This document shows, piece by piece, positions 1-64,000 of a DNA stretch of 64,000 nt. The DNA is from Shouchella clausii. Its GTDB lineage: Bacteria > Bacillota > Bacilli > Bacillales > Bacillaceae_D. The notes below the pieces were generated by a model, which saw only the letters and a list, made by a program, of their open reading frames with translations, ran no database searches and was not told the DNA's origin. How positions within the stretch are numbered: the first letter of the stretch is position 1; every line of letters starts with the position of its first letter. The stretch covers positions 4,340,001 through 4,404,000 of the forward strand of contig NZ_CP019985.1 in assembly GCF_002250115.1 (NCBI RefSeq), given 5' to 3'. Made by a program: the position numbers and the translations under genes.

Positions 1-1
1 T

Positions 2-847
2 GGAGCCGAACTGCTTGCTTGGCTTGCTCCGAACAATGATCAACCTCTTATTCATGTGCCCGTTCAAGCTTATGATGGTACTCCCCTTGAGAACGAGAAC
101 GGGATGAATGGTAGAACGCAGTTGCTTGCACAGTTAGAAGCTGCTCAGCATATCATTCATGCTCATAAACCGGATCGCATTGTCATGTTTGGCGGCGACT
201 GCTTAGTCGAGCAGGCCCCATTTGCCTATTTAAACGAACGATACGGCGGGGAATTAGGTTTAATTTGGATTGATGCTCATAGTGATTTAGTTAGATATGT
301 CGGGTATGATAATGCCCATTCTTTACCTCTCGGGAATCTTCTGGGAGAAGGGGATGAGGAGTTCGCAAAACATGTGAAAATCCCTTTAAAACCAGAAAAC
401 GTCTTTATCGCGGGATTAGCGGCTCCTACAGAGCAAGAAATGGAATTGTTTGCAGAAGCGTTTCAAAGACTGGGTATAGCTCCTAAAGAACCAGATACAG
501 AAGTAATTCAAAGACTCGGTATTAGAACGGCTGGGACTGAGGAGTTGGCAAATAGTACTGCATCCATTAAAGAGTGGATTAAAGAAAGCGGCATTAAGCA
601 CCTGGCTATTCACCTTGATTTAGATGTCCTTGACCCAAAAGCATTCCGTTCTTTGTTATTCGCCAACCCTGAAGCACCTTTTAATCTTACTCCGGAGGGA
701 ACGATGCAAATCCCTCAACTGATTAATTTGATTAAAGAGCTATCTGAAGAAACGGATGTCGTTGGATTGGGAATAACGGAGCATATGCCGTGGGATGCTA
801 TTAATTTAAAGAACTTACTTCGGCAAATCCCACTATTAAATGAGTAA
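2..847 (+). CDS. Arginase/agmatinase-family ureohydrolase, 5' end outside the window
   Basis: The reading frame is open to the left edge, so the true start lies upstream; a GTG at 56 is internal. The protein carries ureohydrolase landmarks: a GGDC block, WIDAHSD (metal-binding DAHxD), HLDLDVLDP (the DxDxxDP metal motif) and a C-terminal GITEH. The family hydrolyses guanidino compounds such as arginine or agmatine with two Mn ions; the substrate cannot be told here. The usual metal-ligand histidine of the GGDH motif is cysteine, which is unusual for classical arginases. It is followed by a hairpin and by an unrelated MerR operon. Family assignment is firm; specificity is open. Confidence 0.85.
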   Translation, partial: GAELLAWLAPNNDQPLIHVPVQAYDGTPLENENGMNGRTQLLAQLEAAQHIIHAHKPDRIVMFGGDCLVEQAPFAYLNERYGGELGLIWIDAHSDLVRYVGYDNAHSLPLGNLLGEGDEEFAKHVKIPLKPENVFIAGLAAPTEQEMELFAEAFQRLGIAPKEPDTEVIQRLGIRTAGTEELANSTASIKEWIKESGIKHLAIHLDLDVLDPKAFRSLLFANPEAPFNLTPEGTMQIPQLINLIKELSEETDVVGLGITEHMPWDAINLKNLLRQIPLLNE

Positions 848-902
848 GTTTTACTATTTCACGCTTTGACGTGTATAAAAAGAGTACCTCCCGAAAACTG
901 TG

Positions 903-952
903 AACGCTCATGTCACCGGCAGTCCACTCTCGCCACTGATGACATGAGCGTT
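903..952 (+). terminator. Long hairpin after the arginase-family gene
   Basis: A perfect 13-bp inverted repeat (AACGCTCATGTCA, with its complement at 940-952) contains a second inner pairing CAGT/ACTG. It lies 56 bp after the stop codon. Only a weak T-rich tail follows, so it may be an attenuated terminator or an mRNA-stabilising hairpin. I see no gene in 848-1185. Confidence 0.45.
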
Positions 953-1120
953 TATCTTCAAAGATAGTCACTGTACGTAGTGCCTACTTAGCCTCTTCTA
1001 CAAAAAAACTCGCCCCCCATACTTCTTTCGACCGGACCAAGCGGCAATTTAGTTAACGCTCTACTTATGTTCTTTAACAAAAATTAAATCCTGTATGTCA
1101 TTCAAAATAAAAATTAGGGA

Positions 1121-1151
1121 TTGAACGCCACGTTACGTGCTGTTTTATAAT
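1121..1151 (+). promoter_or_regulatory. MerR-type promoter with 19-bp spacer and dyad
   Basis: TTGAAC (1121-1126) and TATAAT (1146-1151) are separated by 19 bp. The spacer holds the perfect dyad CACGTTACGTG (1129-1139). An over-long spacer with a centred dyad is the hallmark of promoters that MerR-family regulators untwist, which fits autoregulation by the next gene. Confidence 0.65.
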
Positions 1152-1185
1152 AAATTCAATTACTTAGATTTGAAGGAGGCTAGTG

Positions 1186-1926
1186 ATGTACACAATCGGC
1201 CAGCTGTCCAAGAAAACAGGCGTTACAGTTAGAACACTTGACTATTACGACGAGATCGACTTGCTGAAACCTGCTGGCGCCACAGAAGGCGGCCACCGTT
1301 TGTATGGCGATCAAGAAGTGATGCGCTTGGAGCAAATTTTAGCGTTAAAGTATTTAGGATTCTCCTTAGAAAAAATTCAGTTTATTCTGAGGGAACCTCC
1401 CCCATCGTGGGAAACAGCGCTCACCGAGCAGCTGTTAATGGTCGATGAAGAAAAGAAAAGGCTTGATGACCTTCAACGCTCATTGCAAGGAATTTTATAT
1501 TCAATTCAGATTGAAAAACAGGTAAATTGGCCGCTGATTTTTGGCGTTATGCAAATGTTTCAGCAAGGTGAACGAGAAGCAATAAAAGTGCTCGATCGAT
1601 ATATGAGCCGGGAGGAACAGGAAAAAATGCTGTCCGTTAATATGGATCAGCAAAAATTGGATCGGTGGGTAGCGCTCATTTATGAAATTCGTGAAAACCT
1701 CCACGAACTGCCTGACTCTCCGATCGCCCAAAAACTTGCTGAACGCTGGATGGAAGGAACCTATGAAATGTTTGGACGTGATGACGAATTTTTAGGCAAT
1801 GCCTGGAACGCAATAAAAGAGGAAAGTAACGGTGTTATGTTTTATCCGATGACTAAGGAGGTGGTGGATTTTATTTCAGAAGCAATCAAGGAAAAAGAAA
1901 GGAAAGCAGGTGAATCGAACGGATGA
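1186..1926 (+). CDS. MerR-family regulator with TipAS-like effector domain
   Basis: The N-terminal winged helix (about residues 1-70, TIGQLSKKTGVTVRTLDYYD) is typical of MerR proteins. A coiled dimerisation helix follows, then a C-terminal helical region resembling the TipAS drug-recognition fold (around ERWMEGTYEMFGRDDEF). ATG 1186 is chosen because AAGGAGG ends 6 bp before it; a GTG one codon earlier is too close. It overlaps the ABC ATPase gene by 4 bp (ATGA) and heads the operon, so it probably senses a compound that the ABC exporter removes. The ligand is unknown. Confidence 0.85.
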   Translation: MYTIGQLSKKTGVTVRTLDYYDEIDLLKPAGATEGGHRLYGDQEVMRLEQILALKYLGFSLEKIQFILREPPPSWETALTEQLLMVDEEKKRLDDLQRSLQGILYSIQIEKQVNWPLIFGVMQMFQQGEREAIKVLDRYMSREEQEKMLSVNMDQQKLDRWVALIYEIRENLHELPDSPIAQKLAERWMEGTYEMFGRDDEFLGNAWNAIKEESNGVMFYPMTKEVVDFISEAIKEKERKAGESNG

Positions 1927-2861
1927 ATGCAGCGATTCAGTTAAAAAAGGTTAGAAAAACGTACGGAAAAAAAATAAAAGCGGTTCAAGATTTGTCATTA
2001 ACAATAGCAGAAGGAAGCATTTATGCCTTGCTAGGACCGAATGGTTCCGGCAAATCAACAACGTTTCGCATCCTGACCACCTTGGCATCGGCTGATCAAG
2101 GGGAAATCCACTATTTTGGCTCTCCCAAAATCAATAAACAAATGATTGGATGTGTCGCCCAAAACTCAGGCGTCGACCCGACAGCAACAGGAAGGGAAAA
2201 CTTAATGCTGCAAGGCAGAATTTACGGCCTGCCTAAGAAGGCGCTCAAAGAAAGAGTAAATGAGCTGCTTACTGTCTTTCATTTGCAAGAGGCCGCCGAT
2301 CGACTGAGCAAACATTACTCTGGTGGAATGAAAAGAAAGCTGGATCTCGCAATGGGGATTATTCATCGCCCGAAGCTGCTTTTTCTTGATGAACCGACTA
2401 CCGGACTTGACCCCGAATCTCGCGCGGAGCTGTGGCAAATGATCAAACAGTTGCAAAGCGATGCTGGCATGACGGTTTTGCTGACGACTCATTATATGGA
2501 AGAAGCCGACGAGCTAGCTGACCGGATCGCATTTATGAATGAAGGCAGAATCGTTGCTGAGGGCACACCAGATGAGATGAAAAACAAGGTCGGCGGGGAC
2601 ACAATTACAATCGAATGCCGAGAAGCTCAAGTAGCTGCGCAAGTGCTCGCTGCAGCTTATTCTGTTCAACAGCCGGAAAAGCAAGATGAATCGACATTGC
2701 ATGTCGTTACAGAGAACGGAGCTGAGAAGCTCCCCAATGTTATCAGACTACTGGAAGAACAACATATACCAGTAGATTCTATTAAGGTATCAAGACCGGA
2801 TATTGGGGATGCCTACCTGTTGTATACAGGAAAAACATTAAGGAAGGACGAGACTTCATGA
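1923..2861 (+). CDS. ABC exporter ATP-binding protein (DrrA-like)
   Basis: This is a single-NBD ATPase of the drug-resistance ABC-2 class. Walker A GPNGSGKST spans residues 38-46, the signature is YSGGMKRK near 132, and Walker B with its glutamate is LFLDEP at 153-158. The extra C-terminal domain of about 90 residues after the ATPase core is usual for DrrA-type subunits. It starts inside the end of the merR gene and overlaps the permease gene by ATGA, so the three are translationally coupled. It should energise export of a hydrophobic compound or antibiotic; the substrate is not visible. Confidence 0.9.
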   Translation: MNAAIQLKKVRKTYGKKIKAVQDLSLTIAEGSIYALLGPNGSGKSTTFRILTTLASADQGEIHYFGSPKINKQMIGCVAQNSGVDPTATGRENLMLQGRIYGLPKKALKERVNELLTVFHLQEAADRLSKHYSGGMKRKLDLAMGIIHRPKLLFLDEPTTGLDPESRAELWQMIKQLQSDAGMTVLLTTHYMEEADELADRIAFMNEGRIVAEGTPDEMKNKVGGDTITIECREAQVAAQVLAAAYSVQQPEKQDESTLHVVTENGAEKLPNVIRLLEEQHIPVDSIKVSRPDIGDAYLLYTGKTLRKDETS

Positions 2862-3631
2862 AGCTGTTTACGGATACGGCATGGGTGTTCATGCGTTATT
2901 TGAGAGGCTTGCTCCGCTCCCCTTTTGTATTGATCATAACCGTGGTACAGCCAATGTTGTGGATGATTTTGTTTGGCCATGTCTTTTCCAGCATAGGGAG
3001 TATTCCTGGTTTTGCTGCCAGCTCTTATATCGATTATCTTGGGCCAGGGATTGTGATGATGAGCACGATGATGGCTGGAGCCTACAGCGGCATGGGCGTC
3101 CTGAGCGACTACAAAGATGGAGTGCTTGACCGGATGTTGATTTCACCGATAAGCCGTCTCGCTTTGCTGCTCGGCTCCTTACTGCAAGATGCATTAACCT
3201 TATCCTTTCAGGCTGCGCTTATGATTGGTGTCGCCGCGATACTAGGCGCCAGCTTTAGTGGAGGATTGTTAGGCATTGTCCAGCTCATCCTGATTGCCGT
3301 GCTGCTAGGGCTTGCGATGGGCGCTTTATCCATCTCACTTGGGCTGATCGTCCGCAACGAATCTAGCTTAACCGCTGCCGTCAGCTTTGCGACGATGCCT
3401 TTATTGTTTTTGTCAGGCTTGTTTATGCCTTTGCAATTAGTGCCACATTGGGTTGAGGTCATCGCCCGTTTCAACCCGCTAAATTGGGCGGTTGAAGCAG
3501 GACGGGAAGTGCTTGGCGCACAGCCTGATTGGAGCCTTGTCCTACAACATGGAAGCTACCTGCTTCTTCTCTTTGCAGCTTCATGTCTGCTTGTTGTTGG
3601 AGCATTTCGCCACTATCAACGATTGATTTAA
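2858..3631 (+). CDS. ABC-2 type permease (DrrB-like)
   Basis: A 257-residue membrane protein with about six hydrophobic segments and the ABC-2 permease pattern, including the conserved stretch FLSGLFMPLQLVPHW before the last two segments. Length is normal for DrrB-type permeases. It is the partner of the ATPase encoded immediately upstream, overlapping by 4 bp, and is followed by a strong terminator, so it is the last gene of the MerR-ATPase-permease operon. Probable role: efflux of a compound sensed by the MerR protein. Confidence 0.88.
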   Translation: MKLFTDTAWVFMRYLRGLLRSPFVLIITVVQPMLWMILFGHVFSSIGSIPGFAASSYIDYLGPGIVMMSTMMAGAYSGMGVLSDYKDGVLDRMLISPISRLALLLGSLLQDALTLSFQAALMIGVAAILGASFSGGLLGIVQLILIAVLLGLAMGALSISLGLIVRNESSLTAAVSFATMPLLFLSGLFMPLQLVPHWVEVIARFNPLNWAVEAGREVLGAQPDWSLVLQHGSYLLLLFAASCLLVVGAFRHYQRLI

Positions 3632-3687
3632 ACAAACGATCAAGGAAAAAACTACGTATTACGTAAATGTCATCATCCCTAAATGCC

Positions 3688-3765
3688 TAGAACCACCATT
3701 TAAGTGAATAGCATCTCCGTTGTAGCGAACGGAGAGCATTCACCAAATGGTGGGTTCCTTTTTTC
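3688..3765 (+). terminator. Nested-hairpin terminator of the ABC operon
   Basis: Several interrupted arms pair in order (GAACCACCATTT/AAATGGTG, GTGAAT/ATTCAC, CTCCGTT/AACGGAG) and are followed by a TTCCTTTTTT tail. This is a long Rho-independent terminator. Confidence 0.8.
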
Positions 3766-3871
3766 CGTAAGGCAGTTTAATTAGTGAGTTTATCGGCCTA
3801 CGAATATGTTCTATTTACTTAGAACGAGCTTTTACTGCAATTAGGTGGGACTCTATTTAGAATTCATCAGG

Positions 3872-4509
3872 TTAATTCTTGTTCATGGTTCTATATTGAA
3901 TAAATTCTTTAGCTCGCGTATATAAAATGATACTGGCAAACAATCCAGCTAATCCAAAGGAGAACAGAATCCATTGAATTGGGTAAGCGGTAGCTATTAA
4001 AGCACTTAAAACAGCATACGCAATAGGGTCAAACCCATTCATGGCAAGATAAACTAGGCTAGTAACCCTGCCCATGATGTGCTGTGGTGTCTTTTCTTGA
4101 ACACCTGAAAACACTGGAATATACGTAAGTGCATATCCACCACCAATAAAGAAGAGTAGGACAGTGAGTAAATACAGATTAGTTGCTTGGCTAAAAAGAA
4201 TAAAAAATACAAGCAAAGGAACAGAGATAAAAGTGCTAGGTATCCCTTACGATCAATCTGTACTTTTGCTAGTATGGATGTTCCTGCAACAATGCCTATA
4301 CCTAATGAAACCTCCATGACCTCATCCTTACACCCTATTTCACCTAAAACTTTCACTCCATTTGGAGACAGTAAAAAACCTGCACCCGTTTCTATTTCGG
4401 CTGATCTACTTTCATAAATAGTACTTTCAATGCCTGCCTTTTTTAAAAATAATGCGGTAGCTACCCCTGCAACACCACTTCCAATAATCGCTACATGTTT
4501 ATGATTCAT
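3872..4509 (-). pseudogene. Chimeric remnant: FAD monooxygenase N-terminus joined to MFS C-terminus, then frameshifted
   Basis: The first about 60 residues are the start of a class-A FAD monooxygenase: MNHKHVAIIGSGVAGVATAL, with the GxGxxG dinucleotide fold, then the usual ESR and LSPNG region. Near residue 62 the frame passes without a stop into membrane sequence of an MFS transporter (GIGIVAGTSILAKV). Around 4195-4235 the MFS homology changes frame and continues (VFFILFSQATNLYLL, GGGYALTYIPVFSG) to the stop at 3872. The simplest reading is a deletion that fused two adjacent genes, followed by an indel. Neither activity should survive. It lies just after a TetR gene and behind an intact-looking operator, so it was probably a two-gene drug-resistance operon. 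Confidence 0.75.
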
Positions 4510-4537
4510 GACATTTACTCTCCTTTCAATAACAGAC

Positions 4538-4580
4538 AGACCGTTCGGTCTATTGTAATATAAAAAAATATATTTAGCAA
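4538..4580 (-). promoter_or_regulatory. TetR-type operator adjoining a promoter
   Basis: A minus-strand promoter reads TTGCTA (4575-4580), a 17-bp spacer, and TACAAT (4552-4557). Directly downstream is the palindrome AGACCGTTCGGTCT (4538-4551), which resembles operators of LmrA/YxaF-like TetR repressors. It would cover the transcription start of the chimeric monooxygenase/MFS remnant. Confidence 0.65.
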
Positions 4581-4608
4581 CAGGGATTCGAAGGAAGCGA
4601 AATTTATG

Positions 4609-5190
4609 CTACCTTCTTACCCCATTTAAGAAAATATCTATGGCTTTCTTATGAAAATTATTCTCATTTTCCTCAAAATCATCATAATAATGTTTATAAT
4701 CACTACTTATAAATAATAGACTCATAAGAAAATAGCCTAATACGCTCGGGTCTTCATTTTGGTTGATTTGTTTAGACGTTTGGCATTCCTTAATAATATC
4801 CACAAAAAAATCAAGGTATAGTTTATCTATCTCTTTAATCTTTTTCATGACCTCGTCTGATTTGAACGCACTAAGATAAAACTCTTCGGTTGCTTTATGG
4901 TAATAAAGGTTAACGCTTGACTTGGCTACAAATTCTGAGAGTGTATATAAAATATGGTTTGAATTATGTTGTTTTTTTTCAGCTTCTATTTTCCAATCTT
5001 TCAGCCATTGATTAGCATCTTCTTCAAGAATATATACAAACAGATTTTCTTTGTTTTTGAAATGGTGATACAAATTCCCTTTACTTGATTGTGCAGCTTC
5101 TATAATTTGATTCATTGAGGTTTCTGAAAAACCTTTTGTTTGAAATAAATTTCTAGCTGCTGAGATGATCTTCTTTTTTTGTTCACTCAT
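4609..5190 (-). CDS. TetR/AcrR-family repressor
   Basis: A 193-residue protein with a canonical N-terminal HTH (IISAARNLFQTKGFSETSMNQ, then GNLYHHFKNKENL) and a divergent ligand-binding C-terminal half. The start is supported by AAGGAG 7 bp upstream. The gene reads toward the monooxygenase/MFS remnant, with a palindromic operator in the 99-bp gap, so it most likely repressed that drug-resistance locus and may now have lost its target genes. Confidence 0.88.
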   Translation of the reverse strand: MSEQKKKIISAARNLFQTKGFSETSMNQIIEAAQSSKGNLYHHFKNKENLFVYILEEDANQWLKDWKIEAEKKQHNSNHILYTLSEFVAKSSVNLYYHKATEEFYLSAFKSDEVMKKIKEIDKLYLDFFVDIIKECQTSKQINQNEDPSVLGYFLMSLLFISSDYKHYYDDFEENENNFHKKAIDIFLNGVRR

Positions 5191-5234
5191 TATAGTGCTC
5201 CTTATATTGAAGTAGTAATTATAAACATAATAGT

Positions 5235-5405
5235 ATGGAATGGATTACTTCGCAAACAGGAGTCGTGTATACACTAGTAATTATAGCTTTTATTGCTTCA
5301 TTTGCGTTAACAATATATGGATTAGTCGTAGTTCGAAGTTTTGAGGGAGCTGCCAATCTGTTTTTATCAATTACAATCATCATTTCTGCACTTGTTTTAT
5401 TATAG
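5235..5405 (+). CDS. Small two-segment membrane protein, hypothetical
   Basis: A 56-codon frame begins MEWITSQTGVVYTLVIIAF and ends SITIIISALVLL. It predicts two hydrophobic segments (about residues 10-33 and 43-56) separated by a short RSFEGA loop. No good ribosome binding site is visible. I do not recognise the family. It could be a genuine small membrane protein or the leftover of a larger gene. The rest of 5406-5622 shows nothing else I can support. Confidence 0.35.
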   Translation: MEWITSQTGVVYTLVIIAFIASFALTIYGLVVVRSFEGAANLFLSITIIISALVLL

Positions 5406-5622
5406 CAAGAATAAATTCAACCTGCCCCGTTACAAGGATTAGTAGTTCAGTAAGTATCCGTTCTAAGCAACTGCATTAGCCGATGCGATCATTTCTTACT
5501 GCGCGGAAAACGCTTTTTGTAACCGCTTCATTTTCTTATATACAAACTATGCTGTTGATGATAAAATAATTTCTACAAGAAACAATTTTATTTTAACCGG
5601 ATACAAAAGGAGGACATGACTT

Positions 5623-6432
5623 ATGAATTCTATTGAAACGACTATCCCATCCTTTGATGGTACAAAGCTTTACTTTGTAAAAAATTTGGTAGACAATGCG
5701 AGGGCTGCCGTCGTCATTGTTCATGGCTTATGTGAGCACGCCGGACGCTACGACTATTTGACGGAAAACTTAAATGAGCGCGGCTTCAATGTATACCGTT
5801 TTGATCATCGCGGCCATGCCAGATCAGAAGGCAAACGCACATTTTATAGCAACTTTCACCAAATTATTGATGACGTTAATGTAATGGTTGATCAAGCATT
5901 GCAGGAAAGCGCCAATAAGCCCGTGTTTGTGATTGGACATAGTATGGGTGGCTTTGCGTCAGCAGCATTTGGCACTAAATACCCGGGCAAAGTAAAAGGA
6001 ATCGTGTTGTCGGGAGCACTTACCCGCTATAATACCCAAGTTGCAGGGGAACTCCCGCTTGCTCTTCCCGCGGGCACTTATCTTCCGAATGAACTTGGCA
6101 GCGGAGTGTGCAGCGACCCTGAAGTTGTAGCGGCCTATGCGAATGACCCGCTTGTAGAAAAGCAAATTTCCGTGGATCTGTTTAATCGTTTAGGTGAGGG
6201 TGTAGCGTGGCTAAAGCAGTATGCTGAAAATTTCGTTGATCCGGTCTTTGTCATGCATGGTGCGAATGACGGCCTTGTCAGCGAGCAGGATTCCCGTGAT
6301 TTTTATGGAGATATCGCATCCGCTGATAAATCTTTAAAAATTTATGCTCATTTGATGCATGAAATCTTCAACGAGCCGAGCCGCGACGAAGTCATTGCAG
6401 AAGCCATTGCGTGGCTAGAAAAACGCATCTAA
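5623..6432 (+). CDS. Alpha/beta hydrolase, monoacylglycerol-lipase-like
   Basis: The protein has the serine-hydrolase layout of the Hydrolase_4/S33 group: an oxyanion region VIVHGLCEHAGRYDYL, then FDHRGHARSEGKR, the nucleophile elbow GHSMGG with Ser107, an acid within HGANDGLV, and a C-terminal His in MHEIFNE. Length (269 aa) fits bacterial monoglyceride lipases and lysophospholipases. No signal peptide is seen, so it acts in the cytosol. AAAGGAGG lies 8 bp before the ATG. The MarR gene downstream reads the same way and may be co-transcribed. Exact substrate unknown. Confidence 0.88.
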   Translation: MNSIETTIPSFDGTKLYFVKNLVDNARAAVVIVHGLCEHAGRYDYLTENLNERGFNVYRFDHRGHARSEGKRTFYSNFHQIIDDVNVMVDQALQESANKPVFVIGHSMGGFASAAFGTKYPGKVKGIVLSGALTRYNTQVAGELPLALPAGTYLPNELGSGVCSDPEVVAAYANDPLVEKQISVDLFNRLGEGVAWLKQYAENFVDPVFVMHGANDGLVSEQDSRDFYGDIASADKSLKIYAHLMHEIFNEPSRDEVIAEAIAWLEKRI

Positions 6433-6517
6433 TTGTAAAGGTCTGTGAAATACGTAATCAGAATATGTTATGATCCTTTCTAAAGGAACACGATTTAACT
6501 ATGGAAGGGATTTATTA

Positions 6518-7054
6518 ATGAAACTAGAATGGATGGGGAAGCATCGAGCCCTTATTGAGAAGATCATTAAGTATGGCAACGCCTATTCTAATACTTATAA
6601 GCAGCAGCGAAGCTATGGCACAGATATAACGTTTTCCGCAGCGCAGATTCAAACTTTGGAGTATATTCTAGAGGCTGAGGAGAAGGATGAGAAAATGTCC
6701 GAAATGGCTGCGCGCCTTGGAGTCAGCCGTAGCACGTTCTCAAAGAATGTTAAACACCTAACAGAAAAAGGTTTACTGGAAAAGTATCACTTAAGCGGAA
6801 ATCGTAAAGATATTTATGTTAAGCCTTCTGCCAAAGGACGCGAAGTGTACGAACAATATACGCGATTTGTGTACAAGCTCTGCTTTGAGGAAATCTTTCA
6901 ATACGCAGACAAAATTTCAGAGGAAGACAAGGAAAATTTCATCCGTATTTTAGATTTATTCGCCGATGTATTGCTCTGGTACGGTAAAAAAGAACAAAAG
7001 CCGCGAAAGCTAGTAAAAATTGATGAACAAGGTAAACCCGATTCACCTATGTAA
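6518..7054 (+). CDS. MarR-like winged-helix regulator
   Basis: The central winged helix is clear: FSAAQIQTLEYIL, then MAARLGVSRSTFSKNVKHL, then GNRKDIYVKPSAKG as the wing. ATG 6518 is preferred because GGAAGGGA lies 7 bp upstream; an upstream frame extension beginning at 6470 has no such site. The 178-residue length is slightly above average for MarR proteins because of a Lys-rich C-terminal tail. It follows the alpha/beta hydrolase gene by 85 bp and may regulate it. Confidence 0.8.
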   Translation: MKLEWMGKHRALIEKIIKYGNAYSNTYKQQRSYGTDITFSAAQIQTLEYILEAEEKDEKMSEMAARLGVSRSTFSKNVKHLTEKGLLEKYHLSGNRKDIYVKPSAKGREVYEQYTRFVYKLCFEEIFQYADKISEEDKENFIRILDLFADVLLWYGKKEQKPRKLVKIDEQGKPDSPM

Positions 7055-7184
7055 GAAAGTGTAAGCAAGCTTGTTTAATTGATCAGACAGCATCCCGCAG
7101 GACCAAGCTTGGAACGTTTAATCCTTGCGGGATGTACAACTGCTAGTAGAAAAACAACAAAGCGCCTTGCCCTTCGTATCCACT

Positions 7185-7361
7185 TTACTTTCGCGGACCG
7201 TTTATCCCAATTTCCTCGTCTTTGTTTAAAATTGAGCAATCGTCCGCTCTTCTATTGTTTTGGACTAGCTGCTTGTACGCGTAATAGACCATCTCGGTTA
7301 GGTTAAGCGGTGCTAGTCCGCGTGCTTCTTTCGCTGCTTTCTTATAGAGGCCTACGTTGTC
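7185..7361 (-). pseudogene. Possible remnant of an unidentified coding sequence
   Basis: On the minus strand, between a stop at 7362-7364 and one at 7185-7187, an open frame with protein-like composition reads GLYKKAAKEARGLAPLNLTE and continues MVYYAYKQLVQ. It has no start codon with a binding site, and I cannot assign a family. It may be the eroded 3' end of a lost gene in the 390-bp gap between the MarR and LacI genes. A 12-bp hairpin at 7088-7132 ends the MarR transcript region. Confidence 0.25.
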
Positions 7362-7445
7362 TTACCTACATCAGCCATTCTTAAATTTTAATTCGCCCCA
7401 CCATAAAACGGGAAGTCTCTCCTCTTTTCATGGCCATGGTTGCGC

Positions 7446-8465
7446 CTACTCTTTCCTTTCTACTTGTGCTACACTACCACGTATTTTTATCTCATATGGA
7501 ATGATCTCTTTCTCAAACCGATACGTTTGCTCTTCAATTTGCCTCAGCAGCATCATAGCCCCTTTTTTCCCGAGTTCTTTATAGGAATAGTGTACTCCTG
7601 TCAAGGCAGGTCTGGATGCTTTCGCAAGTGTTGTATCGTCTAACCCTAACACTGAGACTTGACCGGGAACTTGGATATGGTTTGCAATCAAGCAGTTAAT
7701 CGCGCCAATCGCCATCCCGTCGTTAACCGCCACGATTGCTGTCACCTCTTTATTTTTCATCATTAATTGCTTAGTGATTTCATAGCCTGATTCAATGCTG
7801 TAATCGCCGTTGTAGATTTGTTTTTCCCCAATAGGCAACCCTTTCGTTTCTAGTGCATTTAAAAATCCTCTTAGTCGTTCTTGGCTATTAGTGGAATCCT
7901 TTGGTCCACCAATAAAAGCAACGTGTTGGTGACCAAAGGCTATTAACTTCTCTGTAGCTTCTTTTGCAAACTGGAAATTATCGAAAGCGACATATGGAAT
8001 TTTTTCTTTCTCCGTTTCTTGCAGTAAGACAATAACAGGGAATGGTAAACGACTGATCAATTCTTCGTGTTCTTGTTTAAACTTTCTCGTAAAAAATAAA
8101 ATCCCTTCTACTCGCTTGGATTGAAAGATATGAAAGTTCTTTTTCTCACTTTCAAAGTCGCCATTCGTACAAGCGATCATAATGTTAAAATTTCTCGCTT
8201 CTAGTTGTTCGCTAATCCCATAAATGCTATTCGGGATCCCTTCCCCAATAATACTGTGGGCAATGATTCCAACAAGACGTGTTCTTTTTTCAGCTAATTC
8301 TCGAGCAAGAATATTTGGCCGGTAACCAGTCTCTTCAATAATTTTTTCGATCTTTTCACGGGTGCTTGGTTTTACTTTTTCGGGGTTGTTGATCACTCTT
8401 GAAACCGTCGCAATGGAAACCCCTGCCTCCTTTGCAACTTCAGTAATATTAATATTTTTTCTCAT
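7446..8465 (-). CDS. scrR: LacI-family repressor of the sucrose operon
   Basis: The N-terminal LacI HTH occupies residues 7-26 (TEVAKEAGVSIATVSRVINN) with the hinge-helix region up to about residue 60. A periplasmic-binding-protein-like sensor domain follows (GIIAHS, FIGGPKDST, VLGLDD). It is the last gene of the scrA-sacA-scrR operon on the minus strand; GGGAG lies 9 bp before the ATG. The three TGTAAAGCTTTACA-type palindromes upstream of scrA are its probable operators, which would make it autoregulated. Assignment to sucrose or fructose sensing is by context. Confidence 0.85.
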   Translation of the reverse strand: MRKNINITEVAKEAGVSIATVSRVINNPEKVKPSTREKIEKIIEETGYRPNILARELAEKRTRLVGIIAHSIIGEGIPNSIYGISEQLEARNFNIMIACTNGDFESEKKNFHIFQSKRVEGILFFTRKFKQEHEELISRLPFPVIVLLQETEKEKIPYVAFDNFQFAKEATEKLIAFGHQHVAFIGGPKDSTNSQERLRGFLNALETKGLPIGEKQIYNGDYSIESGYEITKQLMMKNKEVTAIVAVNDGMAIGAINCLIANHIQVPGQVSVLGLDDTTLAKASRPALTGVHYSYKELGKKGAMMLLRQIEEQTYRFEKEIIPYEIKIRGSVAQVERKE

Positions 8466-8525
8466 TTTAACGTTCTCCCAGAATACATTCTATGGAAGTA
8501 TTATAACTTACTTTTTAAAGCGATG

Positions 8526-9992
8526 TTAGAAATCCCATTTACGAGCGCTTACGCTAGCTTCCCCCTCTGAAAAAAAACGAATTCCCGTGCTTGCTTTATC
8601 TGGAAATATTCTTGCCGTAAACACTTCCTCTCCGTCATTAATGAAGACTTCTACCGAAGATTGATCAACAAAAATATGGAACTTCACGAATTCTCCTTGA
8701 AAGGAGCATTTTCGCACCGTACCGTATTCCTGTGCAAATGGTTGGCCAGCACTCGTCCGATCTAAAACGATCATCTGCTTGGCTTTATCGTATTTAATTA
8801 CCGTTTTCTCAGTTCCGTTCTCTCTAATGTTAATGCCTACCACTTGTGCGCTACCTGCATCAAACTCGCAAAGTAATTCATAGATATCCCCTTTGAAATC
8901 TGGGAATGTCTGTGTTTCGTTCACCAGCTTAAACGTTTTTTCGACTTTTTCTTTTCTTCGTTTTTTTAATTCGGGTACAGGTTTTTGTAGCAATTGATTC
9001 CCTTTTAGGATGAGCTCCCGCGGGATTGTTAAACAATGGGCCCAGCCATGTTTATCTGTTGGGTATTCGATCTCTGGGAGCCCCATCCAACCGACACACA
9101 AGTTCCTTCCACTTGGATCTTTCATTACTTGAGGTGCATAGAAATCAAAGCCACGATCCAGTTCCTGAAACTTGCCATGGTGAAATTGTTTCTCTTCGAA
9201 ATCAAGCGGCTCTCCTATTAAATAGCCAGCTTGATAAAGATTTTGAAAATGATTTCCTTGTGGCTTTAAGCCTTGTGGAGAGAAGATCAATATTCCTTTT
9301 CCGTTCATTTCCAAATAACCTGGACATTCCCACATAAAACCAAATGTATGGAGTTTCGTTTTCAATTCACCGTGAAAATTCCATGACTGAAGGTCAATCG
9401 ACTTATAAATGACCAAGCTTCCTGTTTTGTCTTCCCGTTGAGCACCGATTAACGCATAAAATTGGCCTTGTTTTTTGAACAGCATTGGATCGCGAAAATG
9501 ATCCGTATAGCCCTCTGGCACATGATCAATAACCGGCGCTGGAAATTTGCTGATCTTATACGTTTTATCCATCGTCGCCATACATTGATAAGGACGTCGA
9601 ACCCAATCGGCATCGCGTGTATTCCCTGTATAGAAAAGATAAAGCAACCCCTCATGTTCTAAAGCTGTTCCAGAAAAGGCGCCATGCGAATCAAAATAAG
9701 CTGTAGGCTCTATCCCAATCCCAACATTCTCCCAATGAACAAGGTCGGTGGATTTTGTATGATACCAATATTTAAGCCCATGAACTGGCCCTAGTGGAAA
9801 CCACTGATAAAATAAATGGTATTCACCATTATAATAGGAGAAGCCATTTGGATCATTTAATAAACCTGTTTTTGGTTGAATATGAAAAGACTGCCTCCAA
9901 GGACTAGCGGATACTTTCTCTTTTAATAGCATGATCTCTTCTTTTGTTGCCTCTTCAATCTTTCGATAACGTCTTTCTCTCGTCCACTCCAT
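8526..9992 (-). CDS. sacA: Sucrose-6-phosphate hydrolase (GH32)
   Basis: A GH32 beta-fructosidase that cleaves intracellular sucrose-6-phosphate to glucose-6-phosphate and fructose. The nucleophile motif LLNDPNG gives Asp46; FRDP and WECPG (acid/base Glu) are present, and a beta-sandwich C-terminal domain carries FVDQSSVEVFINDG. No signal peptide, which fits a cytosolic enzyme working after PTS uptake. ATG 9992 is chosen for GGAAGG 7 bp upstream; an in-frame GTG pair near 10034 directly follows the scrA stop and would add 14 residues. It lies between the PTS gene and the repressor gene. Confidence 0.93.
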   Translation of the reverse strand: MEWTRERRYRKIEEATKEEIMLLKEKVSASPWRQSFHIQPKTGLLNDPNGFSYYNGEYHLFYQWFPLGPVHGLKYWYHTKSTDLVHWENVGIGIEPTAYFDSHGAFSGTALEHEGLLYLFYTGNTRDADWVRRPYQCMATMDKTYKISKFPAPVIDHVPEGYTDHFRDPMLFKKQGQFYALIGAQREDKTGSLVIYKSIDLQSWNFHGELKTKLHTFGFMWECPGYLEMNGKGILIFSPQGLKPQGNHFQNLYQAGYLIGEPLDFEEKQFHHGKFQELDRGFDFYAPQVMKDPSGRNLCVGWMGLPEIEYPTDKHGWAHCLTIPRELILKGNQLLQKPVPELKKRRKEKVEKTFKLVNETQTFPDFKGDIYELLCEFDAGSAQVVGINIRENGTEKTVIKYDKAKQMIVLDRTSAGQPFAQEYGTVRKCSFQGEFVKFHIFVDQSSVEVFINDGEEVFTARIFPDKASTGIRFFSEGEASVSARKWDF

Positions 9993-10037
9993 TTGATCAC
10001 CTTCCTCGAGTAAAGAGAGGAGCGGTTTCACCACTCC

Positions 10038-11459
10038 CTATGCTTTGTCTTTAAAACGCTTTGAGAGCAATACGGTTAAGCTAAATGTCACGACAAACGC
10101 AATTACCATGCCGATCACATAATGGATTAATGAATCTGGGCGAATCGAAATAATCCCCGGCAATCCTGCAGCACCTAAAGCGACAGCTAAAACATTGTTC
10201 AGTGTGATATAGGCGTTAGCAACTGCGGCTCCAACGAGTGCAGCAAAAAATGGGTAGCGAAGTTTTAAATTGACACCAAACATGGCAGGCTCCGTGATCC
10301 CAAGTAATGCTGAAATACCTGAAGCGGAAGCCACTCCTTTTAGCTTCTGACTTTTCGTTATAAATAGGACAGCAAGTGCGGCTGCTCCTTGGGCAATGTT
10401 TGCCATTGCTGCTGTTGGGAAGATAAATGACCCACCGGTTTTCGCCATATCTGCCAGCAGTTGTGTTTCAATTGCAATAAAGCTATGATGCATTCCAGTA
10501 ATGACAAAAGGTGCATATAAGAAACCTAGAATCGCCCCGCCAATAGGTCCAGCTGTTTCATATAGGAAAACAATGCCGTCTGTTAAGAAATAACCAGCAG
10601 AACGAGTCAGTGGTCCAACGAATGTAAACGTTAAAATACCAGTTATAAATAGACTTAATAATGGCGTTAGCAAATTATCTAAAACGGTAGGGACTATCTT
10701 TCGCAAAAATTTCTCCAGTTGAGCCAAAATATAGGAGGCAACTAATACTGGTAATACGGTACTTTGATAGCCTACCATCTCAATGTTAAAGCCAAGGATA
10801 TTCCAAACAGGCACAGTGCCTTCTAGCTTTGCTACAGCATAGTCATTCCCATTTAATAAATCGGGATGAACCATGAGCATCCCTAAGGCAGCACCTAAAA
10901 ACGAATTTCCTCCGAACCTTTTTGCGGCCGAAAATCCTATGAGAACAGGCAAATAAACGAATGGCGCATTGGCAAATGTATTAATCAGCGCTGCCAGATC
11001 GGCCATGTTCGGATATGCTTCGATCAATGACAAGTCATCAAAAAACAGTCCTGAAGCTGTTAAGACGTTATTAAGCCCCATTAACAAACCACCAGCGACA
11101 ATCGCCGGAATAATTGGGACAAAAATGTCAGACAGCATCTTTACAAATCGTTGAATCGGATTTAATTTTTGATTCGCCGCATCTTTCACATCGACAGTTG
11201 ACATGTCTTCCATATTTGTTAAAGCTGCAAGCTCCTGATAAATTTTATTTACAGTGCCACTCCCTAAGATAATTTGATATTGACCACCTGTAGAGAATGT
11301 CCCTTTTACAATATCCATATCCTCAAGCTTTTTCTGATGAACAATGCCTTCATCGTTCAAAACCAATCGTAGCCGTGTTGCACAGTGGGAAGCAGCAGCT
11401 ATATTTTCCTTTCCACCTAACGCATCAAGAATCTCTTGAGCTTTTTGTCTGTCATTCAT
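10038..11459 (-). CDS. scrA: Sucrose-specific PTS enzyme IIBC
   Basis: An N-terminal EIIB domain holds the phosphorylation cysteine in ASHCATRLRL. A multi-span EIIC domain of the glucose-glucoside superfamily follows (for example GFLYAPFVITGMHHSF and SGISALLGITEPAMFGVN). There is no fused EIIA, so it must borrow a glucose-type EIIA, as other sucrose transporters of this class do. It imports and phosphorylates sucrose at the membrane. Start 11459 has GAGGGG upstream. First gene of the sucrose operon, behind the three-operator region. Confidence 0.92.
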   Translation of the reverse strand: MNDRQKAQEILDALGGKENIAAASHCATRLRLVLNDEGIVHQKKLEDMDIVKGTFSTGGQYQIILGSGTVNKIYQELAALTNMEDMSTVDVKDAANQKLNPIQRFVKMLSDIFVPIIPAIVAGGLLMGLNNVLTASGLFFDDLSLIEAYPNMADLAALINTFANAPFVYLPVLIGFSAAKRFGGNSFLGAALGMLMVHPDLLNGNDYAVAKLEGTVPVWNILGFNIEMVGYQSTVLPVLVASYILAQLEKFLRKIVPTVLDNLLTPLLSLFITGILTFTFVGPLTRSAGYFLTDGIVFLYETAGPIGGAILGFLYAPFVITGMHHSFIAIETQLLADMAKTGGSFIFPTAAMANIAQGAAALAVLFITKSQKLKGVASASGISALLGITEPAMFGVNLKLRYPFFAALVGAAVANAYITLNNVLAVALGAAGLPGIISIRPDSLIHYVIGMVIAFVVTFSLTVLLSKRFKDKA

Positions 11460-11497
11460 GATTTCCCCTCGTTTCAGATTTGAATTCAATCAATTTG

Positions 11498-11578
11498 AAT
11501 GTAAAGCTTTACATTTTACAAAAATAAATAATGTAAAGCCTCACACACAACAAGAAAAAAATATGTAAAGCTTTACAT
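11498..11578 (-). promoter_or_regulatory. Sucrose-operon control region: three 14-bp operators at 32-bp spacing
   Basis: Perfect palindromes TGTAAAGCTTTACA stand at 11500-11513 and 11564-11577, with a degenerate copy TGTAAAGCCTCACA at 11532-11545. Centre-to-centre spacing is exactly 32 bp twice, about three helical turns, so all three face the same side of the helix. A possible promoter TTGTTG-17-TATTTA (minus strand, 11525-11553) encloses the middle operator. The centre is GC rather than the CG of a CcpA cre site, which favours the LacI-type repressor encoded by the operon. Confidence 0.7.
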
Positions 11579-11656
11579 TTAGTATATTAAAGGAAGCGAT
11601 CCTGGACGTCAAGGTTTTCTTGTCTTACAGAATACCTTGATTCCACTATACCAAAC

Positions 11657-11689
11657 AAGGAGAAAAGCTCCTTCCTCGCTTTTCTCCTT
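11657..11689 (-). terminator. Terminator of the amino-sugar-acid operon
   Basis: A perfect 12-bp stem AAGGAGAAAAGC/GCTTTTCTCCTT with a 9-nt loop lies 10 bp after the HAD gene stop, followed on the minus strand by a short T-rich tail. A second hairpin (AAGGT/ACCTT around 11612-11638) lies just beyond. Confidence 0.65.
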
Positions 11690-11698
11690 CAAGTATGT

Positions 11699-12361
11699 TT
11701 ACACCATCTCTCCTAATATGGTAGGGCTTAACTGTTCCAATGAATCGATTGTGATATCTGCCAGCGATAAATCCATCGGGATAGATGGATGCTTTACGCC
11801 AACTTTTTTCATCCCTGCCCGGGTTGCTGCTAGTAAGCCATTCGTTGAATCTTCAATGACAATACATTGTGCTGGAGCTTGGCCGAGCCTTTTCGCCGTC
11901 TGCAGGAAAATCTCTGGGTCCGGCTTACTATCCGCAAATTCCTCTCCGCTTACAACCACATCGAATAGATGCGCCAATCCACAATCGGTTACTACTCGGT
12001 TGATTCTCTCTCTGTCGGACGAAGATGCCAATGCTATACGGACCCCATTGCTTTTAAGGCTTTCGATTAAAGGCCGGACAGCGGGAAATTGAATGTCCTT
12101 GAAGCAGCATTCTTTTCCTTGAAAGGATTCGTACTGGTATTGAATTAGTTCTTCTACCGTTTGGGAAAGCCCACAATGCTCTTTAATCAATTGCCATTTC
12201 CGTTTTATGCTGCCACCAATCAATTGCAATTTGATTTCCTCAGGAACAGAAATCTTTAATTGCCGATATAACTCTTGATTCCACAAGCGATAAACAGGCT
12301 CACTGTCGACAATCACACCGTCCATATCAAAAATGACTGCATATGCGCCTTTCTTTTTCAT
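11699..12361 (-). CDS. HAD-IA phosphatase/phosphomutase-like protein
   Basis: The HAD motif I VIFDMDGVIVDSEP is at residues 9-22, motif II at ALASSSD, and motif III/IV at VIEDSTNGLLAATRAGMK. Residues between motifs I and II form the alpha-helical cap of the beta-phosphoglucomutase-like subgroup. The gene is the last of the ten-gene operon and starts 4 bp after the aldolase stop. In that setting it could dephosphorylate a sugar-acid intermediate or clear a dead-end phosphate ester. Substrate is inferred only from context. Confidence 0.85.
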   Translation of the reverse strand: MKKKGAYAVIFDMDGVIVDSEPVYRLWNQELYRQLKISVPEEIKLQLIGGSIKRKWQLIKEHCGLSQTVEELIQYQYESFQGKECCFKDIQFPAVRPLIESLKSNGVRIALASSSDRERINRVVTDCGLAHLFDVVVSGEEFADSKPDPEIFLQTAKRLGQAPAQCIVIEDSTNGLLAATRAGMKKVGVKHPSIPMDLSLADITIDSLEQLSPTILGEMV

Positions 12362-12365
12362 CCTT

Positions 12366-13082
12366 TTACTTCCATTCCATACTAATTAACTGCTTGATTT
12401 TCTCCACTTCTGTTTTGCCGGTCTTTTGGTCAATCAGTGATGTATACAAATGAGGAATCACCGTTTCCGCCCCGTTGTCGAGACAGACTTGGACGATGCG
12501 CTCGACATTGTCCACATCAATTCCTCCTGTTGGCTCAAAGATTGTTAAACCGGCATTGACAGCCGCTTTGACCATTGCTGCGACTTCATCGAGACGTTTT
12601 TCGCCATCGATCGGATAAAACTTGACAGAGTCTACGCCAATTTCAGCAAGCATGGCCGCAGCCAGTTCACAGGAAACTTTTTCTTTGAAATCAGCACTGC
12701 GTGGCCCAGTGGAAATATAGACTTCACCAGCTGTCCCAGTTGGTTCAATCAGTGCGTTGACGAGTGTAGTCGACGCCTTTAGCTCGCTCATCCGCCCACG
12801 TGTATAGCCGGCTGCTGGAAAGACTTGATTGATATGGTTTGGCACCGTCTTGGCGGAAACATCAGCAACCATTTTCCACATTGCAGGGTCGCCAGCTCCT
12901 AGTCCTACTGAGACAGGAATATCGTTGTTTTTATACAATGCCACCTGTTCAATTGCTTCTTTGGCTGATGGAAAATGTTTGACCATTACGCCTATGAGCA
13001 CACGGTCTCCTGCTACTTGCACTAACTCTTTTGCGTTTTCTACATCTTTGGCCAATACGTTGAAAATGACTTTTTCGTTCAT
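12366..13082 (-). CDS. 2-dehydro-3-deoxy-6-phosphogluconate aldolase, DgaF family
   Basis: A 238-residue protein of the KDGP-aldolase family typified by DgaF of the Salmonella D-glucosaminate pathway (EF_0839-type in Enterococcus). Recognisable stretches include VSVGLGAGDPAMWKMVADVS, STGPRSADFKEK, SVKFYPIDGEKR with the probable Schiff-base lysine, and FEPTGGIDVDNVERIV. The expected reaction splits KDGP into pyruvate and glyceraldehyde-3-phosphate. The start codon overlaps the stop of the DgaE-like gene (ATGA), so the two enzymes of consecutive steps are coupled. Confidence 0.88.
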   Translation of the reverse strand: MNEKVIFNVLAKDVENAKELVQVAGDRVLIGVMVKHFPSAKEAIEQVALYKNNDIPVSVGLGAGDPAMWKMVADVSAKTVPNHINQVFPAAGYTRGRMSELKASTTLVNALIEPTGTAGEVYISTGPRSADFKEKVSCELAAAMLAEIGVDSVKFYPIDGEKRLDEVAAMVKAAVNAGLTIFEPTGGIDVDNVERIVQVCLDNGAETVIPHLYTSLIDQKTGKTEVEKIKQLISMEWK

Positions 13083-14191
13083 GAGGACTGCCCCTCTTTC
13101 ACTATCCGTTTGATTTCACTTGCAATGATGTCTTCTTGTCCTTTCAGTAAAGGACGGGGATCAACCGATAAAATCCCCACATTTACATAATGATGCCGTA
13201 AAAAGATGGCTGGGTTGCCTGATTCAAGGCGATGAAGAAGCTCTGCTGCTGTCATGCCTGCTTTGCTAGGATCAACTTGAATTTGCGCACGATAAATCGC
13301 TCTTCCGGCCTCGTCTTGTTTGATCGAACAATGCAATCCTTTCACATCCGCCAAAGCATCGGCCAGCTTTGTCATACGTTCAATTTGTTCATCGCCATTG
13401 TCTTCCTTAAGCGGATATTGTTTTAAAGCAGCGATAAGTCCGGCAACTCCTTCTTTCCCTACTTTCATTGGCCGGCCAACTCCTTTATATTGCATGCGGC
13501 ACGCTTCCATCCATTTCTTTTTCCCGCAAATCAAACCAGAAGTGGGACCTTCCAATGCTTTTCCCCCGCTGTAAATAACGATATCTGCGCCCATTCGGAT
13601 ATATGCTTGAAAATCTTCTTCTGCCGCAGCATCAACAATGAATGGTAACTGGTGTTCCTTCGCAATTTTCATCATTGTTTCAAGCGACTGCATGCCTTTT
13701 TGAACAGCATGATGGGATTTTATGTAGAGAAGTGCGGCTGTTTTCTCTGTGATTGCCTGTTCGATATGATCTGCCTCTACTTTATTCGCATTGCCGACCT
13801 CGACAGGTTTCCCGCCGCCGATTCGAACCATTTGTGCAATGCTTGCACCAAAATGAATCTGCTGGCCTTTTTGAATAATTATTTCATTGCTAAGTCCTTC
13901 AGAGTCTGGCATTTTTTCGATTAAAGTTAGATTTTTTCCGGTTATCACAGACGCTGTCGAGATGGCAATTCCTGCGGCTGCCCCGCATGTAGGGCAGCCG
14001 TCTTCCGCGCCTGTATATTCTGCGATCACACTGCCGGCGAATTCCATCATTTCATCGATATCGACATAATCTTGCGCGGCACGCTTTAGCGCATCTGCGA
14101 CTTCATCACTGACTGCAGACGCACCTAGAGCCGTCATTTTCCCACTGGCGTTAATGACTTTACGAAGACCCAACTGTGAAAAAAAACTCAT
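13079..14191 (-). CDS. PLP-dependent ammonia lyase, DgaE family (SelA-related)
   Basis: A fold-type I PLP enzyme related to selenocysteine synthase. The PLP lysine is in YSGGKALEGPTSG (Lys211), preceded by the FIVDAAAEED aspartate loop. Near the N-terminus a GCPTCGAAAGIAIS segment replaces the usual phosphate-binding loop. The DgaE prototype turns D-glucosaminate-6-phosphate into KDGP plus ammonia. Its product is exactly the substrate of the next gene, which supports the pathway. It is encoded 12 bp after the DUF4310 gene in a continuous operon. Confidence 0.87.
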   Translation of the reverse strand: MSFFSQLGLRKVINASGKMTALGASAVSDEVADALKRAAQDYVDIDEMMEFAGSVIAEYTGAEDGCPTCGAAAGIAISTASVITGKNLTLIEKMPDSEGLSNEIIIQKGQQIHFGASIAQMVRIGGGKPVEVGNANKVEADHIEQAITEKTAALLYIKSHHAVQKGMQSLETMMKIAKEHQLPFIVDAAAEEDFQAYIRMGADIVIYSGGKALEGPTSGLICGKKKWMEACRMQYKGVGRPMKVGKEGVAGLIAALKQYPLKEDNGDEQIERMTKLADALADVKGLHCSIKQDEAGRAIYRAQIQVDPSKAGMTAAELLHRLESGNPAIFLRHHYVNVGILSVDPRPLLKGQEDIIASEIKRIVKEGQSS

Positions 14192-14203
14192 CGCTCACTC
14201 ATC

Positions 14204-14878
14204 CTATTCTAAAGAGATTGGAAATATTGCGCCAAAAATCATGGCGCCTAAAATCGCTCCGCCTGCTACTGGCTTTTTCCATATATAGAAAATCGCCGCA
14301 CCAATGGTTGAACCAATTCCGATTGGGATCGAGGCACTTGCTGCAGAAAGAACGATTAACGGTCCGAGAAAGCGGCCCGATGTATTTCCAGCGCCCATCA
14401 TAATATCAGCACCAAACGTGGAATTGGATTGCCCAACTGTTAATTTGCGAATTGCCAAGATGGCATAGCCAACGAGTGCCCCTAACAAAGCGCCTGTTAG
14501 CAAGGAAAGGATAAAATTTTCAATCGGGGCTGTAATACCCGACGCTAGCAGGATTGCCGGCACGCCTATGCCAAGACCGGTTTGCAGGGATCCGCCAATA
14601 TCTAATATCCCTACGAGCGCCCCTTCCAACACACGGGCGAATAAAAAGCTCGCTCCAAAAGCGGCTGCTGCCCCGTAGCCTGCTCCTTGAATCCCGGCTT
14701 CCAACATAGCGACAATTGCTACATCATTGAATGCGCCAATTTTATACACATAGTACATATGCGTTCCGGCAAAAATGCCTGACGAAAGAAGGGCGACAAA
14801 AATGGGAAAGGACCAGTCCGCATACCAAAACGTTTTATACATATCTTTTTCAGCGAGAGACTCTGATTGCGTTGTCAC
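14204..14878 (-). CDS. DUF4310 membrane protein, putative transporter subunit
   Basis: A 224-residue integral membrane protein with about six hydrophobic segments rich in Gly and Ala (for example GALLGALVGYAILAI and SIPIGIGSTIGAAIFYIW). From memory it matches the DUF4310 (EF_0832-like) family, known only from a conserved cassette with the neighbours seen here. It starts 1 bp after the DUF4311 gene. Because DUF4310 and DUF4311 are the only multi-span proteins in an operon that needs an importer, I infer they form the membrane part of a transporter. No biochemical role is established as far as I know. Confidence 0.75.
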   Translation of the reverse strand: MTTQSESLAEKDMYKTFWYADWSFPIFVALLSSGIFAGTHMYYVYKIGAFNDVAIVAMLEAGIQGAGYGAAAAFGASFLFARVLEGALVGILDIGGSLQTGLGIGVPAILLASGITAPIENFILSLLTGALLGALVGYAILAIRKLTVGQSNSTFGADIMMGAGNTSGRFLGPLIVLSAASASIPIGIGSTIGAAIFYIWKKPVAGGAILGAMIFGAIFPISLE

Positions 14879-14879
14879 C

Positions 14880-15665
14880 TTACTTCACCTCTAATCCTAA
14901 CAGTTTATGAAAGTCTAAAAGCCATTCTGGTGGAGCCATGTTCATGCTCTCCAATAACTGAATATCGAAGCCACGGAAAAATGCGCTTAAAATAAAGAGA
15001 ACGATAACAGAAATAAGCAATGTCTTCGTTACCTTCGTCCAACCGCTATCATCGACTCCCTTGCCGATTAATATCCCAAGCACCACACCTGGCACGGCAT
15101 TCCCCATAATCAAGTGGGCAGCACCACCGAAAATTGTGCCCCAGAAACCAGAGCGCTTGCCAGCGTCTAATGCGGCCAACCAGAAAATGACGGGCATAAT
15201 CGGATCGATTAACAAATTTGCTGCCGGCACAAGGACGTGGACGGCAATCGCTTGCAATGATTCGGGAATCGCAGAAGCTGTCAAGTTCAAAAAGGCAACG
15301 ACGATAATCCCAATAATGCCGCCTGAAATCGCCATTTTTTTCGGATTATGTAGCGTATCTTCTGGGCGCTTGCCTTTGCGCATTAATACCGCTGCCGCCC
15401 AGTTAGGAATAATACGGTGGTCCACATCCTGTGTGAAGGCACCTGCCCCGACAGAGGACGCCCACGCATTAAAGAAGAAGCCTAATCCGAATGAAAAGTG
15501 GGATGCCGCATCTCCCGCACAAGCATTTAGCTCCCCAAGTGTCCGGAATGCTCCCATTCCTTGTGCTTTTGGTGCATGGAACATCCGGGCAGCCCCAGCA
15601 CCGACACCGACACCGACAAAAGCACCAATAATGATTGATTTTATTGCTACCTCTATCATCTCCAT
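14880..15665 (-). CDS. DUF4311 membrane protein, putative transporter subunit
   Basis: A 261-residue protein with about six to seven hydrophobic segments. Its soluble-looking N-terminal third is Gly-rich and conserved in appearance: GVGVGAGAARMFHAPKAQGM, then NACAGDAASHFSFGLGFFFN, then GAGAFTQDVDHRIIPNW. Charged and polar residues such as His and Asp within apparently buried segments suggest a substrate path. It belongs to the DUF4311 family of the same cassette. It follows the DUF4312 gene by 14 bp and abuts DUF4310. Function unproven; probable permease partner. Confidence 0.75.
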   Translation of the reverse strand: MEMIEVAIKSIIIGAFVGVGVGAGAARMFHAPKAQGMGAFRTLGELNACAGDAASHFSFGLGFFFNAWASSVGAGAFTQDVDHRIIPNWAAAVLMRKGKRPEDTLHNPKKMAISGGIIGIIVVAFLNLTASAIPESLQAIAVHVLVPAANLLIDPIMPVIFWLAALDAGKRSGFWGTIFGGAAHLIMGNAVPGVVLGILIGKGVDDSGWTKVTKTLLISVIVLFILSAFFRGFDIQLLESMNMAPPEWLLDFHKLLGLEVK

Positions 15666-15679
15666 ATGTTTCTCCTCCG

Positions 15680-16036
15680 CTATTTATCCGCTACTTGCCT
15701 ATTGCGGAAAATATGATTTACAATCCCATCAGGCGACTCGATTTTTTTAAAAGGAATCTCTTCTACTTTCAGCAGTGTAATCTTTACATCCACTTCTAGC
15801 TTGACCGTATACTCGCTTCTTTTTCTCGGGAAGAAAAAGAGCAAAAAGCGCTCCGTGTACGTATGCTCAATCGCTTCATTGACATGGATGCTTACAGGTT
15901 CAATGCGGATAATCATCGCTTTATACTCATCCATCACTTTTCTCTGGATTTTCCCGAGCGCGGTGTTAATGGCAAGCTCCTTTGACTTTCCTTTGCCGCT
16001 TACTAGAACGGTGTGCTGGACCATCTTCTCCATCAT
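15680..16036 (-). CDS. DUF4312 small soluble protein
   Basis: A 118-residue protein with no membrane segment, predicted mixed alpha/beta (TVLVSGKGKSKELAINTALG; RSEYTVKLEVDVKITLLKVE). It belongs to the DUF4312 family, which co-occurs with DUF4310, DUF4311 and SFCGS proteins. The start codon follows the SFCGS stop by one base with AAGGG just upstream, implying coupled translation and fixed stoichiometry. I infer a cytosolic subunit of the putative transporter. Nothing in the sequence identifies a catalytic residue. Confidence 0.7.
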   Translation of the reverse strand: MMEKMVQHTVLVSGKGKSKELAINTALGKIQRKVMDEYKAMIIRIEPVSIHVNEAIEHTYTERFLLFFFPRKRSEYTVKLEVDVKITLLKVEEIPFKKIESPDGIVNHIFRNRQVADK

Positions 16037-16037
16037 G

Positions 16038-16400
16038 TTACCCTTGCACTTTCTTTAAATAGGCTTCCGTAATTCTCTTGCCAAGCTCTTCTGTATCCAT
16101 AAAACCAAAACCGAGTACTTTTTTTCCTTCATTAATGGCTGTGATGCCTTCATCAACAGAACGCATGCCATAATGTGCTGGGTAGCCGTATTTTGTTTGT
16201 GCAGTGATGGCACCTGCTCCACCGCTTCCACAGAATGAAATACCGATATCAGCATTCTCTGTATCCATAACATCACCAAGACGCATGTCCGCGCCAACAC
16301 CGGAAATGACAATCGCCTTCCCACCAGCAGCTTCAACGCCTTTTGCTACATTATGTCCTTTACCTAAGCGATCCCCGATAACCACAACAACTTGACTCAT
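16038..16400 (-). CDS. Glycine-rich SFCGS-family protein
   Basis: A 120-residue soluble protein with a Rossmann-like start (MSQVVVVIGDRLGKGHNVAK) and the family-defining SFCGSGGAGA with Cys57. The size, the N-terminal beta strand and a conserved cysteine after a strand recall PTS EIIB domains, but the signature is different, so this is only an analogy. ATG 16400 is chosen because GGAGGGGG lies about 8 bp upstream. It lies between the stand-alone PRD gene and DUF4312. Possible phosphoryl or substrate carrier of the transporter; unproven. Confidence 0.75.
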   Translation of the reverse strand: MSQVVVVIGDRLGKGHNVAKGVEAAGGKAIVISGVGADMRLGDVMDTENADIGISFCGSGGAGAITAQTKYGYPAHYGMRSVDEGITAINEGKKVLGFGFMDTEELGKRITEAYLKKVQG

Positions 16401-16421
16401 TTTACATTCCCCCTCCAATGA

Positions 16422-16751
16422 TTAATCCTTCATTTTAGCTGTTTCAAAATGGATAGAAAGCAAGTATTTCTCATCCTCATGCAAATCCGTCAATCTGTTG
16501 CACACTTTTTCTGCCATTTCGATTGATTGCTTGGATACTTCCTGAAATAGATGTTTATCGATAGGCTCGATCCGTTCCTTATGCGTGGAACGGTAGACCA
16601 TCGCTGAAAGATGGGACAATAACGATAGCTTCTGCGCGTCTGTCGTCTGAATATGCTCTTGCCTTAATAGGTTTTCTGTAAATTGCATCACTTCCACGCA
16701 CAGTTCGTAGTTTTCACTCTTGCGGTATAATTCTTGCACTTTCCCTTCCAT
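16422..16751 (-). CDS. Stand-alone PRD protein (EF_0829 type)
   Basis: A 109-residue protein that consists of little more than one PTS-regulation domain. The two landmark histidines are His47 in LLSHLSAMV and His101 in YLLSIHFE. There is no DNA- or RNA-binding domain. The gene starts 38 bp inside the amidohydrolase gene with AAGGA upstream. Single PRD proteins of this kind accompany the DUF4310-4312 cassette; the likely role is to sense PTS phosphorylation or to modulate the large PRD activator encoded two genes upstream. Confidence 0.72.
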   Translation of the reverse strand: MEGKVQELYRKSENYELCVEVMQFTENLLRQEHIQTTDAQKLSLLSHLSAMVYRSTHKERIEPIDKHLFQEVSKQSIEMAEKVCNRLTDLHEDEKYLLSIHFETAKMKD

Positions 16752-17880
16752 TTTCCTTCGTGTATGCCACCTTTCCAGTCTTAACGGTTATATACGGGGT
16801 AAGCACTTGATGATAGCTCAGTTGTTCACCTTCTGAATCAATAAGTGTAGACATCCCTTCTTCTTTAAGGCCGAATATCGTCACATCTGCTATGGTCCCA
16901 AGGCGAAATGTTCCTTGCTCTGTTAAGTGAAGCGTGTCGGCTGCTCTTTTTGTTACAGCTGCAACCACATCTGTCAATCGGTACCCTAGTGCAAGAAGCT
17001 TGGTCATCGTCACCATCAGGCTGCCTACTGGAGTTGCATAGTTGTTTTTATAAATATCTGTGCTTATCGTAAATGGAAGATCATAGTTGTCCTTAAATCG
17101 TTTCATTGTTTTATAGCTAAAGCTCGAAGTGCCATGCCCCACATCGAAGCGGACGCCTCTTTCAATCGCACTTCTTGCTTCCGGAATCATGTCTCCTGAC
17201 TCAGTTAAAATTCCATGCTTCTTTCCATGAAAAGCATGCGTGACAATATCCCCCTGTTTAAGAAGGGGAAAAATCTCCTGTAAAGGCGGCGGTGGATTCC
17301 CGATATGGACCATAATTGGCTTGCCAAGCCGGTCTGCCAACTGTCTGGCATGGACTAATGGCTTGATTCCACTGTTTTTCACAACAGAACCGCTCATACG
17401 CGCTTTTATGCCTACAAGGCTCTGCTCTTGTTGGAAAATTTCGTTTGCTTCTTTTAGCGTCATTAACTCATCTAATTTGGCAAGCTCAGATAGGCCATTA
17501 CATAAGCCCTTTCGTGACAGGTTTAAAAAGGCCAATATTTCTGTCTTGCTTTTCTCGATCACGGTTTCCTTAAAAAGTGGATAGTTCTCATACCCCGCAC
17601 TGCCAGCATCCACGATTGTTGTGACTCCCTGATCGATCCCTACTAAATCGGGCTCAATGCCCAGCTCGGTATAATCTTCAAACACATGGGCATGCAAGTC
17701 GATAAAACCTGGTGCAACATAATGATTGGTTGCATCGATATACTGAACCTCTCCACCTGCCTGTATCACATCTTCTACTGCAGTAAAAACACCATTGACG
17801 ATGCCAATCTCTTTTTTGCTAATCGTTAAAGTTTCCGGGTCAATCACGAAGCCGTTCTGGATAATAATGCCTTGAATCAT
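16714..17880 (-). CDS. Amidohydrolase/deacetylase-family metallohydrolase
   Basis: An amidohydrolase-superfamily enzyme of 388 residues. The metal-binding HxH is in APGFIDLHAHVFED; later ligands are the lysine of VGIKARMSG, His in IMVHIGNPPP, His in VTHAFHG, and Asp in FDVGHGTSSFS. C-terminal beta-sandwich strands close the fold (GTFRLGTIADVTIFG). Relatives are annotated as deacetylases or dihydroorotase-like enzymes. In this operon it probably removes an N-acyl group from an aminated sugar acid before the ammonia-lyase step. It starts 4 bp after the regulator gene. Confidence 0.85.
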   Translation of the reverse strand: MIQGIIIQNGFVIDPETLTISKKEIGIVNGVFTAVEDVIQAGGEVQYIDATNHYVAPGFIDLHAHVFEDYTELGIEPDLVGIDQGVTTIVDAGSAGYENYPLFKETVIEKSKTEILAFLNLSRKGLCNGLSELAKLDELMTLKEANEIFQQEQSLVGIKARMSGSVVKNSGIKPLVHARQLADRLGKPIMVHIGNPPPPLQEIFPLLKQGDIVTHAFHGKKHGILTESGDMIPEARSAIERGVRFDVGHGTSSFSYKTMKRFKDNYDLPFTISTDIYKNNYATPVGSLMVTMTKLLALGYRLTDVVAAVTKRAADTLHLTEQGTFRLGTIADVTIFGLKEEGMSTLIDSEGEQLSYHQVLTPYITVKTGKVAYTKENGRESARIIPQE

Positions 17881-17884
17881 ATAA

Positions 17885-19732
17885 TCACTTCCATTTTTTC
17901 AAGTACTGTAAAAGAGTAATAACCTCAGCTTCATGAACATGTAAATCTTTATCCTGTAAAATTTGCTGCACGCTATGGAACATTTCCTCGTCGCTGTCTA
18001 GCATTTGATTATTTGCATAGAGGTACTGGTCATATTGCTTATCAAAGTAATAGCGGTGAACCATTAAAAAGACGTGCATCATAAACGCATTTTTCCATCG
18101 TTCTTCTGATTTAATTGGAAAGGCTTCCAATAATGCGTGAGCAGCTTCAAAGCCTTTTAAAATAATTTCCTGGCTGAGGTTCTCACTATCTTCACTGATC
18201 GTAAACTCATTGTTCTCCAACAGCTCGTTCGTCTGCTCGTCGTCTGAACCGATCATCGCTCGTACTTGTTTGCGAATTTCTTCGATATCTCTTTTTGCAG
18301 GCAGCGGCTCGACAACGACAACAGGAACGGCGGCTTCAACAGGAAAAACGCTGATAATCAAATCCACCTCTTCAGCCTGACAAATCTCTTCCACTTCAAG
18401 CAAGGAACAATAACAGACAATATCGACGGCAGGAATTTCTTTTTCTACCCGATTTTTGATTAACCGGGCAACCCCTCTTCCTGTTGAACATACATATAAA
18501 ACCTTTACTTTCTTTTTCGGTTTAAATGTATTTTCATAAGAAACGAGGAAGTGCAAAACAATAAAAGAGATAAAAGAATCTTGGGCTACCAATGTGTGTT
18601 GTTTCACATACTTGCGGCAAGCTTCCTTGACACTTTGGAAAAGAGACGCATGGTTTCTTTTCACTTCGTCCTCCATTGGGTTCATTTCATTTAAATAAAA
18701 TGAGCCATTTTGAAGCCTCAGTGACAAATGAGAAAGCAGATTGCTATAAAGTTTAGGATCCTTTTTATAGTTGATTCCTTCTTGCTCGCCTACATACTCG
18801 ATCATCTTCTCGGTAATGTCGACGATGTCCATTTGTCCAGATGCTTTTTCTATATTTCCTGATACATACGCGTATTCTTCCTCGAGCAACGGCAACTGCA
18901 TATCAGTGTAGACTTTCTCCATAACGGTCACCAGAAACAAGGAGAGATCATCTTGATCATGAGAACGCTCCAACATCCGATAGCTATGAATCGTACGCCC
19001 CATCGTTAATCTTTTCACCGAAAACGTGAGCCGCAGTAGGAATCTCAACAAATCAGAGAGCCGCAACAAAGACGCCAAGGATGGCGAATAGAACGCGCTC
19101 ATATGACTTTCAGCCATTTCATAAATAGGTTTTAATGGCTCTTCCAATATCGTGCCAATCTCAATTTGCCGCTCTTTTTTCGTAATTCGAGTCGTTAGCT
19201 TATAGATTTGATAATCATCTAAGCTGTTGTAAATAATATGCTCAAGCATCAGCCGCAGCTGAAGTTCATTGCCATGAAGGCGATACCCTGTTCTTTGCTT
19301 TCGCTCCAACTCAATATTCCATGATTTTAAAAACTCGTCTACATGGTTCAAATCGCTTAAAATTGTGTTTCTGCTGACTGCTAGCATCTCCGATAACTGA
19401 GCAGCGGTTTTATACTCATTCGTCCATAATAGGGACAGAATAATCCTTCTGACACGCATCGTTTGATCTGGGTAAATTTGCGATCGTTTGAATTGTGCCA
19501 AAATCCGTCTTAATTCAGCGCGCTCCCGATCACTGCATTGAAGCCAAATCCCCTTGCTTGTCTGGGAATTCACCGTTCTCCCCTGCAACTTAAACCATTT
19601 GCGAACATTTTCAAGGTCATACTTAATCGCTCTTGTGCTCACCCCAAACTCGATTGACAAATCTTTGATTCTAATCGGAGCTTTCGTATTCAACAGCTTA
19701 TTTGTTAAATAAAATTCCCTTGCGCTTAGCAT
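17885..19732 (-). CDS. PRD-containing transcriptional activator (BglG/MtlR-like) with EIIB domain
   Basis: A modular 615-residue regulator. HTH_11 lies at about residues 5-60, a second Mga-like HTH at about 93-150 (TAAQLSEMLAVSRNTILSDL), PRD1 at about 190-295, and PRD2 at about 300-405 with His335 (LLSHL) and His394 (VLHFL). An EIIB-like domain contains the phosphorylatable Cys415 in YVCSTGRGVA. The last 95 residues look like a third helical, PRD-like unit rather than EIIA. It heads the ten-gene operon and is the obvious pathway activator, controlled by PTS phosphorylation. Confidence 0.87.
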   Translation of the reverse strand: MLSAREFYLTNKLLNTKAPIRIKDLSIEFGVSTRAIKYDLENVRKWFKLQGRTVNSQTSKGIWLQCSDRERAELRRILAQFKRSQIYPDQTMRVRRIILSLLWTNEYKTAAQLSEMLAVSRNTILSDLNHVDEFLKSWNIELERKQRTGYRLHGNELQLRLMLEHIIYNSLDDYQIYKLTTRITKKERQIEIGTILEEPLKPIYEMAESHMSAFYSPSLASLLRLSDLLRFLLRLTFSVKRLTMGRTIHSYRMLERSHDQDDLSLFLVTVMEKVYTDMQLPLLEEEYAYVSGNIEKASGQMDIVDITEKMIEYVGEQEGINYKKDPKLYSNLLSHLSLRLQNGSFYLNEMNPMEDEVKRNHASLFQSVKEACRKYVKQHTLVAQDSFISFIVLHFLVSYENTFKPKKKVKVLYVCSTGRGVARLIKNRVEKEIPAVDIVCYCSLLEVEEICQAEEVDLIISVFPVEAAVPVVVVEPLPAKRDIEEIRKQVRAMIGSDDEQTNELLENNEFTISEDSENLSQEIILKGFEAAHALLEAFPIKSEERWKNAFMMHVFLMVHRYYFDKQYDQYLYANNQMLDSDEEMFHSVQQILQDKDLHVHEAEVITLLQYLKKWK

Positions 19733-19886
19733 GATTTCACCACTCTACTAGTAGTCGTGATTCATAATCGATTATAGATCAATTATAAGTACATTTACCT
19801 ATAACGGACAGACAAAATTACTTCCCCATCCTTAGTGAAATCCCTTGAATATTGGAGCAATTGTAAAACATGGCCGACTAAGACAA
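19733..19886 (-). promoter_or_regulatory. Leader and promoter region of the ten-gene operon
   Basis: On the minus strand this AT-rich stretch holds two TATAAT hexamers (19769-19774 and 19780-19785, approximate) and short dyads around ATCGAT, but no convincing -35 element at 17 bp. That is compatible with a promoter needing the PRD activator. The binding site of the activator cannot be assigned by eye. Confidence 0.35.
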
Positions 19887-19887
19887 A

Positions 19888-19922
19888 ATGGGAGCAGCGA
19901 TCAACTTGATCTCTGCTCCCAT
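19888..19922 (-). terminator. Terminator of the GH106-like gene
   Basis: A strong stem ATGGGAGCAG-GATC/GATC-CTGCTCCCAT with a short loop. On the minus strand it is followed by TTTTGTCTT, 50 bp after the glycosidase stop. A T-rich tail on the plus side means it could work in both directions. Confidence 0.75.
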
Positions 19923-19972
19923 TCTAGTTTTAACGTTTTTATACCGGCAACCGAACTGCTCGCGCTCTTGCC

Positions 19973-22471
19973 TTAATCGGATCGATCCTTTCTTTCCATT
20001 CCATCTACCCTGAAACCATACAGCCTTATAGGCCCCACCAGTCCAGACAGCAACGATTTCCTGTCGTAACGGTTAGCCAAGCTGTTCGTAACGGATACAT
20101 GCAAAACATTTGTGCCTGGCCGCAAGTACTGGCCAATTTCGAACACGTAAGGCTTCCAGAATTGAACGCCAGCTTCTTTTCCGTTCACTGACAATCGCGC
20201 GATTTCGTACACGTCGCCTAAATCTAGTCGCCATAAAGGAATTTGGGACGGCTCTTCGATCTCGAATGTAGTCTCGTAAACAACCGTTCCCGAGAAATTT
20301 GACAAGCCTTCCCAGTTCGTCCATGTAGATAGCCCGGCTAATTCCCCCTTCCACGGCCCCCCGATCACGCGCCAGCCTTGAGATAAATCTAATATTGCCT
20401 TTTGTTTTCTTACAGGCTGCTTTCTGCCCTGTTGCTGAGGCCGACTCGGATCTACGGCAATGATTAAGCATTCTCTCCGCTCTACGGATATAGGTATGGC
20501 TAGATAATCCGCCGCCTGTTCACCGATTGCGGCGTCACACGCTCCTGTCCAAGGACGCCAGTATTCGATAAGCCCACCTAGATCCATACGCAACTTTCCT
20601 TGAAATGCTGTTTCCCCTTCGTTCACGATGACATAAAATAACCGACCCTGCTTTTTGATTCGACTGATCCGTATAGTGGAAGCAGCAGGCTTTATTTCAT
20701 AATCGCTCCCGATCATTCCAGTTAGCAACGCCGGAACCTCCGTTTCTTGTCCCACCTGCCATTGTCCAATGTCTGGAGAGTTAACACCCTTTGCAGTGAG
20801 CTCGATTATGCAGCCTCCTTCCTCAACAAACTTCTTGAGGCGTTGCCAACTAGAACGGGCCAGCTGATAGCCACGCTCGATCAATATCGCCTCATAGCAA
20901 TACCCGGCAATTTGAATCGTTCCATTGCTAATTTCGCAGCAATCGTTCAACAATTGTTCTTCTAAGTAGTTAAATTCGATTTGAGACTCGTACAGCGGCT
21001 TAACGATACGCCACGGCAAGAAAGAATCGCCGACAAGAACAGCCACTTTGGCACTGTTTAAGGAATCAGTCATTAGCCAGGACAGCCGCTTCATATAGCG
21101 GGAGAACTTGGCGTATTCCGGCCACCAACCATTATTCGGTCCGACATCTGGCGGCCTCTCGTTTCTCCGTTCCCCTCGAATGGAATAATAAAAAGCATGG
21201 GGGATAATGAGATTGACACCGCGAACGAACAACCAATCCAAGTACCACTTCATGTCGTCGGCACTAAGGGACCAGCCGCCTTCAACGCCGCAAACGCCGA
21301 AACATTCGTTTGCATTCCGCCGTTTATTGCGGTGGCGAGCCGAATCAGACGAGCATTTGCCCATTGTGCTATGAACGCCTGTCAACGCTTTGTTCTCCTC
21401 AGGGGCGATATAACGCCACACGATGTCTTGACCAGGAATATGAAAATGAGAAAGCAGTCCAATATCGTCGCTTCCAGCAGGATGTCCAGTCAGCCCAATG
21501 CCATGCTCCTCGCACCAATCGGCTAACGGCTTGTAATAAGTCTGGTTTAAACGGCGTCGAATCGCTCCAGCAAAACGGTTACGAATGGCACCGGTCTCTT
21601 CCCCAGCATCCAACCAAAGGGCCGGCAAATCCCGCTCGTCGCCACCATCTGCCACATAGTCACTTAAAAACGATCTCGTCCATGGCTTTAAGCCAGGTAC
21701 ATGCCCTCGGCCAAGCAAATCCGGTTCGTCCGTGAACATGGCGATAATCGTTGTACCGAAATAGTCGCTAAACTTTTCGTAATAGCGTTCATGCGTGAAT
21801 CTCATAAACGATTGCACTGCATCTCGGTTCAACAAATCTGCGGCCAATGGCGCATCAGGCTCTCCGTCGTCCTGTCCAGGATGAACACCGCGTATCGTCC
21901 CCCGTGATGGCGTATCGACAAAGACCAACACCGACCAGTCGCCTTGTTTCGGTGGAGCAAATTCAACTACACTGCCCTCACAAAAAAGAACGACTGCACT
22001 GTCCGCCTCGATCTGGCTCTCCGACAGCTTACGAACGGCTTGGATAGAAACGAGCGATTCACCTTGCTGCAAGGAAATGGGAAGCCGCACAAATTGATTT
22101 TGACACGGGTACTCCCTAAGCTCCAACCCCCTGCTAGCATAGGCGCCATTTTCTTTAACGACCATCCCACAGGCGGAACCAGAAGGGTACATGCCCTCAT
22201 CGTACAAAATGACTTTCATGCCCAACTTCTCGGCTTCCGATAAGGCGACCTCAATCATCTCCATAAAGGGATCCGACAAATATGGCATTTCCCGAGGCAA
22301 GCCCATCCGCGGATGAAGAACGAAACCGCTAACCTCCTTCGCATGGAAATCTTGAATTTGCTGAACGATCTCACCCCTTGACAGCTTGTCGTTCCAAAAC
22401 CAAAACGGGATCGGCGTGAATTCATCTGCTGGCCGCAAAAACTGCTGTTTTAGGTTTTCAAATGCATGCAT
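19973..22471 (-). CDS. Large glycoside hydrolase, GH106-like (alpha-L-rhamnosidase-type)
   Basis: About 832 residues with the GH106-type opening: PIPFWFWNDKLSRGEIVQQI, then GFVLHPRMGLP, then KVILYDEGMYPSG. Later come TDEPDLLGRGH and the C-terminal jelly-roll GTVVYETTFEIEEP and WRLDLGDVYEIARLSVNGKE, a carbohydrate-binding beta-sandwich. No signal peptide, so the substrate must be imported as an oligosaccharide. ATG 22471 follows AGGTG; an in-frame GTG two codons upstream is an alternative. Downstream of the GH42 gene on the same strand. Substrate assignment to rhamnosides is tentative. Confidence 0.75.
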   Translation of the reverse strand: MHAFENLKQQFLRPADEFTPIPFWFWNDKLSRGEIVQQIQDFHAKEVSGFVLHPRMGLPREMPYLSDPFMEMIEVALSEAEKLGMKVILYDEGMYPSGSACGMVVKENGAYASRGLELREYPCQNQFVRLPISLQQGESLVSIQAVRKLSESQIEADSAVVLFCEGSVVEFAPPKQGDWSVLVFVDTPSRGTIRGVHPGQDDGEPDAPLAADLLNRDAVQSFMRFTHERYYEKFSDYFGTTIIAMFTDEPDLLGRGHVPGLKPWTRSFLSDYVADGGDERDLPALWLDAGEETGAIRNRFAGAIRRRLNQTYYKPLADWCEEHGIGLTGHPAGSDDIGLLSHFHIPGQDIVWRYIAPEENKALTGVHSTMGKCSSDSARHRNKRRNANECFGVCGVEGGWSLSADDMKWYLDWLFVRGVNLIIPHAFYYSIRGERRNERPPDVGPNNGWWPEYAKFSRYMKRLSWLMTDSLNSAKVAVLVGDSFLPWRIVKPLYESQIEFNYLEEQLLNDCCEISNGTIQIAGYCYEAILIERGYQLARSSWQRLKKFVEEGGCIIELTAKGVNSPDIGQWQVGQETEVPALLTGMIGSDYEIKPAASTIRISRIKKQGRLFYVIVNEGETAFQGKLRMDLGGLIEYWRPWTGACDAAIGEQAADYLAIPISVERRECLIIAVDPSRPQQQGRKQPVRKQKAILDLSQGWRVIGGPWKGELAGLSTWTNWEGLSNFSGTVVYETTFEIEEPSQIPLWRLDLGDVYEIARLSVNGKEAGVQFWKPYVFEIGQYLRPGTNVLHVSVTNSLANRYDRKSLLSGLVGPIRLYGFRVDGMERKDRSD

Positions 22472-22528
22472 CTTCACCTAACCCCTTTCGCGTTACCGCT
22501 TCGGCTAGAGTACGCCCTAGAATAAACA

Positions 22529-22556
22529 AATGCTCGCATACCTCGTCGTTTGCGCA
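22529..22556. repeat. Dispersed intergenic element, partial copy
   Basis: The stretch GCTCGCATACCTCGTCGTTT here matches, with one change, GCTCGCATACTTCGTCGTTT at 55438-55457 after the ygaE terminator. Both are intergenic and non-coding. The rest of 22478-22737 has only a short GGCCAA/TTGGCC hairpin at about 22657-22678 and no gene. Confidence 0.5.
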
Positions 22557-22737
22557 CGGCCATCCTGCCATGTGTTTTCTATTACTCTCAGTAATTTAAC
22601 AATCTCTCAAAGAAGCTACTAATACACACCTACTTCGCCATTATGCATTCATACGGATGGCCAACAATGATATTGGCCACCCTTGATGTGCTCGATTTGT
22701 TTGTTTCATGTTCATTCAACGCAAATGAACCATCCGT

Positions 22738-24807
22738 TCATACCCCTAGAAACGATTGATTCTGTTTAATAATCCATACATCACGGCCTGCAAGCTCCTC
22801 TTGTTCGCCACCGAGCGTGCGGCCGCTCAGCAGCTCAACGCCAGCACGTTCGCCAAGCTTGATGTTGACAGGGTTCTCGTTATGATTGAGTACGAAAAGA
22901 TACGATTGATCGTCCTTTGAACGAAGCGTCGTTTCCACTCCTACCGGCATCTCGTTAATGAGAGGGTGAATGCCAATGGAAGAGCATAGCTGAGACAACC
23001 AATCTTGCAGGAACGACGTTTCCGGGCTAGTCGCCACATACCAGGCTTGGCCTGCCCCAAATTTGTTCACAGTCAGAACCGGCATGCCCCTGTAAAAATC
23101 GTCGCCGTACACCGCTTTGACCTCGGCTCCTTCTGAATGGATCAAGTCGCAAAGAATGCCGCACTCGTATTCCGATTTTAATCCAGAAGCTGGCTCTGAG
23201 ACGACAATCCGGTTACGTTGACTCGGAAGCAAGGCGTCAATTTCCTCCGCCCATATGCCAAGCAGTTTCCGAAGTTCGCCAGGATACCCGCCTGTTTTAA
23301 CAAGATCATTCTCGTCGACGATGCCACTGAAGAAGGTTGTGATAAGTGAGCCGCCGCCATGTACATATTTTTCTAGCTTGTCAGCTATACCTGCTTTCAC
23401 CATATACATCACTGGGGCAATGACAAGATCATACTTACTCAAATCGGCATCCACGCCGACAACGTCCACCGAGATGCCTAAACGGTAAAGGGCATCATAA
23501 TATTTATGCACTTCGTCCACGTAGCGAAGATCAATCGACGGGCCGCTGGACATTTCGACCGCCCACCAGTTCTCCCAATCAAACAGCAATGCGACTTTCG
23601 CCTGAACGTTAGCATCTAGAAGCGTATCGCCAAGCTTGCCAAGTTCCTGCCCGAGCGCGGCACATTCTCGAAAAACACGGGTATGCTCATGGCCGACATG
23701 CTCAATTACGGCACCATGATATTTTTCGCAAGCGCCGATTGACCGGCGAAGCTGGAAAAACAGAATCGTATCGGCGCCCCGCGCCGCTGCTTGGTAACTC
23801 CATAGCCTCATGACACCAGGACGTTTAAGCGAGTTGTACGGCTGCCAATTTTGCTGGCTCGGCGTCTGTTCCATCAGCATGAACGGCTGTCCGTGCTTCA
23901 AACCGCGCATCAAGTCGTGCATCATCCCCGTGTAACTGTGAGGCGTATCGAACCGTGGGTAATTGTCCCATGATACGACATCCATATGCTTTGCCCATTT
24001 ATGGTAGTCCAGTTTTTTAAAGGCGCCCATCAGATTCGTCGTGACAGGAATGGACGGCGTATGCTTTTTGACTGTTTCGTATTCCAGCTTGTAACATTCG
24101 AGCAAACTGTCGGAATGGAAGCGCATATAGTCGAGGGAGATTCCTTGGAAATTCGTCTCCGTCCGCCCGTTCGCACCTGTCCACTCCTCGCTCAGTCCGC
24201 TAGGCAAAACGATGTCTTCCCAACTATGGAACGTGTGCCCCCAAAATCCGGTATTCCAGGCTCGATTCACTTCATCAAGGGAACCGTAACGCGCCTTCGC
24301 CCATTCCCGGAAAGCGGTTTCACAATTATCGCAGTAACAATTGCCTGCCCCGCCATACTCGTTGTTAATATGCCAAATAAGCAAAGCCGGATGATCTTTA
24401 TAACGCTCGGCAAGCTTTTCCGCCATGCGAACTGCATACTTACGGTAAGTCGGGCTGTTCGGACAGGAATTATGACGTCCGCCAAACTTTCGTTTGCGCC
24501 CGTAAAAGTCAACTTGGAGCACATCAGGGTACTTGCGCGCCATCCAAGCTGGATGGGCGGCCGTACTCGTCGCAAGGCAGACGCCAATCCCGTCTTCATG
24601 GAGCTTATCCATCATCGTATCAAGCCAGCCGAAGTCGTATGTATTCTCGTCCGGTTGGTTTTTTGCCCAAGCGAACACATTGAGCGTCACCACGTCGATC
24701 CCCGCCAGTTTGAACATGCGTAAATCTTCATCCCAGATCGATGGTTCCCATTGGTCTGGATTGTAATCACCGCCGTACCAAATCTTCGGTTTTTTCGCAT
24801 TAATCAT
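22738..24807 (-). CDS. Beta-galactosidase, GH42
   Basis: A 689-residue GH42 enzyme. The acid/base Glu150 is in HINNEYGG, followed by the zinc-binding cysteine cluster CYCDNC (157-162, with Cys115 upstream); the nucleophile Glu is in LMEQTPSQQNW. A trimerisation domain (FDWENWWAVEMSSGP) and a C-terminal beta domain follow. ATG 24807 is preferred because GAGGTGTGG lies upstream; the frame continues upstream without a better start. No secretion signal. Divergent from the AraC-type gene, which probably controls it. Natural substrate likely a galacto-oligosaccharide; not provable here. Confidence 0.92.
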   Translation of the reverse strand: MINAKKPKIWYGGDYNPDQWEPSIWDEDLRMFKLAGIDVVTLNVFAWAKNQPDENTYDFGWLDTMMDKLHEDGIGVCLATSTAAHPAWMARKYPDVLQVDFYGRKRKFGGRHNSCPNSPTYRKYAVRMAEKLAERYKDHPALLIWHINNEYGGAGNCYCDNCETAFREWAKARYGSLDEVNRAWNTGFWGHTFHSWEDIVLPSGLSEEWTGANGRTETNFQGISLDYMRFHSDSLLECYKLEYETVKKHTPSIPVTTNLMGAFKKLDYHKWAKHMDVVSWDNYPRFDTPHSYTGMMHDLMRGLKHGQPFMLMEQTPSQQNWQPYNSLKRPGVMRLWSYQAAARGADTILFFQLRRSIGACEKYHGAVIEHVGHEHTRVFRECAALGQELGKLGDTLLDANVQAKVALLFDWENWWAVEMSSGPSIDLRYVDEVHKYYDALYRLGISVDVVGVDADLSKYDLVIAPVMYMVKAGIADKLEKYVHGGGSLITTFFSGIVDENDLVKTGGYPGELRKLLGIWAEEIDALLPSQRNRIVVSEPASGLKSEYECGILCDLIHSEGAEVKAVYGDDFYRGMPVLTVNKFGAGQAWYVATSPETSFLQDWLSQLCSSIGIHPLINEMPVGVETTLRSKDDQSYLFVLNHNENPVNIKLGERAGVELLSGRTLGGEQEELAGRDVWIIKQNQSFLGV

Positions 24808-24927
24808 CTTGCCACACCTCGCCATATATGATAAAACTGCATTTAATAGTTTAATCATATGTGTTGTAATCGCTAGATCCAATATAAAATTGATGTACAT
24901 GGATATAAGAATATGGAGGTATGTAAG

Positions 24928-25779
24928 ATGCGTCGAGCCGTCCCTGCCACCCCATCGGAGCTGTTGCCCTTGCAGCTAGAGACAATCGGCATTCAATATG
25001 ACCAAGAACCGATGACAAGGCCACACGGGTACCCGTGTTACCATTGGCTTCAAACGCTGGCAGGAGAAGGCGAACTGTCGATGAACGGGCGCACCTGGAA
25101 CATGCCAGAACGATCAGGCATTCTCCTCGCGCCAGGCACCCCCCACCACTACAAGCCAAGAAGCGACAGTTGGCAAACCGGTTACATCACGTTTCACGGG
25201 AGCACGGCTGGGAACATTGTCCAATCACTTGGCTGGAGCATCATTGAACACTTTCAGTGGGGGGCTGGCCACGATCCAATCACCCACCAAATGAAAAGTT
25301 TGCTTGCCTTTGCCGAATCTGGCGGCGATCCGTCGGGATGGCGCTACTCCGCGGACTTATACCGCTTCCTGACATTGCTTCGAACAGAAGCCCGCACCGA
25401 TAAACGGCCGCCTATCTCCAAACAGCTAGATCGAGTCCAAGACTTGCTTCACTGGCTCGAACAAGAATACGCCAATCCAGAAATCGGATTGGCGGAAATG
25501 GCGGCCCAGCTCGGCATCGGGAAACGGCAGCTGAACGAACGCTTTCGCGATCTATTCGGCCAGACGGCATACGCTTATTTGATCCAATTAAGGCTCCGCA
25601 AAGCAAAAGAATGGCTTCCTTCCCGTCCTGACTGGACCGTACGCCGGATCGGAGAAGCGGTCGGCTTTCGCGATGCGAGCCACTTCGTCGCCACGTTCCG
25701 GCAGAAAGAAGGGATGACGCCAGAGACGTACCGGAAACTGTATGCCGCAAAGCCGGGGAAAAATAGGGAGGTGGAGTAG
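24928..25779 (+). CDS. AraC-family regulator of the glycosidase locus
   Basis: A 283-residue AraC/XylS-type protein. An N-terminal cupin-like sugar-binding domain (GEGELSMNGRTWNMPERSGI, then APGTPHHYKP) is followed by two C-terminal HTH motifs (LAEMAAQLGIGKRQLNERFR and RIGEAVGFRDASHFVATFRQ). ATG 24928 has GGAGGT 7 bp upstream. It is transcribed divergently from the GH42 gene, so the 120-bp gap holds both promoters. Probable activator of GH42 and the GH106-like gene. Confidence 0.88.
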   Translation: MRRAVPATPSELLPLQLETIGIQYDQEPMTRPHGYPCYHWLQTLAGEGELSMNGRTWNMPERSGILLAPGTPHHYKPRSDSWQTGYITFHGSTAGNIVQSLGWSIIEHFQWGAGHDPITHQMKSLLAFAESGGDPSGWRYSADLYRFLTLLRTEARTDKRPPISKQLDRVQDLLHWLEQEYANPEIGLAEMAAQLGIGKRQLNERFRDLFGQTAYAYLIQLRLRKAKEWLPSRPDWTVRRIGEAVGFRDASHFVATFRQKEGMTPETYRKLYAAKPGKNREVE

Positions 25780-25780
25780 T

Positions 25781-25791
25781 GGGGGGGGGGG
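25781..25791 (+). repeat. Homopolymer of 11 G
   Basis: Eleven consecutive G residues begin 2 bp after the AraC gene stop. Such tracts slip during replication. Here it is outside the coding sequence, so it would change only the 3' UTR or the junction to the convergent helicase gene. Confidence 0.9.
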
Positions 25792-25845
25792 CTGCCAGGC
25801 GAGTGATATTGTTTTTTTCCACAGTAATTAAAACAACCAATTTAT

Positions 25846-28272
25846 CTACTCACTAAAATAACATGTAAGACGTAAGCCATAAGTATCTTTTAGGTAGGTA
25901 TCAGTCGCCAGAATAATTTGTTTCATTGAATCTGTAATTTTCATTATCGAGACTCCTGGCTGAACAATTGATATTTCAAATTCTGTTTTAAAACCAGATT
26001 TCACCATCTTCTTTAACATATGAAGAGTTTGTAGGTCTCCCTTTTCAAACCGAGTTACACCATAGTCTTTTTGTCTTTTATTTTCTCGCGCAATCATTCG
26101 TCGAACAATCTCTAAGACATTATCATTCCACATTATTGATTTTTCAGCTTGACCACATACTTCATATAAGTCTTTAACACGAGCACCGGGAAGTTCTCCG
26201 TGTGAGTATTTACAGTGATACAGATGAAATATGACTTTTGAATGTTCCTTATCAATTTTGACAGAAACGACATCTGCGATTTCTCCCGATCCATCATCAT
26301 CAAAAATAATATCTGATGTTTGATCTACAATATTATTTATCGTAGCGTATTGAATAGAATCAGTCTTTCTTCCTCTTCCCTGAGATTCAGATTTAATATC
26401 GACTCCAAATCCATCCCAATCTATAGCAAAAAAAGAGTCTAGTGGCAATTCAATGTCACTTTTAGGTTTGATAACTGTTTTTAAATTTTCTTGGACTACT
26501 ACAATAGTTCCATCGCTTTGTATGAAAGAAACTTCCGGTGAGTATTCATACAGATAATCAGTCATTTTAACAGTTCTATTACCTGATCTCACTATTAGTT
26601 CTTCACCTTCGATTTGATTGAAACTATATGAAGTTTTATTAATAATCTGCTCAAAGATAAATTTCCGTTCGTTTATCCAAAGTTCAAAGCGAAGATTTTC
26701 ATTAACTAAACCAGGATTCTTTAACTCTGTTTGAAAGAACGGAAATACCTTTTGTTCTTTAGAAATATACAACTGTTTAGCCGAAGAATTAGAAACTTCA
26801 ATTGTTTCTGGCATCGATATTTTGTAAGGGACACCTTCTGGAAATTCCTTAATAACTTCTAAAGCAAGAGAATTATTTAATATATTATTGGTATTAATAG
26901 TATCATCTAATACCTTATTCCCTATTTTCTGACACCAGTCTGTCCAAAAGTTTATCCGCTCTACCCAGCGCATCCAAACTTTTCCTTTATATGAACAACC
27001 AATACTAATTCGTTCTCCGTCTTGATAGCCGTAACCGAATAGATTAGACTTAGTCGAACCCGATGCAACTGCCTCACTAATTCCAGCCTTAATATCAGCA
27101 CCAGCAAACATTCTAAAGCTAATCCTCCCACTAGGTTTTTGCTTTAATCCCAGCGTTCCAATCATCAATCGATTAATTCCGTCTAAGCTTCGATAAATTG
27201 AATCTCCCTTAATTGCTGATGCTTCCGGAAACATACTATCCACAAGCCGATTTCCTTTTCCAGCATCAGTTTCATTTATATGAACTATTCCATTATCCTT
27301 ATCAAAGAACAACACAAAGAAATCATAATCATATTGAACTATATCCTTTTGATCTGACCAGACAACCTTTGTTTCTATTTCCTCAATGAAAACATAAACA
27401 AAATCTTCTTCATTTATTAATGATGTAGTTCTATCTGGATCCAATACTTGTTTCCAGCCATTAACAGATATTTTTTTTGAAGGGTGTTGGAACATCCTGG
27501 TGCTTACTTTCATCTTTAATTGGGATAAATCTATCTCCTTCACATGACCTTTTTCAAACTTACCAATGAATTCACCAAGCTCAACTTCCTTATTGATAGC
27601 TTGATTTGAATGGATATTAAGAAGTTGATTCCAATCCGCATCTTGATGGTATAACTCATCAATCGCTTCTTTCAAATCATCCATTGCCACATTCGTGATA
27701 AGCTTTGCATTTCCCAACTTATTGCCACTTGTTCGAGCAAATCGTCCGATGAATTGAAGTGTAATCGGAAGCGACTTATATTTGTCATGAATTGCTGCAA
27801 TTTTCAACGTTGGAATATCTATGCCTTCGCCAAACATATCTACACATACCACAATTTTTGATTTACCATCTTTTACTTGCTGCAAGTATTTATTCCTCAT
27901 CGCAGGGGGAATTCCACCGTGAATCACTACTGGATTATACACTTTATACTGAGAATAAATTTTTTCATACAACTCATCAGCTCGTTTTCGAGTACTTGCT
28001 CTCGCTAGAAGTACGTGCTCATATTCATTTTCCAAAAAATCTTCTTCTAATTGCTTAATAGCAATTTTGGCAATTTCTTCGTCAGACTTTCGCTCGTCAA
28101 ATTCTTGTATTGGATAAAAATCGATCGGTTTGAAATACCCGGCTTTTTGAGCCAGTGCCAAACCATAATTAAAAATTATTTTACCGTCAATCTTTTTACC
28201 ATCATTTCTAAATGGAGTAGCAGTAAATTGTAGAATTTTTTTCCTATAAATCTTTCTCTCACCGTTCTCCAA
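25846..28272 (-). CDS. SF2 helicase/nuclease-like protein, C-terminal part after frameshift
   Basis: This frame carries helicase motif III (FTATPFRNDG), motif V (GEGIDIPTLKIAAIHD) and motif VI (QFIGRFARTSG), then about 600 residues without obvious family. Toward the C-terminus an IADVVSV...FHLYHCKYS arrangement resembles a PD-(D/E)XK nuclease core of Mrr type. The codons before about 28237 are out-of-frame sequence of the upstream half, so the nominal start at 28272 is not real. It completes the helicase begun in the next entry by a -1 shift. AT-richer than the flanking glycosidase genes, suggesting horizontal origin. Possible defence protein. Confidence 0.75.
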   Translation of the reverse strand: MENGERKIYRKKILQFTATPFRNDGKKIDGKIIFNYGLALAQKAGYFKPIDFYPIQEFDERKSDEEIAKIAIKQLEEDFLENEYEHVLLARASTRKRADELYEKIYSQYKVYNPVVIHGGIPPAMRNKYLQQVKDGKSKIVVCVDMFGEGIDIPTLKIAAIHDKYKSLPITLQFIGRFARTSGNKLGNAKLITNVAMDDLKEAIDELYHQDADWNQLLNIHSNQAINKEVELGEFIGKFEKGHVKEIDLSQLKMKVSTRMFQHPSKKISVNGWKQVLDPDRTTSLINEEDFVYVFIEEIETKVVWSDQKDIVQYDYDFFVLFFDKDNGIVHINETDAGKGNRLVDSMFPEASAIKGDSIYRSLDGINRLMIGTLGLKQKPSGRISFRMFAGADIKAGISEAVASGSTKSNLFGYGYQDGERISIGCSYKGKVWMRWVERINFWTDWCQKIGNKVLDDTINTNNILNNSLALEVIKEFPEGVPYKISMPETIEVSNSSAKQLYISKEQKVFPFFQTELKNPGLVNENLRFELWINERKFIFEQIINKTSYSFNQIEGEELIVRSGNRTVKMTDYLYEYSPEVSFIQSDGTIVVVQENLKTVIKPKSDIELPLDSFFAIDWDGFGVDIKSESQGRGRKTDSIQYATINNIVDQTSDIIFDDDGSGEIADVVSVKIDKEHSKVIFHLYHCKYSHGELPGARVKDLYEVCGQAEKSIMWNDNVLEIVRRMIARENKRQKDYGVTRFEKGDLQTLHMLKKMVKSGFKTEFEISIVQPGVSIMKITDSMKQIILATDTYLKDTYGLRLTCYFSE

Positions 28273-28910
28273 TCGGGAGCCGCAAGATGATGAGCTTCGT
28301 CAAATATTATAACCTCTACCGTTTCAAGCAGTTTATTCCAAACTGAAGAAGGCATATTTTTAATCATCACGGGAGTTGATACAATTATATTAGCCTCCTC
28401 AAGGGCATCAATCAGAATATTTTCATCCTCTTCTTTTACTTTTGACTTATAAAGAAAAGTCGTTGGATAAATAGCTTTATCTGATATCATTTCTAATTTT
28501 GGAAGTATACCAAAATGCCTCGCTCCTTCAAAAATTTGTTCCCTTAATAGATTAGACGGTACAATGATAAGCGTTGAAGTAATTCTTTCAGAAATAATCG
28601 TAGCATACATTGTTTCAGACTTCCCTGTTCCAGTAGGTAAGACAATCGTTGCTGGAGAATTTGATGTCGCCCAATGTGCACGAATTGCAGACAATGCTCC
28701 AAATTGGGGCAAACGTAAACCAATCTCATCTTCATTTCGAGAAACTCTCTCGTGGTACGACTCTTTCCAACTATTAATAAGTTCTTCTTCGTTGAAGATT
28801 CTATTTTCAGCATCCGTACATCGACTTAACTTATTATCGCGACCGATTATTGAAACTATATTTTTATACTTTCCCAAACACTCACTTCTTTCTGTTGTAA
28901 TATTTTGCAT
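28176..28910 (-). CDS. SF2 helicase, N-terminal part before frameshift
   Basis: Contains the Q-like lead-in RLPQFGALSAIRAHW, Walker A (VLPTGTGKSET), motif Ia (TLIIVPSNLLREQ), and DEAH (IIFDEAHHLAAPDW). Homology stops after RERFIGKK and resumes in the -1 frame at ILQFTATPF. At the junction the mRNA reads GGA AAA AAA TTC; slipping back one base at this A AAA AAA heptamer restores the protein exactly. Either a programmed -1 frameshift, a phase-variable A-tract, a pseudogene, or a sequencing error of A8 read as A7. Past the junction the frame runs 20 spurious residues. Confidence 0.78.
   Translation of the reverse strand: MQNITTERSECLGKYKNIVSIIGRDNKLSRCTDAENRIFNEEELINSWKESYHERVSRNEDEIGLRLPQFGALSAIRAHWATSNSPATIVLPTGTGKSETMYATIISERITSTLIIVPSNLLREQIFEGARHFGILPKLEMISDKAIYPTTFLYKSKVKEEDENILIDALEEANIIVSTPVMIKNMPSSVWNKLLETVEVIIFDEAHHLAAPDWRTVRERFIGKKFYNLLLLHLEMMVKRLTVK
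28236..28242 (-). other. A7 slippery heptamer at the helicase frame junction
   Basis: The plus strand has seven T. On the coding strand this is A AAA AAA in the zero frame, the strongest class of bacterial -1 slippery sequence, placed precisely where motif II and motif III of one helicase fall into different frames. Confidence 0.8.
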
Positions 28911-29282
28911 TCTTGCTAAGAATATTATAACAGATATAATAGTAACCTTTATAGCAAATTTATTCTGTTATCAAAAAATGTATTTTGATAGTATCCAAAC
29001 TCGCTACTAATCTATTCCTTAGCGAATGTGGTTGATAAAGTTGTACTTTTCCATATATTTGCTGATATTTTTATCTTCCAGACTCTATTTTGAAGAAAAA
29101 AACAGTTTTCGTTTATTTGAAATACACGCTACATACTTACTTCATAGTGCGTATGTAAAAAGATCTTACAAAACTTTTTATATCAGCCTTGAGTTAAAAA
29201 CGACACTCCTCAAAGGAACACAATTTAAGTTGTATATGCGATTTGGAAGCTAGCAGAAGTCAATTCAAAGAAGAGGAACCAA
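28911..29282. other. AT-rich intergenic stretch without a supported gene
   Basis: Upstream of the split helicase. Open frames here have no convincing ribosome site or protein-like composition. The helicase promoter must lie at its left side, but no clear hexamer pair stands out. Confidence 0.5.
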
Positions 29283-29326
29283 AAACCCGCGAAGAGCCTT
29301 GTTTATGCAAGTCTTTACACGGGTTT
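29283..29326 (-). terminator. Second terminator-like hairpin after the serine hydrolase gene
   Basis: AAACCCG pairs with CGGGTTT and an inner CTTG with CAAG. The minus-strand side continues into TTTTTGG. Probable back-up terminator of the 29465-30850 gene. Confidence 0.5.
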
Positions 29327-29401
29327 CTATGTTTATTTCAGGCTCCCACAAATTAACATGAAGCACTTGCTTCAGGAATGGGAATTAAAATCATCAAAAC
29401 G

Positions 29402-29440
29402 GACCATCATTGCTCGGAATCGGCAGCAGCATTGATGGTC
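29402..29440 (-). terminator. Terminator of the serine hydrolase gene
   Basis: GACCATCA-TGCT pairs with AGCA-TGATGGTC with one internal mismatch, 25 bp after the stop; the minus strand continues with CGTTTTGATGATTTT. Confidence 0.7.
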
Positions 29441-29464
29441 ATTTCTTTTACAAAGCGTAGGGTG

Positions 29465-30850
29465 TCAACAGCCAACCCGTTCAGCCACTTCTGGCTCATC
29501 CCCTGTATACCAGATCAGACGCATACCCTTGCCGTCTTCACTGATAAGAAACTCAAGCTCCGAAGACGTTTGTTCTTCATAATAACGTGTTGATGTCAAT
29601 GGCAAGAGCGATAATACCATCCCATTATCCAACTTCATATAGAGCCTATCCTGCTCCACATATACTTCAACACCAAAGGAATTTTCCGTATCGTTGGCAA
29701 ATCTGTACTTCCCAAGCTGCGCTTCAATTTTCTTCGGTTCAAGCGAAATGATTTTCTTAGTCTCAAAAGGCCTTGGTACATCGTAAGCTTCTCCAGCCAT
29801 AATCTGTTCGATGCTCTTCACCAACTGTTGCGTGTAAGCATGATCGCGCTCTCCATTTTGCAACATGATTAGTGTGATATCACGATCGATATAGCGTTTG
29901 AACCATGTGGAGTATCCCGGCCATCCTCCGGAATGGTGGACGATGCTTCCCAGCCGATCGTCATACTCGTTCAACCATCCCATCCCATAGGGAAATGTCT
30001 CGCCATTATTCATCGTCACTGGCGAAAACATCAGTTGACGCAGCATTGGACTAATGAACTTGTCATCATACAAGGCTCGATCCAGTCGCAACAAATCGCC
30101 AACTGTACTGTTAACCATCCCATCCCCTTGCAAGCCATCTAAATATTGGACGTAATTCAGTTCAGGCACTTCATCAGGCAGGACGTAACCGCCATGTCCA
30201 ATCCGATAGACGTATCCCCAAGCATAATCATCAGGCACAGCACTTGGATCCACCCGCCGATTATACACTTGCGTTCGCGTCATCCCAAGCAGTTGAAAGA
30301 TCTGCTCGTCCAAAAAGTCGCCATAACGCTGGCCACTAATCCGTTCAATCAGGATAGCCAGCACAATATAGCCCGTGTTGCTGTACATCCAACTCTCATT
30401 AGGAGCGAATAACGGGTCAGGCCGATGCTCAATCAGCATACGCAACACATCCTCATTGCGAGCATAACGGGTAGGATCCCACACGTTTGCAAATAACTCC
30501 ATGTAATCAGGCAAGCCCGATGTATGGTTTAATAGATGCCGTATTGTGATCCCTGGATACGGCAGCTCGGGAATCCAGTTAGATAAGGGATCATCCCAGT
30601 GCAATTGCCCTAGCTGCTGCAAACGGATAATACCTAAAGCGGTAATCGGTTTGGATACAGAAGCGAGTTCAAACATGGAGTCCATTGTTAAATCGCGTGC
30701 GCCACCGTTTTTGTATTCTGCTATTCCCATCGCTTCACATAACACTGCTTTCCCATCAACAGCTACAAGAACGACGCCATTGAAACTGCCGTGCTGTTTG
30801 ACTTCTTCGAATAATGCCGTAAATTGCTGCTTCATCGCTTTATTTTCCAC
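29465..30850 (-). CDS. Serine hydrolase, class C beta-lactamase fold
   Basis: A 461-residue beta-lactamase-related hydrolase. The catalytic SxxK is SVSK in FELASVSKPITALG, the second motif is YSN in ESWMYSNTGY, and the third box is HSGGWPG in place of KTG. No signal peptide or anchor, so it is probably a cytosolic esterase or peptidase rather than a penicillinase. GTG start with AGGTGGGG upstream. It lies 52 bp after the MerR gene on the same strand and is likely co-regulated by it. Substrate unknown. Confidence 0.87.
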   Translation of the reverse strand: MENKAMKQQFTALFEEVKQHGSFNGVVLVAVDGKAVLCEAMGIAEYKNGGARDLTMDSMFELASVSKPITALGIIRLQQLGQLHWDDPLSNWIPELPYPGITIRHLLNHTSGLPDYMELFANVWDPTRYARNEDVLRMLIEHRPDPLFAPNESWMYSNTGYIVLAILIERISGQRYGDFLDEQIFQLLGMTRTQVYNRRVDPSAVPDDYAWGYVYRIGHGGYVLPDEVPELNYVQYLDGLQGDGMVNSTVGDLLRLDRALYDDKFISPMLRQLMFSPVTMNNGETFPYGMGWLNEYDDRLGSIVHHSGGWPGYSTWFKRYIDRDITLIMLQNGERDHAYTQQLVKSIEQIMAGEAYDVPRPFETKKIISLEPKKIEAQLGKYRFANDTENSFGVEVYVEQDRLYMKLDNGMVLSLLPLTSTRYYEEQTSSELEFLISEDGKGMRLIWYTGDEPEVAERVGC

Positions 30851-30902
30851 TATTCCCCACCTCGGTTTAATTATGACTTAATGATCACTCTCCACAAAAC
30901 TT

Positions 30903-31718
30903 TTATGATTCCGTGGTAATAACCGCCTTATGAGCATTCGCCACTTTTACCATTAGCTCGCCTTGTTCAGTCAACATATATTTAGAAAAATAATGTGCCA
31001 ATGCCTTATCCAGCCAAGCCGTCTCCCTTTCATTGAATGGCATCTCCACTAACTGATCAAGTTTGGTGTACTGCTCTTCATCCAATTTTTTGAAATTGTC
31101 GATTGCCTTCTCATCAATGTAAGTCATCGCCCAGTTCACGTATGTACCGATCACGGTCTCGGCTTCCTGCGAATCGCTCGGACCTTTCGATAATCGTTTG
31201 ACATCACGAGAGAAGCGCACCGTTTCCGCATCCATTTTCTTTATCGCCTCCGCTGATCGATCAAACAGCGTTTCTGCTGTATACTCGGATAGATGGTTCG
31301 CCACCCACTCCCGTTGCATGTCTTCCTGAGTCATATTGCGAATCAGACTGAACAATAGCGGGTGCTCCAATTGACCCTCATTCTGAACGATTGCAATCAT
31401 GCGGCCTACCAGGTCAAGAGATTGTTTTATCTTAACAAGCTTTACTTCCAATGCCTGCTGTTGCAATCTCAACATCTCAACCAGAGATTGATCGTATTTG
31501 GGAAGTTTCAGCAGTTCACCTATTTGAGATAGGCTGAAGCCAAGCGACTTCAAACTCACTATTTTCTGTAATTCTACCATGTCCTCGATCTTATATACCC
31601 TATGCCCGTTTTCTTGTCTAGTGGGTTTTAGAAGTCCCAACTCCTCATAATAATGGAGCGTTCTCACTGGGATGCCCGTCAGTTTCGCAAATTCACCAAT
31701 TGAATACGTTTCATCCAT
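30903..31718 (-). CDS. MerR-family regulator
   Basis: A MerR HTH at the N-terminus (YSIGEFAKLTGIPVRTLHYY, then NGHRVYKIEDM), a long dimerisation helix (about residues 75-120), and a C-terminal TipAS-like all-helical domain. ATG 31718 has GGAAGGAGG 8 bp upstream. Its promoter shows the MerR signature of a 19-bp spacer with a perfect dyad, so it is autoregulated. First gene of a two-gene unit with the serine hydrolase. Confidence 0.88.
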   Translation of the reverse strand: MDETYSIGEFAKLTGIPVRTLHYYEELGLLKPTRQENGHRVYKIEDMVELQKIVSLKSLGFSLSQIGELLKLPKYDQSLVEMLRLQQQALEVKLVKIKQSLDLVGRMIAIVQNEGQLEHPLLFSLIRNMTQEDMQREWVANHLSEYTAETLFDRSAEAIKKMDAETVRFSRDVKRLSKGPSDSQEAETVIGTYVNWAMTYIDEKAIDNFKKLDEEQYTKLDQLVEMPFNERETAWLDKALAHYFSKYMLTEQGELMVKVANAHKAVITTES

Positions 31719-31740
31719 TTGACTGCCTCCTTCCATCCCC

Positions 31741-31771
31741 ATTGTAATACCTACAGTAACTGTAGGCGCAA
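31741..31771 (-). promoter_or_regulatory. MerR-type promoter and operator
   Basis: On the minus strand TTGCGC (31766-31771), a spacer of exactly 19 bp, and TACAAT (31741-31746). The spacer contains the perfect 8+1+8 palindrome CCTACAGTAACTGTAGG (31750-31766). The expected start site leaves a leader of only about 16 nt before the ATG. Confidence 0.8.
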
Positions 31772-31962
31772 GCTTTTAAAAGCAACAAATATTTGTGAGG
31801 TATATCCATTGTTAGATGAGATGCAGGGTTTAACATGGTGGGCTAGAAAGAAATAGGAAGCCTAGAAAATGACATTAGGTGCTATATAGGTGGACACAAG
31901 AAATAAACTAATCTTTGTTTTAACTATATTGATCATTAGATCAACCGTTGGGAGGGAGGTGA

Positions 31963-32046
31963 ATGATGGACAGAAAACGAGCCTTAGGGATATGCTGGTA
32001 CCTAATTAGATATAGCTCATATTGCCTTAAACCTAACATTCTCTAG
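31963..32046 (+). CDS. Very short frame with a strong ribosome site, hypothetical
   Basis: GGGAGGGAGGTGA precedes ATG ATG GAC and a frame of about 27 codons (MMDRKRALGICWYLIRYSSY then CLKPNIL) that ends 24 bp before the next gene. Possible leader peptide of the P-loop gene or a truncated gene start. No family recognised. The remaining part of 31772-31960 shows nothing I can support. Confidence 0.3.
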   Translation: MMDRKRALGICWYLIRYSSYCLKPNIL

Positions 32047-32070
32047 ACTTACAGAATAGGAGTTGAATAA

Positions 32071-32595
32071 ATGAGTGCTAAAGTTATTGCTATTAGTGGG
32101 GTAACTGCTGGAGGAAAGACTACTTTAGTTAATCAGTTAGTAAAGGAATTTCCGAGCGCTTGTGCTATTTACTTTGATCATTATGAATTGGAAAATGCTC
32201 CAGATGTGAAAGAAATTCTAAACAAACCAGCTGATTATTTTAATGCTTATAGATTAGTTATGATGATGAACGACTTGAAGGAAATACAAGATAAATATGA
32301 TTATATTTTTCTAGATTATCCAATCGGTTATGAAAATAAACAAATGGGTATGTTCATAGATAAAGTCATTTATATAAAAACCCCCTTGGATATCACCTTT
32401 GCAAGGTATCTACTTAGAGATTTTCCTAATTCTTCTGGCAATGACATTTTAAAATGGGCCAAATGTTATTTAGAAGAAGCAAGACCGATATTTATTTCAC
32501 ATGAAGAGATCGTCAGCAAACATGCGGATTATATAATGGATGGCACACTTGAAGTAGTAAAACAAGTTGCACAAATAAAACAGTTATTAACCTAA
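32071..32595 (+). CDS. P-loop NTPase, nucleoside-kinase-like
   Basis: A 174-residue protein with Walker A ISGVTAGGKTTL at residues 8-19, a DHYE acceptor-site region near 36, and YDYIFLDYPIGYE as a Walker B-like strand. The architecture resembles uridine kinase and related small-molecule kinases, but diagnostic substrate residues are not clear. AGGAG lies 7 bp upstream of the ATG. No obvious operon partner. AT-rich coding sequence relative to the conserved backbone genes. Confidence 0.75.
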   Translation: MSAKVIAISGVTAGGKTTLVNQLVKEFPSACAIYFDHYELENAPDVKEILNKPADYFNAYRLVMMMNDLKEIQDKYDYIFLDYPIGYENKQMGMFIDKVIYIKTPLDITFARYLLRDFPNSSGNDILKWAKCYLEEARPIFISHEEIVSKHADYIMDGTLEVVKQVAQIKQLLT

Positions 32596-33126
32596 AGACG
32601 ACCTTACAAACCATGGCGGTATCAAAACAACCCCATTACATAGAAAAAGCCCGTTCCTAATACCGTTAGGCACTACGCCGATTCACTCTGTTCATTTTGA
32701 CAGTTTAAAGCCACACTATTATGTAAACCGCCCATCTTTGACGCCATTATAGGCAAACATTATTTATGCGTTCAAGAATAATTGTATAAGTTGTAGAAAT
32801 ACGAAATAAACAACTACTTCGTTTAGTTTACAACTTATAACGAAACGCTCCGGTCGTCTTTTAGCCAAGGCATACCATTGTCTCATCTTAACTACCCTTA
32901 AATTTCCCAACGTCTCTTTCATACACACCCATCAATACTGAACACAAAACGCCTAGGTTCCTTTACAGCCGTAACGTCTCATACATTCAAGTATATGACC
33001 GATTGGCAACAAATTAATAAGCACGGTATACGTACAATAAGGAGTGAACATTACCATTTGCATGAATGTAGTATGATGAGATTGCAGAATGAGTAAATGG
33101 ATATTCTAAAGGGGAGATGAACTGCC
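32596..33126. other. 530-bp intergenic region with a long inverted repeat
   Basis: No gene is supported. ATAAGTTGTA (32786-32795) and TACAACTTAT (32829-32838) form a perfect 10-bp inverted repeat with a 33-bp loop containing CGAA/TTCG. It may be a bidirectional terminator or the relic of a mobile element. Confidence 0.5.
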
Positions 33127-33843
33127 GTGAATCGAATCATTCCAATCATGCCTTGCCAATCCATTAAGGAACAAGCCGCATTTTACGAAGCGTTGGGCTT
33201 TACGACACTGCAAATGTCTACACGTCCCAATCCGTACCTTTCGATGGGATATGGCGAACTGGAAATCCATTTTTATGGAAGTAAAAAAACGGTACCGACC
33301 GAAAATGCAACGATGTGTTACATCAAAGTAGATGAGGTCGAACGGATCTATGAGGAATTTACCTCAAACCTGAAGAAAAACATCGGCAAAGTCCCCCGCT
33401 CCGGTTATCCTCGCATTTCTAAATTGAAAGATTTAACGCACGACCAAAGATTTATCTTAACCGATCTTAGCGGCAATACGCTATATATCGGAACACCCTA
33501 TGGCGAACGGCCGGACTCGGTGTTTTGGCGATCACTCGAAAGCGCTAAATATGCCAAGCATTTCGAAGCCCTCTATGATTTGACGTATTCCAAAGAGGAT
33601 TATCGGACGGCGCAAAAAATGCTGGACAAGTTCTTTCCCCCAATAACGGACACATTCGATGCTTGCACACTCGATTGGGCGAAGGTGCTTCTGGTCGCAT
33701 TGGATCTTCATAAACTAAGTAGCCAGACAATTCATAAGTCCGTTAAAGACAAGCTTCAAGAATTGTTTGAAATAAGTGGTCCGCTGACTCCGGAATGGAA
33801 CAAAATCAAGCAAAAGTATGAGGATATCCTGAAAGGCGAATAA
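33127..33843 (+). CDS. VOC-family protein (glyoxalase/bleomycin-resistance type) with C-terminal extension
   Basis: The first 125 residues form one VOC module: IIPIMPCQSIKEQAAFYEAL, GELEIHFYGSK, ATMCYIKVDEV, and FILTDLSGNTLYIG. The remaining about 110 residues are helical and not typical of BLMT proteins, so the 238-aa length is nearly twice the single-module norm. GTG start with AGGGGAG 8 bp upstream. Could bind a drug or be a dioxygenase-like enzyme; metal ligands are not complete enough to say. Confidence 0.75.
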   Translation: MNRIIPIMPCQSIKEQAAFYEALGFTTLQMSTRPNPYLSMGYGELEIHFYGSKKTVPTENATMCYIKVDEVERIYEEFTSNLKKNIGKVPRSGYPRISKLKDLTHDQRFILTDLSGNTLYIGTPYGERPDSVFWRSLESAKYAKHFEALYDLTYSKEDYRTAQKMLDKFFPPITDTFDACTLDWAKVLLVALDLHKLSSQTIHKSVKDKLQELFEISGPLTPEWNKIKQKYEDILKGE

Positions 33844-33925
33844 AGGTAGTTCTTGTTCCATCCACAAAGTGGTTAGGCACAAAAACCAGTCTCTCAAAAT
33901 TAGGGATAAGCAGAACCGGAAAGAC

Positions 33926-34045
33926 CGATTCCTTGAACACGAATACGCTCAATAACAGCATGGTCGTCGGCCCAATGCATTGTATGAAGCCGAGCATGGA
34001 CAACGCGATTTGGACCACCGCCCGCGCAAAAAAGAGCAGCACTCT
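33926..34045 (-). pseudogene. Remnant of a RarD-like EamA transporter
   Basis: A 40-residue stretch of the minus strand reads VLLFFARAVVQIALSMLGFI and continues QCIGPTTMLLLSVFVFKE, which matches the conserved penultimate helix region of RarD (LSTLGFxQYIGPTLM). Similarity ends abruptly on both sides and there is no start, so it is a gene fragment. The rest of 33844-34272 holds nothing else I can support. Confidence 0.5.
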
Positions 34046-34272
34046 CGCTGCTCGACGTCTATTCTCCCCTTCATCTATCACATCGTCTTCAACATGAAAT
34101 CCCCTAATAGAGCTATTACATCTAGTCCTTTAGGAGGTTTTAATGTTTATATTCAATTAACGTTTCCCTTAGTTTAATGAACGCGGAATGGAAAAGCCCT
34201 GATCCCCCTTTCTCCTAAAAGCAGCATCTGCATCCGATCTAATTCCAGCCTGGGTAAACCCTTAAATGGAAC

Positions 34273-35028
34273 TTATTGAGCAATCGATTCGATCACAACA
34301 GTCTTTCCAAAATCTTCACTTAATAGAATCTCTATTAATTTGTGAGCAGTGTATTCAGGCGTTTGTAGTTTCCCTTCCTCAGAAAGTTGAGTGAACTCAT
34401 TAACATATGGGAAAAGGTCCTTACTTACGGATCTGATTTCCGATTGTAAATGGGTATCGATCATGCCTGGATATACAGCAGCTACTTTTGCAGGATATGT
34501 AACGAGCTTCTGTTCAATGTCTATACTCTTTGTAAAAGAGTCTAAACCAGCTTTTGCAGTGCTGTAACAGCTTTGTGAGGGTAATAAATATTTAGCAGAT
34601 GCTGAGGATATATTTAGAATTCTTTTGTCCACATTCATATCCTTGGTACGTTTAAGATAGTTTGCGGTTATGATCATCGGTGCTAATAGATTTAAATGGA
34701 TGTTCTCTATTATTCTCTCAGTTTTTATCCGTTCAATTGGGCTCACAGGTGTCAACATGGCAGCATTATTGATGAGATAGATGGCTTCATCGTTGGAATA
34801 CAAATCAATTTGTCTGAAGATGTCTTCGAACAGTTGGTCGATATCTTGAATATGGGTTAAATCATAATTAAAATAGTCTATTCCGCACTCCATTTCCTTT
34901 GCTTGATCGATAACCCGTTGATTCGTCGTTCTGGATATACATATTAGATGGTGGTTCCTATCCATTAATTGAATAGCCAAAGATTCACCGATTCCTCTTG
35001 ATGTACCTGTAATAATAATATGTTTCAA
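34273..35028 (-). CDS. Short-chain dehydrogenase, benzil reductase (YueD) type
   Basis: NADP-binding ITGTSRGIGES at the N-terminus, LINNAAM, and the active site Ser-Tyr-Lys as ISSASAK and YSTAK. The C-terminal half lacks the usual SDR DGG end, as in YueD/(S)-benzoin-forming benzil reductases. TTG 35028 gives the normal start MKHIIITG and is 8 bp from GGGAG; a GTG three codons upstream sits on that ribosome site. Directly follows the TetR gene and is probably controlled by it. Confidence 0.82.
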   Translation of the reverse strand: MKHIIITGTSRGIGESLAIQLMDRNHHLICISRTTNQRVIDQAKEMECGIDYFNYDLTHIQDIDQLFEDIFRQIDLYSNDEAIYLINNAAMLTPVSPIERIKTERIIENIHLNLLAPMIITANYLKRTKDMNVDKRILNISSASAKYLLPSQSCYSTAKAGLDSFTKSIDIEQKLVTYPAKVAAVYPGMIDTHLQSEIRSVSKDLFPYVNEFTQLSEEGKLQTPEYTAHKLIEILLSEDFGKTVVIESIAQ

Positions 35029-35043
35029 ATGGATCACTCCCTG

Positions 35044-35646
35044 TTAGCTGTTATCTATCTTCCCAATCATTCTATAAACAGCCTCTTCCCAAATGATTGG
35101 ATAGTCCAAATCCATCTTCATCATCTTACATCTGGACAAATTATCAATAAGCAGGGCAAGAATTTTAGAGTTAACTTCGATTTTGGCAGGTTCGACAAGA
35201 CTCCATTCAGCGCCCTTTGATAAGAGATGGAAAAAACCGTCTACAAAATCTTGTTGAACTTTAAACAAGGGAGTTTTAAATTGCTCATCACGCTCAGCTA
35301 GCATCGTAAACTCACTAAGTACTCTCAATGTTGAACGATGCTCTTCATCATCACTTGGCAGCATTTTTAATCCGCCTCTAATGATCGTCTCCATAAAATT
35401 GTCTTTATGAATGGACTCCGTATCAAAATAAGCAGCAAAATAATGATCCCTAAAAATATACTCAAATGTTCGGCTAATCAACTCTTCTTTTGTGGCGAAG
35501 TGGTAGTATATGGACGATTTCGTTATTCCTACTCTTTTTGAAATCATACCTAAACTCGTTCTCTCTATCCCATGCTCTGCAAAGAGCTCATAGGCTGCTT
35601 GGATAATATAACTAGATGTAATTTCTCTTTTCTTAATATCCCTCAG
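35044..35646 (-). pseudogene. TetR-family repressor with no normal start codon
   Basis: The first ATG (35547) falls inside the HTH, but the frame is open upstream and encodes the missing helices (KKREITSSYIIQAAYELFAE, then HGIERTSLGMISKRVG, then KSSIYYHF). No ATG, GTG or TTG precedes it; only CTG (35646) or ATT (35637) is available. An ATG at 35657 is one base out of frame, so a single-base deletion near the GCC at 35649-35647 is the simplest cause. A consensus promoter and palindromic operator lie upstream. Either a recent pseudogene or a gene using a rare start. C-terminal domain looks intact. Confidence 0.65.
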
Positions 35647-35670
35647 GCTCCCTTCATTTGAACTAAGGCC

Positions 35671-35722
35671 ATTATAAGATTAGCCTATTGTATTGTCAAT
35701 AATTTAACGACCGATCGTTAAA
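35671..35722 (-). promoter_or_regulatory. Consensus promoter with adjacent TetR-type palindrome
   Basis: On the minus strand TTGACA (35694-35699), 17 bp, TATAAT (35671-35676): a perfect sigma-A promoter. The palindrome TTTAACGA-CCGA-TCGTTAAA (35703-35722) sits just upstream of the -35 element and is the likely operator of the TetR gene that follows. Confidence 0.8.
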
Positions 35723-35746
35723 AAAACTAGCGACCTTTGGAATGAA

Positions 35747-35994
35747 CGTTCACTCAGCAACAAAGGCACACCGTTTGATAACGCAGTGGTGAAAGCCACC
35801 TTTAAAGCATTAAAATCGAGTTTGTAACGAGAAGGGTTTTCCATAACCAACACAAACTTGACCTTGCTTTATTTGATGATGTTCACTGATTTAACCATAT
35901 ACGCATCCTTAGTTCACTCGATTATCAATCACCCGTCGATTACAAAGCATGACACCTTTAAGAAATTGTCCAGTTTTGTGTTGACATTCCATAG
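35747..35994 (+). pseudogene. Remnant of an IS3-family (IS150-like) transposase, C-terminal part
   Basis: The plus strand encodes SLSNKGTPFDNAVVKATFKA (the DDE-domain block with its Asp), then a stop, then in another frame LDLALFDDVH, a stop where Trp is expected, FNHIRI and SSLDYQSPVDYKA, ending EIVQFCVDIP. This is the usual order at the end of IS3-family OrfB. In-frame stops and frameshifts make it dead. The terminal GTCCAGTTTTGTGTTGACA resembles the end sequence of such elements; no left end is present. Confidence 0.7.
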
Positions 35995-36040
35995 CATCCG
36001 ATAGTATCGTCAGGAAAATGCGAATTTGCAACTCTAAACA

Positions 36041-36072
36041 AACAGACCCCCAACTTTGGTTGAGAGTCTGTT
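36041..36072 (-). terminator. Terminator of the Ltp-like gene
   Basis: AACAGACxCxCAAC pairs with GTTGxGxGTCTGTT across a short loop, 8 bp after the stop, with a TGTTTAG tail on the minus strand. Confidence 0.75.
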
Positions 36073-36079
36073 ATATGTT

Positions 36080-36781
36080 TTATTTATCTAAATTTTCAAT
36101 AGCATAATCGGCTTCTTCTTGTGTAAATTTTTCACCGTGTTCAGAAGTCAATTGGTCTTTTATCGCGTCTGGTGACATATCCATTGTGTCTTGATAAATT
36201 TTTGCTTTTTCCAACGCATTTTTATTAAAATCGGCCTTTAAATTGTCAATTGCGTACTGTGCTTCGTCGGCAGTAAATTTCTCACCGTTTTCAGAAATCA
36301 GCTGGTCATAAATTCCTTGTTTTGACATGCTCATCGTTTCTGCGTACGATTCAGCCTTTTTTAAAGCATTTGCTTTCCAGTCAAATTCAAGAGTATCCAT
36401 TGCATACTCAGCAGCTTCTGCGGAAAACTTTTCACCGTTTTCTGCAGTTAATTGGTCATAAATAGCAGTTTTGGACATGCTCATCGTTTTTGCATACGAT
36501 TCTGCTTTATTTAAAGCAGAATTATATTCCGCTGGAACGTCATCCTCTGCTTTCGCCTCTTCATTTTCTGATTCCTCTTCTTTCTCTTCTTTTTCTTCCT
36601 TATCTTCTTTCTCTTCTGACGTTCCCTTAGCTGATTCGGTAACAGCCGGCTTACTTTCAGCTTGGTTTGAGTCCACGTTTTCATCATTAATGCCATTGAC
36701 AGCAGCCCCAATGATAATAATCGCAATTACCCAAACCCACCATTTTTTATAAAATGGCTTTTTAACTTTTTCCTTTGCCAT
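36080..36781 (-). CDS. Ltp-family surface protein with three 50-residue repeats
   Basis: A 233-residue membrane-anchored protein: Lys/Trp-rich N-terminus, one membrane segment (about 14-30), an acidic Glu/Lys linker (about 50-82), then three tandem copies of the host cell surface-exposed lipoprotein repeat at about 88-137, 138-187 and 188-233. The repeat phase is exactly 50 residues (KAESYAKTM, KAESYAETM, KAKIYQDTM; each with GEKF). There is no lipobox; a transmembrane anchor replaces it. Relatives such as Ltp of streptococcal phage TP-J34 block phage DNA entry, but cellular homologues have no proven role. Confidence 0.85.
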   Translation of the reverse strand: MAKEKVKKPFYKKWWVWVIAIIIIGAAVNGINDENVDSNQAESKPAVTESAKGTSEEKEDKEEKEEKEEESENEEAKAEDDVPAEYNSALNKAESYAKTMSMSKTAIYDQLTAENGEKFSAEAAEYAMDTLEFDWKANALKKAESYAETMSMSKQGIYDQLISENGEKFTADEAQYAIDNLKADFNKNALEKAKIYQDTMDMSPDAIKDQLTSEHGEKFTQEEADYAIENLDK

Positions 36782-36873
36782 TATGTAGCTTCCCCCTATA
36801 AGATTACTAGATTACAATAACAGAAACAATTTTAACATACCTGAAAATTTATTGGAATACGATGCCTCGACAT

Positions 36874-37053
36874 TTATAGTATTAAAGTTTTATTTCTGAA
36901 GTCTGATACCCAAAAAGTCATCGAATAAATGCTAAGAACTCTCTCGCCTAGATTCATACATATAACAACGACCCCTATCAGTAACAACGTTCTGTCACGA
37001 ATCGCCGTTAATGTATTTTTGGTTGTTTCCGACTTTTTCTTATTTCCTTTTAA
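36874..37053 (-). pseudogene. Possible small membrane protein or gene remnant
   Basis: A 60-codon open stretch on the minus strand reads KKKSETTKNTLTAIRDRTLL, then LIGVVVICMNLGERVLSIYS, with a basic N-terminus and one hydrophobic segment. A strong GGAGGTGGGA site lies upstream, but the GTG after it is one base out of frame, so a frameshift is likely. Family unknown. Confidence 0.3.
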
Positions 37054-37091
37054 CTAGCACTCCCACCTCCGAATTTAAGTCTTAAAAAAAG

Positions 37092-37152
37092 AGCCCTCAG
37101 GCTCTAAATTAGTGATCATAGACGGGGTCTCATTGCATGTCTACCGAGGGCT
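37092..37152. other. Structured intergenic element
   Basis: GAGCCCTC (37093-37100) pairs with GAGGGCTC near 37145-37152, and the left arm can alternatively pair with GGCTC next to it. The two exclusive hairpins look like an attenuator or the relic of a small mobile element. It lies between the divergent neighbours' 3' ends, so a regulatory role is doubtful. Confidence 0.3.
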
Positions 37153-37237
37153 CCCTTATATAATAGGTCGGCTCCATGAATGCTTAATAGTCGTTTGCAA
37201 TCAGACGCAACTCCCATTCATTTAATGAATGCCTTTT

Positions 37238-38440
37238 TTAGACTTCATCCAGATACTCTCCGGTACCTTGACTGCCGGCACTTATTCGCCCCCTCAAAAA
37301 CGTCACCACCACGATCGCAATAGCGACTCCAACCATCCCGACCCATGTAATGGATGATAGAGACACACGGTTGATCATGACGCCTCCGATTGCAGCGCCC
37401 GCAGCCATGGACAACTGCATCATGGATTGGTTCAGACTTAGCATGATTCCAGAATAATTCGGTTCAATCCGAACTAGATTGACTTGTTGCGTTGGACCGG
37501 AAGACCATGCCGCAAACGACCACAAAATCAAGAGGATGACAATCGGCAGCCATGCTTGCGTATAGGTAACGGTTAAAGAGAGGAGAAGCAGCGCTATGAC
37601 GTGCAAGAGCATTCCCCCTGACAGTGTCGGGAATACCCCCCATTTATCCGTACTGAAACCGCCAAATTTGGATCCGAGCAGGCTAGCGATGCCGAACGCC
37701 AACAGCACTCCACTCAGCATCCCTTCTTTCAATCCGGCAACATCAAGTAGATACGGTGAAATGTAGGTGTAGGCGATCGAGTATCCGCCGAGCCAGAAAA
37801 AGGTAATCGCAAGCCCTAGCGCTACGTTTCCGTTTTTCAAGAAAGCAAGTTGCTTGGACAACGGAATCGGTTTATCCCCTTGAACTCGGGGAACGATGGC
37901 GTACAGAACGAACATAGCCACCAGACCGGCCAGTGCCAATATACCAAAAACAGCTTTCCATCCGAATTGTGCTGCAACGATACGTCCAAGCGGCACGCCG
38001 ATAATCAAGGAAGCCGTAAAGCCCATCACTACTGTAGCAATCGCGCTGGCTTGTTTGCCTGGGGTGGCAATTTTCGCGGCGATGTCCAAAGCGGTTACCA
38101 CGACCATTCCTGCGCCTAGAGCCATAATGACGCGAGCTGCGAGAAACGATGCATAGCCAGGCAAAACGAATGACAGTACATTCCCAACTACGAAGATACC
38201 TAGCGCCCAAACCAGCAGTTTTTGTCTTTCCACCTTAGCAGTCAACGCCATAAGGATCGGGGTACCAATGGCGTATACAAAGGAAAAAATCGTAACTAAC
38301 TGCCCCGCAGAAGTAACAGAAATACCCATTGTATCCGAGATCTTATCTAAGATGCCGGAAATAACGTACTCGGATGTACCCACCAAAAAAGTAACTAAAG
38401 CCAATAAATAGACTCTCCACGTGTTAGACAATGCATTCAC
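37238..38440 (-). CDS. MFS transporter, DHA1 (drug/nucleoside efflux-type)
   Basis: A 400-residue protein with twelve predicted hydrophobic segments. The first helix carries FLVGTSEYVISGIL, the DHA1/AraJ-PbuE-type motif; motif A-like ALTAKVERQKLL and motif C-like GFTASLIIGVPLG follow. It probably exports a small molecule by proton antiport. GTG start close to AAAGGAG. It lies 110 bp downstream of an ArsR repressor gene, and the gap holds the same ATATCG half-sites as the arsR promoter, so it is the probable target gene. Confidence 0.88.
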   Translation of the reverse strand: MNALSNTWRVYLLALVTFLVGTSEYVISGILDKISDTMGISVTSAGQLVTIFSFVYAIGTPILMALTAKVERQKLLVWALGIFVVGNVLSFVLPGYASFLAARVIMALGAGMVVVTALDIAAKIATPGKQASAIATVVMGFTASLIIGVPLGRIVAAQFGWKAVFGILALAGLVAMFVLYAIVPRVQGDKPIPLSKQLAFLKNGNVALGLAITFFWLGGYSIAYTYISPYLLDVAGLKEGMLSGVLLAFGIASLLGSKFGGFSTDKWGVFPTLSGGMLLHVIALLLLSLTVTYTQAWLPIVILLILWSFAAWSSGPTQQVNLVRIEPNYSGIMLSLNQSMMQLSMAAGAAIGGVMINRVSLSSITWVGMVGVAIAIVVVTFLRGRISAGSQGTGEYLDEV

Positions 38441-38484
38441 TTCTCCTTTTTTTGTTGATACGAGGATCCTTTTAATTAATTTAT

Positions 38485-38504
38485 ATATCGCGATATGTCG
38501 ATAT
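38485..38504 (-). promoter_or_regulatory. ArsR-type operator upstream of the MFS gene
   Basis: Perfect palindrome ATATCGCGATAT (38485-38496) followed by another CGATAT half-site (38499-38504). The same half-site occurs as an inverted pair in the arsR promoter at 38864-38883. Confidence 0.65.
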
Positions 38505-38550
38505 GTAGGGCCGAAAAAGAACTGAATACGTTTGAGGTATTCAGTTCTGA

Positions 38551-38853
38551 TTAGAGTTTCTGATTCAAATATGCAGCCAACTCGCTGATCTTCTCTTCGT
38601 CTCGTTTGTAGTACGTGTATTTGCCGATCCGCTCAGTTCGAATCAGTCCGGCCCGCTGTAGAATGGACAAATACTGCGACGCTGTCGATTGTGTCATGTT
38701 CAACTTATCCGTCACTTGACTGACACACACCCCGATTTCCCTCATATCCACTCCTTCATGGGGCACAAAATGTTTTTCCGGCTCCTTAAGCCACTGTAAA
38801 ATCTGTAACCTCGACTCGTTAGACAACGCCTTGAACACTTCAATTGGATCCAT
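38551..38853 (-). CDS. ArsR-family winged-helix repressor
   Basis: About 100 residues: VFKALSNESRLQILQWLKEP, recognition helix MTQSTASQYLSILQRAGLIR, wing IGKYTYYKRDEE. No classical ELCV metal box is present, though one Cys lies in REIGVCVSQ, so the signal may not be a metal. ATG 38853 is 7 bp after the -10 hexamer, implying a leaderless mRNA; the longer frame upstream would include promoter DNA. Controls itself and the MFS gene, judged by shared operators. Confidence 0.82.
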   Translation of the reverse strand: MDPIEVFKALSNESRLQILQWLKEPEKHFVPHEGVDMREIGVCVSQVTDKLNMTQSTASQYLSILQRAGLIRTERIGKYTYYKRDEEKISELAAYLNQKL

Positions 38854-38860
38854 GCCTTTT

Positions 38861-38888
38861 ATTATATCGATATTTTGCGATATGTCAA
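38861..38888 (-). promoter_or_regulatory. arsR promoter with embedded operator
   Basis: Minus strand TTGACA (38883-38888), a 16-bp spacer, TATAAT (38861-38866): both hexamers are perfect. The inverted pair ATATCG (38864-38869) and CGATAT (38878-38883) lies across the spacer, so the repressor would block polymerase directly. Confidence 0.78.
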
Positions 38889-39061
38889 TCCTAATTACCG
38901 ATGCTGGTATTTGAGTAATCAATTTTGTAATCAAATGAACGGGAAGCGTGGTTTATAACAATTAAATTAAGTGACCTTGTGGTGTAGCCATATAATATGC
39001 AAGCCTTTCACTAATGAAAATTGCGGTTGATAATCAACTATCTTACGAGGAGGAGAGGATC

Positions 39062-39361
39062 ATGAAAATGCTGGCACAAATAAACGATGTGGCTGGGAAT
39101 GGTGCTCGTCCTGATCGTGTTAACCGTATTTGGAGTAGCGATGATGGGATCGGTGCTTGGATCGAAGCCAAAGGAGCTCCCGATGGCTCTCGTTATCCTC
39201 GACAATCTGGCGGAACTTTCGACCAAAGGAACTTTGCTGTAGGGGAAATGATCCGAGCAAAGTTGGTATCAAACCCGGCAATGCCGTTTGTCTGGCATGT
39301 GGTCGATTGCGAGGAAAAGGCCCGGGAAGCTTACAAACAATATAGTGGAAACAAAACATGA
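39062..39361 (+). CDS. Hypothetical protein
   Basis: A 99-residue frame preceded by GGAGGAGAGG, starting MKMLAQINDVAGNGARPDRV. It is polar, with a glycine/proline-rich centre (EAKGAPDGSRYPRQSGGTFD) and a C-terminal helix ending KAREAYKQYSG. I recognise no family. No membrane segment or signal peptide. It lies alone between the arsR gene and tRNA-Leu. The binding site and composition support a real gene, but its role is unknown. Confidence 0.5.
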   Translation: MKMLAQINDVAGNGARPDRVNRIWSSDDGIGAWIEAKGAPDGSRYPRQSGGTFDQRNFAVGEMIRAKLVSNPAMPFVWHVVDCEEKAREAYKQYSGNKT

Positions 39362-39430
39362 AAAAAGCTCCCTACAAAGTAGAAAGCTTTCGTGTAATAG
39401 ACTTTGCTATTACTTAGGTTTGGCACCTAA

Positions 39431-39512
39431 TACCGGTGGTCGGGGTCGAACCGACACTCCCGAAGGAACACGATTTTGAGTCGTGCGCGTCTGCCAATTC
39501 CGCCACACCGGC
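39431..39512 (-). tRNA. tRNA-Leu (CAA)
   Basis: Class II tRNA with a long variable arm; the anticodon loop CTCAAAA gives CAA. Acceptor GCCGGTG pairs with CACCGGT. It corresponds to the last gene of the B. subtilis trnD array but here is separated from the array by 2.6 kb and has its own promoter. Confidence 0.93.
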
Positions 39513-39557
39513 CCATTTCTTGATAAGCTATGTTGCTCTCATCAACTGACAAGAACT

Positions 39558-39586
39558 AATATACCATGCATTGGTAAGATGGTCAA
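39558..39586 (-). promoter_or_regulatory. Promoter of tRNA-Leu(CAA)
   Basis: Minus strand TTGACC (39581-39586), 17 bp, TATATT (39558-39563), ending 45 bp before the tRNA. The hexamers equal those of rRNA promoter P1 at 49779-49807. Confidence 0.78.
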
Positions 39587-39628
39587 TACTTTTTAATAAA
39601 AAAATAACCATCAATATAAAATAATTTA

Positions 39629-39655
39629 GAGAGCAGCAAAAATGCTGCTGCTCTC
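39629..39655 (-). terminator. Terminator of the beta-helix gene
   Basis: GAGAGCAGC pairs with GCTGCTCTC across a nine-base loop, followed on the minus strand by TAAATTATTTTAT. Confidence 0.75.
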
Positions 39656-39666
39656 CTATACAATGG

Positions 39667-42051
39667 TTACTTGATAAAACACAAAGCGACACCATATCCC
39701 TTGTCCTCATCGTACGCTTTTGTAAGGCGCATGACTTTTATCGATCCATTTTCTCCTGGCACGCCTATTCCACCGTTGGCTTTTACATAATCTCCTGGCT
39801 GGACGGAGTCAGAGACACAGACGTGAATTTGGCCAGTTAGCCCGACGATATTCCACTCTTTGCGCTTACTGCGTGGAGTGTAAGGCAGGCTTGGGTCATA
39901 TTGAGGGTTTTCTAGCGGCAGTTCGACAACCTCTTCTGTATACGTAGGAAGCGTATTGCCGTCTTCATCGACATCATACGTGCGGATTGTTTGCGGCTCA
40001 TAGACAATACCGCCAAATTCGTTAGTTAAGTATCTGCCTTGCCAATAAAGTGCCGATTCTCCAAGAACCACCCCTGCTGTTTCAGAAATAGCGCCAAGAA
40101 TATCGTCTCCTTCCTCAGCCACGCGGATTTTGTCTCCGTCAAGAGTGACAAGCAGGCCCGTGACAATGGGGTTTCCATCTATGCTTTCGAAGTACTGAGC
40201 ATAGGCAGTAAACGGTTGCGCACTTGATAGCGTGCCCGCAGCTCGGACTGTACCAGTACGGCTATTAAGCTCCCACTTGATATTGGCGCTGCTTGGGTTG
40301 CCTGAAGCCCCATACCCGCCGACTACAGAATAGCCATTTGGATTGGCTACTAAATTACTCGCAAGTACCATCGAGCCAAACGCCCCTCCTGACTGTCCAG
40401 CAACTGCGCCGCTGGAGCTAAGGATGCCGCTCCGAGGTCCTTGCGCCCGTGAATTGCCTGCACTTCCTAGCACGATTGCCCCTTCGCCAACTGCGTGGGA
40501 ATTAGATGAGGCAGCCACCATCGTTTTAGAAGCAGAAGCTGTTGGCGACGAAGTGCTTGCAAGTATGATCGATTGTTCGGTGGACGGCGCCCCTGTACTT
40601 GAAGCGATCCGTGCGCCTCCCTTGATCACTGTAATTGGCTCTTTATAGGCGACGCCACCGCTGCGGACAGCAGACTTGTATCCAGTCACGGATACACCGC
40701 TAATGTTGACAGAGTTTGTCGCCGCTTCCACTGCATTTTCTCCCTCTCCCTTAGAATTGATTGCATTCACATTGGAAATGGAGACGTTGCTATGTCCGCT
40801 GCCGACGTATATCCCGTTATTTTTGCCTGCATCATAAATATGAATATTTGACAAAGAAATGTGGTCGCCACGGTTTCCTCCACCAAATACAATGATAGCG
40901 TCGCTAGCGTTATGAAAATGGCTTACGTTAATGCCGTTAAGGGATACATTTTTCGCTTTATATTGAATCGCAATGACAGGCGTATTGCCAAAGTCGTAGG
41001 ATAGATCGCCAATGGCCGTAAAATTGGTAATGCTGACATTCGTATAAGCGCTAATCACAAGAGCACGGGGATCTGTATTGTTCTGGAACCCCCTTTTTTT
41101 GTTTGGGTGCAGCGACACGAGATTAGTAGCCGTAATATGATAGGCCGTTTTTGAATCAGGATCATCGCCGGTATGATGGCCGATATGGCGGAAGTTATAG
41201 CTACGTGTGTCTTCCCTAGAAATGTGCCCAAGAATATGGACATTGTTCGCTGCACTCGAGTTGGCATGGGCTTTAATTTCAATACCCCCATAACAACCCA
41301 TAGAGTAATTGTTTGATAGAAGCACATGGCGACTTCCGTCATCGATCTCAATTCCATTTGCATTTCCTCTACTGTTAGGTTCATAGGCATAGCAATTGGA
41401 AATGGTGATGTATTCACTATGGTGAGTAGTAAATCCATCATCGATCCAGTCAGTTGCTTTACAGCCATCAATCCAAACATATTGGGAAGGCCCTGAATCA
41501 ACGGTTCCATCTCCACCATAGTGGTAATCTAGACCTGTCGACGTAACGTCAAATCCATGCAATGTGCTGTTGTAGGCAAATACATTATTTACCCAACCGT
41601 ACTTTACACCATGGAATGTTAAGCAACTGGAACGGCTGCCCCCGGCTGGCTCGACGCCCCTTCTGCGGTTACCGTCTAAGCTTAGATGACGAACGGCAAT
41701 ATACTCGGCACCATTGTCCTTATCCTTTACCGACACCGTCCATTCATAACTTGGCGCATGATCAGGAGTTTGGATCGTTGTTAATTCCATCCCTTGCCCT
41801 TCTAACACGGTTCGACTTGGTAGCTTGACAGTGGCATAATACCGTTTTGGCCCTAAAATCAGTTTGACATTTCCGTCGCCTAACGCTTCTTCAAAATACT
41901 TCGTTTGGTCACTTTCTTCTTCCCCTTCAGGAATAAAGTCATCGATGTAAACTACCCTTGCATCCTCAATTTGTTGCAGCGTTTTCGTCAAATGCTCAAA
42001 AGCCTTGTCCTCTTCCTTTGCCTCGTATGTTTCCCATTCGTCGTTTTTCAT
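39667..42051 (-). CDS. Pectate-lyase-like beta-helix protein with C-terminal Peptidase_G2 autocleavage domain
   Basis: A 794-residue protein. Residues about 30-110 form a Pectate_lyase_3-like start (VKLILGPKRYYATVKLPSRT), and about 110-480 are short beta-helix turns (NVSISNVNAIN, HISLSNIHIYDAG). About 480-600 is a Ser/Ala/Gly-rich repeat zone. The last about 190 residues resemble the IMC/Peptidase_G2 self-cleaving domain of phage appendage proteins (AQYFESIDGNPIVTGLLVTL, then IVGLTGQIHVCVSDSVQPGD). No signal peptide. GGAGGAGG lies 10 bp upstream. It stands between tRNA-Arg and tRNA-Leu of a trnD-like array, so it was inserted there. Likely of phage tail origin; surface or particle role unknown. 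Confidence 0.82.
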   Translation of the reverse strand: MKNDEWETYEAKEEDKAFEHLTKTLQQIEDARVVYIDDFIPEGEEESDQTKYFEEALGDGNVKLILGPKRYYATVKLPSRTVLEGQGMELTTIQTPDHAPSYEWTVSVKDKDNGAEYIAVRHLSLDGNRRRGVEPAGGSRSSCLTFHGVKYGWVNNVFAYNSTLHGFDVTSTGLDYHYGGDGTVDSGPSQYVWIDGCKATDWIDDGFTTHHSEYITISNCYAYEPNSRGNANGIEIDDGSRHVLLSNNYSMGCYGGIEIKAHANSSAANNVHILGHISREDTRSYNFRHIGHHTGDDPDSKTAYHITATNLVSLHPNKKRGFQNNTDPRALVISAYTNVSITNFTAIGDLSYDFGNTPVIAIQYKAKNVSLNGINVSHFHNASDAIIVFGGGNRGDHISLSNIHIYDAGKNNGIYVGSGHSNVSISNVNAINSKGEGENAVEAATNSVNISGVSVTGYKSAVRSGGVAYKEPITVIKGGARIASSTGAPSTEQSIILASTSSPTASASKTMVAASSNSHAVGEGAIVLGSAGNSRAQGPRSGILSSSGAVAGQSGGAFGSMVLASNLVANPNGYSVVGGYGASGNPSSANIKWELNSRTGTVRAAGTLSSAQPFTAYAQYFESIDGNPIVTGLLVTLDGDKIRVAEEGDDILGAISETAGVVLGESALYWQGRYLTNEFGGIVYEPQTIRTYDVDEDGNTLPTYTEEVVELPLENPQYDPSLPYTPRSKRKEWNIVGLTGQIHVCVSDSVQPGDYVKANGGIGVPGENGSIKVMRLTKAYDEDKGYGVALCFIK

Positions 42052-42132
42052 AAAGGAAAACGCCTCCTCCTTTTATTCTGCTAGTGAAAAGCAGTTACCT
42101 TTAAAGGAGAAGGAAGCGATCTAAAAACAAAA

Positions 42133-42157
42133 AAACTGACCATTTTAAGGTCAGTTT
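42133..42157 (-). terminator. Terminator of the rRNA-tRNA operon
   Basis: AAACTGACC pairs with GGTCAGTTT, followed on the minus strand by TTTTTTGTTTTTAG, directly after tRNA-Arg. Confidence 0.85.
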
Positions 42158-42162
42158 GCATA

Positions 42163-42236
42163 CGCGCCCGAGAGGATTCGAACCTCTAACCGCTTGATTC
42201 GTAGTCAAGTACTCTATCCAGTTGAGCTACGGGCGC
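42163..42236 (-). tRNA. tRNA-Arg (ACG)
   Basis: Anticodon loop CTACGAA; acceptor GCGCCCG/CGGGCGC, discriminator G, no encoded CCA. Last gene of the main array. It has no counterpart in the B. subtilis trnD order I recall. Confidence 0.95.
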
Positions 42237-42262
42237 AATTTTCTTCATTTCGTTTCAGGAGA

Positions 42263-42348
42263 TGCCGAGGGCCGGACTCGAACCGGCACGGTAGTCACCT
42301 ACCGCAGGATTTTAAGTCCTGTGTGTCTGCCAATTCCACCACCCCGGC
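42263..42348 (-). tRNA. tRNA-Leu (TAA)
   Basis: Class II tRNA, anticodon loop CTTAAAA; acceptor GCCGGGG/CCTCGGC with one wobble pair; no encoded CCA. Confidence 0.95.
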
Positions 42349-42382
42349 CTATCTAGGACTAAACAACTTATTTTTAAATTGG

Positions 42383-42453
42383 AGGCGGCAACCGGATTTG
42401 AACCGGTGATAAGGGTTTTGCAGACCCGTGCCTTACCACTTGGCTATGCCGCC
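42383..42453 (-). tRNA. tRNA-Cys (GCA)
   Basis: Anticodon GCA; acceptor GGCGGCA/TGCCGCC with discriminator U typical of tRNA-Cys; CCA is encoded. Confidence 0.95.
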
Positions 42454-42465
42454 GTAAAAAGTAAA

Positions 42466-42537
42466 AGCGGAAGACGGGATTCGAACCCGCGACCCCCACC
42501 TTGGCAAGGTGATATTCTACCACTGAACTACTTCCGC
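42466..42537 (-). tRNA. tRNA-Gly (GCC)
   Basis: Anticodon GCC; acceptor GCGGAAG/CTTCCGC, discriminator U; no encoded CCA. Confidence 0.95.
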
Positions 42538-42543
42538 ATATGG

Positions 42544-42615
42544 CTGGGCTACCTGGATTCGAACCAGGGAATCACGGAATCAAAATCCGTTGCCTTACCG
42601 CTTGGCTATAGCCCA
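42544..42615 (-). tRNA. tRNA-Gln (TTG)
   Basis: Anticodon TTG; acceptor TGGGCTA/TAGCCCA, discriminator G; CCA encoded. Confidence 0.95.
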
Positions 42616-42630
42616 TTGCTATTTAAATGG

Positions 42631-42704
42631 GGCGGCTGATGGGAATCGAACCCACGAATGCCGGAACCACAATCCGGTGCGTTAACCACTTCGCCACAAC
42701 CGCC
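42631..42704 (-). tRNA. tRNA-His (GTG)
   Basis: Anticodon GTG; acceptor GCGGTTG/CAGCCGC with the extra G-1:C73 pair that is the tRNA-His identity element; CCA encoded. Confidence 0.95.
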
Positions 42705-42736
42705 ATATCGATATATGGTTAAACAATTCAAGTTGG

Positions 42737-42807
42737 CAGGGGCAGTAGGAATCGAACCCACACTGGAGGTTTTGGAGACCTCTGTTCTACCGTTAAACTA
42801 TGCCCCT
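42737..42807 (-). tRNA. tRNA-Trp (CCA)
   Basis: Anticodon CCA; acceptor AGGGGCA/TGCCCCT, discriminator G; CCA end encoded. Confidence 0.95.
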
Positions 42808-42817
42808 ATGAAAATGG

Positions 42818-42899
42818 TGGAGGGGGACGGATTCGAACCGCCGAACCCTGAGGGAGCGGATTTACAGTCCGCCGCGTTTAGCCACTTCGCTACCCCTCC
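42818..42899 (-). tRNA. tRNA-Tyr (GTA)
   Basis: Class II tRNA with long variable arm, anticodon GTA; acceptor GGAGGGG/CCCCTCC; CCA encoded. Confidence 0.95.
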
Positions 42900-42919
42900 A
42901 GTTTCAAAAGACAATACTT

Positions 42920-42948
42920 ATCATACCCATAATTGATCAAAATGTCAA
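42920..42948 (-). promoter_or_regulatory. Internal promoter inside the tRNA array
   Basis: Between tRNA-Thr and tRNA-Tyr the minus strand has TTGACA (42943-42948), exactly 17 bp, and TATGAT (42920-42925). Transcription would start about 14 nt before tRNA-Tyr. This gap is the only sizeable AT-rich gap in this part of the array. Confidence 0.75.
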
Positions 42949-42966
42949 TGATTTTTTGATAAGTGA

Positions 42967-43039
42967 TGCCGGCCAGAGGACTTGAACCCCCAACCTACTG
43001 ATTACGATTCAGTTGCTCTACCAATTGAGCTAGACCGGC
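42967..43039 (-). tRNA. tRNA-Thr (CGT)
   Basis: Anticodon loop ATCGTAA gives CGT; acceptor GCCGGTC/GGCCGGC, discriminator A; no encoded CCA. Confidence 0.93.
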
Positions 43040-43055
43040 CCAAATCGCATGATGG

Positions 43056-43128
<73 letters not shown>

Positions 43129-43147
43129 ATTCCTTTTAATTAAATGG

Positions 43148-43221
43148 CGGTCCGGACGGGACTCGAACCCGCGACCTCCTGCGTGACAGGCAGGCATTCT
43201 AACCAACTGAACTACCGGACC
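43148..43221 (-). tRNA. tRNA-Asp (GTC)
   Basis: Anticodon GTC; acceptor GGTCCGG/CCGGACC, discriminator G; CCA encoded. Confidence 0.95.
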
Positions 43222-43243
43222 ATTTTCTTGTTTTTTGTATTGG

Positions 43244-43304
<61 letters not shown>

Positions 43305-43317
<13 letters not shown>

Positions 43318-43573
43318 CTGTTAGGAATAATGGAATTTTGCTTTGCTATTGGTTGAAAGAGTTTGACTGTCTCTTCCTCTACTTGCTTATTCGGGGAAGG
43401 TTTTTGCGTCGAGACAACTCACTTCGTTCGTTGCTCCACCCTGCGTCGTTAGGAATAAATAAGATCTTGCTTTGCTATTGATTGAGAGAGCACGGCTGTC
43501 TCTTCCTCTTCTAGCTTTTTCGGGATGTTTGGTGCGTCGAGACAACTCGCTGCGCTCGTTGCTCCACCCTGCG
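43305..43573 (-). repeat. Two tandem copies of a 128-bp unit in the fMet-Val spacer
   Basis: The motif GCTCCACCCTGCG (CCCCGCG in the real tRNA) occurs at 43305, 43433 and 43561, exactly 128 bp apart. Other parts repeat in phase: TTAGGAATAA at 43321 and 43449, TGCTTTGCTATTG-like blocks, and GCGTCGAGACAACTC before each junction. Each unit therefore starts with a copy of the 5' end of tRNA-fMet, suggesting tandem duplication with loss of the tRNA body. No gene is encoded here. Confidence 0.85.
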
Positions 43574-43621
43574 TCGCTAGAACAAATGTAGGATTACGTT
43601 ACTCTAATTTGATTGCGATGG

Positions 43622-43694
43622 TGGAGGATGACGGGCTCGAACCGCCGACCCTCTGCTTGTAAGGCAGATGCTCTCCCAGCTGAGCTAATCCTCC
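43622..43694 (-). tRNA. tRNA-Val (TAC)
   Basis: Anticodon loop CTTACAA gives TAC; acceptor GGAGGAT/ATCCTCC, discriminator A; CCA encoded. Confidence 0.95.
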
Positions 43695-43714
43695 ATCATT
43701 TCCTAAATTGATGG

Positions 43715-43786
43715 TGACCCGTACGGGATTCGAACCCGTGTTACCGCCGTGAAAGGGCGGTGTCTTAACCGCTTGACCAACGGGCC
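43715..43786 (-). tRNA. tRNA-Glu (TTC)
   Basis: Anticodon loop CTTTCAC gives TTC; acceptor GGCCCGT/ACGGGTC, discriminator A; CCA encoded. Confidence 0.95.
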
Positions 43787-43798
43787 TTTTATGTATGG

Positions 43799-43889
43799 CG
43801 GAGAGCGAGGGATTCGAACCCTCGAGACGGTTTTACACCGCCTACACGATTTCCAATCGTGCTCCTTCGGCCAACTCGGACAGCTCTCC
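43799..43889 (-). tRNA. tRNA-Ser (GGA)
   Basis: Class II tRNA, anticodon loop TTGGAAA gives GGA; acceptor GGAGAGC/GCTCTCC, discriminator G; CCA encoded. Confidence 0.95.
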
Positions 43890-43895
43890 TAATGG

Positions 43896-43967
43896 CTCCA
43901 CAGGCAGGATTCGAACCTGCGACCGATCGGTTAACAGCCGATAGCTCTACCACTGAGCTACTGTGGA
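43896..43967 (-). tRNA. tRNA-Asn (GTT)
   Basis: Anticodon loop CTGTTAA gives GTT; acceptor TCCACAG/CTGTGGA, discriminator G; CCA encoded. First tRNA after 5S rRNA, as in trnD of B. subtilis. Confidence 0.95.
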
Positions 43968-43978
43968 ACGATATGTAA

Positions 43979-44095
43979 GCCCGGCAACGTCCTACTCTCG
44001 CAGGAGGAAGCCTCCAACTACCATCGGCGCAAAAGAGCTTAACGGCCGTGTTCGGCATGGGAACGGGTGTGACCTCTTTGCCATTGTCACCGGAC
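43979..44095 (-). rRNA. rrf: 5S ribosomal RNA
   Basis: Typical 5S sequence on the minus strand, including the conserved CACACCCGTTCCCATGCCG and GAGAGTAGGACG segments. Ends are set by pairing of the terminal helix and are accurate to a few bases. Confidence 0.92.
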
Positions 44096-44100
44096 CTCGC

Positions 44101-44225
44101 TTGACTTCAGATAAGCGGCGAATCTCTTCGTCTTGTTCGTGATTCTTCTTCAGTCACGTACGTTTGTACGCTCCTTCAGTCGAACACTTCCAATTCTCGA
44201 CCTTCTTGCTTCTCTTTGTCAATCG
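44101..44225 (-). repeat. 125-bp spacer repeat, copy A
   Basis: Starts TTGACTTCAGATAAGCGGCG and recurs at 44346-44470 with two mismatches in 125 positions. It lies in the 23S-5S spacer and contains a GTAC-rich hairpin (CACGTACGTTTGTACG). Confidence 0.9.
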
Positions 44226-44227
44226 TT

Positions 44228-44345
44228 TAAGCTTCGGATTTCTTCGTCCAGTTCGTGTCTCTCAGTCGGTCACGTACGTTTGGGTACGCTCCCTTCTTCG
44301 AGCACTCCTGTCCTCGAACTCCTCGCTTCTCTTCGTAGTTCTTTT
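44228..44345 (-). repeat. Diverged member of the spacer repeat family
   Basis: Between copies A and B lies a third, diverged unit that keeps landmarks in order: CTTCGTCCAGTTCGTG, GGTCACGTACGTTTGGGTACG, TCGAGCACT, and CTCGCTTCTCTTCG. Confidence 0.7.
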
Positions 44346-44470
44346 TTGACTTCAGATAAGCGGCGAATCTCTTCGTCTTGTTCGTGATTCTTCTTCAGTC
44401 ACGTACATTTGTACGCTCCTTCAGTCGAACACTTCCAATCCTCGACCTTCTTGCTTCTCTTTGTCAATCG
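44346..44470 (-). repeat. 125-bp spacer repeat, copy B
   Basis: Near-identical to copy A, 245 bp away; the changes are G to A in CGTACATTT and T to C in CAATCCTCG. Confidence 0.9.
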
Positions 44471-44583
44471 CTTTGCTTCAGAGGCGGCGAATGACTTCGT
44501 CTGCACTGAAGCGTAAGGATGAAAAGAATCGGTGATTCTTTCAAAACTAAATCCGAAATAGACTCAACTGTCAAGAATGGATA

Positions 44584-47518
<2,935 letters not shown>

Positions 47519-47525
47519 TTTTTCA

Positions 47526-47770
47526 CTTCAGATCACCGTCGCATCTCTTCGTCCATTACGTTCTTCTCACTCAGTCACGTACCCTCGTACGCTCCTTCGC
47601 TCGAAAACGTATGTCCTCGACCTGCTTGGTTCTCTTTGTGAAATACATTTGCTTCAGATAACCGTCGCATCTCTTCGTCTGGTTCATGCTTCTCAGTCGG
47701 TCACGTAGGCAACTACGCTCCCTCCTTCGAACATTTCCCATCCTCGACTTGCTTGGTTCTCTTCGCAAAA
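47526..47770 (-). repeat. Two diverged spacer-repeat units in the 16S-23S spacer
   Basis: Units beginning CTTCAGATCACCGTCGCATC (47526) and CTTCAGATAACCGTCGCATC (47652) are 126 bp apart and share landmarks with the 23S-5S spacer repeats: TCACGTA, ACGCTCC, CCTCGAC, TTGGTTCTCTT. The 16S-23S spacer has no tRNA-Ile or tRNA-Ala. Confidence 0.75.
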
Positions 47771-47971
47771 ATAAAAAAATACATAAAAAGGTATGCATTG
47801 AATTCTTGACGTCTCGTTCAAACAGTTTTACAACCGATGAACAAAGATCAATTTGAGTTATTTCTGGATTTAGTTTTCAAAGAACCTGAGAGTTTTGAGT
47901 CCTCTCAAAACTGAACAACAGCACAAGCGTCAAACAACGTAAGTTGTTTGTCGACTAGAGTAAAAACTCCA

Positions 47972-49524
<1,553 letters not shown>

Positions 49525-49707
49525 AAGTTTACTTACACACGGATGTGTTGGCTTCGGTGTTGCGACAGGACGTCGCGACCTTAACCGAAGATCCTTAGCT
49601 TCATGCACAACCGAAGTTGTGGCTCACTATCATTGACGAGATACCTTGTATCTCTTTTACGCTTGGCTTTTGTTCAGTTTTCAAAGGACTCGGTTGCGAC
49701 TTCATGA

Positions 49708-49807
49708 TCTTAACATAGCGAAGACCATTCAGTCAATTTGTTTTTCAATGAATCGCCAGTTCGTTGGCGACATGAAATAATATATCACGGCTATAAAAAT
49801 CGGTCAA
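49708..49807 (-). promoter_or_regulatory. Tandem rRNA promoters P1 and P2
   Basis: P1: TTGACC (49802-49807), 17 bp, TATATT (49779-49784). P2: TTGACT (49731-49736), 17 bp, TTAAGA (49708-49713). They lie 280 and 200 bp before 16S, the usual tandem arrangement of Bacillus rrn operons. The leader between 49525 and 49700 has no gene. Confidence 0.8.
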
Positions 49808-49953
49808 CACTTTTTTTCGTTTTTTTTTTGGAAATGATCTCCTTCTGTTTATAGAAGCGCTTTAACGGAATCGGTTAACCTATGTTATACTATACTCGAT
49901 TCGATTTATTGAATGTAAGTTGCTATTTCAGATAAACACCAGGAGGGCAAGCA

Positions 49954-50319
49954 ATGAAGCTAAAGTATACAAACAAAATCAACAAAATACGCACATTCGC
50001 ACTAAGCTTAGTGTTTGTCGGGATCCTCATTATGTACGTCGGCATCTTCTTTAAAGAGCATCCAGTCATTATGGTCATCGCTATGATACTCGGTTTTCTA
50101 GCCGTTATCGCTAGTACAGTTGTCTATTTTTTTATTGGCCTTCTTTCGACGCGAGCGGTTCCTGTCATATGCCCGTCATGCGAAAAGCAAACAAAAGTAC
50201 TCGGCCGTGTCGATGCGTGCATGCATTGCGATCAGCCACTAACGATGGACCGTTCACTTGAAGGGAAGGAATTTGACGAAGCTTACAATTCTCGTGCTTC
50301 CAAAAAGTCACAAACATAA
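49954..50319 (+). CDS. ygzB: YgzB-like membrane protein with zinc ribbon
   Basis: A 121-residue protein of the UPF0295 family. Two membrane segments (about 15-35 and 42-68) are followed by a cytosolic CPSC...CMHC zinc-ribbon pair. AGGAGG lies 9 bp upstream of the ATG. It is divergent from the rRNA operon and convergent with perR, the same position as ygzB in B. subtilis. Function unknown. Confidence 0.9.
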
Positions 50320-50328
50320 TAAAGGTAC

Positions 50329-50377
50329 GGAAAGGAAAAGAGGAAAGAGCGCTGGCTATTTCCTCTTTTTTCTTTCC
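50329..50377. terminator. Bidirectional terminator between ygzB and perR
   Basis: GGAAAGGAAAAGAGGAAA pairs with TTTCCTCTTTTTTCTTTCC around a 12-base loop, serving two convergent genes. Confidence 0.8.
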
Positions 50378-50389
50378 TATCAGGTGCCC

Positions 50390-50821
50390 TTAACGCGCTT
50401 TTTTGCAATCTGGGCATACGCCGTAAATTTCCATGCGATGATTGTCAACTTCAAAACCTGTCACATGCTCTGCAAGGGTTTCCACTTCATCTAGTCCAGG
50501 ATAATGGAAGTCAACAATTTTACCGCATTGCGTGCAAATGACATGGTAATGGTTGCTTGTCACGCAATCAAAACGGCTTGAAGCGTCGCCATACGATAAC
50601 TCTTTTACAATGCCAACTTCCTTAAAAACACGCAGATTGTTATATACAGTCGCTACGCTCATATTCGGGAAGCGCCCTTCTAATGCTTTATAAATTTCAT
50701 CCGCTGTAGGGTGTGTCATTGATTCATACAAAAACTCCAAAATCGCGTGGCGCTGCGGTGTCATACGCACTCGTGTGCTTTTAAGCGCATCAATTGCTTC
50801 CGATAAGCCTCGATTAGCCAT
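50390..50821 (-). CDS. perR: Peroxide-sensing repressor PerR (Fur family)
   Basis: A 143-residue Fur-family regulator whose key residues fall on the same numbers as B. subtilis PerR: regulatory metal ligands His37, Asp85, His91, His93, Asp104 and the structural zinc site Cys96, Cys99, Cys136, Cys139. Asp104 is the residue that separates PerR from Fur. His37 and His91 are the residues oxidised by peroxide when iron is bound. It represses oxidative-stress genes and itself; a near-perfect Per box overlaps its promoter. Located beside bcp and gsaB as in B. subtilis. Confidence 0.95.
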
Positions 50822-50856
50822 ACTATGCGCCTCTCTTTCGGAAAACTATTCTTTCT

Positions 50857-50893
50857 TTATATTAATTATAAGTTGTAACTTGGCTTTAAGCAA
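50857..50893 (-). promoter_or_regulatory. perR promoter with Per box
   Basis: Minus strand TTGCTT (50888-50893), 17 bp, TATAAT (50865-50870). TTATATTAATTATAA (50857-50871) overlaps the -10 and matches the Per box TTATAATNATTATAA with one mismatch, so autoregulation is expected. Confidence 0.8.
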
Positions 50894-50926
50894 GAGCAGG
50901 CAAAAATTTGCTGTTTAGATGCAAAA

Positions 50927-50950
50927 GAACCACCCTATATGGGCGGTTCT
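50927..50950 (-). terminator. Terminator of the YaaQ-like gene
   Basis: GAACC-CC pairs with GG-GGTTC; on the minus strand the stem runs into TTTTGC. Confidence 0.65.
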
Positions 50951-51022
50951 CAGACTAGAGGCAAACATCAAGCATCTGCTCATTCTATTCAGATTGCACT
51001 CTTCGCCTGACAAGCGTTTTCG
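50951..51022. repeat. Dispersed intergenic element, copy after a terminator
   Basis: Starts CAGACTAGAGGC right after the terminator and contains TTCTATTC...GCACTCTTCGCCTGACAAGC. The element at 55421-55533 has the same start, the same TTCTATTC and the same CTGACAAGCGTTTTC end, in the same order. Confidence 0.55.
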
Positions 51023-51029
51023 GTCGTGT

Positions 51030-51326
51030 TCATGTTTGCACGAACAACGGCGTTGCGTTTGCAGCTGGAACTAGAAAAGAGGTGTAACGATGTGTCTTTT
51101 TATCTTTTCGCTGCCGCTTTGATTCTACATTTAAGCATGCATTTTTTAGAGCAGCTTGAAGCTGTTCCAAGTCCGATTCATGAACGCCAAACAAAAACGT
51201 GGTGCTTCCCTTTCTTAAAAAGCCGCCTGAACTAGAAAGTTCGGTCATCCGATACCCTTGTTTGCGCAAATCTTTTTCCACATCATCAGCGTAAAAATCA
51301 TCAATAATGCATACTAACAGCTTCAT
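51030..51326 (-). CDS. YaaQ/DarA-like (PII-fold) protein
   Basis: A 98-residue protein with the YaaQ/DarA pattern: MKLLVCIIDDFYADDVEKDL, GYRMTELSSSGGFLRKGSTT, FLFGV, and a C-terminal strand. DarA-type proteins bind cyclic di-AMP through a PII-like trimer. Because the main yaaQ gene lies elsewhere in Bacillus genomes (near holB), this is probably a paralogue. Located between perR and a dehydrogenase gene, where B. subtilis has no such gene that I recall. The cyclic di-AMP site is not verifiable by eye. Confidence 0.78.
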   Translation of the reverse strand: MKLLVCIIDDFYADDVEKDLRKQGYRMTELSSSGGFLRKGSTTFLFGVHESDLEQLQAALKNACLNVESKRQRKDKKTHRYTSFLVPAANATPLFVQT

Positions 51327-51343
51327 CGTTATGATCCCTCCCT

Positions 51344-52309
51344 TTAGTATCCTTTTTCAAAACAAACAACATTTTTAAGGTCCTCGTTGTTTATAAAGGC
51401 TTTTAAGTTTTCCATAAAAATAACAAGAGCCCTTTTCATGTAATGGGATGTTGCTGCCGAAACATGAGGGGTCATCGTCACTGCTTCATCGTCCCACAAA
51501 GGTGAATCAATGGGGAGCGGCTCTTCTGCAAAAACATCCAGATAAGCGTGTTCGATTTGTTTTAATTTTAATGCATCAAGTAAATCCGTTTCAACTACCG
51601 ATTTCCCTCTACCCAAATTAATAAATACCGTGCGCCCCTTAAGTTGCTTAAACGCCTCTTTATTCAAAATACCATGCGTCTGTTCTGTATAAGGAAGAAT
51701 GTTGATCAGAACATCTGCCTTCCTTAATGCTTTATGCCACTCTTCCATGGAAAACGTCTGCTCAAAATGTTTTTGCGGACGGCCGTCTGTATTAACGCCG
51801 ATTGTTTGCATGCCAAACACGCTTGCCCGTTCAGCTGTTTTTGAAGCGATGGCGCCTGTGCCAAGAAAAACGGCTGTCATCCCTGTAAGTTCTTTCGGCT
51901 TGATGCTTTTATCCCATTGTTTGTTTTGTTGCAACGCCCGATAGCGAGTAGCGTTTTTTACGTAATCAAGCATCGCCCAAATGGCGTGTTCGGACATCGG
52001 CTCAGCATGAATGCCTCTGCTATTGGTCACCAACACGCCTCTATCATGCAAAAGGCGAAGAGGCAACCCTTCAATGCCAGCAGACATGACATGAATCCAC
52101 TTAAGCGAAGGCGCTTTGCTCACAAGCGATTCCGTAATATCGTCGCCAAACGTAACTAGAACATCCGCCGTTTTTAAAATTTGATCGCTAGGAACACCTT
52201 TCTTATCAGGAAAATAAAAGGACGTATTTTCAAAAGAGTGTTTAAGTAGCTCCTGCCTTTCTTCTGTTTGTTTCATAAAGAAAACAACCGATGCTTTCTC
52301 ACCCATCAT
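51344..52309 (-). CDS. D-isomer-specific 2-hydroxyacid dehydrogenase
   Basis: A 321-residue NAD-dependent dehydrogenase. The N-terminal catalytic domain is followed by the nucleotide-binding VFLGTGAIASKTAE, NILPYTEQTHGILN, FINLGRGKSVVETD (catalytic Arg nearby), LDVFAEEPLP (Glu) and MTPHVSA (His). The Arg/Glu/His triad is complete. ATG 52309 follows AAGGA and overlaps the bcp stop by 11 bp, so the genes are coupled. Substrate unknown; glyoxylate/hydroxypyruvate reductase-like. Confidence 0.88.
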   Translation of the reverse strand: MMGEKASVVFFMKQTEERQELLKHSFENTSFYFPDKKGVPSDQILKTADVLVTFGDDITESLVSKAPSLKWIHVMSAGIEGLPLRLLHDRGVLVTNSRGIHAEPMSEHAIWAMLDYVKNATRYRALQQNKQWDKSIKPKELTGMTAVFLGTGAIASKTAERASVFGMQTIGVNTDGRPQKHFEQTFSMEEWHKALRKADVLINILPYTEQTHGILNKEAFKQLKGRTVFINLGRGKSVVETDLLDALKLKQIEHAYLDVFAEEPLPIDSPLWDDEAVTMTPHVSAATSHYMKRALVIFMENLKAFINNEDLKNVVCFEKGY

Positions 52310-52769
52310 TTTGTTCCTTAACAAAAGCGAGTACGTCATCAACATGGTTTTTCACTTTTACATTGCGCCATTCTTTGAGAACCGTAAAGTCTTTGCCAAT
52401 TACAAACGTAGAGCGAACAATGCCCATGTACTCCTTGCCAAAGTTCTTTTTAAGCTGCCAAACTCCGTACGCTTTTGCAGCCTCCAAATCTTCATCTGCT
52501 ACAAGCGGAAAAGGCAGACCATGTTTTTCTGCAAATTTGTCATGTTTGTCTGCCGGATCGGGGCTTACACCTAGTACGATCGCTCCCTCTTTTTTAAAGG
52601 CTTCAGTTTGGTCGCGAAAATCACACGCTTCCGTCGTGCAGCCAGGGGTCATATCTTTCGGGTAAAAATAAAGGACGATGTAAGAGCCTTTGTAATCAGA
52701 CAAACGAATCGTCTTTCCGCCATTTGCTGGCAGTTCAAAATCAGGTGCTTTTTCTCCTTGTCGTACCAT
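52299..52769 (-). CDS. bcp: Thioredoxin-dependent peroxiredoxin (Bcp/YgaF)
   Basis: A 156-residue peroxiredoxin of the Bcp/PrxQ class: peroxidatic Cys44 and resolving Cys49 in PGCTTEACDF, preceded by YFYPKDMTP, and the conserved Arg in IVRSTFVI. It reduces hydroperoxides in the cytosol with thioredoxin. The neighbourhood (perR, gsaB) matches ygaF of B. subtilis. The downstream dehydrogenase starts within its end. Confidence 0.93.
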   Translation of the reverse strand: MVRQGEKAPDFELPANGGKTIRLSDYKGSYIVLYFYPKDMTPGCTTEACDFRDQTEAFKKEGAIVLGVSPDPADKHDKFAEKHGLPFPLVADEDLEAAKAYGVWQLKKNFGKEYMGIVRSTFVIGKDFTVLKEWRNVKVKNHVDDVLAFVKEQNDG

Positions 52770-52872
52770 TCTATTACGCTCCTTTTCGATCAGTTACTCT
52801 CTCTTAAAAGATTAGCGGAATTGGCGAAATTCTTCAATGAAGAGATTTTTCTGTTGGCACATGCCCTTTTCT

Positions 52873-52901
52873 CTGACTTGCTATAGGACATATGCTATGA
52901 T
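52873..52901 (+). promoter_or_regulatory. Probable promoter of the GSA aminotransferase gene
   Basis: CTGACT (52873-52878), 17 bp, TATGAT (52896-52901), 36 bp before the ATG. The -35 element is only 4/6, so this is tentative. Confidence 0.5.
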
Positions 52902-52936
52902 AAGCGGGAGAAGTTTATTAGCAGATGGAGGTCCTT

Positions 52937-54241
52937 ATGAATCGCAAAACATCAGAATCCCTTTACCAGGAAGCTCAACATGTAATTGTAGGTGGTGTAA
53001 ATAGCCCTTCTAGAGCCTACAAAGGAGTGGGCGGCGGCACGCCTGTTTTCATGGAAAGGGGAGAAGGTGCCTATTTTTATGATGTTGACGGCAACCGCTA
53101 TATTGATTATTTAGCGGCATACGGCCCCATTATCACCGGTCACGCCCATCCAGTCATTACAAAAGCTATACAAGACCAGGCCGCCAAAGGCGTTCTTTTC
53201 GGCACGCCAACTCGGCTTGAAAATGAATTTGCACAGGAACTAACAAATGCCATTCCATCCCTTGAAAAAGTACGCTTTGTAAATTCGGGAACTGAAGCGG
53301 TCATGACGACGATTCGCGTCGCAAGAGCGTATACAGGCAAAGAAAAAATCATTAAGTTTGCTGGATGCTACCATGGCCATTCTGATCTCGTTCTCGTAGC
53401 TGCTGGATCAGGCCCTTCTACACTCGGCACTCCAGACTCAGCTGGCGTTACAGCTGCAACGGCAAGTGAAGTCATTACCGTTCCCTTTAATGACATCGCG
53501 GCATTTAAAGAAGCGCTAGCCCATTGGGGAAGCGAAACAGCCGCTGTCCTTGTTGAACCAATCGTTGGCAATTTTGGCATTGTCGAACCTGAGCCAGGCT
53601 TTTTAGAAGCTGTTAATGACCTTGCTCATAGCGCCGGCGCTCTCGTGATCTATGATGAAGTCATTACGGCTTTCCGCTTTATGTATGGAGGCGCTCAAGA
53701 CTACTTGAATGTGAAGCCAGATATGACCGCTCTAGGAAAAATTATTGGCGGCGGATTGCCAATTGGCGCATACGGCGGACGGATGGATATTATGGAGCAA
53801 GTCGCTCCACTTGGACCCGCCTACCAAGCTGGGACAATGGCCGGAAACCCTGCATCCATGAGCGCAGGGATTGCTTGCCTCGAAGTCTTGCGAACAGAAG
53901 GCGTATACGAGAAACTCGATGAACTTGGGGCACGCCTTGAAGAAGGCCTTTATTTAGCGGCCGCAAAAGCGAATGTTCCGATTTCAATTAACCGGTTAAA
54001 AGGAGCGCTAACCGTTTATTTCACAGATGAGCCCGTCATTGATTATGAAGGAGCCAAACGTTCTAACGGCGATCAATTTAGCGTCTTTTTCAAAGCGATG
54101 TTAAATGAAGGAATTCACTTGGCACCTTCCAAATACGAAGCTTGGTTTTTAACGATTGCCCATACAAAAAATGACATTGATGAAACAATTGAAGCTGCGT
54201 ACCGTTCATTTAAAACAGTCGCTGCGCATTTCTATAGCTGA
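52937..54241 (+). CDS. gsaB: Glutamate-1-semialdehyde 2,1-aminomutase (GsaB)
   Basis: A 434-residue class-III PLP enzyme. PLP lysine is in [15 protein letters not shown], the Asp of the pyridine nitrogen in [12 protein letters not shown], and the substrate-gating GHAHP and [11 protein letters not shown] segments are present. It converts glutamate-1-semialdehyde to 5-aminolevulinate for haem. ATG 52937 has GGAGG 6 bp upstream. By position this is the second GSA aminotransferase of Bacillus (gsaB, beside perR), not the hemL of the hem operon. Confidence 0.92.
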
Positions 54242-54322
54242 TACGCGCATGAAACAGCCGCGACTCAAATATACTAGAAAAGCCCAGAACGGAACGCCAT
54301 GTTTTTAAACTGAGAAAGGACA

Positions 54323-55396
54323 ATGCGATACATGAGACTAGGAGCTCGTATCTTGAAAACGGGGCTTGCAGTCGTACTTGCCCTTTATCTGGCCAATTGG
54401 CTCCAATTTAATCCACCGACATTTGCAGCGATTGCTGCCGCTTTCGCGATTCAGCCTTCGCTGTTTCGGACATTGCGGACTTTCAGCCACCAAGTGCAAG
54501 CCAATTTGATTGGCGCTATTATTGGTGTCCTCTTTGTGATGACATTTGGGCATGCGCCTTTCGTAGTTGGTGTTGTAGTAATGCTTTCCATTGCGATCTT
54601 TATTAAATTAAAATTGGAGCCAGCTATTATTCCAACAGCGATTGTGACTGTGATCATCATCATGGAAAGCCCGTCCGATAATTTCCTAGAATTTGCAGCA
54701 CAAAGGTTTATCCTTGTTTTGATAGGCATCCTTGCCGCTTTTCTTGTGAATTTAGCTTTTATACCGCCACGGTATGAGAACAAAGTTTATGACAAACTGT
54801 CTTCCACGACAGACAGCTTGCTCGAGTGGCTAGAACTTGTCGCTCGCCGTGAGGCTGACTCGATTGCTTTGCGTGAAGACATGAAAGCGCAAAAAAACCA
54901 TTTGGATAAAACAAATGACTTGTTTAATTTGTTCAGGGAAGAACGCAATTATTTTCGCTCGAAAACATTTAACCAACGCCGGAAAGTCGTCGTGTTTAGG
55001 CAAATGATTTCTACTAGCGAAAAAGCATACCGTGTCTTGGAAATGCTTGAGCATCGCTCTGAAGACTTTAGCAATCTCCCTGACCGTGTGAAAGGCAGAA
55101 TCGAAGAGCAAATTACATCGTTGACCGATTACCACCGCCGCATTATTTTGCGTTACAACGGGAAGGTTAGCATCAATGCCCCCGAAGATTATGTGAACGA
55201 AATTGAAGAAGGGCAATCGACAATGACGAATCTGTTTGTCACCCTTTACGAAGAAGAAGCGTTTGACTTGGCGCAATGGCACTCTTTCCTGCCGGCAATT
55301 TCAGCCATTATTGAATACCAGCAGGAGTTGGAGCATCTTGACACGCTTGTCGAAAACCACCAAATCCACACAACTGAAGACGATGCAACTACGTAA
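54323..55396 (+). CDS. ygaE: Aromatic acid exporter-family protein YgaE
   Basis: A 357-residue protein with four to five membrane segments in the first 150 residues (FAAIAAAFAIQPSLFRTLRT is the family signature), then a long cytosolic helical domain with coiled-coil character. This is the ArAE/FUSC-related architecture of YgaE. ATG 54323 is close to AAAGGA; ATG 54332 is an alternative. Located between gsaB and ygaD as in B. subtilis. Transport substrate unknown. Confidence 0.87.
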   Translation: MRYMRLGARILKTGLAVVLALYLANWLQFNPPTFAAIAAAFAIQPSLFRTLRTFSHQVQANLIGAIIGVLFVMTFGHAPFVVGVVVMLSIAIFIKLKLEPAIIPTAIVTVIIIMESPSDNFLEFAAQRFILVLIGILAAFLVNLAFIPPRYENKVYDKLSSTTDSLLEWLELVARREADSIALREDMKAQKNHLDKTNDLFNLFREERNYFRSKTFNQRRKVVVFRQMISTSEKAYRVLEMLEHRSEDFSNLPDRVKGRIEEQITSLTDYHRRIILRYNGKVSINAPEDYVNEIEEGQSTMTNLFVTLYEEEAFDLAQWHSFLPAISAIIEYQQELEHLDTLVENHQIHTTEDDATT

Positions 55397-55420
55397 AAAA
55401 CCGCCTAAAAGGCGGTTTTT
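55395..55420. terminator. Bidirectional terminator between ygaE and ygaD
   Basis: AAAAAACCGCC pairs with GGCGGTTTTT around TAAAA. Confidence 0.9.
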
Positions 55421-55533
55421 CAGACTGTAGAAAAACGCTCGCATACTTCGTCGTTTGCCTCGGTCATATGCTCATGAACCCACGTTCTATTCGCATCTTC
55501 CCTCGCCTGCACTCCTCGTCTGACAAGCGTTTT
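55421..55533. repeat. Dispersed intergenic element
   Basis: Begins CAGACTGTAG directly after the terminator and ends CTGACAAGCGTTTTC. It shares GCTCGCATACTTCGTCGTTT with 22531-22550, and its two ends with 50951-51022. All copies are intergenic; two directly follow terminators. Confidence 0.55.
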
Positions 55534-55549
55534 CTATCAGCCTGATCCT

Positions 55550-57298
55550 TTACGCTTCCAATTCTTGGACGCTGTATAGTTTGTAATAGGAACCTTGCTT
55601 TTCCATTAATTCTTTATGAGTGCCTTGTTCGACTACTTTTCCGTCGTCTATAACCACAATCGTATCGGCATTCGTAATGGTTGACAAACGATGTGCAACG
55701 ATAAACGTTGTCCGGTCTCGGGCCAGCTTTTCTAGTGCTTCTTGGATAAAATGTTCGCTTTCCAAATCGAGCGCTGACGTTGCTTCGTCAAAAATGAGCA
55801 CAGGTGGATTTTTTAAAAATACGCGGGCAATGGCAATGCGCTGCTTTTGCCCTCCAGATAGTTTGACTCCCCGTTCGCCAACTTCGGTATCATAGCCATT
55901 TTCCAGCTTGCAAATAAATTCATGGGCGTTGGCTGCTTTTGCTGCCTGAATGACTTCTTCATCTGTTGCATCAGGCTTTCCAATTTTAATGTTCGATTTC
56001 ACGCTGTCGCTAAACAGGATATTATCTTGCAGAACCATGCCAATATTGTCGCGCAAACTTCTCACGACGAGGTCACGAATGTCTTTGCCGTCAATCAGAA
56101 TCCGGCCTTTTGTAACATCGTAAAACCTCGGTATCAGGCTGACGAGCGTGCTTTTCCCTCCACCGCTCATGCCAACAAGGGCAACCGTCTGCCCTGCTGG
56201 AATGTTTAAATGGATATCTTGCAGTGCCGGTGCCGCTTCATTGTCGTAGGAAAATGTCACATGTTCAAATGTTACAGCTCCTTTGACATCAGTCAACACG
56301 TCTGCTCCTTCTTTGTCTGTAATATCATATTTCTCATCAATAAACTCAAAAACGCGGTCCATCGAAGCAATGGACTGTGTTAACGTTGTCGATGAATTGA
56401 CAAGACGCCGTAACGGACCGTATAGCCGTTCCATATAAAGGACAAAAGCGCTCATTGCCCCGAGCTCTAAGCTGCCATTTAGCACAAACAGCGCCGATAC
56501 AAACAAAACAAGGAGAGGGGCGATGTCCGTCACGGTATTGACGACGGCAAACGTTTTTGCGTTCCAAGCCGTATGATCAAGCGCTTTCGCTAAAAAGCGT
56601 TGGTTGCGAACAGCAAATTGTTTTTGTTCATAGTCTTCATTGGCAAAACTGCGGATGACATTCATCCCTTGGACGCGCTCATGCAAATGGCCTTGTACAT
56701 CCGCAAGTGCTTGTGAACGAGTTCGCGTCAACTTCCGCAAACGCTGGTAAAAATATTTAATCGAAAACCCGTAAAACGGAAACATCGAAATAGCAACAAG
56801 TGTCAACCATACGTTTAATTGGAGCATGATCGCAATCGCGATTAAAATCGTCGCCAAATCAAGCCATATGTTCATAAGGCCAGTGATCACAAAGTTCTTC
56901 GTTTGCTCGACGTCGTGGATGACCCGGGAAATCACTTCCCCTACTTTGCGGTTTGAGTAAAAGCGCAAACTCAGCTTTTGAATATGCGTGAACAAGTGGT
57001 CACGAATATCGTATAGGACTTTGTTGCCGATCCATTGGGCAAAATACTGCCTATAGTATTCAATTGGCGGCCGCAAGACGATAAACAAAAACGCCATGCC
57101 GCCAATAATCCAATAAAGTTGTGAAGATTGTTCAGCGGTAGACAACTCTTCATTGAGAAGAACATCGTCAATAATGTACATCATCGCAAGCGGGAATAAC
57201 AGCGGGATGCCAAATTTCAGCAACCCAATTAAAATCGTTCCAATAATTTCTTTGCGGTATGGTTTTACAAACACCAAATACCTTTTGATTGTCTTCAA
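55550..57298 (-). CDS. ygaD: ABC transporter, fused membrane and ATPase domains (YgaD)
   Basis: A 582-residue half-transporter of the multidrug/lipid A type. Six membrane segments lie in the first about 310 residues; the ATPase has Walker [15 protein letters not shown], signature [16 protein letters not shown], Walker [13 protein letters not shown] and the H-loop VAHRLST. TTG 57298 has AAGAAGGGG upstream and gives the length expected for YgaD; a longer frame would run through a hairpin into ygaC. It should work as a homodimeric exporter; the substrate is unknown. Confidence 0.9.
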
Positions 57299-57325
57299 GT
57301 AAACCCCTTCTTTTTCTATAAAGAA

Positions 57326-57343
57326 AGCCTGAAAGCTCAGGCT
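57326..57343 (-). terminator. Small hairpin between ygaC and ygaD
   Basis: AGCCTG pairs with CAGGCT, followed on the minus strand by TTTCTTTAT. It may partly terminate ygaC transcripts. Confidence 0.5.
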
Positions 57344-57344
57344 C

Positions 57345-57872
57345 TTAGCGGTATTGCAAATACCGTTCGTACCAGTTTTCCACAAATTGAGGCGCAAATG
57401 GCCCTTTCCTCTGGTGGATCCACGATATAAGCTCGTCTACACTTTTTCGTAATATAACATCAAGTTCTGGCGGATACTTCATGAGCTTGCTATGCAGTTC
57501 GTATTCATCTTCATCGAGCAGCTTCATCGTCATATCCGGATACACTTTAATGTCCAAGTCATAATCAATATACTTCAACGCTTCTTCATCCCACGTAAAA
57601 GGCGTTCCAAGATTGCAGTAGTAATAAATGCCGTCAGCGCGAAGCATGCAAATCATGTTGAACCATTGCTCGGCATCAAAATAACAAATCGCTGGTTCAC
57701 GCGTCCGCCAATTTCTTCCGTCCGCTTCCCTGACAATGATACGGTCATTTCCTGCTACTACGACTTTAGACGTTCCTTTCAACACAATCGTATCTTCCCA
57801 AATGCGGTGAAGCTTCCCATTATGCTTGTAGCTGTGTATCTGGATAGTGCTGCCTTCCTTAGGAAAGCTCAT
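57345..57872 (-). CDS. ygaC: YgaC/Ntdp-type nucleotide phosphatase (DUF402)
   Basis: A 175-residue DUF402 protein starting [20 protein letters not shown], with the conserved acidic cluster [13 protein letters not shown] and DEDEYELH. Staphylococcal relatives are nucleoside tri- and diphosphatases. ATG 57872 has AAAGGAG 6 bp upstream and reproduces the length of YgaC. Co-directional with ygaD. Enzyme activity is inferred from the family. Confidence 0.88.
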
Positions 57873-58020
57873 AGCGGGCTCCTTTCTCTCAATTTCCACA
57901 CACGCAGACTCTTCTGCTATCCTTCACAATTTGAATGTACATCCTCTATTATACAAGGTTCAAGTCGTATTTAAAACGTTAAGGCTCGCAACGGCGAAAG
58001 TAGCTTGATTTTGACAAAAA

Positions 58021-58056
58021 AAGACACCCCTTAACCTAGTTGGCAAAGGGTGTCTT
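58021..58056. terminator. Terminator after sspE
   Basis: AAGACACCC pairs with GGGTGTCTT, flanked by A and T tracts on both sides, so it can act in both directions. Confidence 0.8.
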
Positions 58057-58085
58057 TTTGCGCCAAAGCGCTCGCGTTTCACAAA

Positions 58086-58238
58086 TTATTGTTGGTTCTT
58101 TTTAGCTGCTGATTGAGCGTTTTGTTGTTTTACTTCTTGTACGTCTGTTTCGCTCGCAAATTCAGCATTAAGTCCTTGTTCAGAAGCTTGGTTTTGCTTC
58201 CTTACTTGGTTTTTGTTTGTTTTTGATGCTTTGTCCAT
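58086..58238 (-). CDS. sspE: Gamma-type small acid-soluble spore protein
   Basis: A 50-residue Gln/Asn/Lys-rich protein beginning MDKASKTNKNQVRKQNQASE with the gamma-SASP core GLNAEFASETDVQEVKQQNA, which includes the GPR-type cleavage segment EFASE. One repeat unit is present, where B. subtilis SspE has more, so this is a short version. GGAGGTG lies 8 bp upstream. It is an amino-acid store of the spore. Position next to fabL and ygaC matches B. subtilis. Confidence 0.9.
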   Translation of the reverse strand: MDKASKTNKNQVRKQNQASEQGLNAEFASETDVQEVKQQNAQSAAKKNQQ

Positions 58239-58305
58239 GGTTTATCACCTCCACGCTATATACTTTTCCCGTGGAGTTTTTTTCTATGCAAAAAAAAATA
58301 AAACG

Positions 58306-59076
<771 letters not shown>

Positions 59077-59160
59077 TCAGTACGATTTATCCATTATAAC
59101 GCATAGGGGGGCGCTCGAACAGCCAAACTACACGAAAGCACAGGAAAGGAGCATTTTAGT

Positions 59161-59361
59161 GTGTATGACGGCAGGGATTTAACCGAGTTAGAAGGCATTT
59201 CGCCACACATGTGGACAGACGAAGAACTTGCTTTTTTCCATCACGGAATGCAACAGCTTAGTGCCTACTTGAATATCCAAGGCAATTCGCGCCACAAACA
59301 AATTTTAAAAGAAATTGAACGTCGCGGTGGCTTGCAAAAGGTAGACCAAACCTTTTCTTAA
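59161..59361 (+). CDS. Small conserved hypothetical protein
   Basis: A 66-residue soluble protein with a GTG start 9 bp after AAAGGAG. Sequence MYDGRDLTELEGISPHMWTD and FFHHGMQQLSAYLNIQGN suggests a compact helical fold. It is divergent from fabL and 15 bp upstream of another small gene. I do not recognise a characterised family; similar small cytosolic proteins occur at this place in Bacillaceae. Confidence 0.7.
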   Translation: MYDGRDLTELEGISPHMWTDEELAFFHHGMQQLSAYLNIQGNSRHKQILKEIERRGGLQKVDQTFS

Positions 59362-59376
59362 TAGGGAGGTAATAAA

Positions 59377-59727
59377 ATGGATAAACAATTGTATTACGTT
59401 AATTTAAACCCGATTAGTATGGACACAATTAGCAACGTACGTGTAAATGACGGCCAATTAATCGAATACGAAATCGCCGCCACTGAAGAAGAGAAAAAAC
59501 AGTTTGAAGACTTGCTCAGGCAAGTCAATAAACACGATGTCGAGCTCGGCAACCTTTTTTCGTTTAGGCATTTTGACGACCGTGCCGGCGATGCCGATAA
59601 AAATGAATTTCAAGTTGGCATGAACGATGTATACGAACGCCTATACCAACTTGGCACAGAAGAAACAAAAGCAAAAATAAAAGAAATTAACTTGCTGAAT
59701 GAAGATGACACCGAGCCAGGCATCTAA
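59377..59727 (+). CDS. Conserved hypothetical acidic protein
   Basis: A 116-residue acidic protein starting MDKQLYYVNLNPISMDTISN, with a heptad-like helix EEEKKQFEDLLRQVNKHDVE and a polar tail ending DDTEPGI. No membrane segment. AGGGAGG precedes the ATG by 7 bp. It is co-transcribed with the preceding small gene and ends at a clear terminator. Function unknown. Confidence 0.75.
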   Translation: MDKQLYYVNLNPISMDTISNVRVNDGQLIEYEIAATEEEKKQFEDLLRQVNKHDVELGNLFSFRHFDDRAGDADKNEFQVGMNDVYERLYQLGTEETKAKIKEINLLNEDDTEPGI

Positions 59728-59730
59728 AAA

Positions 59731-59757
59731 AGCACACCGCCGAGACTGCGGTGTGCT
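59731..59757. terminator. Terminator between convergent genes
   Basis: AGCACACCGC pairs with GCGGTGTGCT around CGAGACT, with an A6 tract before it and TTGT after it. Confidence 0.8.
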
Positions 59758-59761
59758 TGTC

Positions 59762-60511
59762 CTATATATTCGATTTTGACTGGCCACCGTCTACAACAAG
59801 TGTAGCTCCAGTTACCCAGCTCGCTTTTTCTGATCCTAAAAACACGACGACATCCGCTACTTCTTCTGGAGTTCCAAACCGACCGGCTGGAATTTCACGA
59901 TTCACAAATTCGGTAATCCCCTCTGGATCTGCATCAAGGCGTTTTTGCCAATTTCCAGTCGGATGAAGAATCGAGCCTGGGGCTATACTGTTGACGCGAA
60001 TGCCTTGTTTTGCCGTCTCGTCAGCAAGAGCCTTTGTGAAACTAATTAGCGCCGCTTTTGCGCTATTATAAGTCGCTTTCCCACCTGACTCACGGCCAAA
60101 TATTGATGAAATATTGATAATCGTTCCTTTCTCTGCCGATTTCATCGCTGGCAGTGCAAGCTTTGAGAAATGGACAGCAGAAAAATAATTAAGCTCGAAC
60201 GCTTCATAAAACAAATCGATGTCCGTTTCGGAAATTGTTCCGCCATTGCTGCCGCCTGCATTGTTGACCAATATGTCAATCGGTCCGATCGCTGCTGACG
60301 CCTCGGCAAACATTCGCTCACGTTCAGCCGCTTTGGTCACATCGCCGCTAATCGTATGAATTCCTGCTTTTAGCCCCTCTATGCCATCTGTCACCCTTGC
60401 GCAAACAGCAACGTTGGCTCCTTCTGCAGCAAAAGCGTTGGCAATTGCTTTGCCAATTCCTTTTGTTCCTCCTGTTACGAATACGCGCTTTCCCGTTAAG
60501 CCCAAATTCAT
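59762..60511 (-). CDS. Short-chain dehydrogenase/reductase
   Basis: A 249-residue classical SDR: TGGTKGIGKA, NNAGGS, ISSIFGRESGGKATYNSAKA (Ser-Tyr-Lys) and C-terminal VDGGQS. 3-oxoacyl-ACP-reductase-like, but such similarity does not fix the substrate. ATG 60511 has GGAGGG 6 bp upstream and overlaps the mutY stop by 4 bp, so the two are coupled. Confidence 0.88.
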   Translation of the reverse strand: MNLGLTGKRVFVTGGTKGIGKAIANAFAAEGANVAVCARVTDGIEGLKAGIHTISGDVTKAAERERMFAEASAAIGPIDILVNNAGGSNGGTISETDIDLFYEAFELNYFSAVHFSKLALPAMKSAEKGTIINISSIFGRESGGKATYNSAKAALISFTKALADETAKQGIRVNSIAPGSILHPTGNWQKRLDADPEGITEFVNREIPAGRFGTPEEVADVVVFLGSEKASWVTGATLVVDGGQSKSNI

Positions 60512-61590
60512 AGCAATCCCTCCTTCAAACAATGATTCAACAATTTTTGCTGTGAAACCGGAAAGGCATACTGCTCTAATTCTTCCACTTTTATGATTCG
60601 GCAATTCGCCGGTAGTTCACCATTTCGATTCGCCATGCCTACGTACAACTCAATTTCCCAAATTAAATGGCTAAATACATGTTTGACTTGAAAATTAGCA
60701 GCACTAGGCTCCGCTTCTATATGGTATTTTTCAGCAAGTTTTTGTTGGCGCTTCCCTTGATCAAACCGCCCTTCAAGCACAGGAAGCTGCCATAAGCCAG
60801 CTAGTAGCCCCTTGTCTGGACGCTTTTCAATCAGCAGCTCGCCCTTTTCCGTTTTTAATAAAAACGATTCAAGCTCGATCGATTTTGCTTTTTTCTTTTT
60901 CATTTTTATCGGCAGTCGCTCTTGTTGTCCTCGTTCATAGGCGCGGCATTGCGTTCGCACGGGGCAAAGCAGGCAGCCTGGCGAAGTCGGTGTACACACA
61001 AGAGCGCCTAGTTCCATTAATCCTTGGTTAAAGCTTGATGGATCGCTCTTGTCAATCAGTTCATATAAAATCGCTTCATGCTTTTTTCTCGTTTGCGGTT
61101 TGCCAATATCGTCTTCCATGCAAAAAACGCGTGACAATACACGCATAACATTGCCGTCAACGGCAGGCTCTGCTTTTGCATAAGCAATGCTTAAAATCGC
61201 ACCGGCGGTATAAGGGCCGACTCCTTTTAATTGTTCGATTTCTTTGCGCGTATCAGGCACGACGCTGCCATATTGTTCCACGACTTCCCTCACGGCGGAC
61301 TGCAAATTGCGGACACGGGAATAATAGCCGAGCCCTTCCCATACTTTCAATATCTCTTCCTCTTCAGCGTAAGCAAGGTCTTCCATCTCAGGAAATTTAC
61401 GCATGAATTGTTCATAGTAAGGAATAACTGTATCAACTCTTGTTTGTTGCAGCATAATTTCCGACACCCATATATGGTAGGGATCGCTTGATTTACGCCA
61501 AGGCAATTCCCGTTTATGAGCCTGATACCACTCGATTAGCTGGCGCCTAAAATCGCTGTATGATATGTTTTCATTGTATGTTTCTGTCAC
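60508..61590 (-). CDS. mutY: Adenine DNA glycosylase MutY
   Basis: A 360-residue HhH-GPD glycosylase that removes adenine opposite 8-oxoguanine. Catalytic Glu in SEIMLQQTRVDTV, HhH motif LKGVGPYTAGAILSIA, catalytic Asp in VDGNVMRV, 4Fe-4S cysteines as C-x6-C-x2-C-x5-C in CTPTSPGCLLCPVRTQC, and a C-terminal Nudix-like 8-oxoG recognition domain with FSHLIWEI. GTG 61590 is chosen for AGGTGAG just upstream; longer starts at 61641 or 61665 have no ribosome site. Confidence 0.92.
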   Translation of the reverse strand: MTETYNENISYSDFRRQLIEWYQAHKRELPWRKSSDPYHIWVSEIMLQQTRVDTVIPYYEQFMRKFPEMEDLAYAEEEEILKVWEGLGYYSRVRNLQSAVREVVEQYGSVVPDTRKEIEQLKGVGPYTAGAILSIAYAKAEPAVDGNVMRVLSRVFCMEDDIGKPQTRKKHEAILYELIDKSDPSSFNQGLMELGALVCTPTSPGCLLCPVRTQCRAYERGQQERLPIKMKKKKAKSIELESFLLKTEKGELLIEKRPDKGLLAGLWQLPVLEGRFDQGKRQQKLAEKYHIEAEPSAANFQVKHVFSHLIWEIELYVGMANRNGELPANCRIIKVEELEQYAFPVSQQKLLNHCLKEGLL

Positions 61591-61763
61591 TCTTCTCACC
61601 TGATGTCCCTTTGACTTGACCTGAAAAGCAAATGCCTTCATGATGAAGAGACGCTTATTTTCCACTAACGTCGGGTATAACTATAGCATAAATTACTTTT
61701 AGGTACAGCCGCCAATTACGAAATTGTGCATGATTGGTCGCAAAAGGAGGATGCTCTCTTCGT

Positions 61764-62744
61764 ATGGATACATCCACTCATATTGTAATGGGGGCTGGAC
61801 TGGCTGGACTGGCGACACTTGATGCCCATATTGCTTCATCGCCTTACATGATGACAGCCGTCCTAGCCACCACACTGGTTGCCTCCAATGCGCCAGATTT
61901 CGATACCGTTTTAAAATTAAAAAACAATGCAGAATACATCCGCCATCATCGCGGCGTGACACATTCCATTCCGGCACTATTGCTTTGGCCTTTCATTATC
62001 TCTGGCGGAATGATGCTCTTCTTTCAAGATGCCCATTGGCCGACGATTCTTCTGTGGGCAGCAATTTCTGTATTTTTACATGTGTTTGTTGATATTTTCA
62101 ATGCCTATGGCACACAGGCGCTCTGGCCATTTTCGAATCGCTGGATCGCACTTGGTGTCATGAATATTTTTGACCCAGTCGTCTTTGGCGCCCATGTTGT
62201 CGGGATTTTATTATGGGCATTGGGCTTTCCCCCAGGTCCATCCTTTGTCGTTATCTATGTAGGATTGGTTTTATACTATGTATGGCGGATTAGTGAGAAG
62301 AGAGATGTTGTCAAGCAGGCAAGGCAACACCATCCAAATGCTACCCATATCTTTGTATCGCCGACAATTCGCTGGAACAAATGGCATCTTGTTATTCGGA
62401 CACCTGATATGCTTTATGTAGCCCAATCAAAAAATAAAAAGATCACTTTCTTTGAACGTTATGCCTTTGACCCGATTCCAACTGATCCTGTCATGCAAGC
62501 AGCGTGCTCAGACAAAAATCTTGCTGCTTTCCTGTCTTTTTCGCCAACATATCGCTGGGAACTGGAGGCGACAACTGACGGCGGCTATGAAGTTCGTTTT
62601 TTCGATTTGCGCTATCGCAGTAAAGGCCATTACCCATTCGTAGCCATTGTGCAGCTCGATGCCGATCTAAACATTGTCACCTCATACACTGGGTGGGTTT
62701 ACAGCGAAGAAGCACTGCAAAAAAAATTGAAAATCATTACGTAA
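61764..62744 (+). CDS. yfhP: Membrane-bound metal-dependent hydrolase (YfhP-like)
   Basis: A 326-residue protein of the DUF457/YdjM-type membrane hydrolase family. Short His/Asp motifs lie between membrane segments (MDTSTHIVMGAG, SNAPDFDTV, IRHHRGVTHSIP, HVFVDIFNAYG) and probably bind metal; the C-terminal 120 residues are soluble. AAAGGAGG lies 13 bp before ATG 61764. Divergent from mutY, as yfhP in B. subtilis. Substrate unknown. Confidence 0.88.
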   Translation: MDTSTHIVMGAGLAGLATLDAHIASSPYMMTAVLATTLVASNAPDFDTVLKLKNNAEYIRHHRGVTHSIPALLLWPFIISGGMMLFFQDAHWPTILLWAAISVFLHVFVDIFNAYGTQALWPFSNRWIALGVMNIFDPVVFGAHVVGILLWALGFPPGPSFVVIYVGLVLYYVWRISEKRDVVKQARQHHPNATHIFVSPTIRWNKWHLVIRTPDMLYVAQSKNKKITFFERYAFDPIPTDPVMQAACSDKNLAAFLSFSPTYRWELEATTDGGYEVRFFDLRYRSKGHYPFVAIVQLDADLNIVTSYTGWVYSEEALQKKLKIIT

Positions 62745-62747
62745 TTG

Positions 62748-62800
62748 GCTATCGCCCTTACACGATGGCAATAAAACTGGTTAGGTTTGCCACCGATAGC
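62748..62800 (+). other. Nested hairpin between yfhP and sspK
   Basis: GCTATCG pairs with CGATAGC and an inner TGGCAA with TTGCCA. No T-tract follows, so it is more likely an mRNA structure than a terminator. Confidence 0.4.
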
Positions 62801-62856
62801 GCCTCGCCATCCCGGACATACTACAGTTAAGCCGATATGGCGAGGGGGTTTCACCG

Positions 62857-63012
62857 ATGCGAAACAAAGCTAAAGGTTTCCCAAACCCGATTTCGTTCAA
62901 CGGGAATAAAGCGAATAATGCCGATGAGCACGCGTCTAAGCGTCCCGACGGTACAACGCGCGACCGCCCGCAAGAACGAATGAGATCGTCCAACCACTTT
63001 AACTCGCTTTAA
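62857..63012 (+). CDS. sspK: Small acid-soluble spore protein K
   Basis: A 51-residue basic, polar protein: MRNKAKGFPNPISFNGNKAN, then ASKRPDGTTRDRPQERMR, which matches SspK (RNKxKGFP and SKRxDGxxxxxPQERM). GAGGGGG lies 8 bp upstream. A minor SASP made late in the forespore. Located near recX/yfhH as in B. subtilis. Confidence 0.9.
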   Translation: MRNKAKGFPNPISFNGNKANNADEHASKRPDGTTRDRPQERMRSSNHFNSL

Positions 63013-63030
63013 TTTTGGGAGGAATGCCTC

Positions 63031-63189
63031 ATGGGAAAGGAAAACTCGCGTTTCTCACACAGTTTGTATACTGATCCGTTCATGTCACCGCGTGCCAATG
63101 CAAAGCACGCTTTCCACCAAGTGAATGGCGAAACCCAACAAAGCCAACACAATATTGTGCTTGAAGCGCAAATGCGCAAACGCACGTAA
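63031..63189 (+). CDS. YpzG/YfhK-type small protein
   Basis: A 52-residue protein starting MGKENSRFSHSLYTDPFMSP, with AKHAFHQVNGETQQSQ. This resembles the YpzG-like family of small Bacillaceae proteins of unknown function. GGGAGG lies 8 bp upstream. 18 bp after sspK, so probably co-expressed, perhaps during sporulation. Terminator follows. Confidence 0.75.
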   Translation: MGKENSRFSHSLYTDPFMSPRANAKHAFHQVNGETQQSQHNIVLEAQMRKRT

Positions 63190-63200
63190 CGTGCGAAAAA

Positions 63201-63224
63201 CGGGTCTCCGGAAACGGAGACCCG
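63201..63224. terminator. Terminator between convergent genes
   Basis: CGGGTCTCCG-GAAA-CGGAGACCCG: a perfect 10-bp stem with a GAAA tetraloop, A5 before and T5 after. Confidence 0.92.
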
Positions 63225-63227
63225 TTT

Positions 63228-63548
63228 TTAATTGGCTGTTTTTTTATCGCCTAACAATGAGATCGGCACCCCGACTAACTCCCGCTCACCGGCGCGGTAG
63301 CCCCAAGCGAAGCGTCCATTTAAATAGGAGACTTCAAAAAAAGACTCCCCATCAGTCATATGATAAACTTGTCCTGGCTCAATTTCCGCCGGGTCCATTA
63401 AATACGCTTGCGCAAGTGTTTTCCGGCGTTCATAGACGGCGTATTCATTACTATTTCCTAGCTGCTCCGCTTTTTTTGCTTTTTCGTTTAACATCGCGAT
63501 TTCCAGCTTTAATTCGTATTCGTCCATGTCGCTAAATCGTTTTTCCAT
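63228..63548 (-). CDS. yfhH: YfhH-family protein (DUF1811)
   Basis: A 106-residue protein: N-terminal helical hairpin (YELKLEIAMLNEKAKKAEQL) and a small beta-barrel-like end (YHMTDGESFFEVSYLNGRFA). Matches YfhH in length and in position after recX. Its start overlaps the recX stop by 1 bp, implying coupling. Function unknown. Confidence 0.88.
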   Translation of the reverse strand: MEKRFSDMDEYELKLEIAMLNEKAKKAEQLGNSNEYAVYERRKTLAQAYLMDPAEIEPGQVYHMTDGESFFEVSYLNGRFAWGYRAGERELVGVPISLLGDKKTAN

Positions 63549-64000
63549 TACGTCTCTTCCCCCTCCATTTCAGTATGTAAAAAACGGTCAATCTTCGAAA
63601 GCGCGAACCCTTTCCGGTAAAGCGCCTGTTTTAATTTATAAGTCAGTTCCCGTCCATTATATTTTTTTACATATGATTTTAAGAGCTTCTCCCCTTGGTA
63701 CACAAGCGCCTCCCACTCATTGTCCTCGTCAGCTTCTCGGTTTGCAAGCGCGACCTGAATTGCCTCATATTCAAACCCCTTAGCCAACAATTGCTGCGTT
63801 CGTTTCTGCTTTAATTGCTCATTTGATTCGCGCCGATTGACAGCACGCCTTTCCTGTTTATCTAACCATGCTGTTAACACGTCGATTTGCCACTTTATTT
63901 GATACGGCGAAAGCGCCTTCGCGATTGCCTCGGCGTCTACACCCTTTTGCAAGAGTTGTTGCCTTATTTTATTAGGGCCGATCACCGTTTGTGCTGTTTT
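63548..64000 (-). CDS. recX: Regulatory protein RecX, N-terminus beyond the window
   Basis: The frame is open to the right edge (TAQTVIGPNKIRQQLLQKGV continues upstream), so the 5' end is missing. The visible 150 residues contain tandem three-helix RecX repeats (RTQQLLAKGFEYEAIQVALA; KLKQALYRKGFALSKIDRFL). RecX binds RecA filaments and modulates recombination. It is followed by yfhH as in B. subtilis. Confidence 0.9.
   Translation of the reverse strand, partial: KTAQTVIGPNKIRQQLLQKGVDAEAIAKALSPYQIKWQIDVLTAWLDKQERRAVNRRESNEQLKQKRTQQLLAKGFEYEAIQVALANREADEDNEWEALVYQGEKLLKSYVKKYNGRELTYKLKQALYRKGFALSKIDRFLHTEMEGEET

What the first reader, a model, noticed from the sequence alone, without database searches (positions are those of the whole stretch)
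11699..19732. Ten-gene operon coupling an uncharacterised DUF4310/4311/4312/SFCGS cassette to amino-sugar-acid degradation
Seen: one strand, gaps from overlaps to 21 bp, order activator, amidohydrolase, PRD, SFCGS, DUF4312, DUF4311, DUF4310, DgaE-like lyase, DgaF-like aldolase, HAD phosphatase. Known: DgaE/DgaF convert D-glucosaminate-6-phosphate to KDGP and then to pyruvate and glyceraldehyde-3-phosphate in Salmonella, where a mannose-type PTS feeds them. Inference: here the PTS genes are replaced by the DUF proteins, which would be a new kind of sugar-acid transporter. The amidohydrolase suggests an N-acylated substrate such as N-acetylglucosaminate.
Basis: partly seen in the sequence, partly recalled or inferred. 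Interest (0 to 1): 0.88.

Follow-up and report, generated by a model that had tools for sequence, protein, structure and literature searches.

The report
Uncharacterised PTS-linked amino-sugar-acid uptake cassette
A bacterial operon joins enzymes that break down an amino sugar acid to a widespread set of uncharacterised proteins that look like a new kind of sugar importer powered by the cell's phosphate-relay (PTS) system, with distant relatives in E. coli's unexplained yhf operon.

Summary
The ten-gene minus-strand operon is real (window 11699-19732). It belongs to the EF_0829-EF_0839 cassette that NCBIfam already catalogues without a function. PRD, SFCGS, DUF4312, DUF4311 and DUF4310 are present in 90 of 90 relatives examined.

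New here: the cassette recruits general PTS proteins. HPr lies in 17 of 90 loci and EI in 11: Paenibacillus, Brevibacillus, Bartonella plasmids (HPr-EI fusion) and one unnamed Bacillota genome, with at least 4 and 3 changes on a tree. Both PRD histidines are invariant (89 of 89), as is the SFCGS Cys (81 of 81). No kinase is in the operon, although DgaE keeps the arginines proposed to hold a 6-phosphate. DgaE-DgaF loci without the cassette carry a PfkB kinase in 7 of 10 and a mannose PTS in 1 of 10. SFCGS is homologous to E. coli YhfU.

Best reading: a non-canonical PTS permease, PRD(His) to SFCGS(Cys) to substrate through DUF4311/4310, supplying an N-acyl amino-aldonate-6-phosphate. The phospho-relay and the substrate are inferred.

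The parts
17885..19732 (-). Transcriptional activator/antiterminator-like regulator (HTH_11, Mga, PRD; 615 aa)
   Evidence: Pfam; first gene of the unit; Klebsiella and Bartonella counterparts also carry PTS_EIIA_2
16714..17880 (-). Amidohydrolase/deacetylase (COG3964/EF_0837 type, 388 aa); H63,H65,K159,H192,H215,D275 match the amidohydrolase metal-ligand pattern (pattern recalled)
   Evidence: NF006689 425 bits (cut-off 371); 2ics and 2ogj relatives; these residues 78 of 78
16422..16751 (-). Stand-alone PRD protein (109 aa); proposed His phosphocarrier
   Evidence: TIGR03582; both PRD histidines invariant in 89 of 89 relatives
16038..16418 (-). SFCGS glycine-rich protein (126 aa), invariant Cys63 in FCGSGGAGA; proposed EIIB-like subunit
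   Evidence: TIGR03577; Cys 81 of 81; homologous to YhfU/DUF2620
15680..16036 (-). DUF4312 soluble protein (118 aa), no His or Cys among positions conserved in 90% or more; proposed structural/adaptor subunit
   Evidence: TIGR03578; conservation
14880..15665 (-). DUF4311 membrane protein (261 aa); proposed translocator subunit
   Evidence: TIGR03580; 5 strongly hydrophobic segments; AF2 pLDDT 76.5
14204..14878 (-). DUF4310 membrane protein (224 aa); proposed translocator subunit
   Evidence: TIGR03579; 5 strongly hydrophobic segments; AF2 pLDDT 71.8
13079..14191 (-). DgaE-type PLP ammonia-lyase (370 aa); H160/H161, K211 and proposed phosphate-site R301/R332/R346 kept
   Evidence: TIGR01437; 7lc0 alignment; His pair 78 of 78, the others 77 of 78
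12366..13082 (-). DgaF-type KDGP aldolase (238 aa)
   Evidence: TIGR03581/PF07071; PDB relatives
11699..12361 (-). HAD-IA phosphatase (220 aa), lineage-specific addition
   Evidence: over 150 bits in 9 of 90 cassette loci
19890..19920 (-). Hairpin followed by ATTTTGTCTT, probable terminator of the upstream gene
   Evidence: read by eye; not listed by the scan
11657..11673 (-). Weak terminator-like hairpin after the HAD gene
   Evidence: scan total not above shuffles

Best explanation
The operon encodes uptake and catabolism of a 2-amino (probably N-acylated) sugar acid. DUF4311 and DUF4310 form the membrane translocator; SFCGS, DUF4312 and the small PRD protein form its cytoplasmic part. The system draws phosphate from PEP through EI and HPr: HPr~P phosphorylates a PRD histidine (acting as EIIA), this passes to the SFCGS cysteine (acting as EIIB), and the incoming substrate is 6-phosphorylated. 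The amidohydrolase removes the N-acyl group, DgaE removes ammonia to give 2-keto-3-deoxygluconate-6-phosphate, and DgaF cleaves it to pyruvate and glyceraldehyde-3-phosphate. Shown here: operon, conservation, co-occurrence with DgaE/DgaF, repeated recruitment of HPr/EI, conservation of catalytic residues, homology of SFCGS to YhfU. From the literature: the DgaE/DgaF chemistry. Inferred: translocation, the His-to-Cys relay, phosphorylation of the substrate, the acyl group.
For: Dedicated PTS proteins: HPr in 17 of 90 loci, EI in 11 of 90. HPr+EI stand upstream of the regulator on the same strand in 8 Paenibacillus loci, HPr alone in 3 more Paenibacillus and 3 Brevibacillus loci, an HPr-EI fusion on 2 near-identical Bartonella plasmids, HPr+EI downstream of DgaF in G159. 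At least 4 changes for HPr and 3 for EI on a DUF4311+DUF4310 tree. The 8 Paenibacillus genomes with both have 3 or 4 EI-N matches each, one of which falls on the cassette copy, so that copy is extra. HPr His motif kept in 14 of 14 and EI His motif in 8 of 8 of those tested. No EII protein among the L052 operon proteins scanned or annotated in L112-L114. PRD: H, R, E, H are the only fully invariant positions, 89 of 89; the 90th PRD is fused to the regulator; PRD adjoins SFCGS in 88 of these 89, L084 being the exception. SFCGS Cys 81 of 81. PRD and SFCGS share one open frame in G274. Kinase logic: DgaE residues kept (PMC9529869); PfkB near 3 of 90 cassettes against 7 of 10 DgaE-DgaF loci without the cassette, mannose PTS in 1 of 10. 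Co-occurrence: 7 of 7 within 13 of 398, P 5.8e-12.
Against: No sequence or fold link of DUF4310/4311 to any known EIIC was found, nor of SFCGS to the EIIBs tried. 73 of 90 loci have no HPr or EI in the fetched stretch. HPr/EI could serve the PRD regulator rather than the transporter. SFCGS weakly resembles RpiB/LacAB isomerases (11 of 22 members, best E 0.0037), which suggests another role for its Cys. Three genomes keep the cassette apart from DgaE/DgaF, and their separate DgaE-DgaF loci have a kinase or PTS of their own. E. faecalis L111 has a kinase and an EIIC in the cluster. The PRD::SFCGS case is one genome and has an internal Met, so it may be two overlapping genes. The residue at the lyase's carboxylate-site Arg226 is Lys in the window (K 55, R 21 of 78).
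Confidence: 0.5

Rival explanations
1. DUF4311/4310 is a secondary (ion-coupled) permease; the PTS only regulates it and the operon through PRD phosphorylation (inducer exclusion, activator control). Phosphorylation of the substrate is done by a kinase elsewhere.
For: PRDs are classically regulatory targets of HPr and EIIB (established knowledge); the operon regulator has a PRD; no homology to EIIC or EIIB found; a PfkB kinase is present in L047, L049 and L111.
Against: The stand-alone PRD matched only PRD in Pfam, with no DNA-binding family over cut-off, adjoins SFCGS in 88 of 89 loci and shares its open frame in one genome. DgaE-DgaF loci without the cassette mostly carry a kinase or PTS whereas cassette loci mostly do not.
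Confidence: 0.25
2. HPr and EI are recruited only for the BglG/Mga-type activator; the cassette has no phosphotransfer role of its own.
For: The regulator lies next to HPr/EI in Paenibacillus and Bartonella; it carries PRD and in some species EIIA_2 or a weak, sub-cut-off EIIB-like domain.
Against: In Brevibacillus and G159 HPr lies after DgaF, away from the regulator. It does not explain the invariant PRD histidines and SFCGS Cys. Whether other PRD activators bring their own HPr was not tested.
Confidence: 0.15
3. SFCGS is an RpiB/LacAB-like sugar-phosphate isomerase or binding protein, and the membrane pair imports an already phosphorylated sugar acid or lactone.
For: Weak LacAB_rpiB matches in 11 of 22 SFCGS members and of YhfU (E 0.065); local alignment at the CGTG motif.
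Against: Profile comparison SFCGS-RpiB is weak (P 0.023, 26 columns); does not explain HPr/EI; phosphorylated sugar acids are thought rare as external nutrients (general knowledge).
Confidence: 0.1

Closest known systems
Salmonella dga system (mannose-family PTS for D-glucosaminate)
   Same: DgaE and DgaF chemistry; phosphorylating uptake by DgaABCD precedes DgaE (passages of PMC9529869)
   Different: Uses a canonical mannose-family permease; that its operon lacks the cassette and the amidohydrolase is recalled, not checked
NCBIfam EF_0829-EF_0839/AHA_3910-3917 families
   Same: Window genes score over cut-off for TIGR03577-TIGR03582
   Different: That catalogue gives no function; the amidohydrolase falls under the EF_0837 (TIGR03583) cut-off
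E. coli yhfSTUWXYZ operon (YhfT, YhfU/DUF2620, YhfY PRD)
   Same: SFCGS-YhfU homology; both have a stand-alone PRD; conserved Cys and first PRD His; a PTE-family hydrolase and PLP enzymes nearby
   Different: Single 434-aa membrane protein YhfT with no detectable link to DUF4311/4310; different enzymes; second PRD His not conserved; no HPr/EI in the Bacillota yhf stretches searched
Ong pathway for N-acetylglucosaminate (Pseudoalteromonas)
   Same: Order of chemistry: deacetylase, PLP deaminase, then keto-deoxygluconate (PMC9537276, passages)
   Different: Unphosphorylated route with SSS-family transporter and KdgK; deacetylase OngB is a D-aminoacylase-like subtype V enzyme (PMC12017989, passages)
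Canonical PTS EII permeases
   Same: Linked to EI and HPr; candidate phospho-His and phospho-Cys proteins
   Different: No sequence or fold relation of the subunits was detected

Membership tests
EF_0829-EF_0839 families (TIGR03577-03583) | Scores over curated cut-offs | tested here: met
   TIGR03577, 03578, 03579, 03580, 03581, 03582 over cut-off; TIGR03583 under it (330.3 against 432.15)
PTS permease (EII) | Works with EI and HPr | tested here: inconclusive
   Genomic linkage only: HPr 17 of 90, EI 11 of 90 loci
PTS permease (EII) | Membrane subunit belongs to a known EIIC/EIID superfamily | tested here: inconclusive
   No EII family in Pfam for DUF4310/4311; profile comparisons with small ManY, ManZ, UlaA, SgcC and EF0834 sets P>=0.075; no PDB fold match
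PTS permease (EII) | EIIB homology | tested here: inconclusive
   SFCGS against UlaB, SgcB, ManX-B P>=0.17 with tiny profiles
PTS permease (EII) | Phosphoryl transfer to substrate | not testable with these tools
   needs biochemistry
D-glucosaminate-6-P ammonia-lyase (DgaE) | NCBIfam equivalog cut-off NF047797 | tested here: not met
   441 against 600 bits
DgaE family (TIGR01437) | Subfamily cut-off and active-site residues | tested here: met
   544.5 against 385.3 bits; His pair 78 of 78, Lys211 and three Arg 77 of 78
DgaF equivalog NF047796 | Curated cut-off | tested here: not met
   282.3 against 300 bits; the broader PF07071 is met
COG3964-type amidohydrolase/deacetylase | NF006689 cut-off and metal-ligand pattern | tested here: met
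   425 against 371 bits; residues 78 of 78, pattern recalled
E. coli Yhf-type system | YhfU (DUF2620) homologue | tested here: met
   SFCGS-DUF2620 P 5.4e-7, probability 92%, 119 columns; reversed controls P>=0.09; 10 of 22 members match DUF2620 weakly, best E 0.0067
E. coli Yhf-type system | YhfY-like PRD protein | tested here: inconclusive
   PRD-YhfY P 1e-9, but both are PRD-domain proteins, so the match does not show special kinship
E. coli Yhf-type system | YhfT-type membrane protein | tested here: inconclusive
   DUF4311, DUF4310 and their joined profile against YhfT P>=0.049; profiles shallow (Neff about 1.8)

The most novel reading that the evidence does not exclude
A PTS permease family unrelated to all known EII superfamilies, in which a stand-alone PRD domain, known as a regulatory target, is the phosphocarrier (EIIA role) and an SFCGS/DUF2620 protein is EIIB, with a sister branch in the E. 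coli yhf operon.
Probability: 0.35. Interest if true: 0.88.

Novelty: new variant of a known kind. Interest (0 to 1): 0.74.

Why it matters
Known PTS permeases fall into a few EII superfamilies. A further one, with a PRD as phosphocarrier, would change how PRD proteins and PTS evolution are read, give a function to four uncharacterised families (DUF4311 alone has at least 505 relatives in a species-level genome collection), and offer a testable handle on the E. coli yhf operon. It would also supply a phosphorylated route for N-acyl amino sugar acids such as those from oxidised chitin, beside the known unphosphorylated Ong route.
Full report
OBSERVATION. The window holds ten minus-strand ORFs at 11699-19732 in the order given. 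Six are over the cut-offs of TIGR03577-03582, models named after EF_0829 to EF_0839 / AHA_3910 to AHA_3917 and typed 'hypothetical equivalog'; the amidohydrolase is under that of TIGR03583. The window genome is Shouchella-like: DUF4311 is 100% identical in S. clausii, S. tritolerans and S. rhizosphaerae loci.

DISTRIBUTION. With 6 loci of the Bacillota survey and 4 of the 6 plasmid hits this makes 90; L083 and L133 are the same contig and 87 of 90 DUF4311+DUF4310 rows differ. SFCGS, DUF4312, DUF4311 and DUF4310 are found in 90 of 90, DgaE and the amidohydrolase in 86 of 90, DgaF in 78 of 90. Some loci are cut by contig ends, so absences are not proof. The three genomes without local DgaE (L039, L043, L083/L133) have DgaE and DgaF elsewhere; what lies beside their cassettes was not worked out. 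Five Xenorhabdus genomes and that of L036 have DgaE but no PF07071 aldolase. In 398 Bacillota genomes DUF4311 is over cut-off in 7 (three more weaker matches), SFCGS in the same 7 (one more weaker match), DgaF in 13 including those 7; hypergeometric P 5.8e-12, which ignores shared ancestry.

PTS COUPLING. The Bartonella HY406 and HY761 plasmid cassettes end in a ptsP gene; in HY406 its 671-aa product has HPr and the EI domains, and the HY761 gene matches HPr and EI in one ORF too. Searching the 80 loci with it found HPr+EI in 8 Paenibacillus loci and HPr alone in 6 more; survey locus L132 (G159) has a HAD gene, HPr and EI after DgaF. Totals: HPr 17 of 90, EI 11 of 90. On a tree of joined DUF4311+DUF4310 these need at least 4 and 3 changes (quick method, several long branches, L132 among them). 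The 8 Paenibacillus genomes have 3 or 4 EI-N matches each and 5 to 7 HPr matches; one EI-N match in each falls on the cassette copy, so that copy is extra. G159 has three EI-N matches, one in the cassette. Active-site histidine motifs are kept in the 14 HPr and 8 EI tested. All L052 operon proteins except DUF4311, DUF4310, DgaE and DgaF were scanned with Pfam; none is an EII, though the regulator has a sub-cut-off PTS_IIB match. EII queries (ManXYZ, Ula, Sgc, EF0834) hit only L033, L036, L037, L043, L045 and L111 among the 90, none of them among the 17 loci with HPr; the query set was limited. None of the 10 DgaE-DgaF loci without the cassette has HPr or EI.

CANDIDATE PHOSPHOCARRIERS. The stand-alone PRD, found as a small ORF in 89 of 90 loci, has just four fully invariant positions, H, R, E and H; in L043 it is fused to the regulator with both histidines kept. 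It adjoins SFCGS in 88 of 89 (L088 and L092 counted by inspection of overlapping frames); in L084 it lies 3.1 kb off. In G274 PRD and SFCGS share one frame without a stop. SFCGS has Cys63 in 81 of 81 (window plus the 80). DUF4312 has no His or Cys among its conserved positions. That PRD histidines are PTS phosphorylation sites is established knowledge, not tested here.

KIN. SFCGS aligns over its length with YhfU/DUF2620 (P 5.4e-7; reversed controls 0.09 or worse), supported by weak Pfam matches (10 of 22 members). PRD aligns with YhfY (P 1e-9), as two PRD proteins should. YhfU Cys and YhfY first His are 14 of 14. Twelve Bacillota yhf loci were fetched, one of them in the window genome; YhfZ, YhfY, YhfU and YhfT follow one another in 9 of them. 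HPr and EI were not found in any of the stretches L093-L109, which hold these 12. DUF4311/4310 show no link to YhfT.

PATHWAY. DgaE aligns with the solved ammonia-lyase 7lc0 at 346 bits; the histidine pair is 78 of 78 and the lysine and Arg301/332/346 are 77 of 78 with one gap. The paper (passages only) places the docked phosphate near Arg301/332/346 and states that uptake by DgaABCD yields the 6-phosphate. Its carboxylate-site Arg226 is Lys224 in the window (K 55, R 21 of 78), and its Lys-217 does not fit the alignment, which puts the lysine at 213. The window operon has no kinase. DgaE-DgaF loci without the cassette (6 from genomes without it, 4 from genomes that have it elsewhere): PfkB in 7 of 10, mannose PTS in 1, neither seen in 2; cassette loci: PfkB in 3 of 90. 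One PfkB query was used, so other kinases may be missed. The amidohydrolase is related to 2ics and 2ogj; that these are EF_0837 and Atu3266 is recalled. Recalled, not read: COG3964 enzymes hydrolyse acetyl-(R)-mandelate, a 2-acyloxy acid, in keeping with a 2-acylamido acid. The Ong pathway shows the same order of deacetylation and deamination without phosphate (PMC9537276, passages). Klebsiella adds a lactonase; E. faecalis adds an EIIC, MupG and a kinase.

STRUCTURE. AlphaFold2 gave middling models (pLDDT 71.8 and 76.5) with no convincing PDB match. The proteins may fold only as a complex, so this says little.

VERDICT. The operon is real and its family entries are old, but nothing in the listings or passages I saw reports the PTS coupling, the invariant PRD histidines, the kinase exchange or the tie to the yhf operon. 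I rate PTS coupling in some form about 0.8, direct substrate phosphorylation by the cassette about 0.5, an N-acyl amino-aldonate substrate about 0.45.

Noticed in passing
L109/L007 (G274:C1:242116-242751): DUF4311 has an in-frame TAG at the position of a nearly invariant Trp (window W162), while the flanking cassette genes look open.
   Followed up: partly
L106 (G000:C1:608000-627000): The window genome carries its own yhf-type operon (YhfZ-YhfY-YhfU-YhfT-PTE-YhfS-YhfX-YhfW).
   Followed up: partly
[not shown]
   Followed up: no
L084:3862-11462: Virgibacillus halotolerans has two different DgaE genes around the cassette, and its PRD gene is 3.1 kb from SFCGS.
   Followed up: no
L111; PMC7701990: E. 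faecalis EF0838, listed in a Tn-seq paper as L-seryl-tRNA selenium transferase (passage), appears to be the DgaE gene of this cassette (annotated DgaE family in L111; the tag match is inferred from gene order).
   Followed up: partly
L111:10626-13361, L127, L129: Enterococcus and Vagococcus DgaE-DgaF clusters add a PTS EIIC and MupG (6-phospho-N-acetylmuramidase), and in some a 99-aa protein, suggesting a cell-wall-derived substrate there.
   Followed up: partly
window 8526-11489: A PTS permease and a sucrose-6-phosphate-hydrolase-like gene (named by eye) follow downstream on the same strand.
   Followed up: no
L132:12453-12929: In G159 the SFCGS DRLGKG motif reads HRLGKG.
   Followed up: no
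L086:9284-9955: SFCGS and DUF4312 share one open frame in Providencia stuartii NCTC11800: a fusion or a sequencing indel.
   Followed up: no
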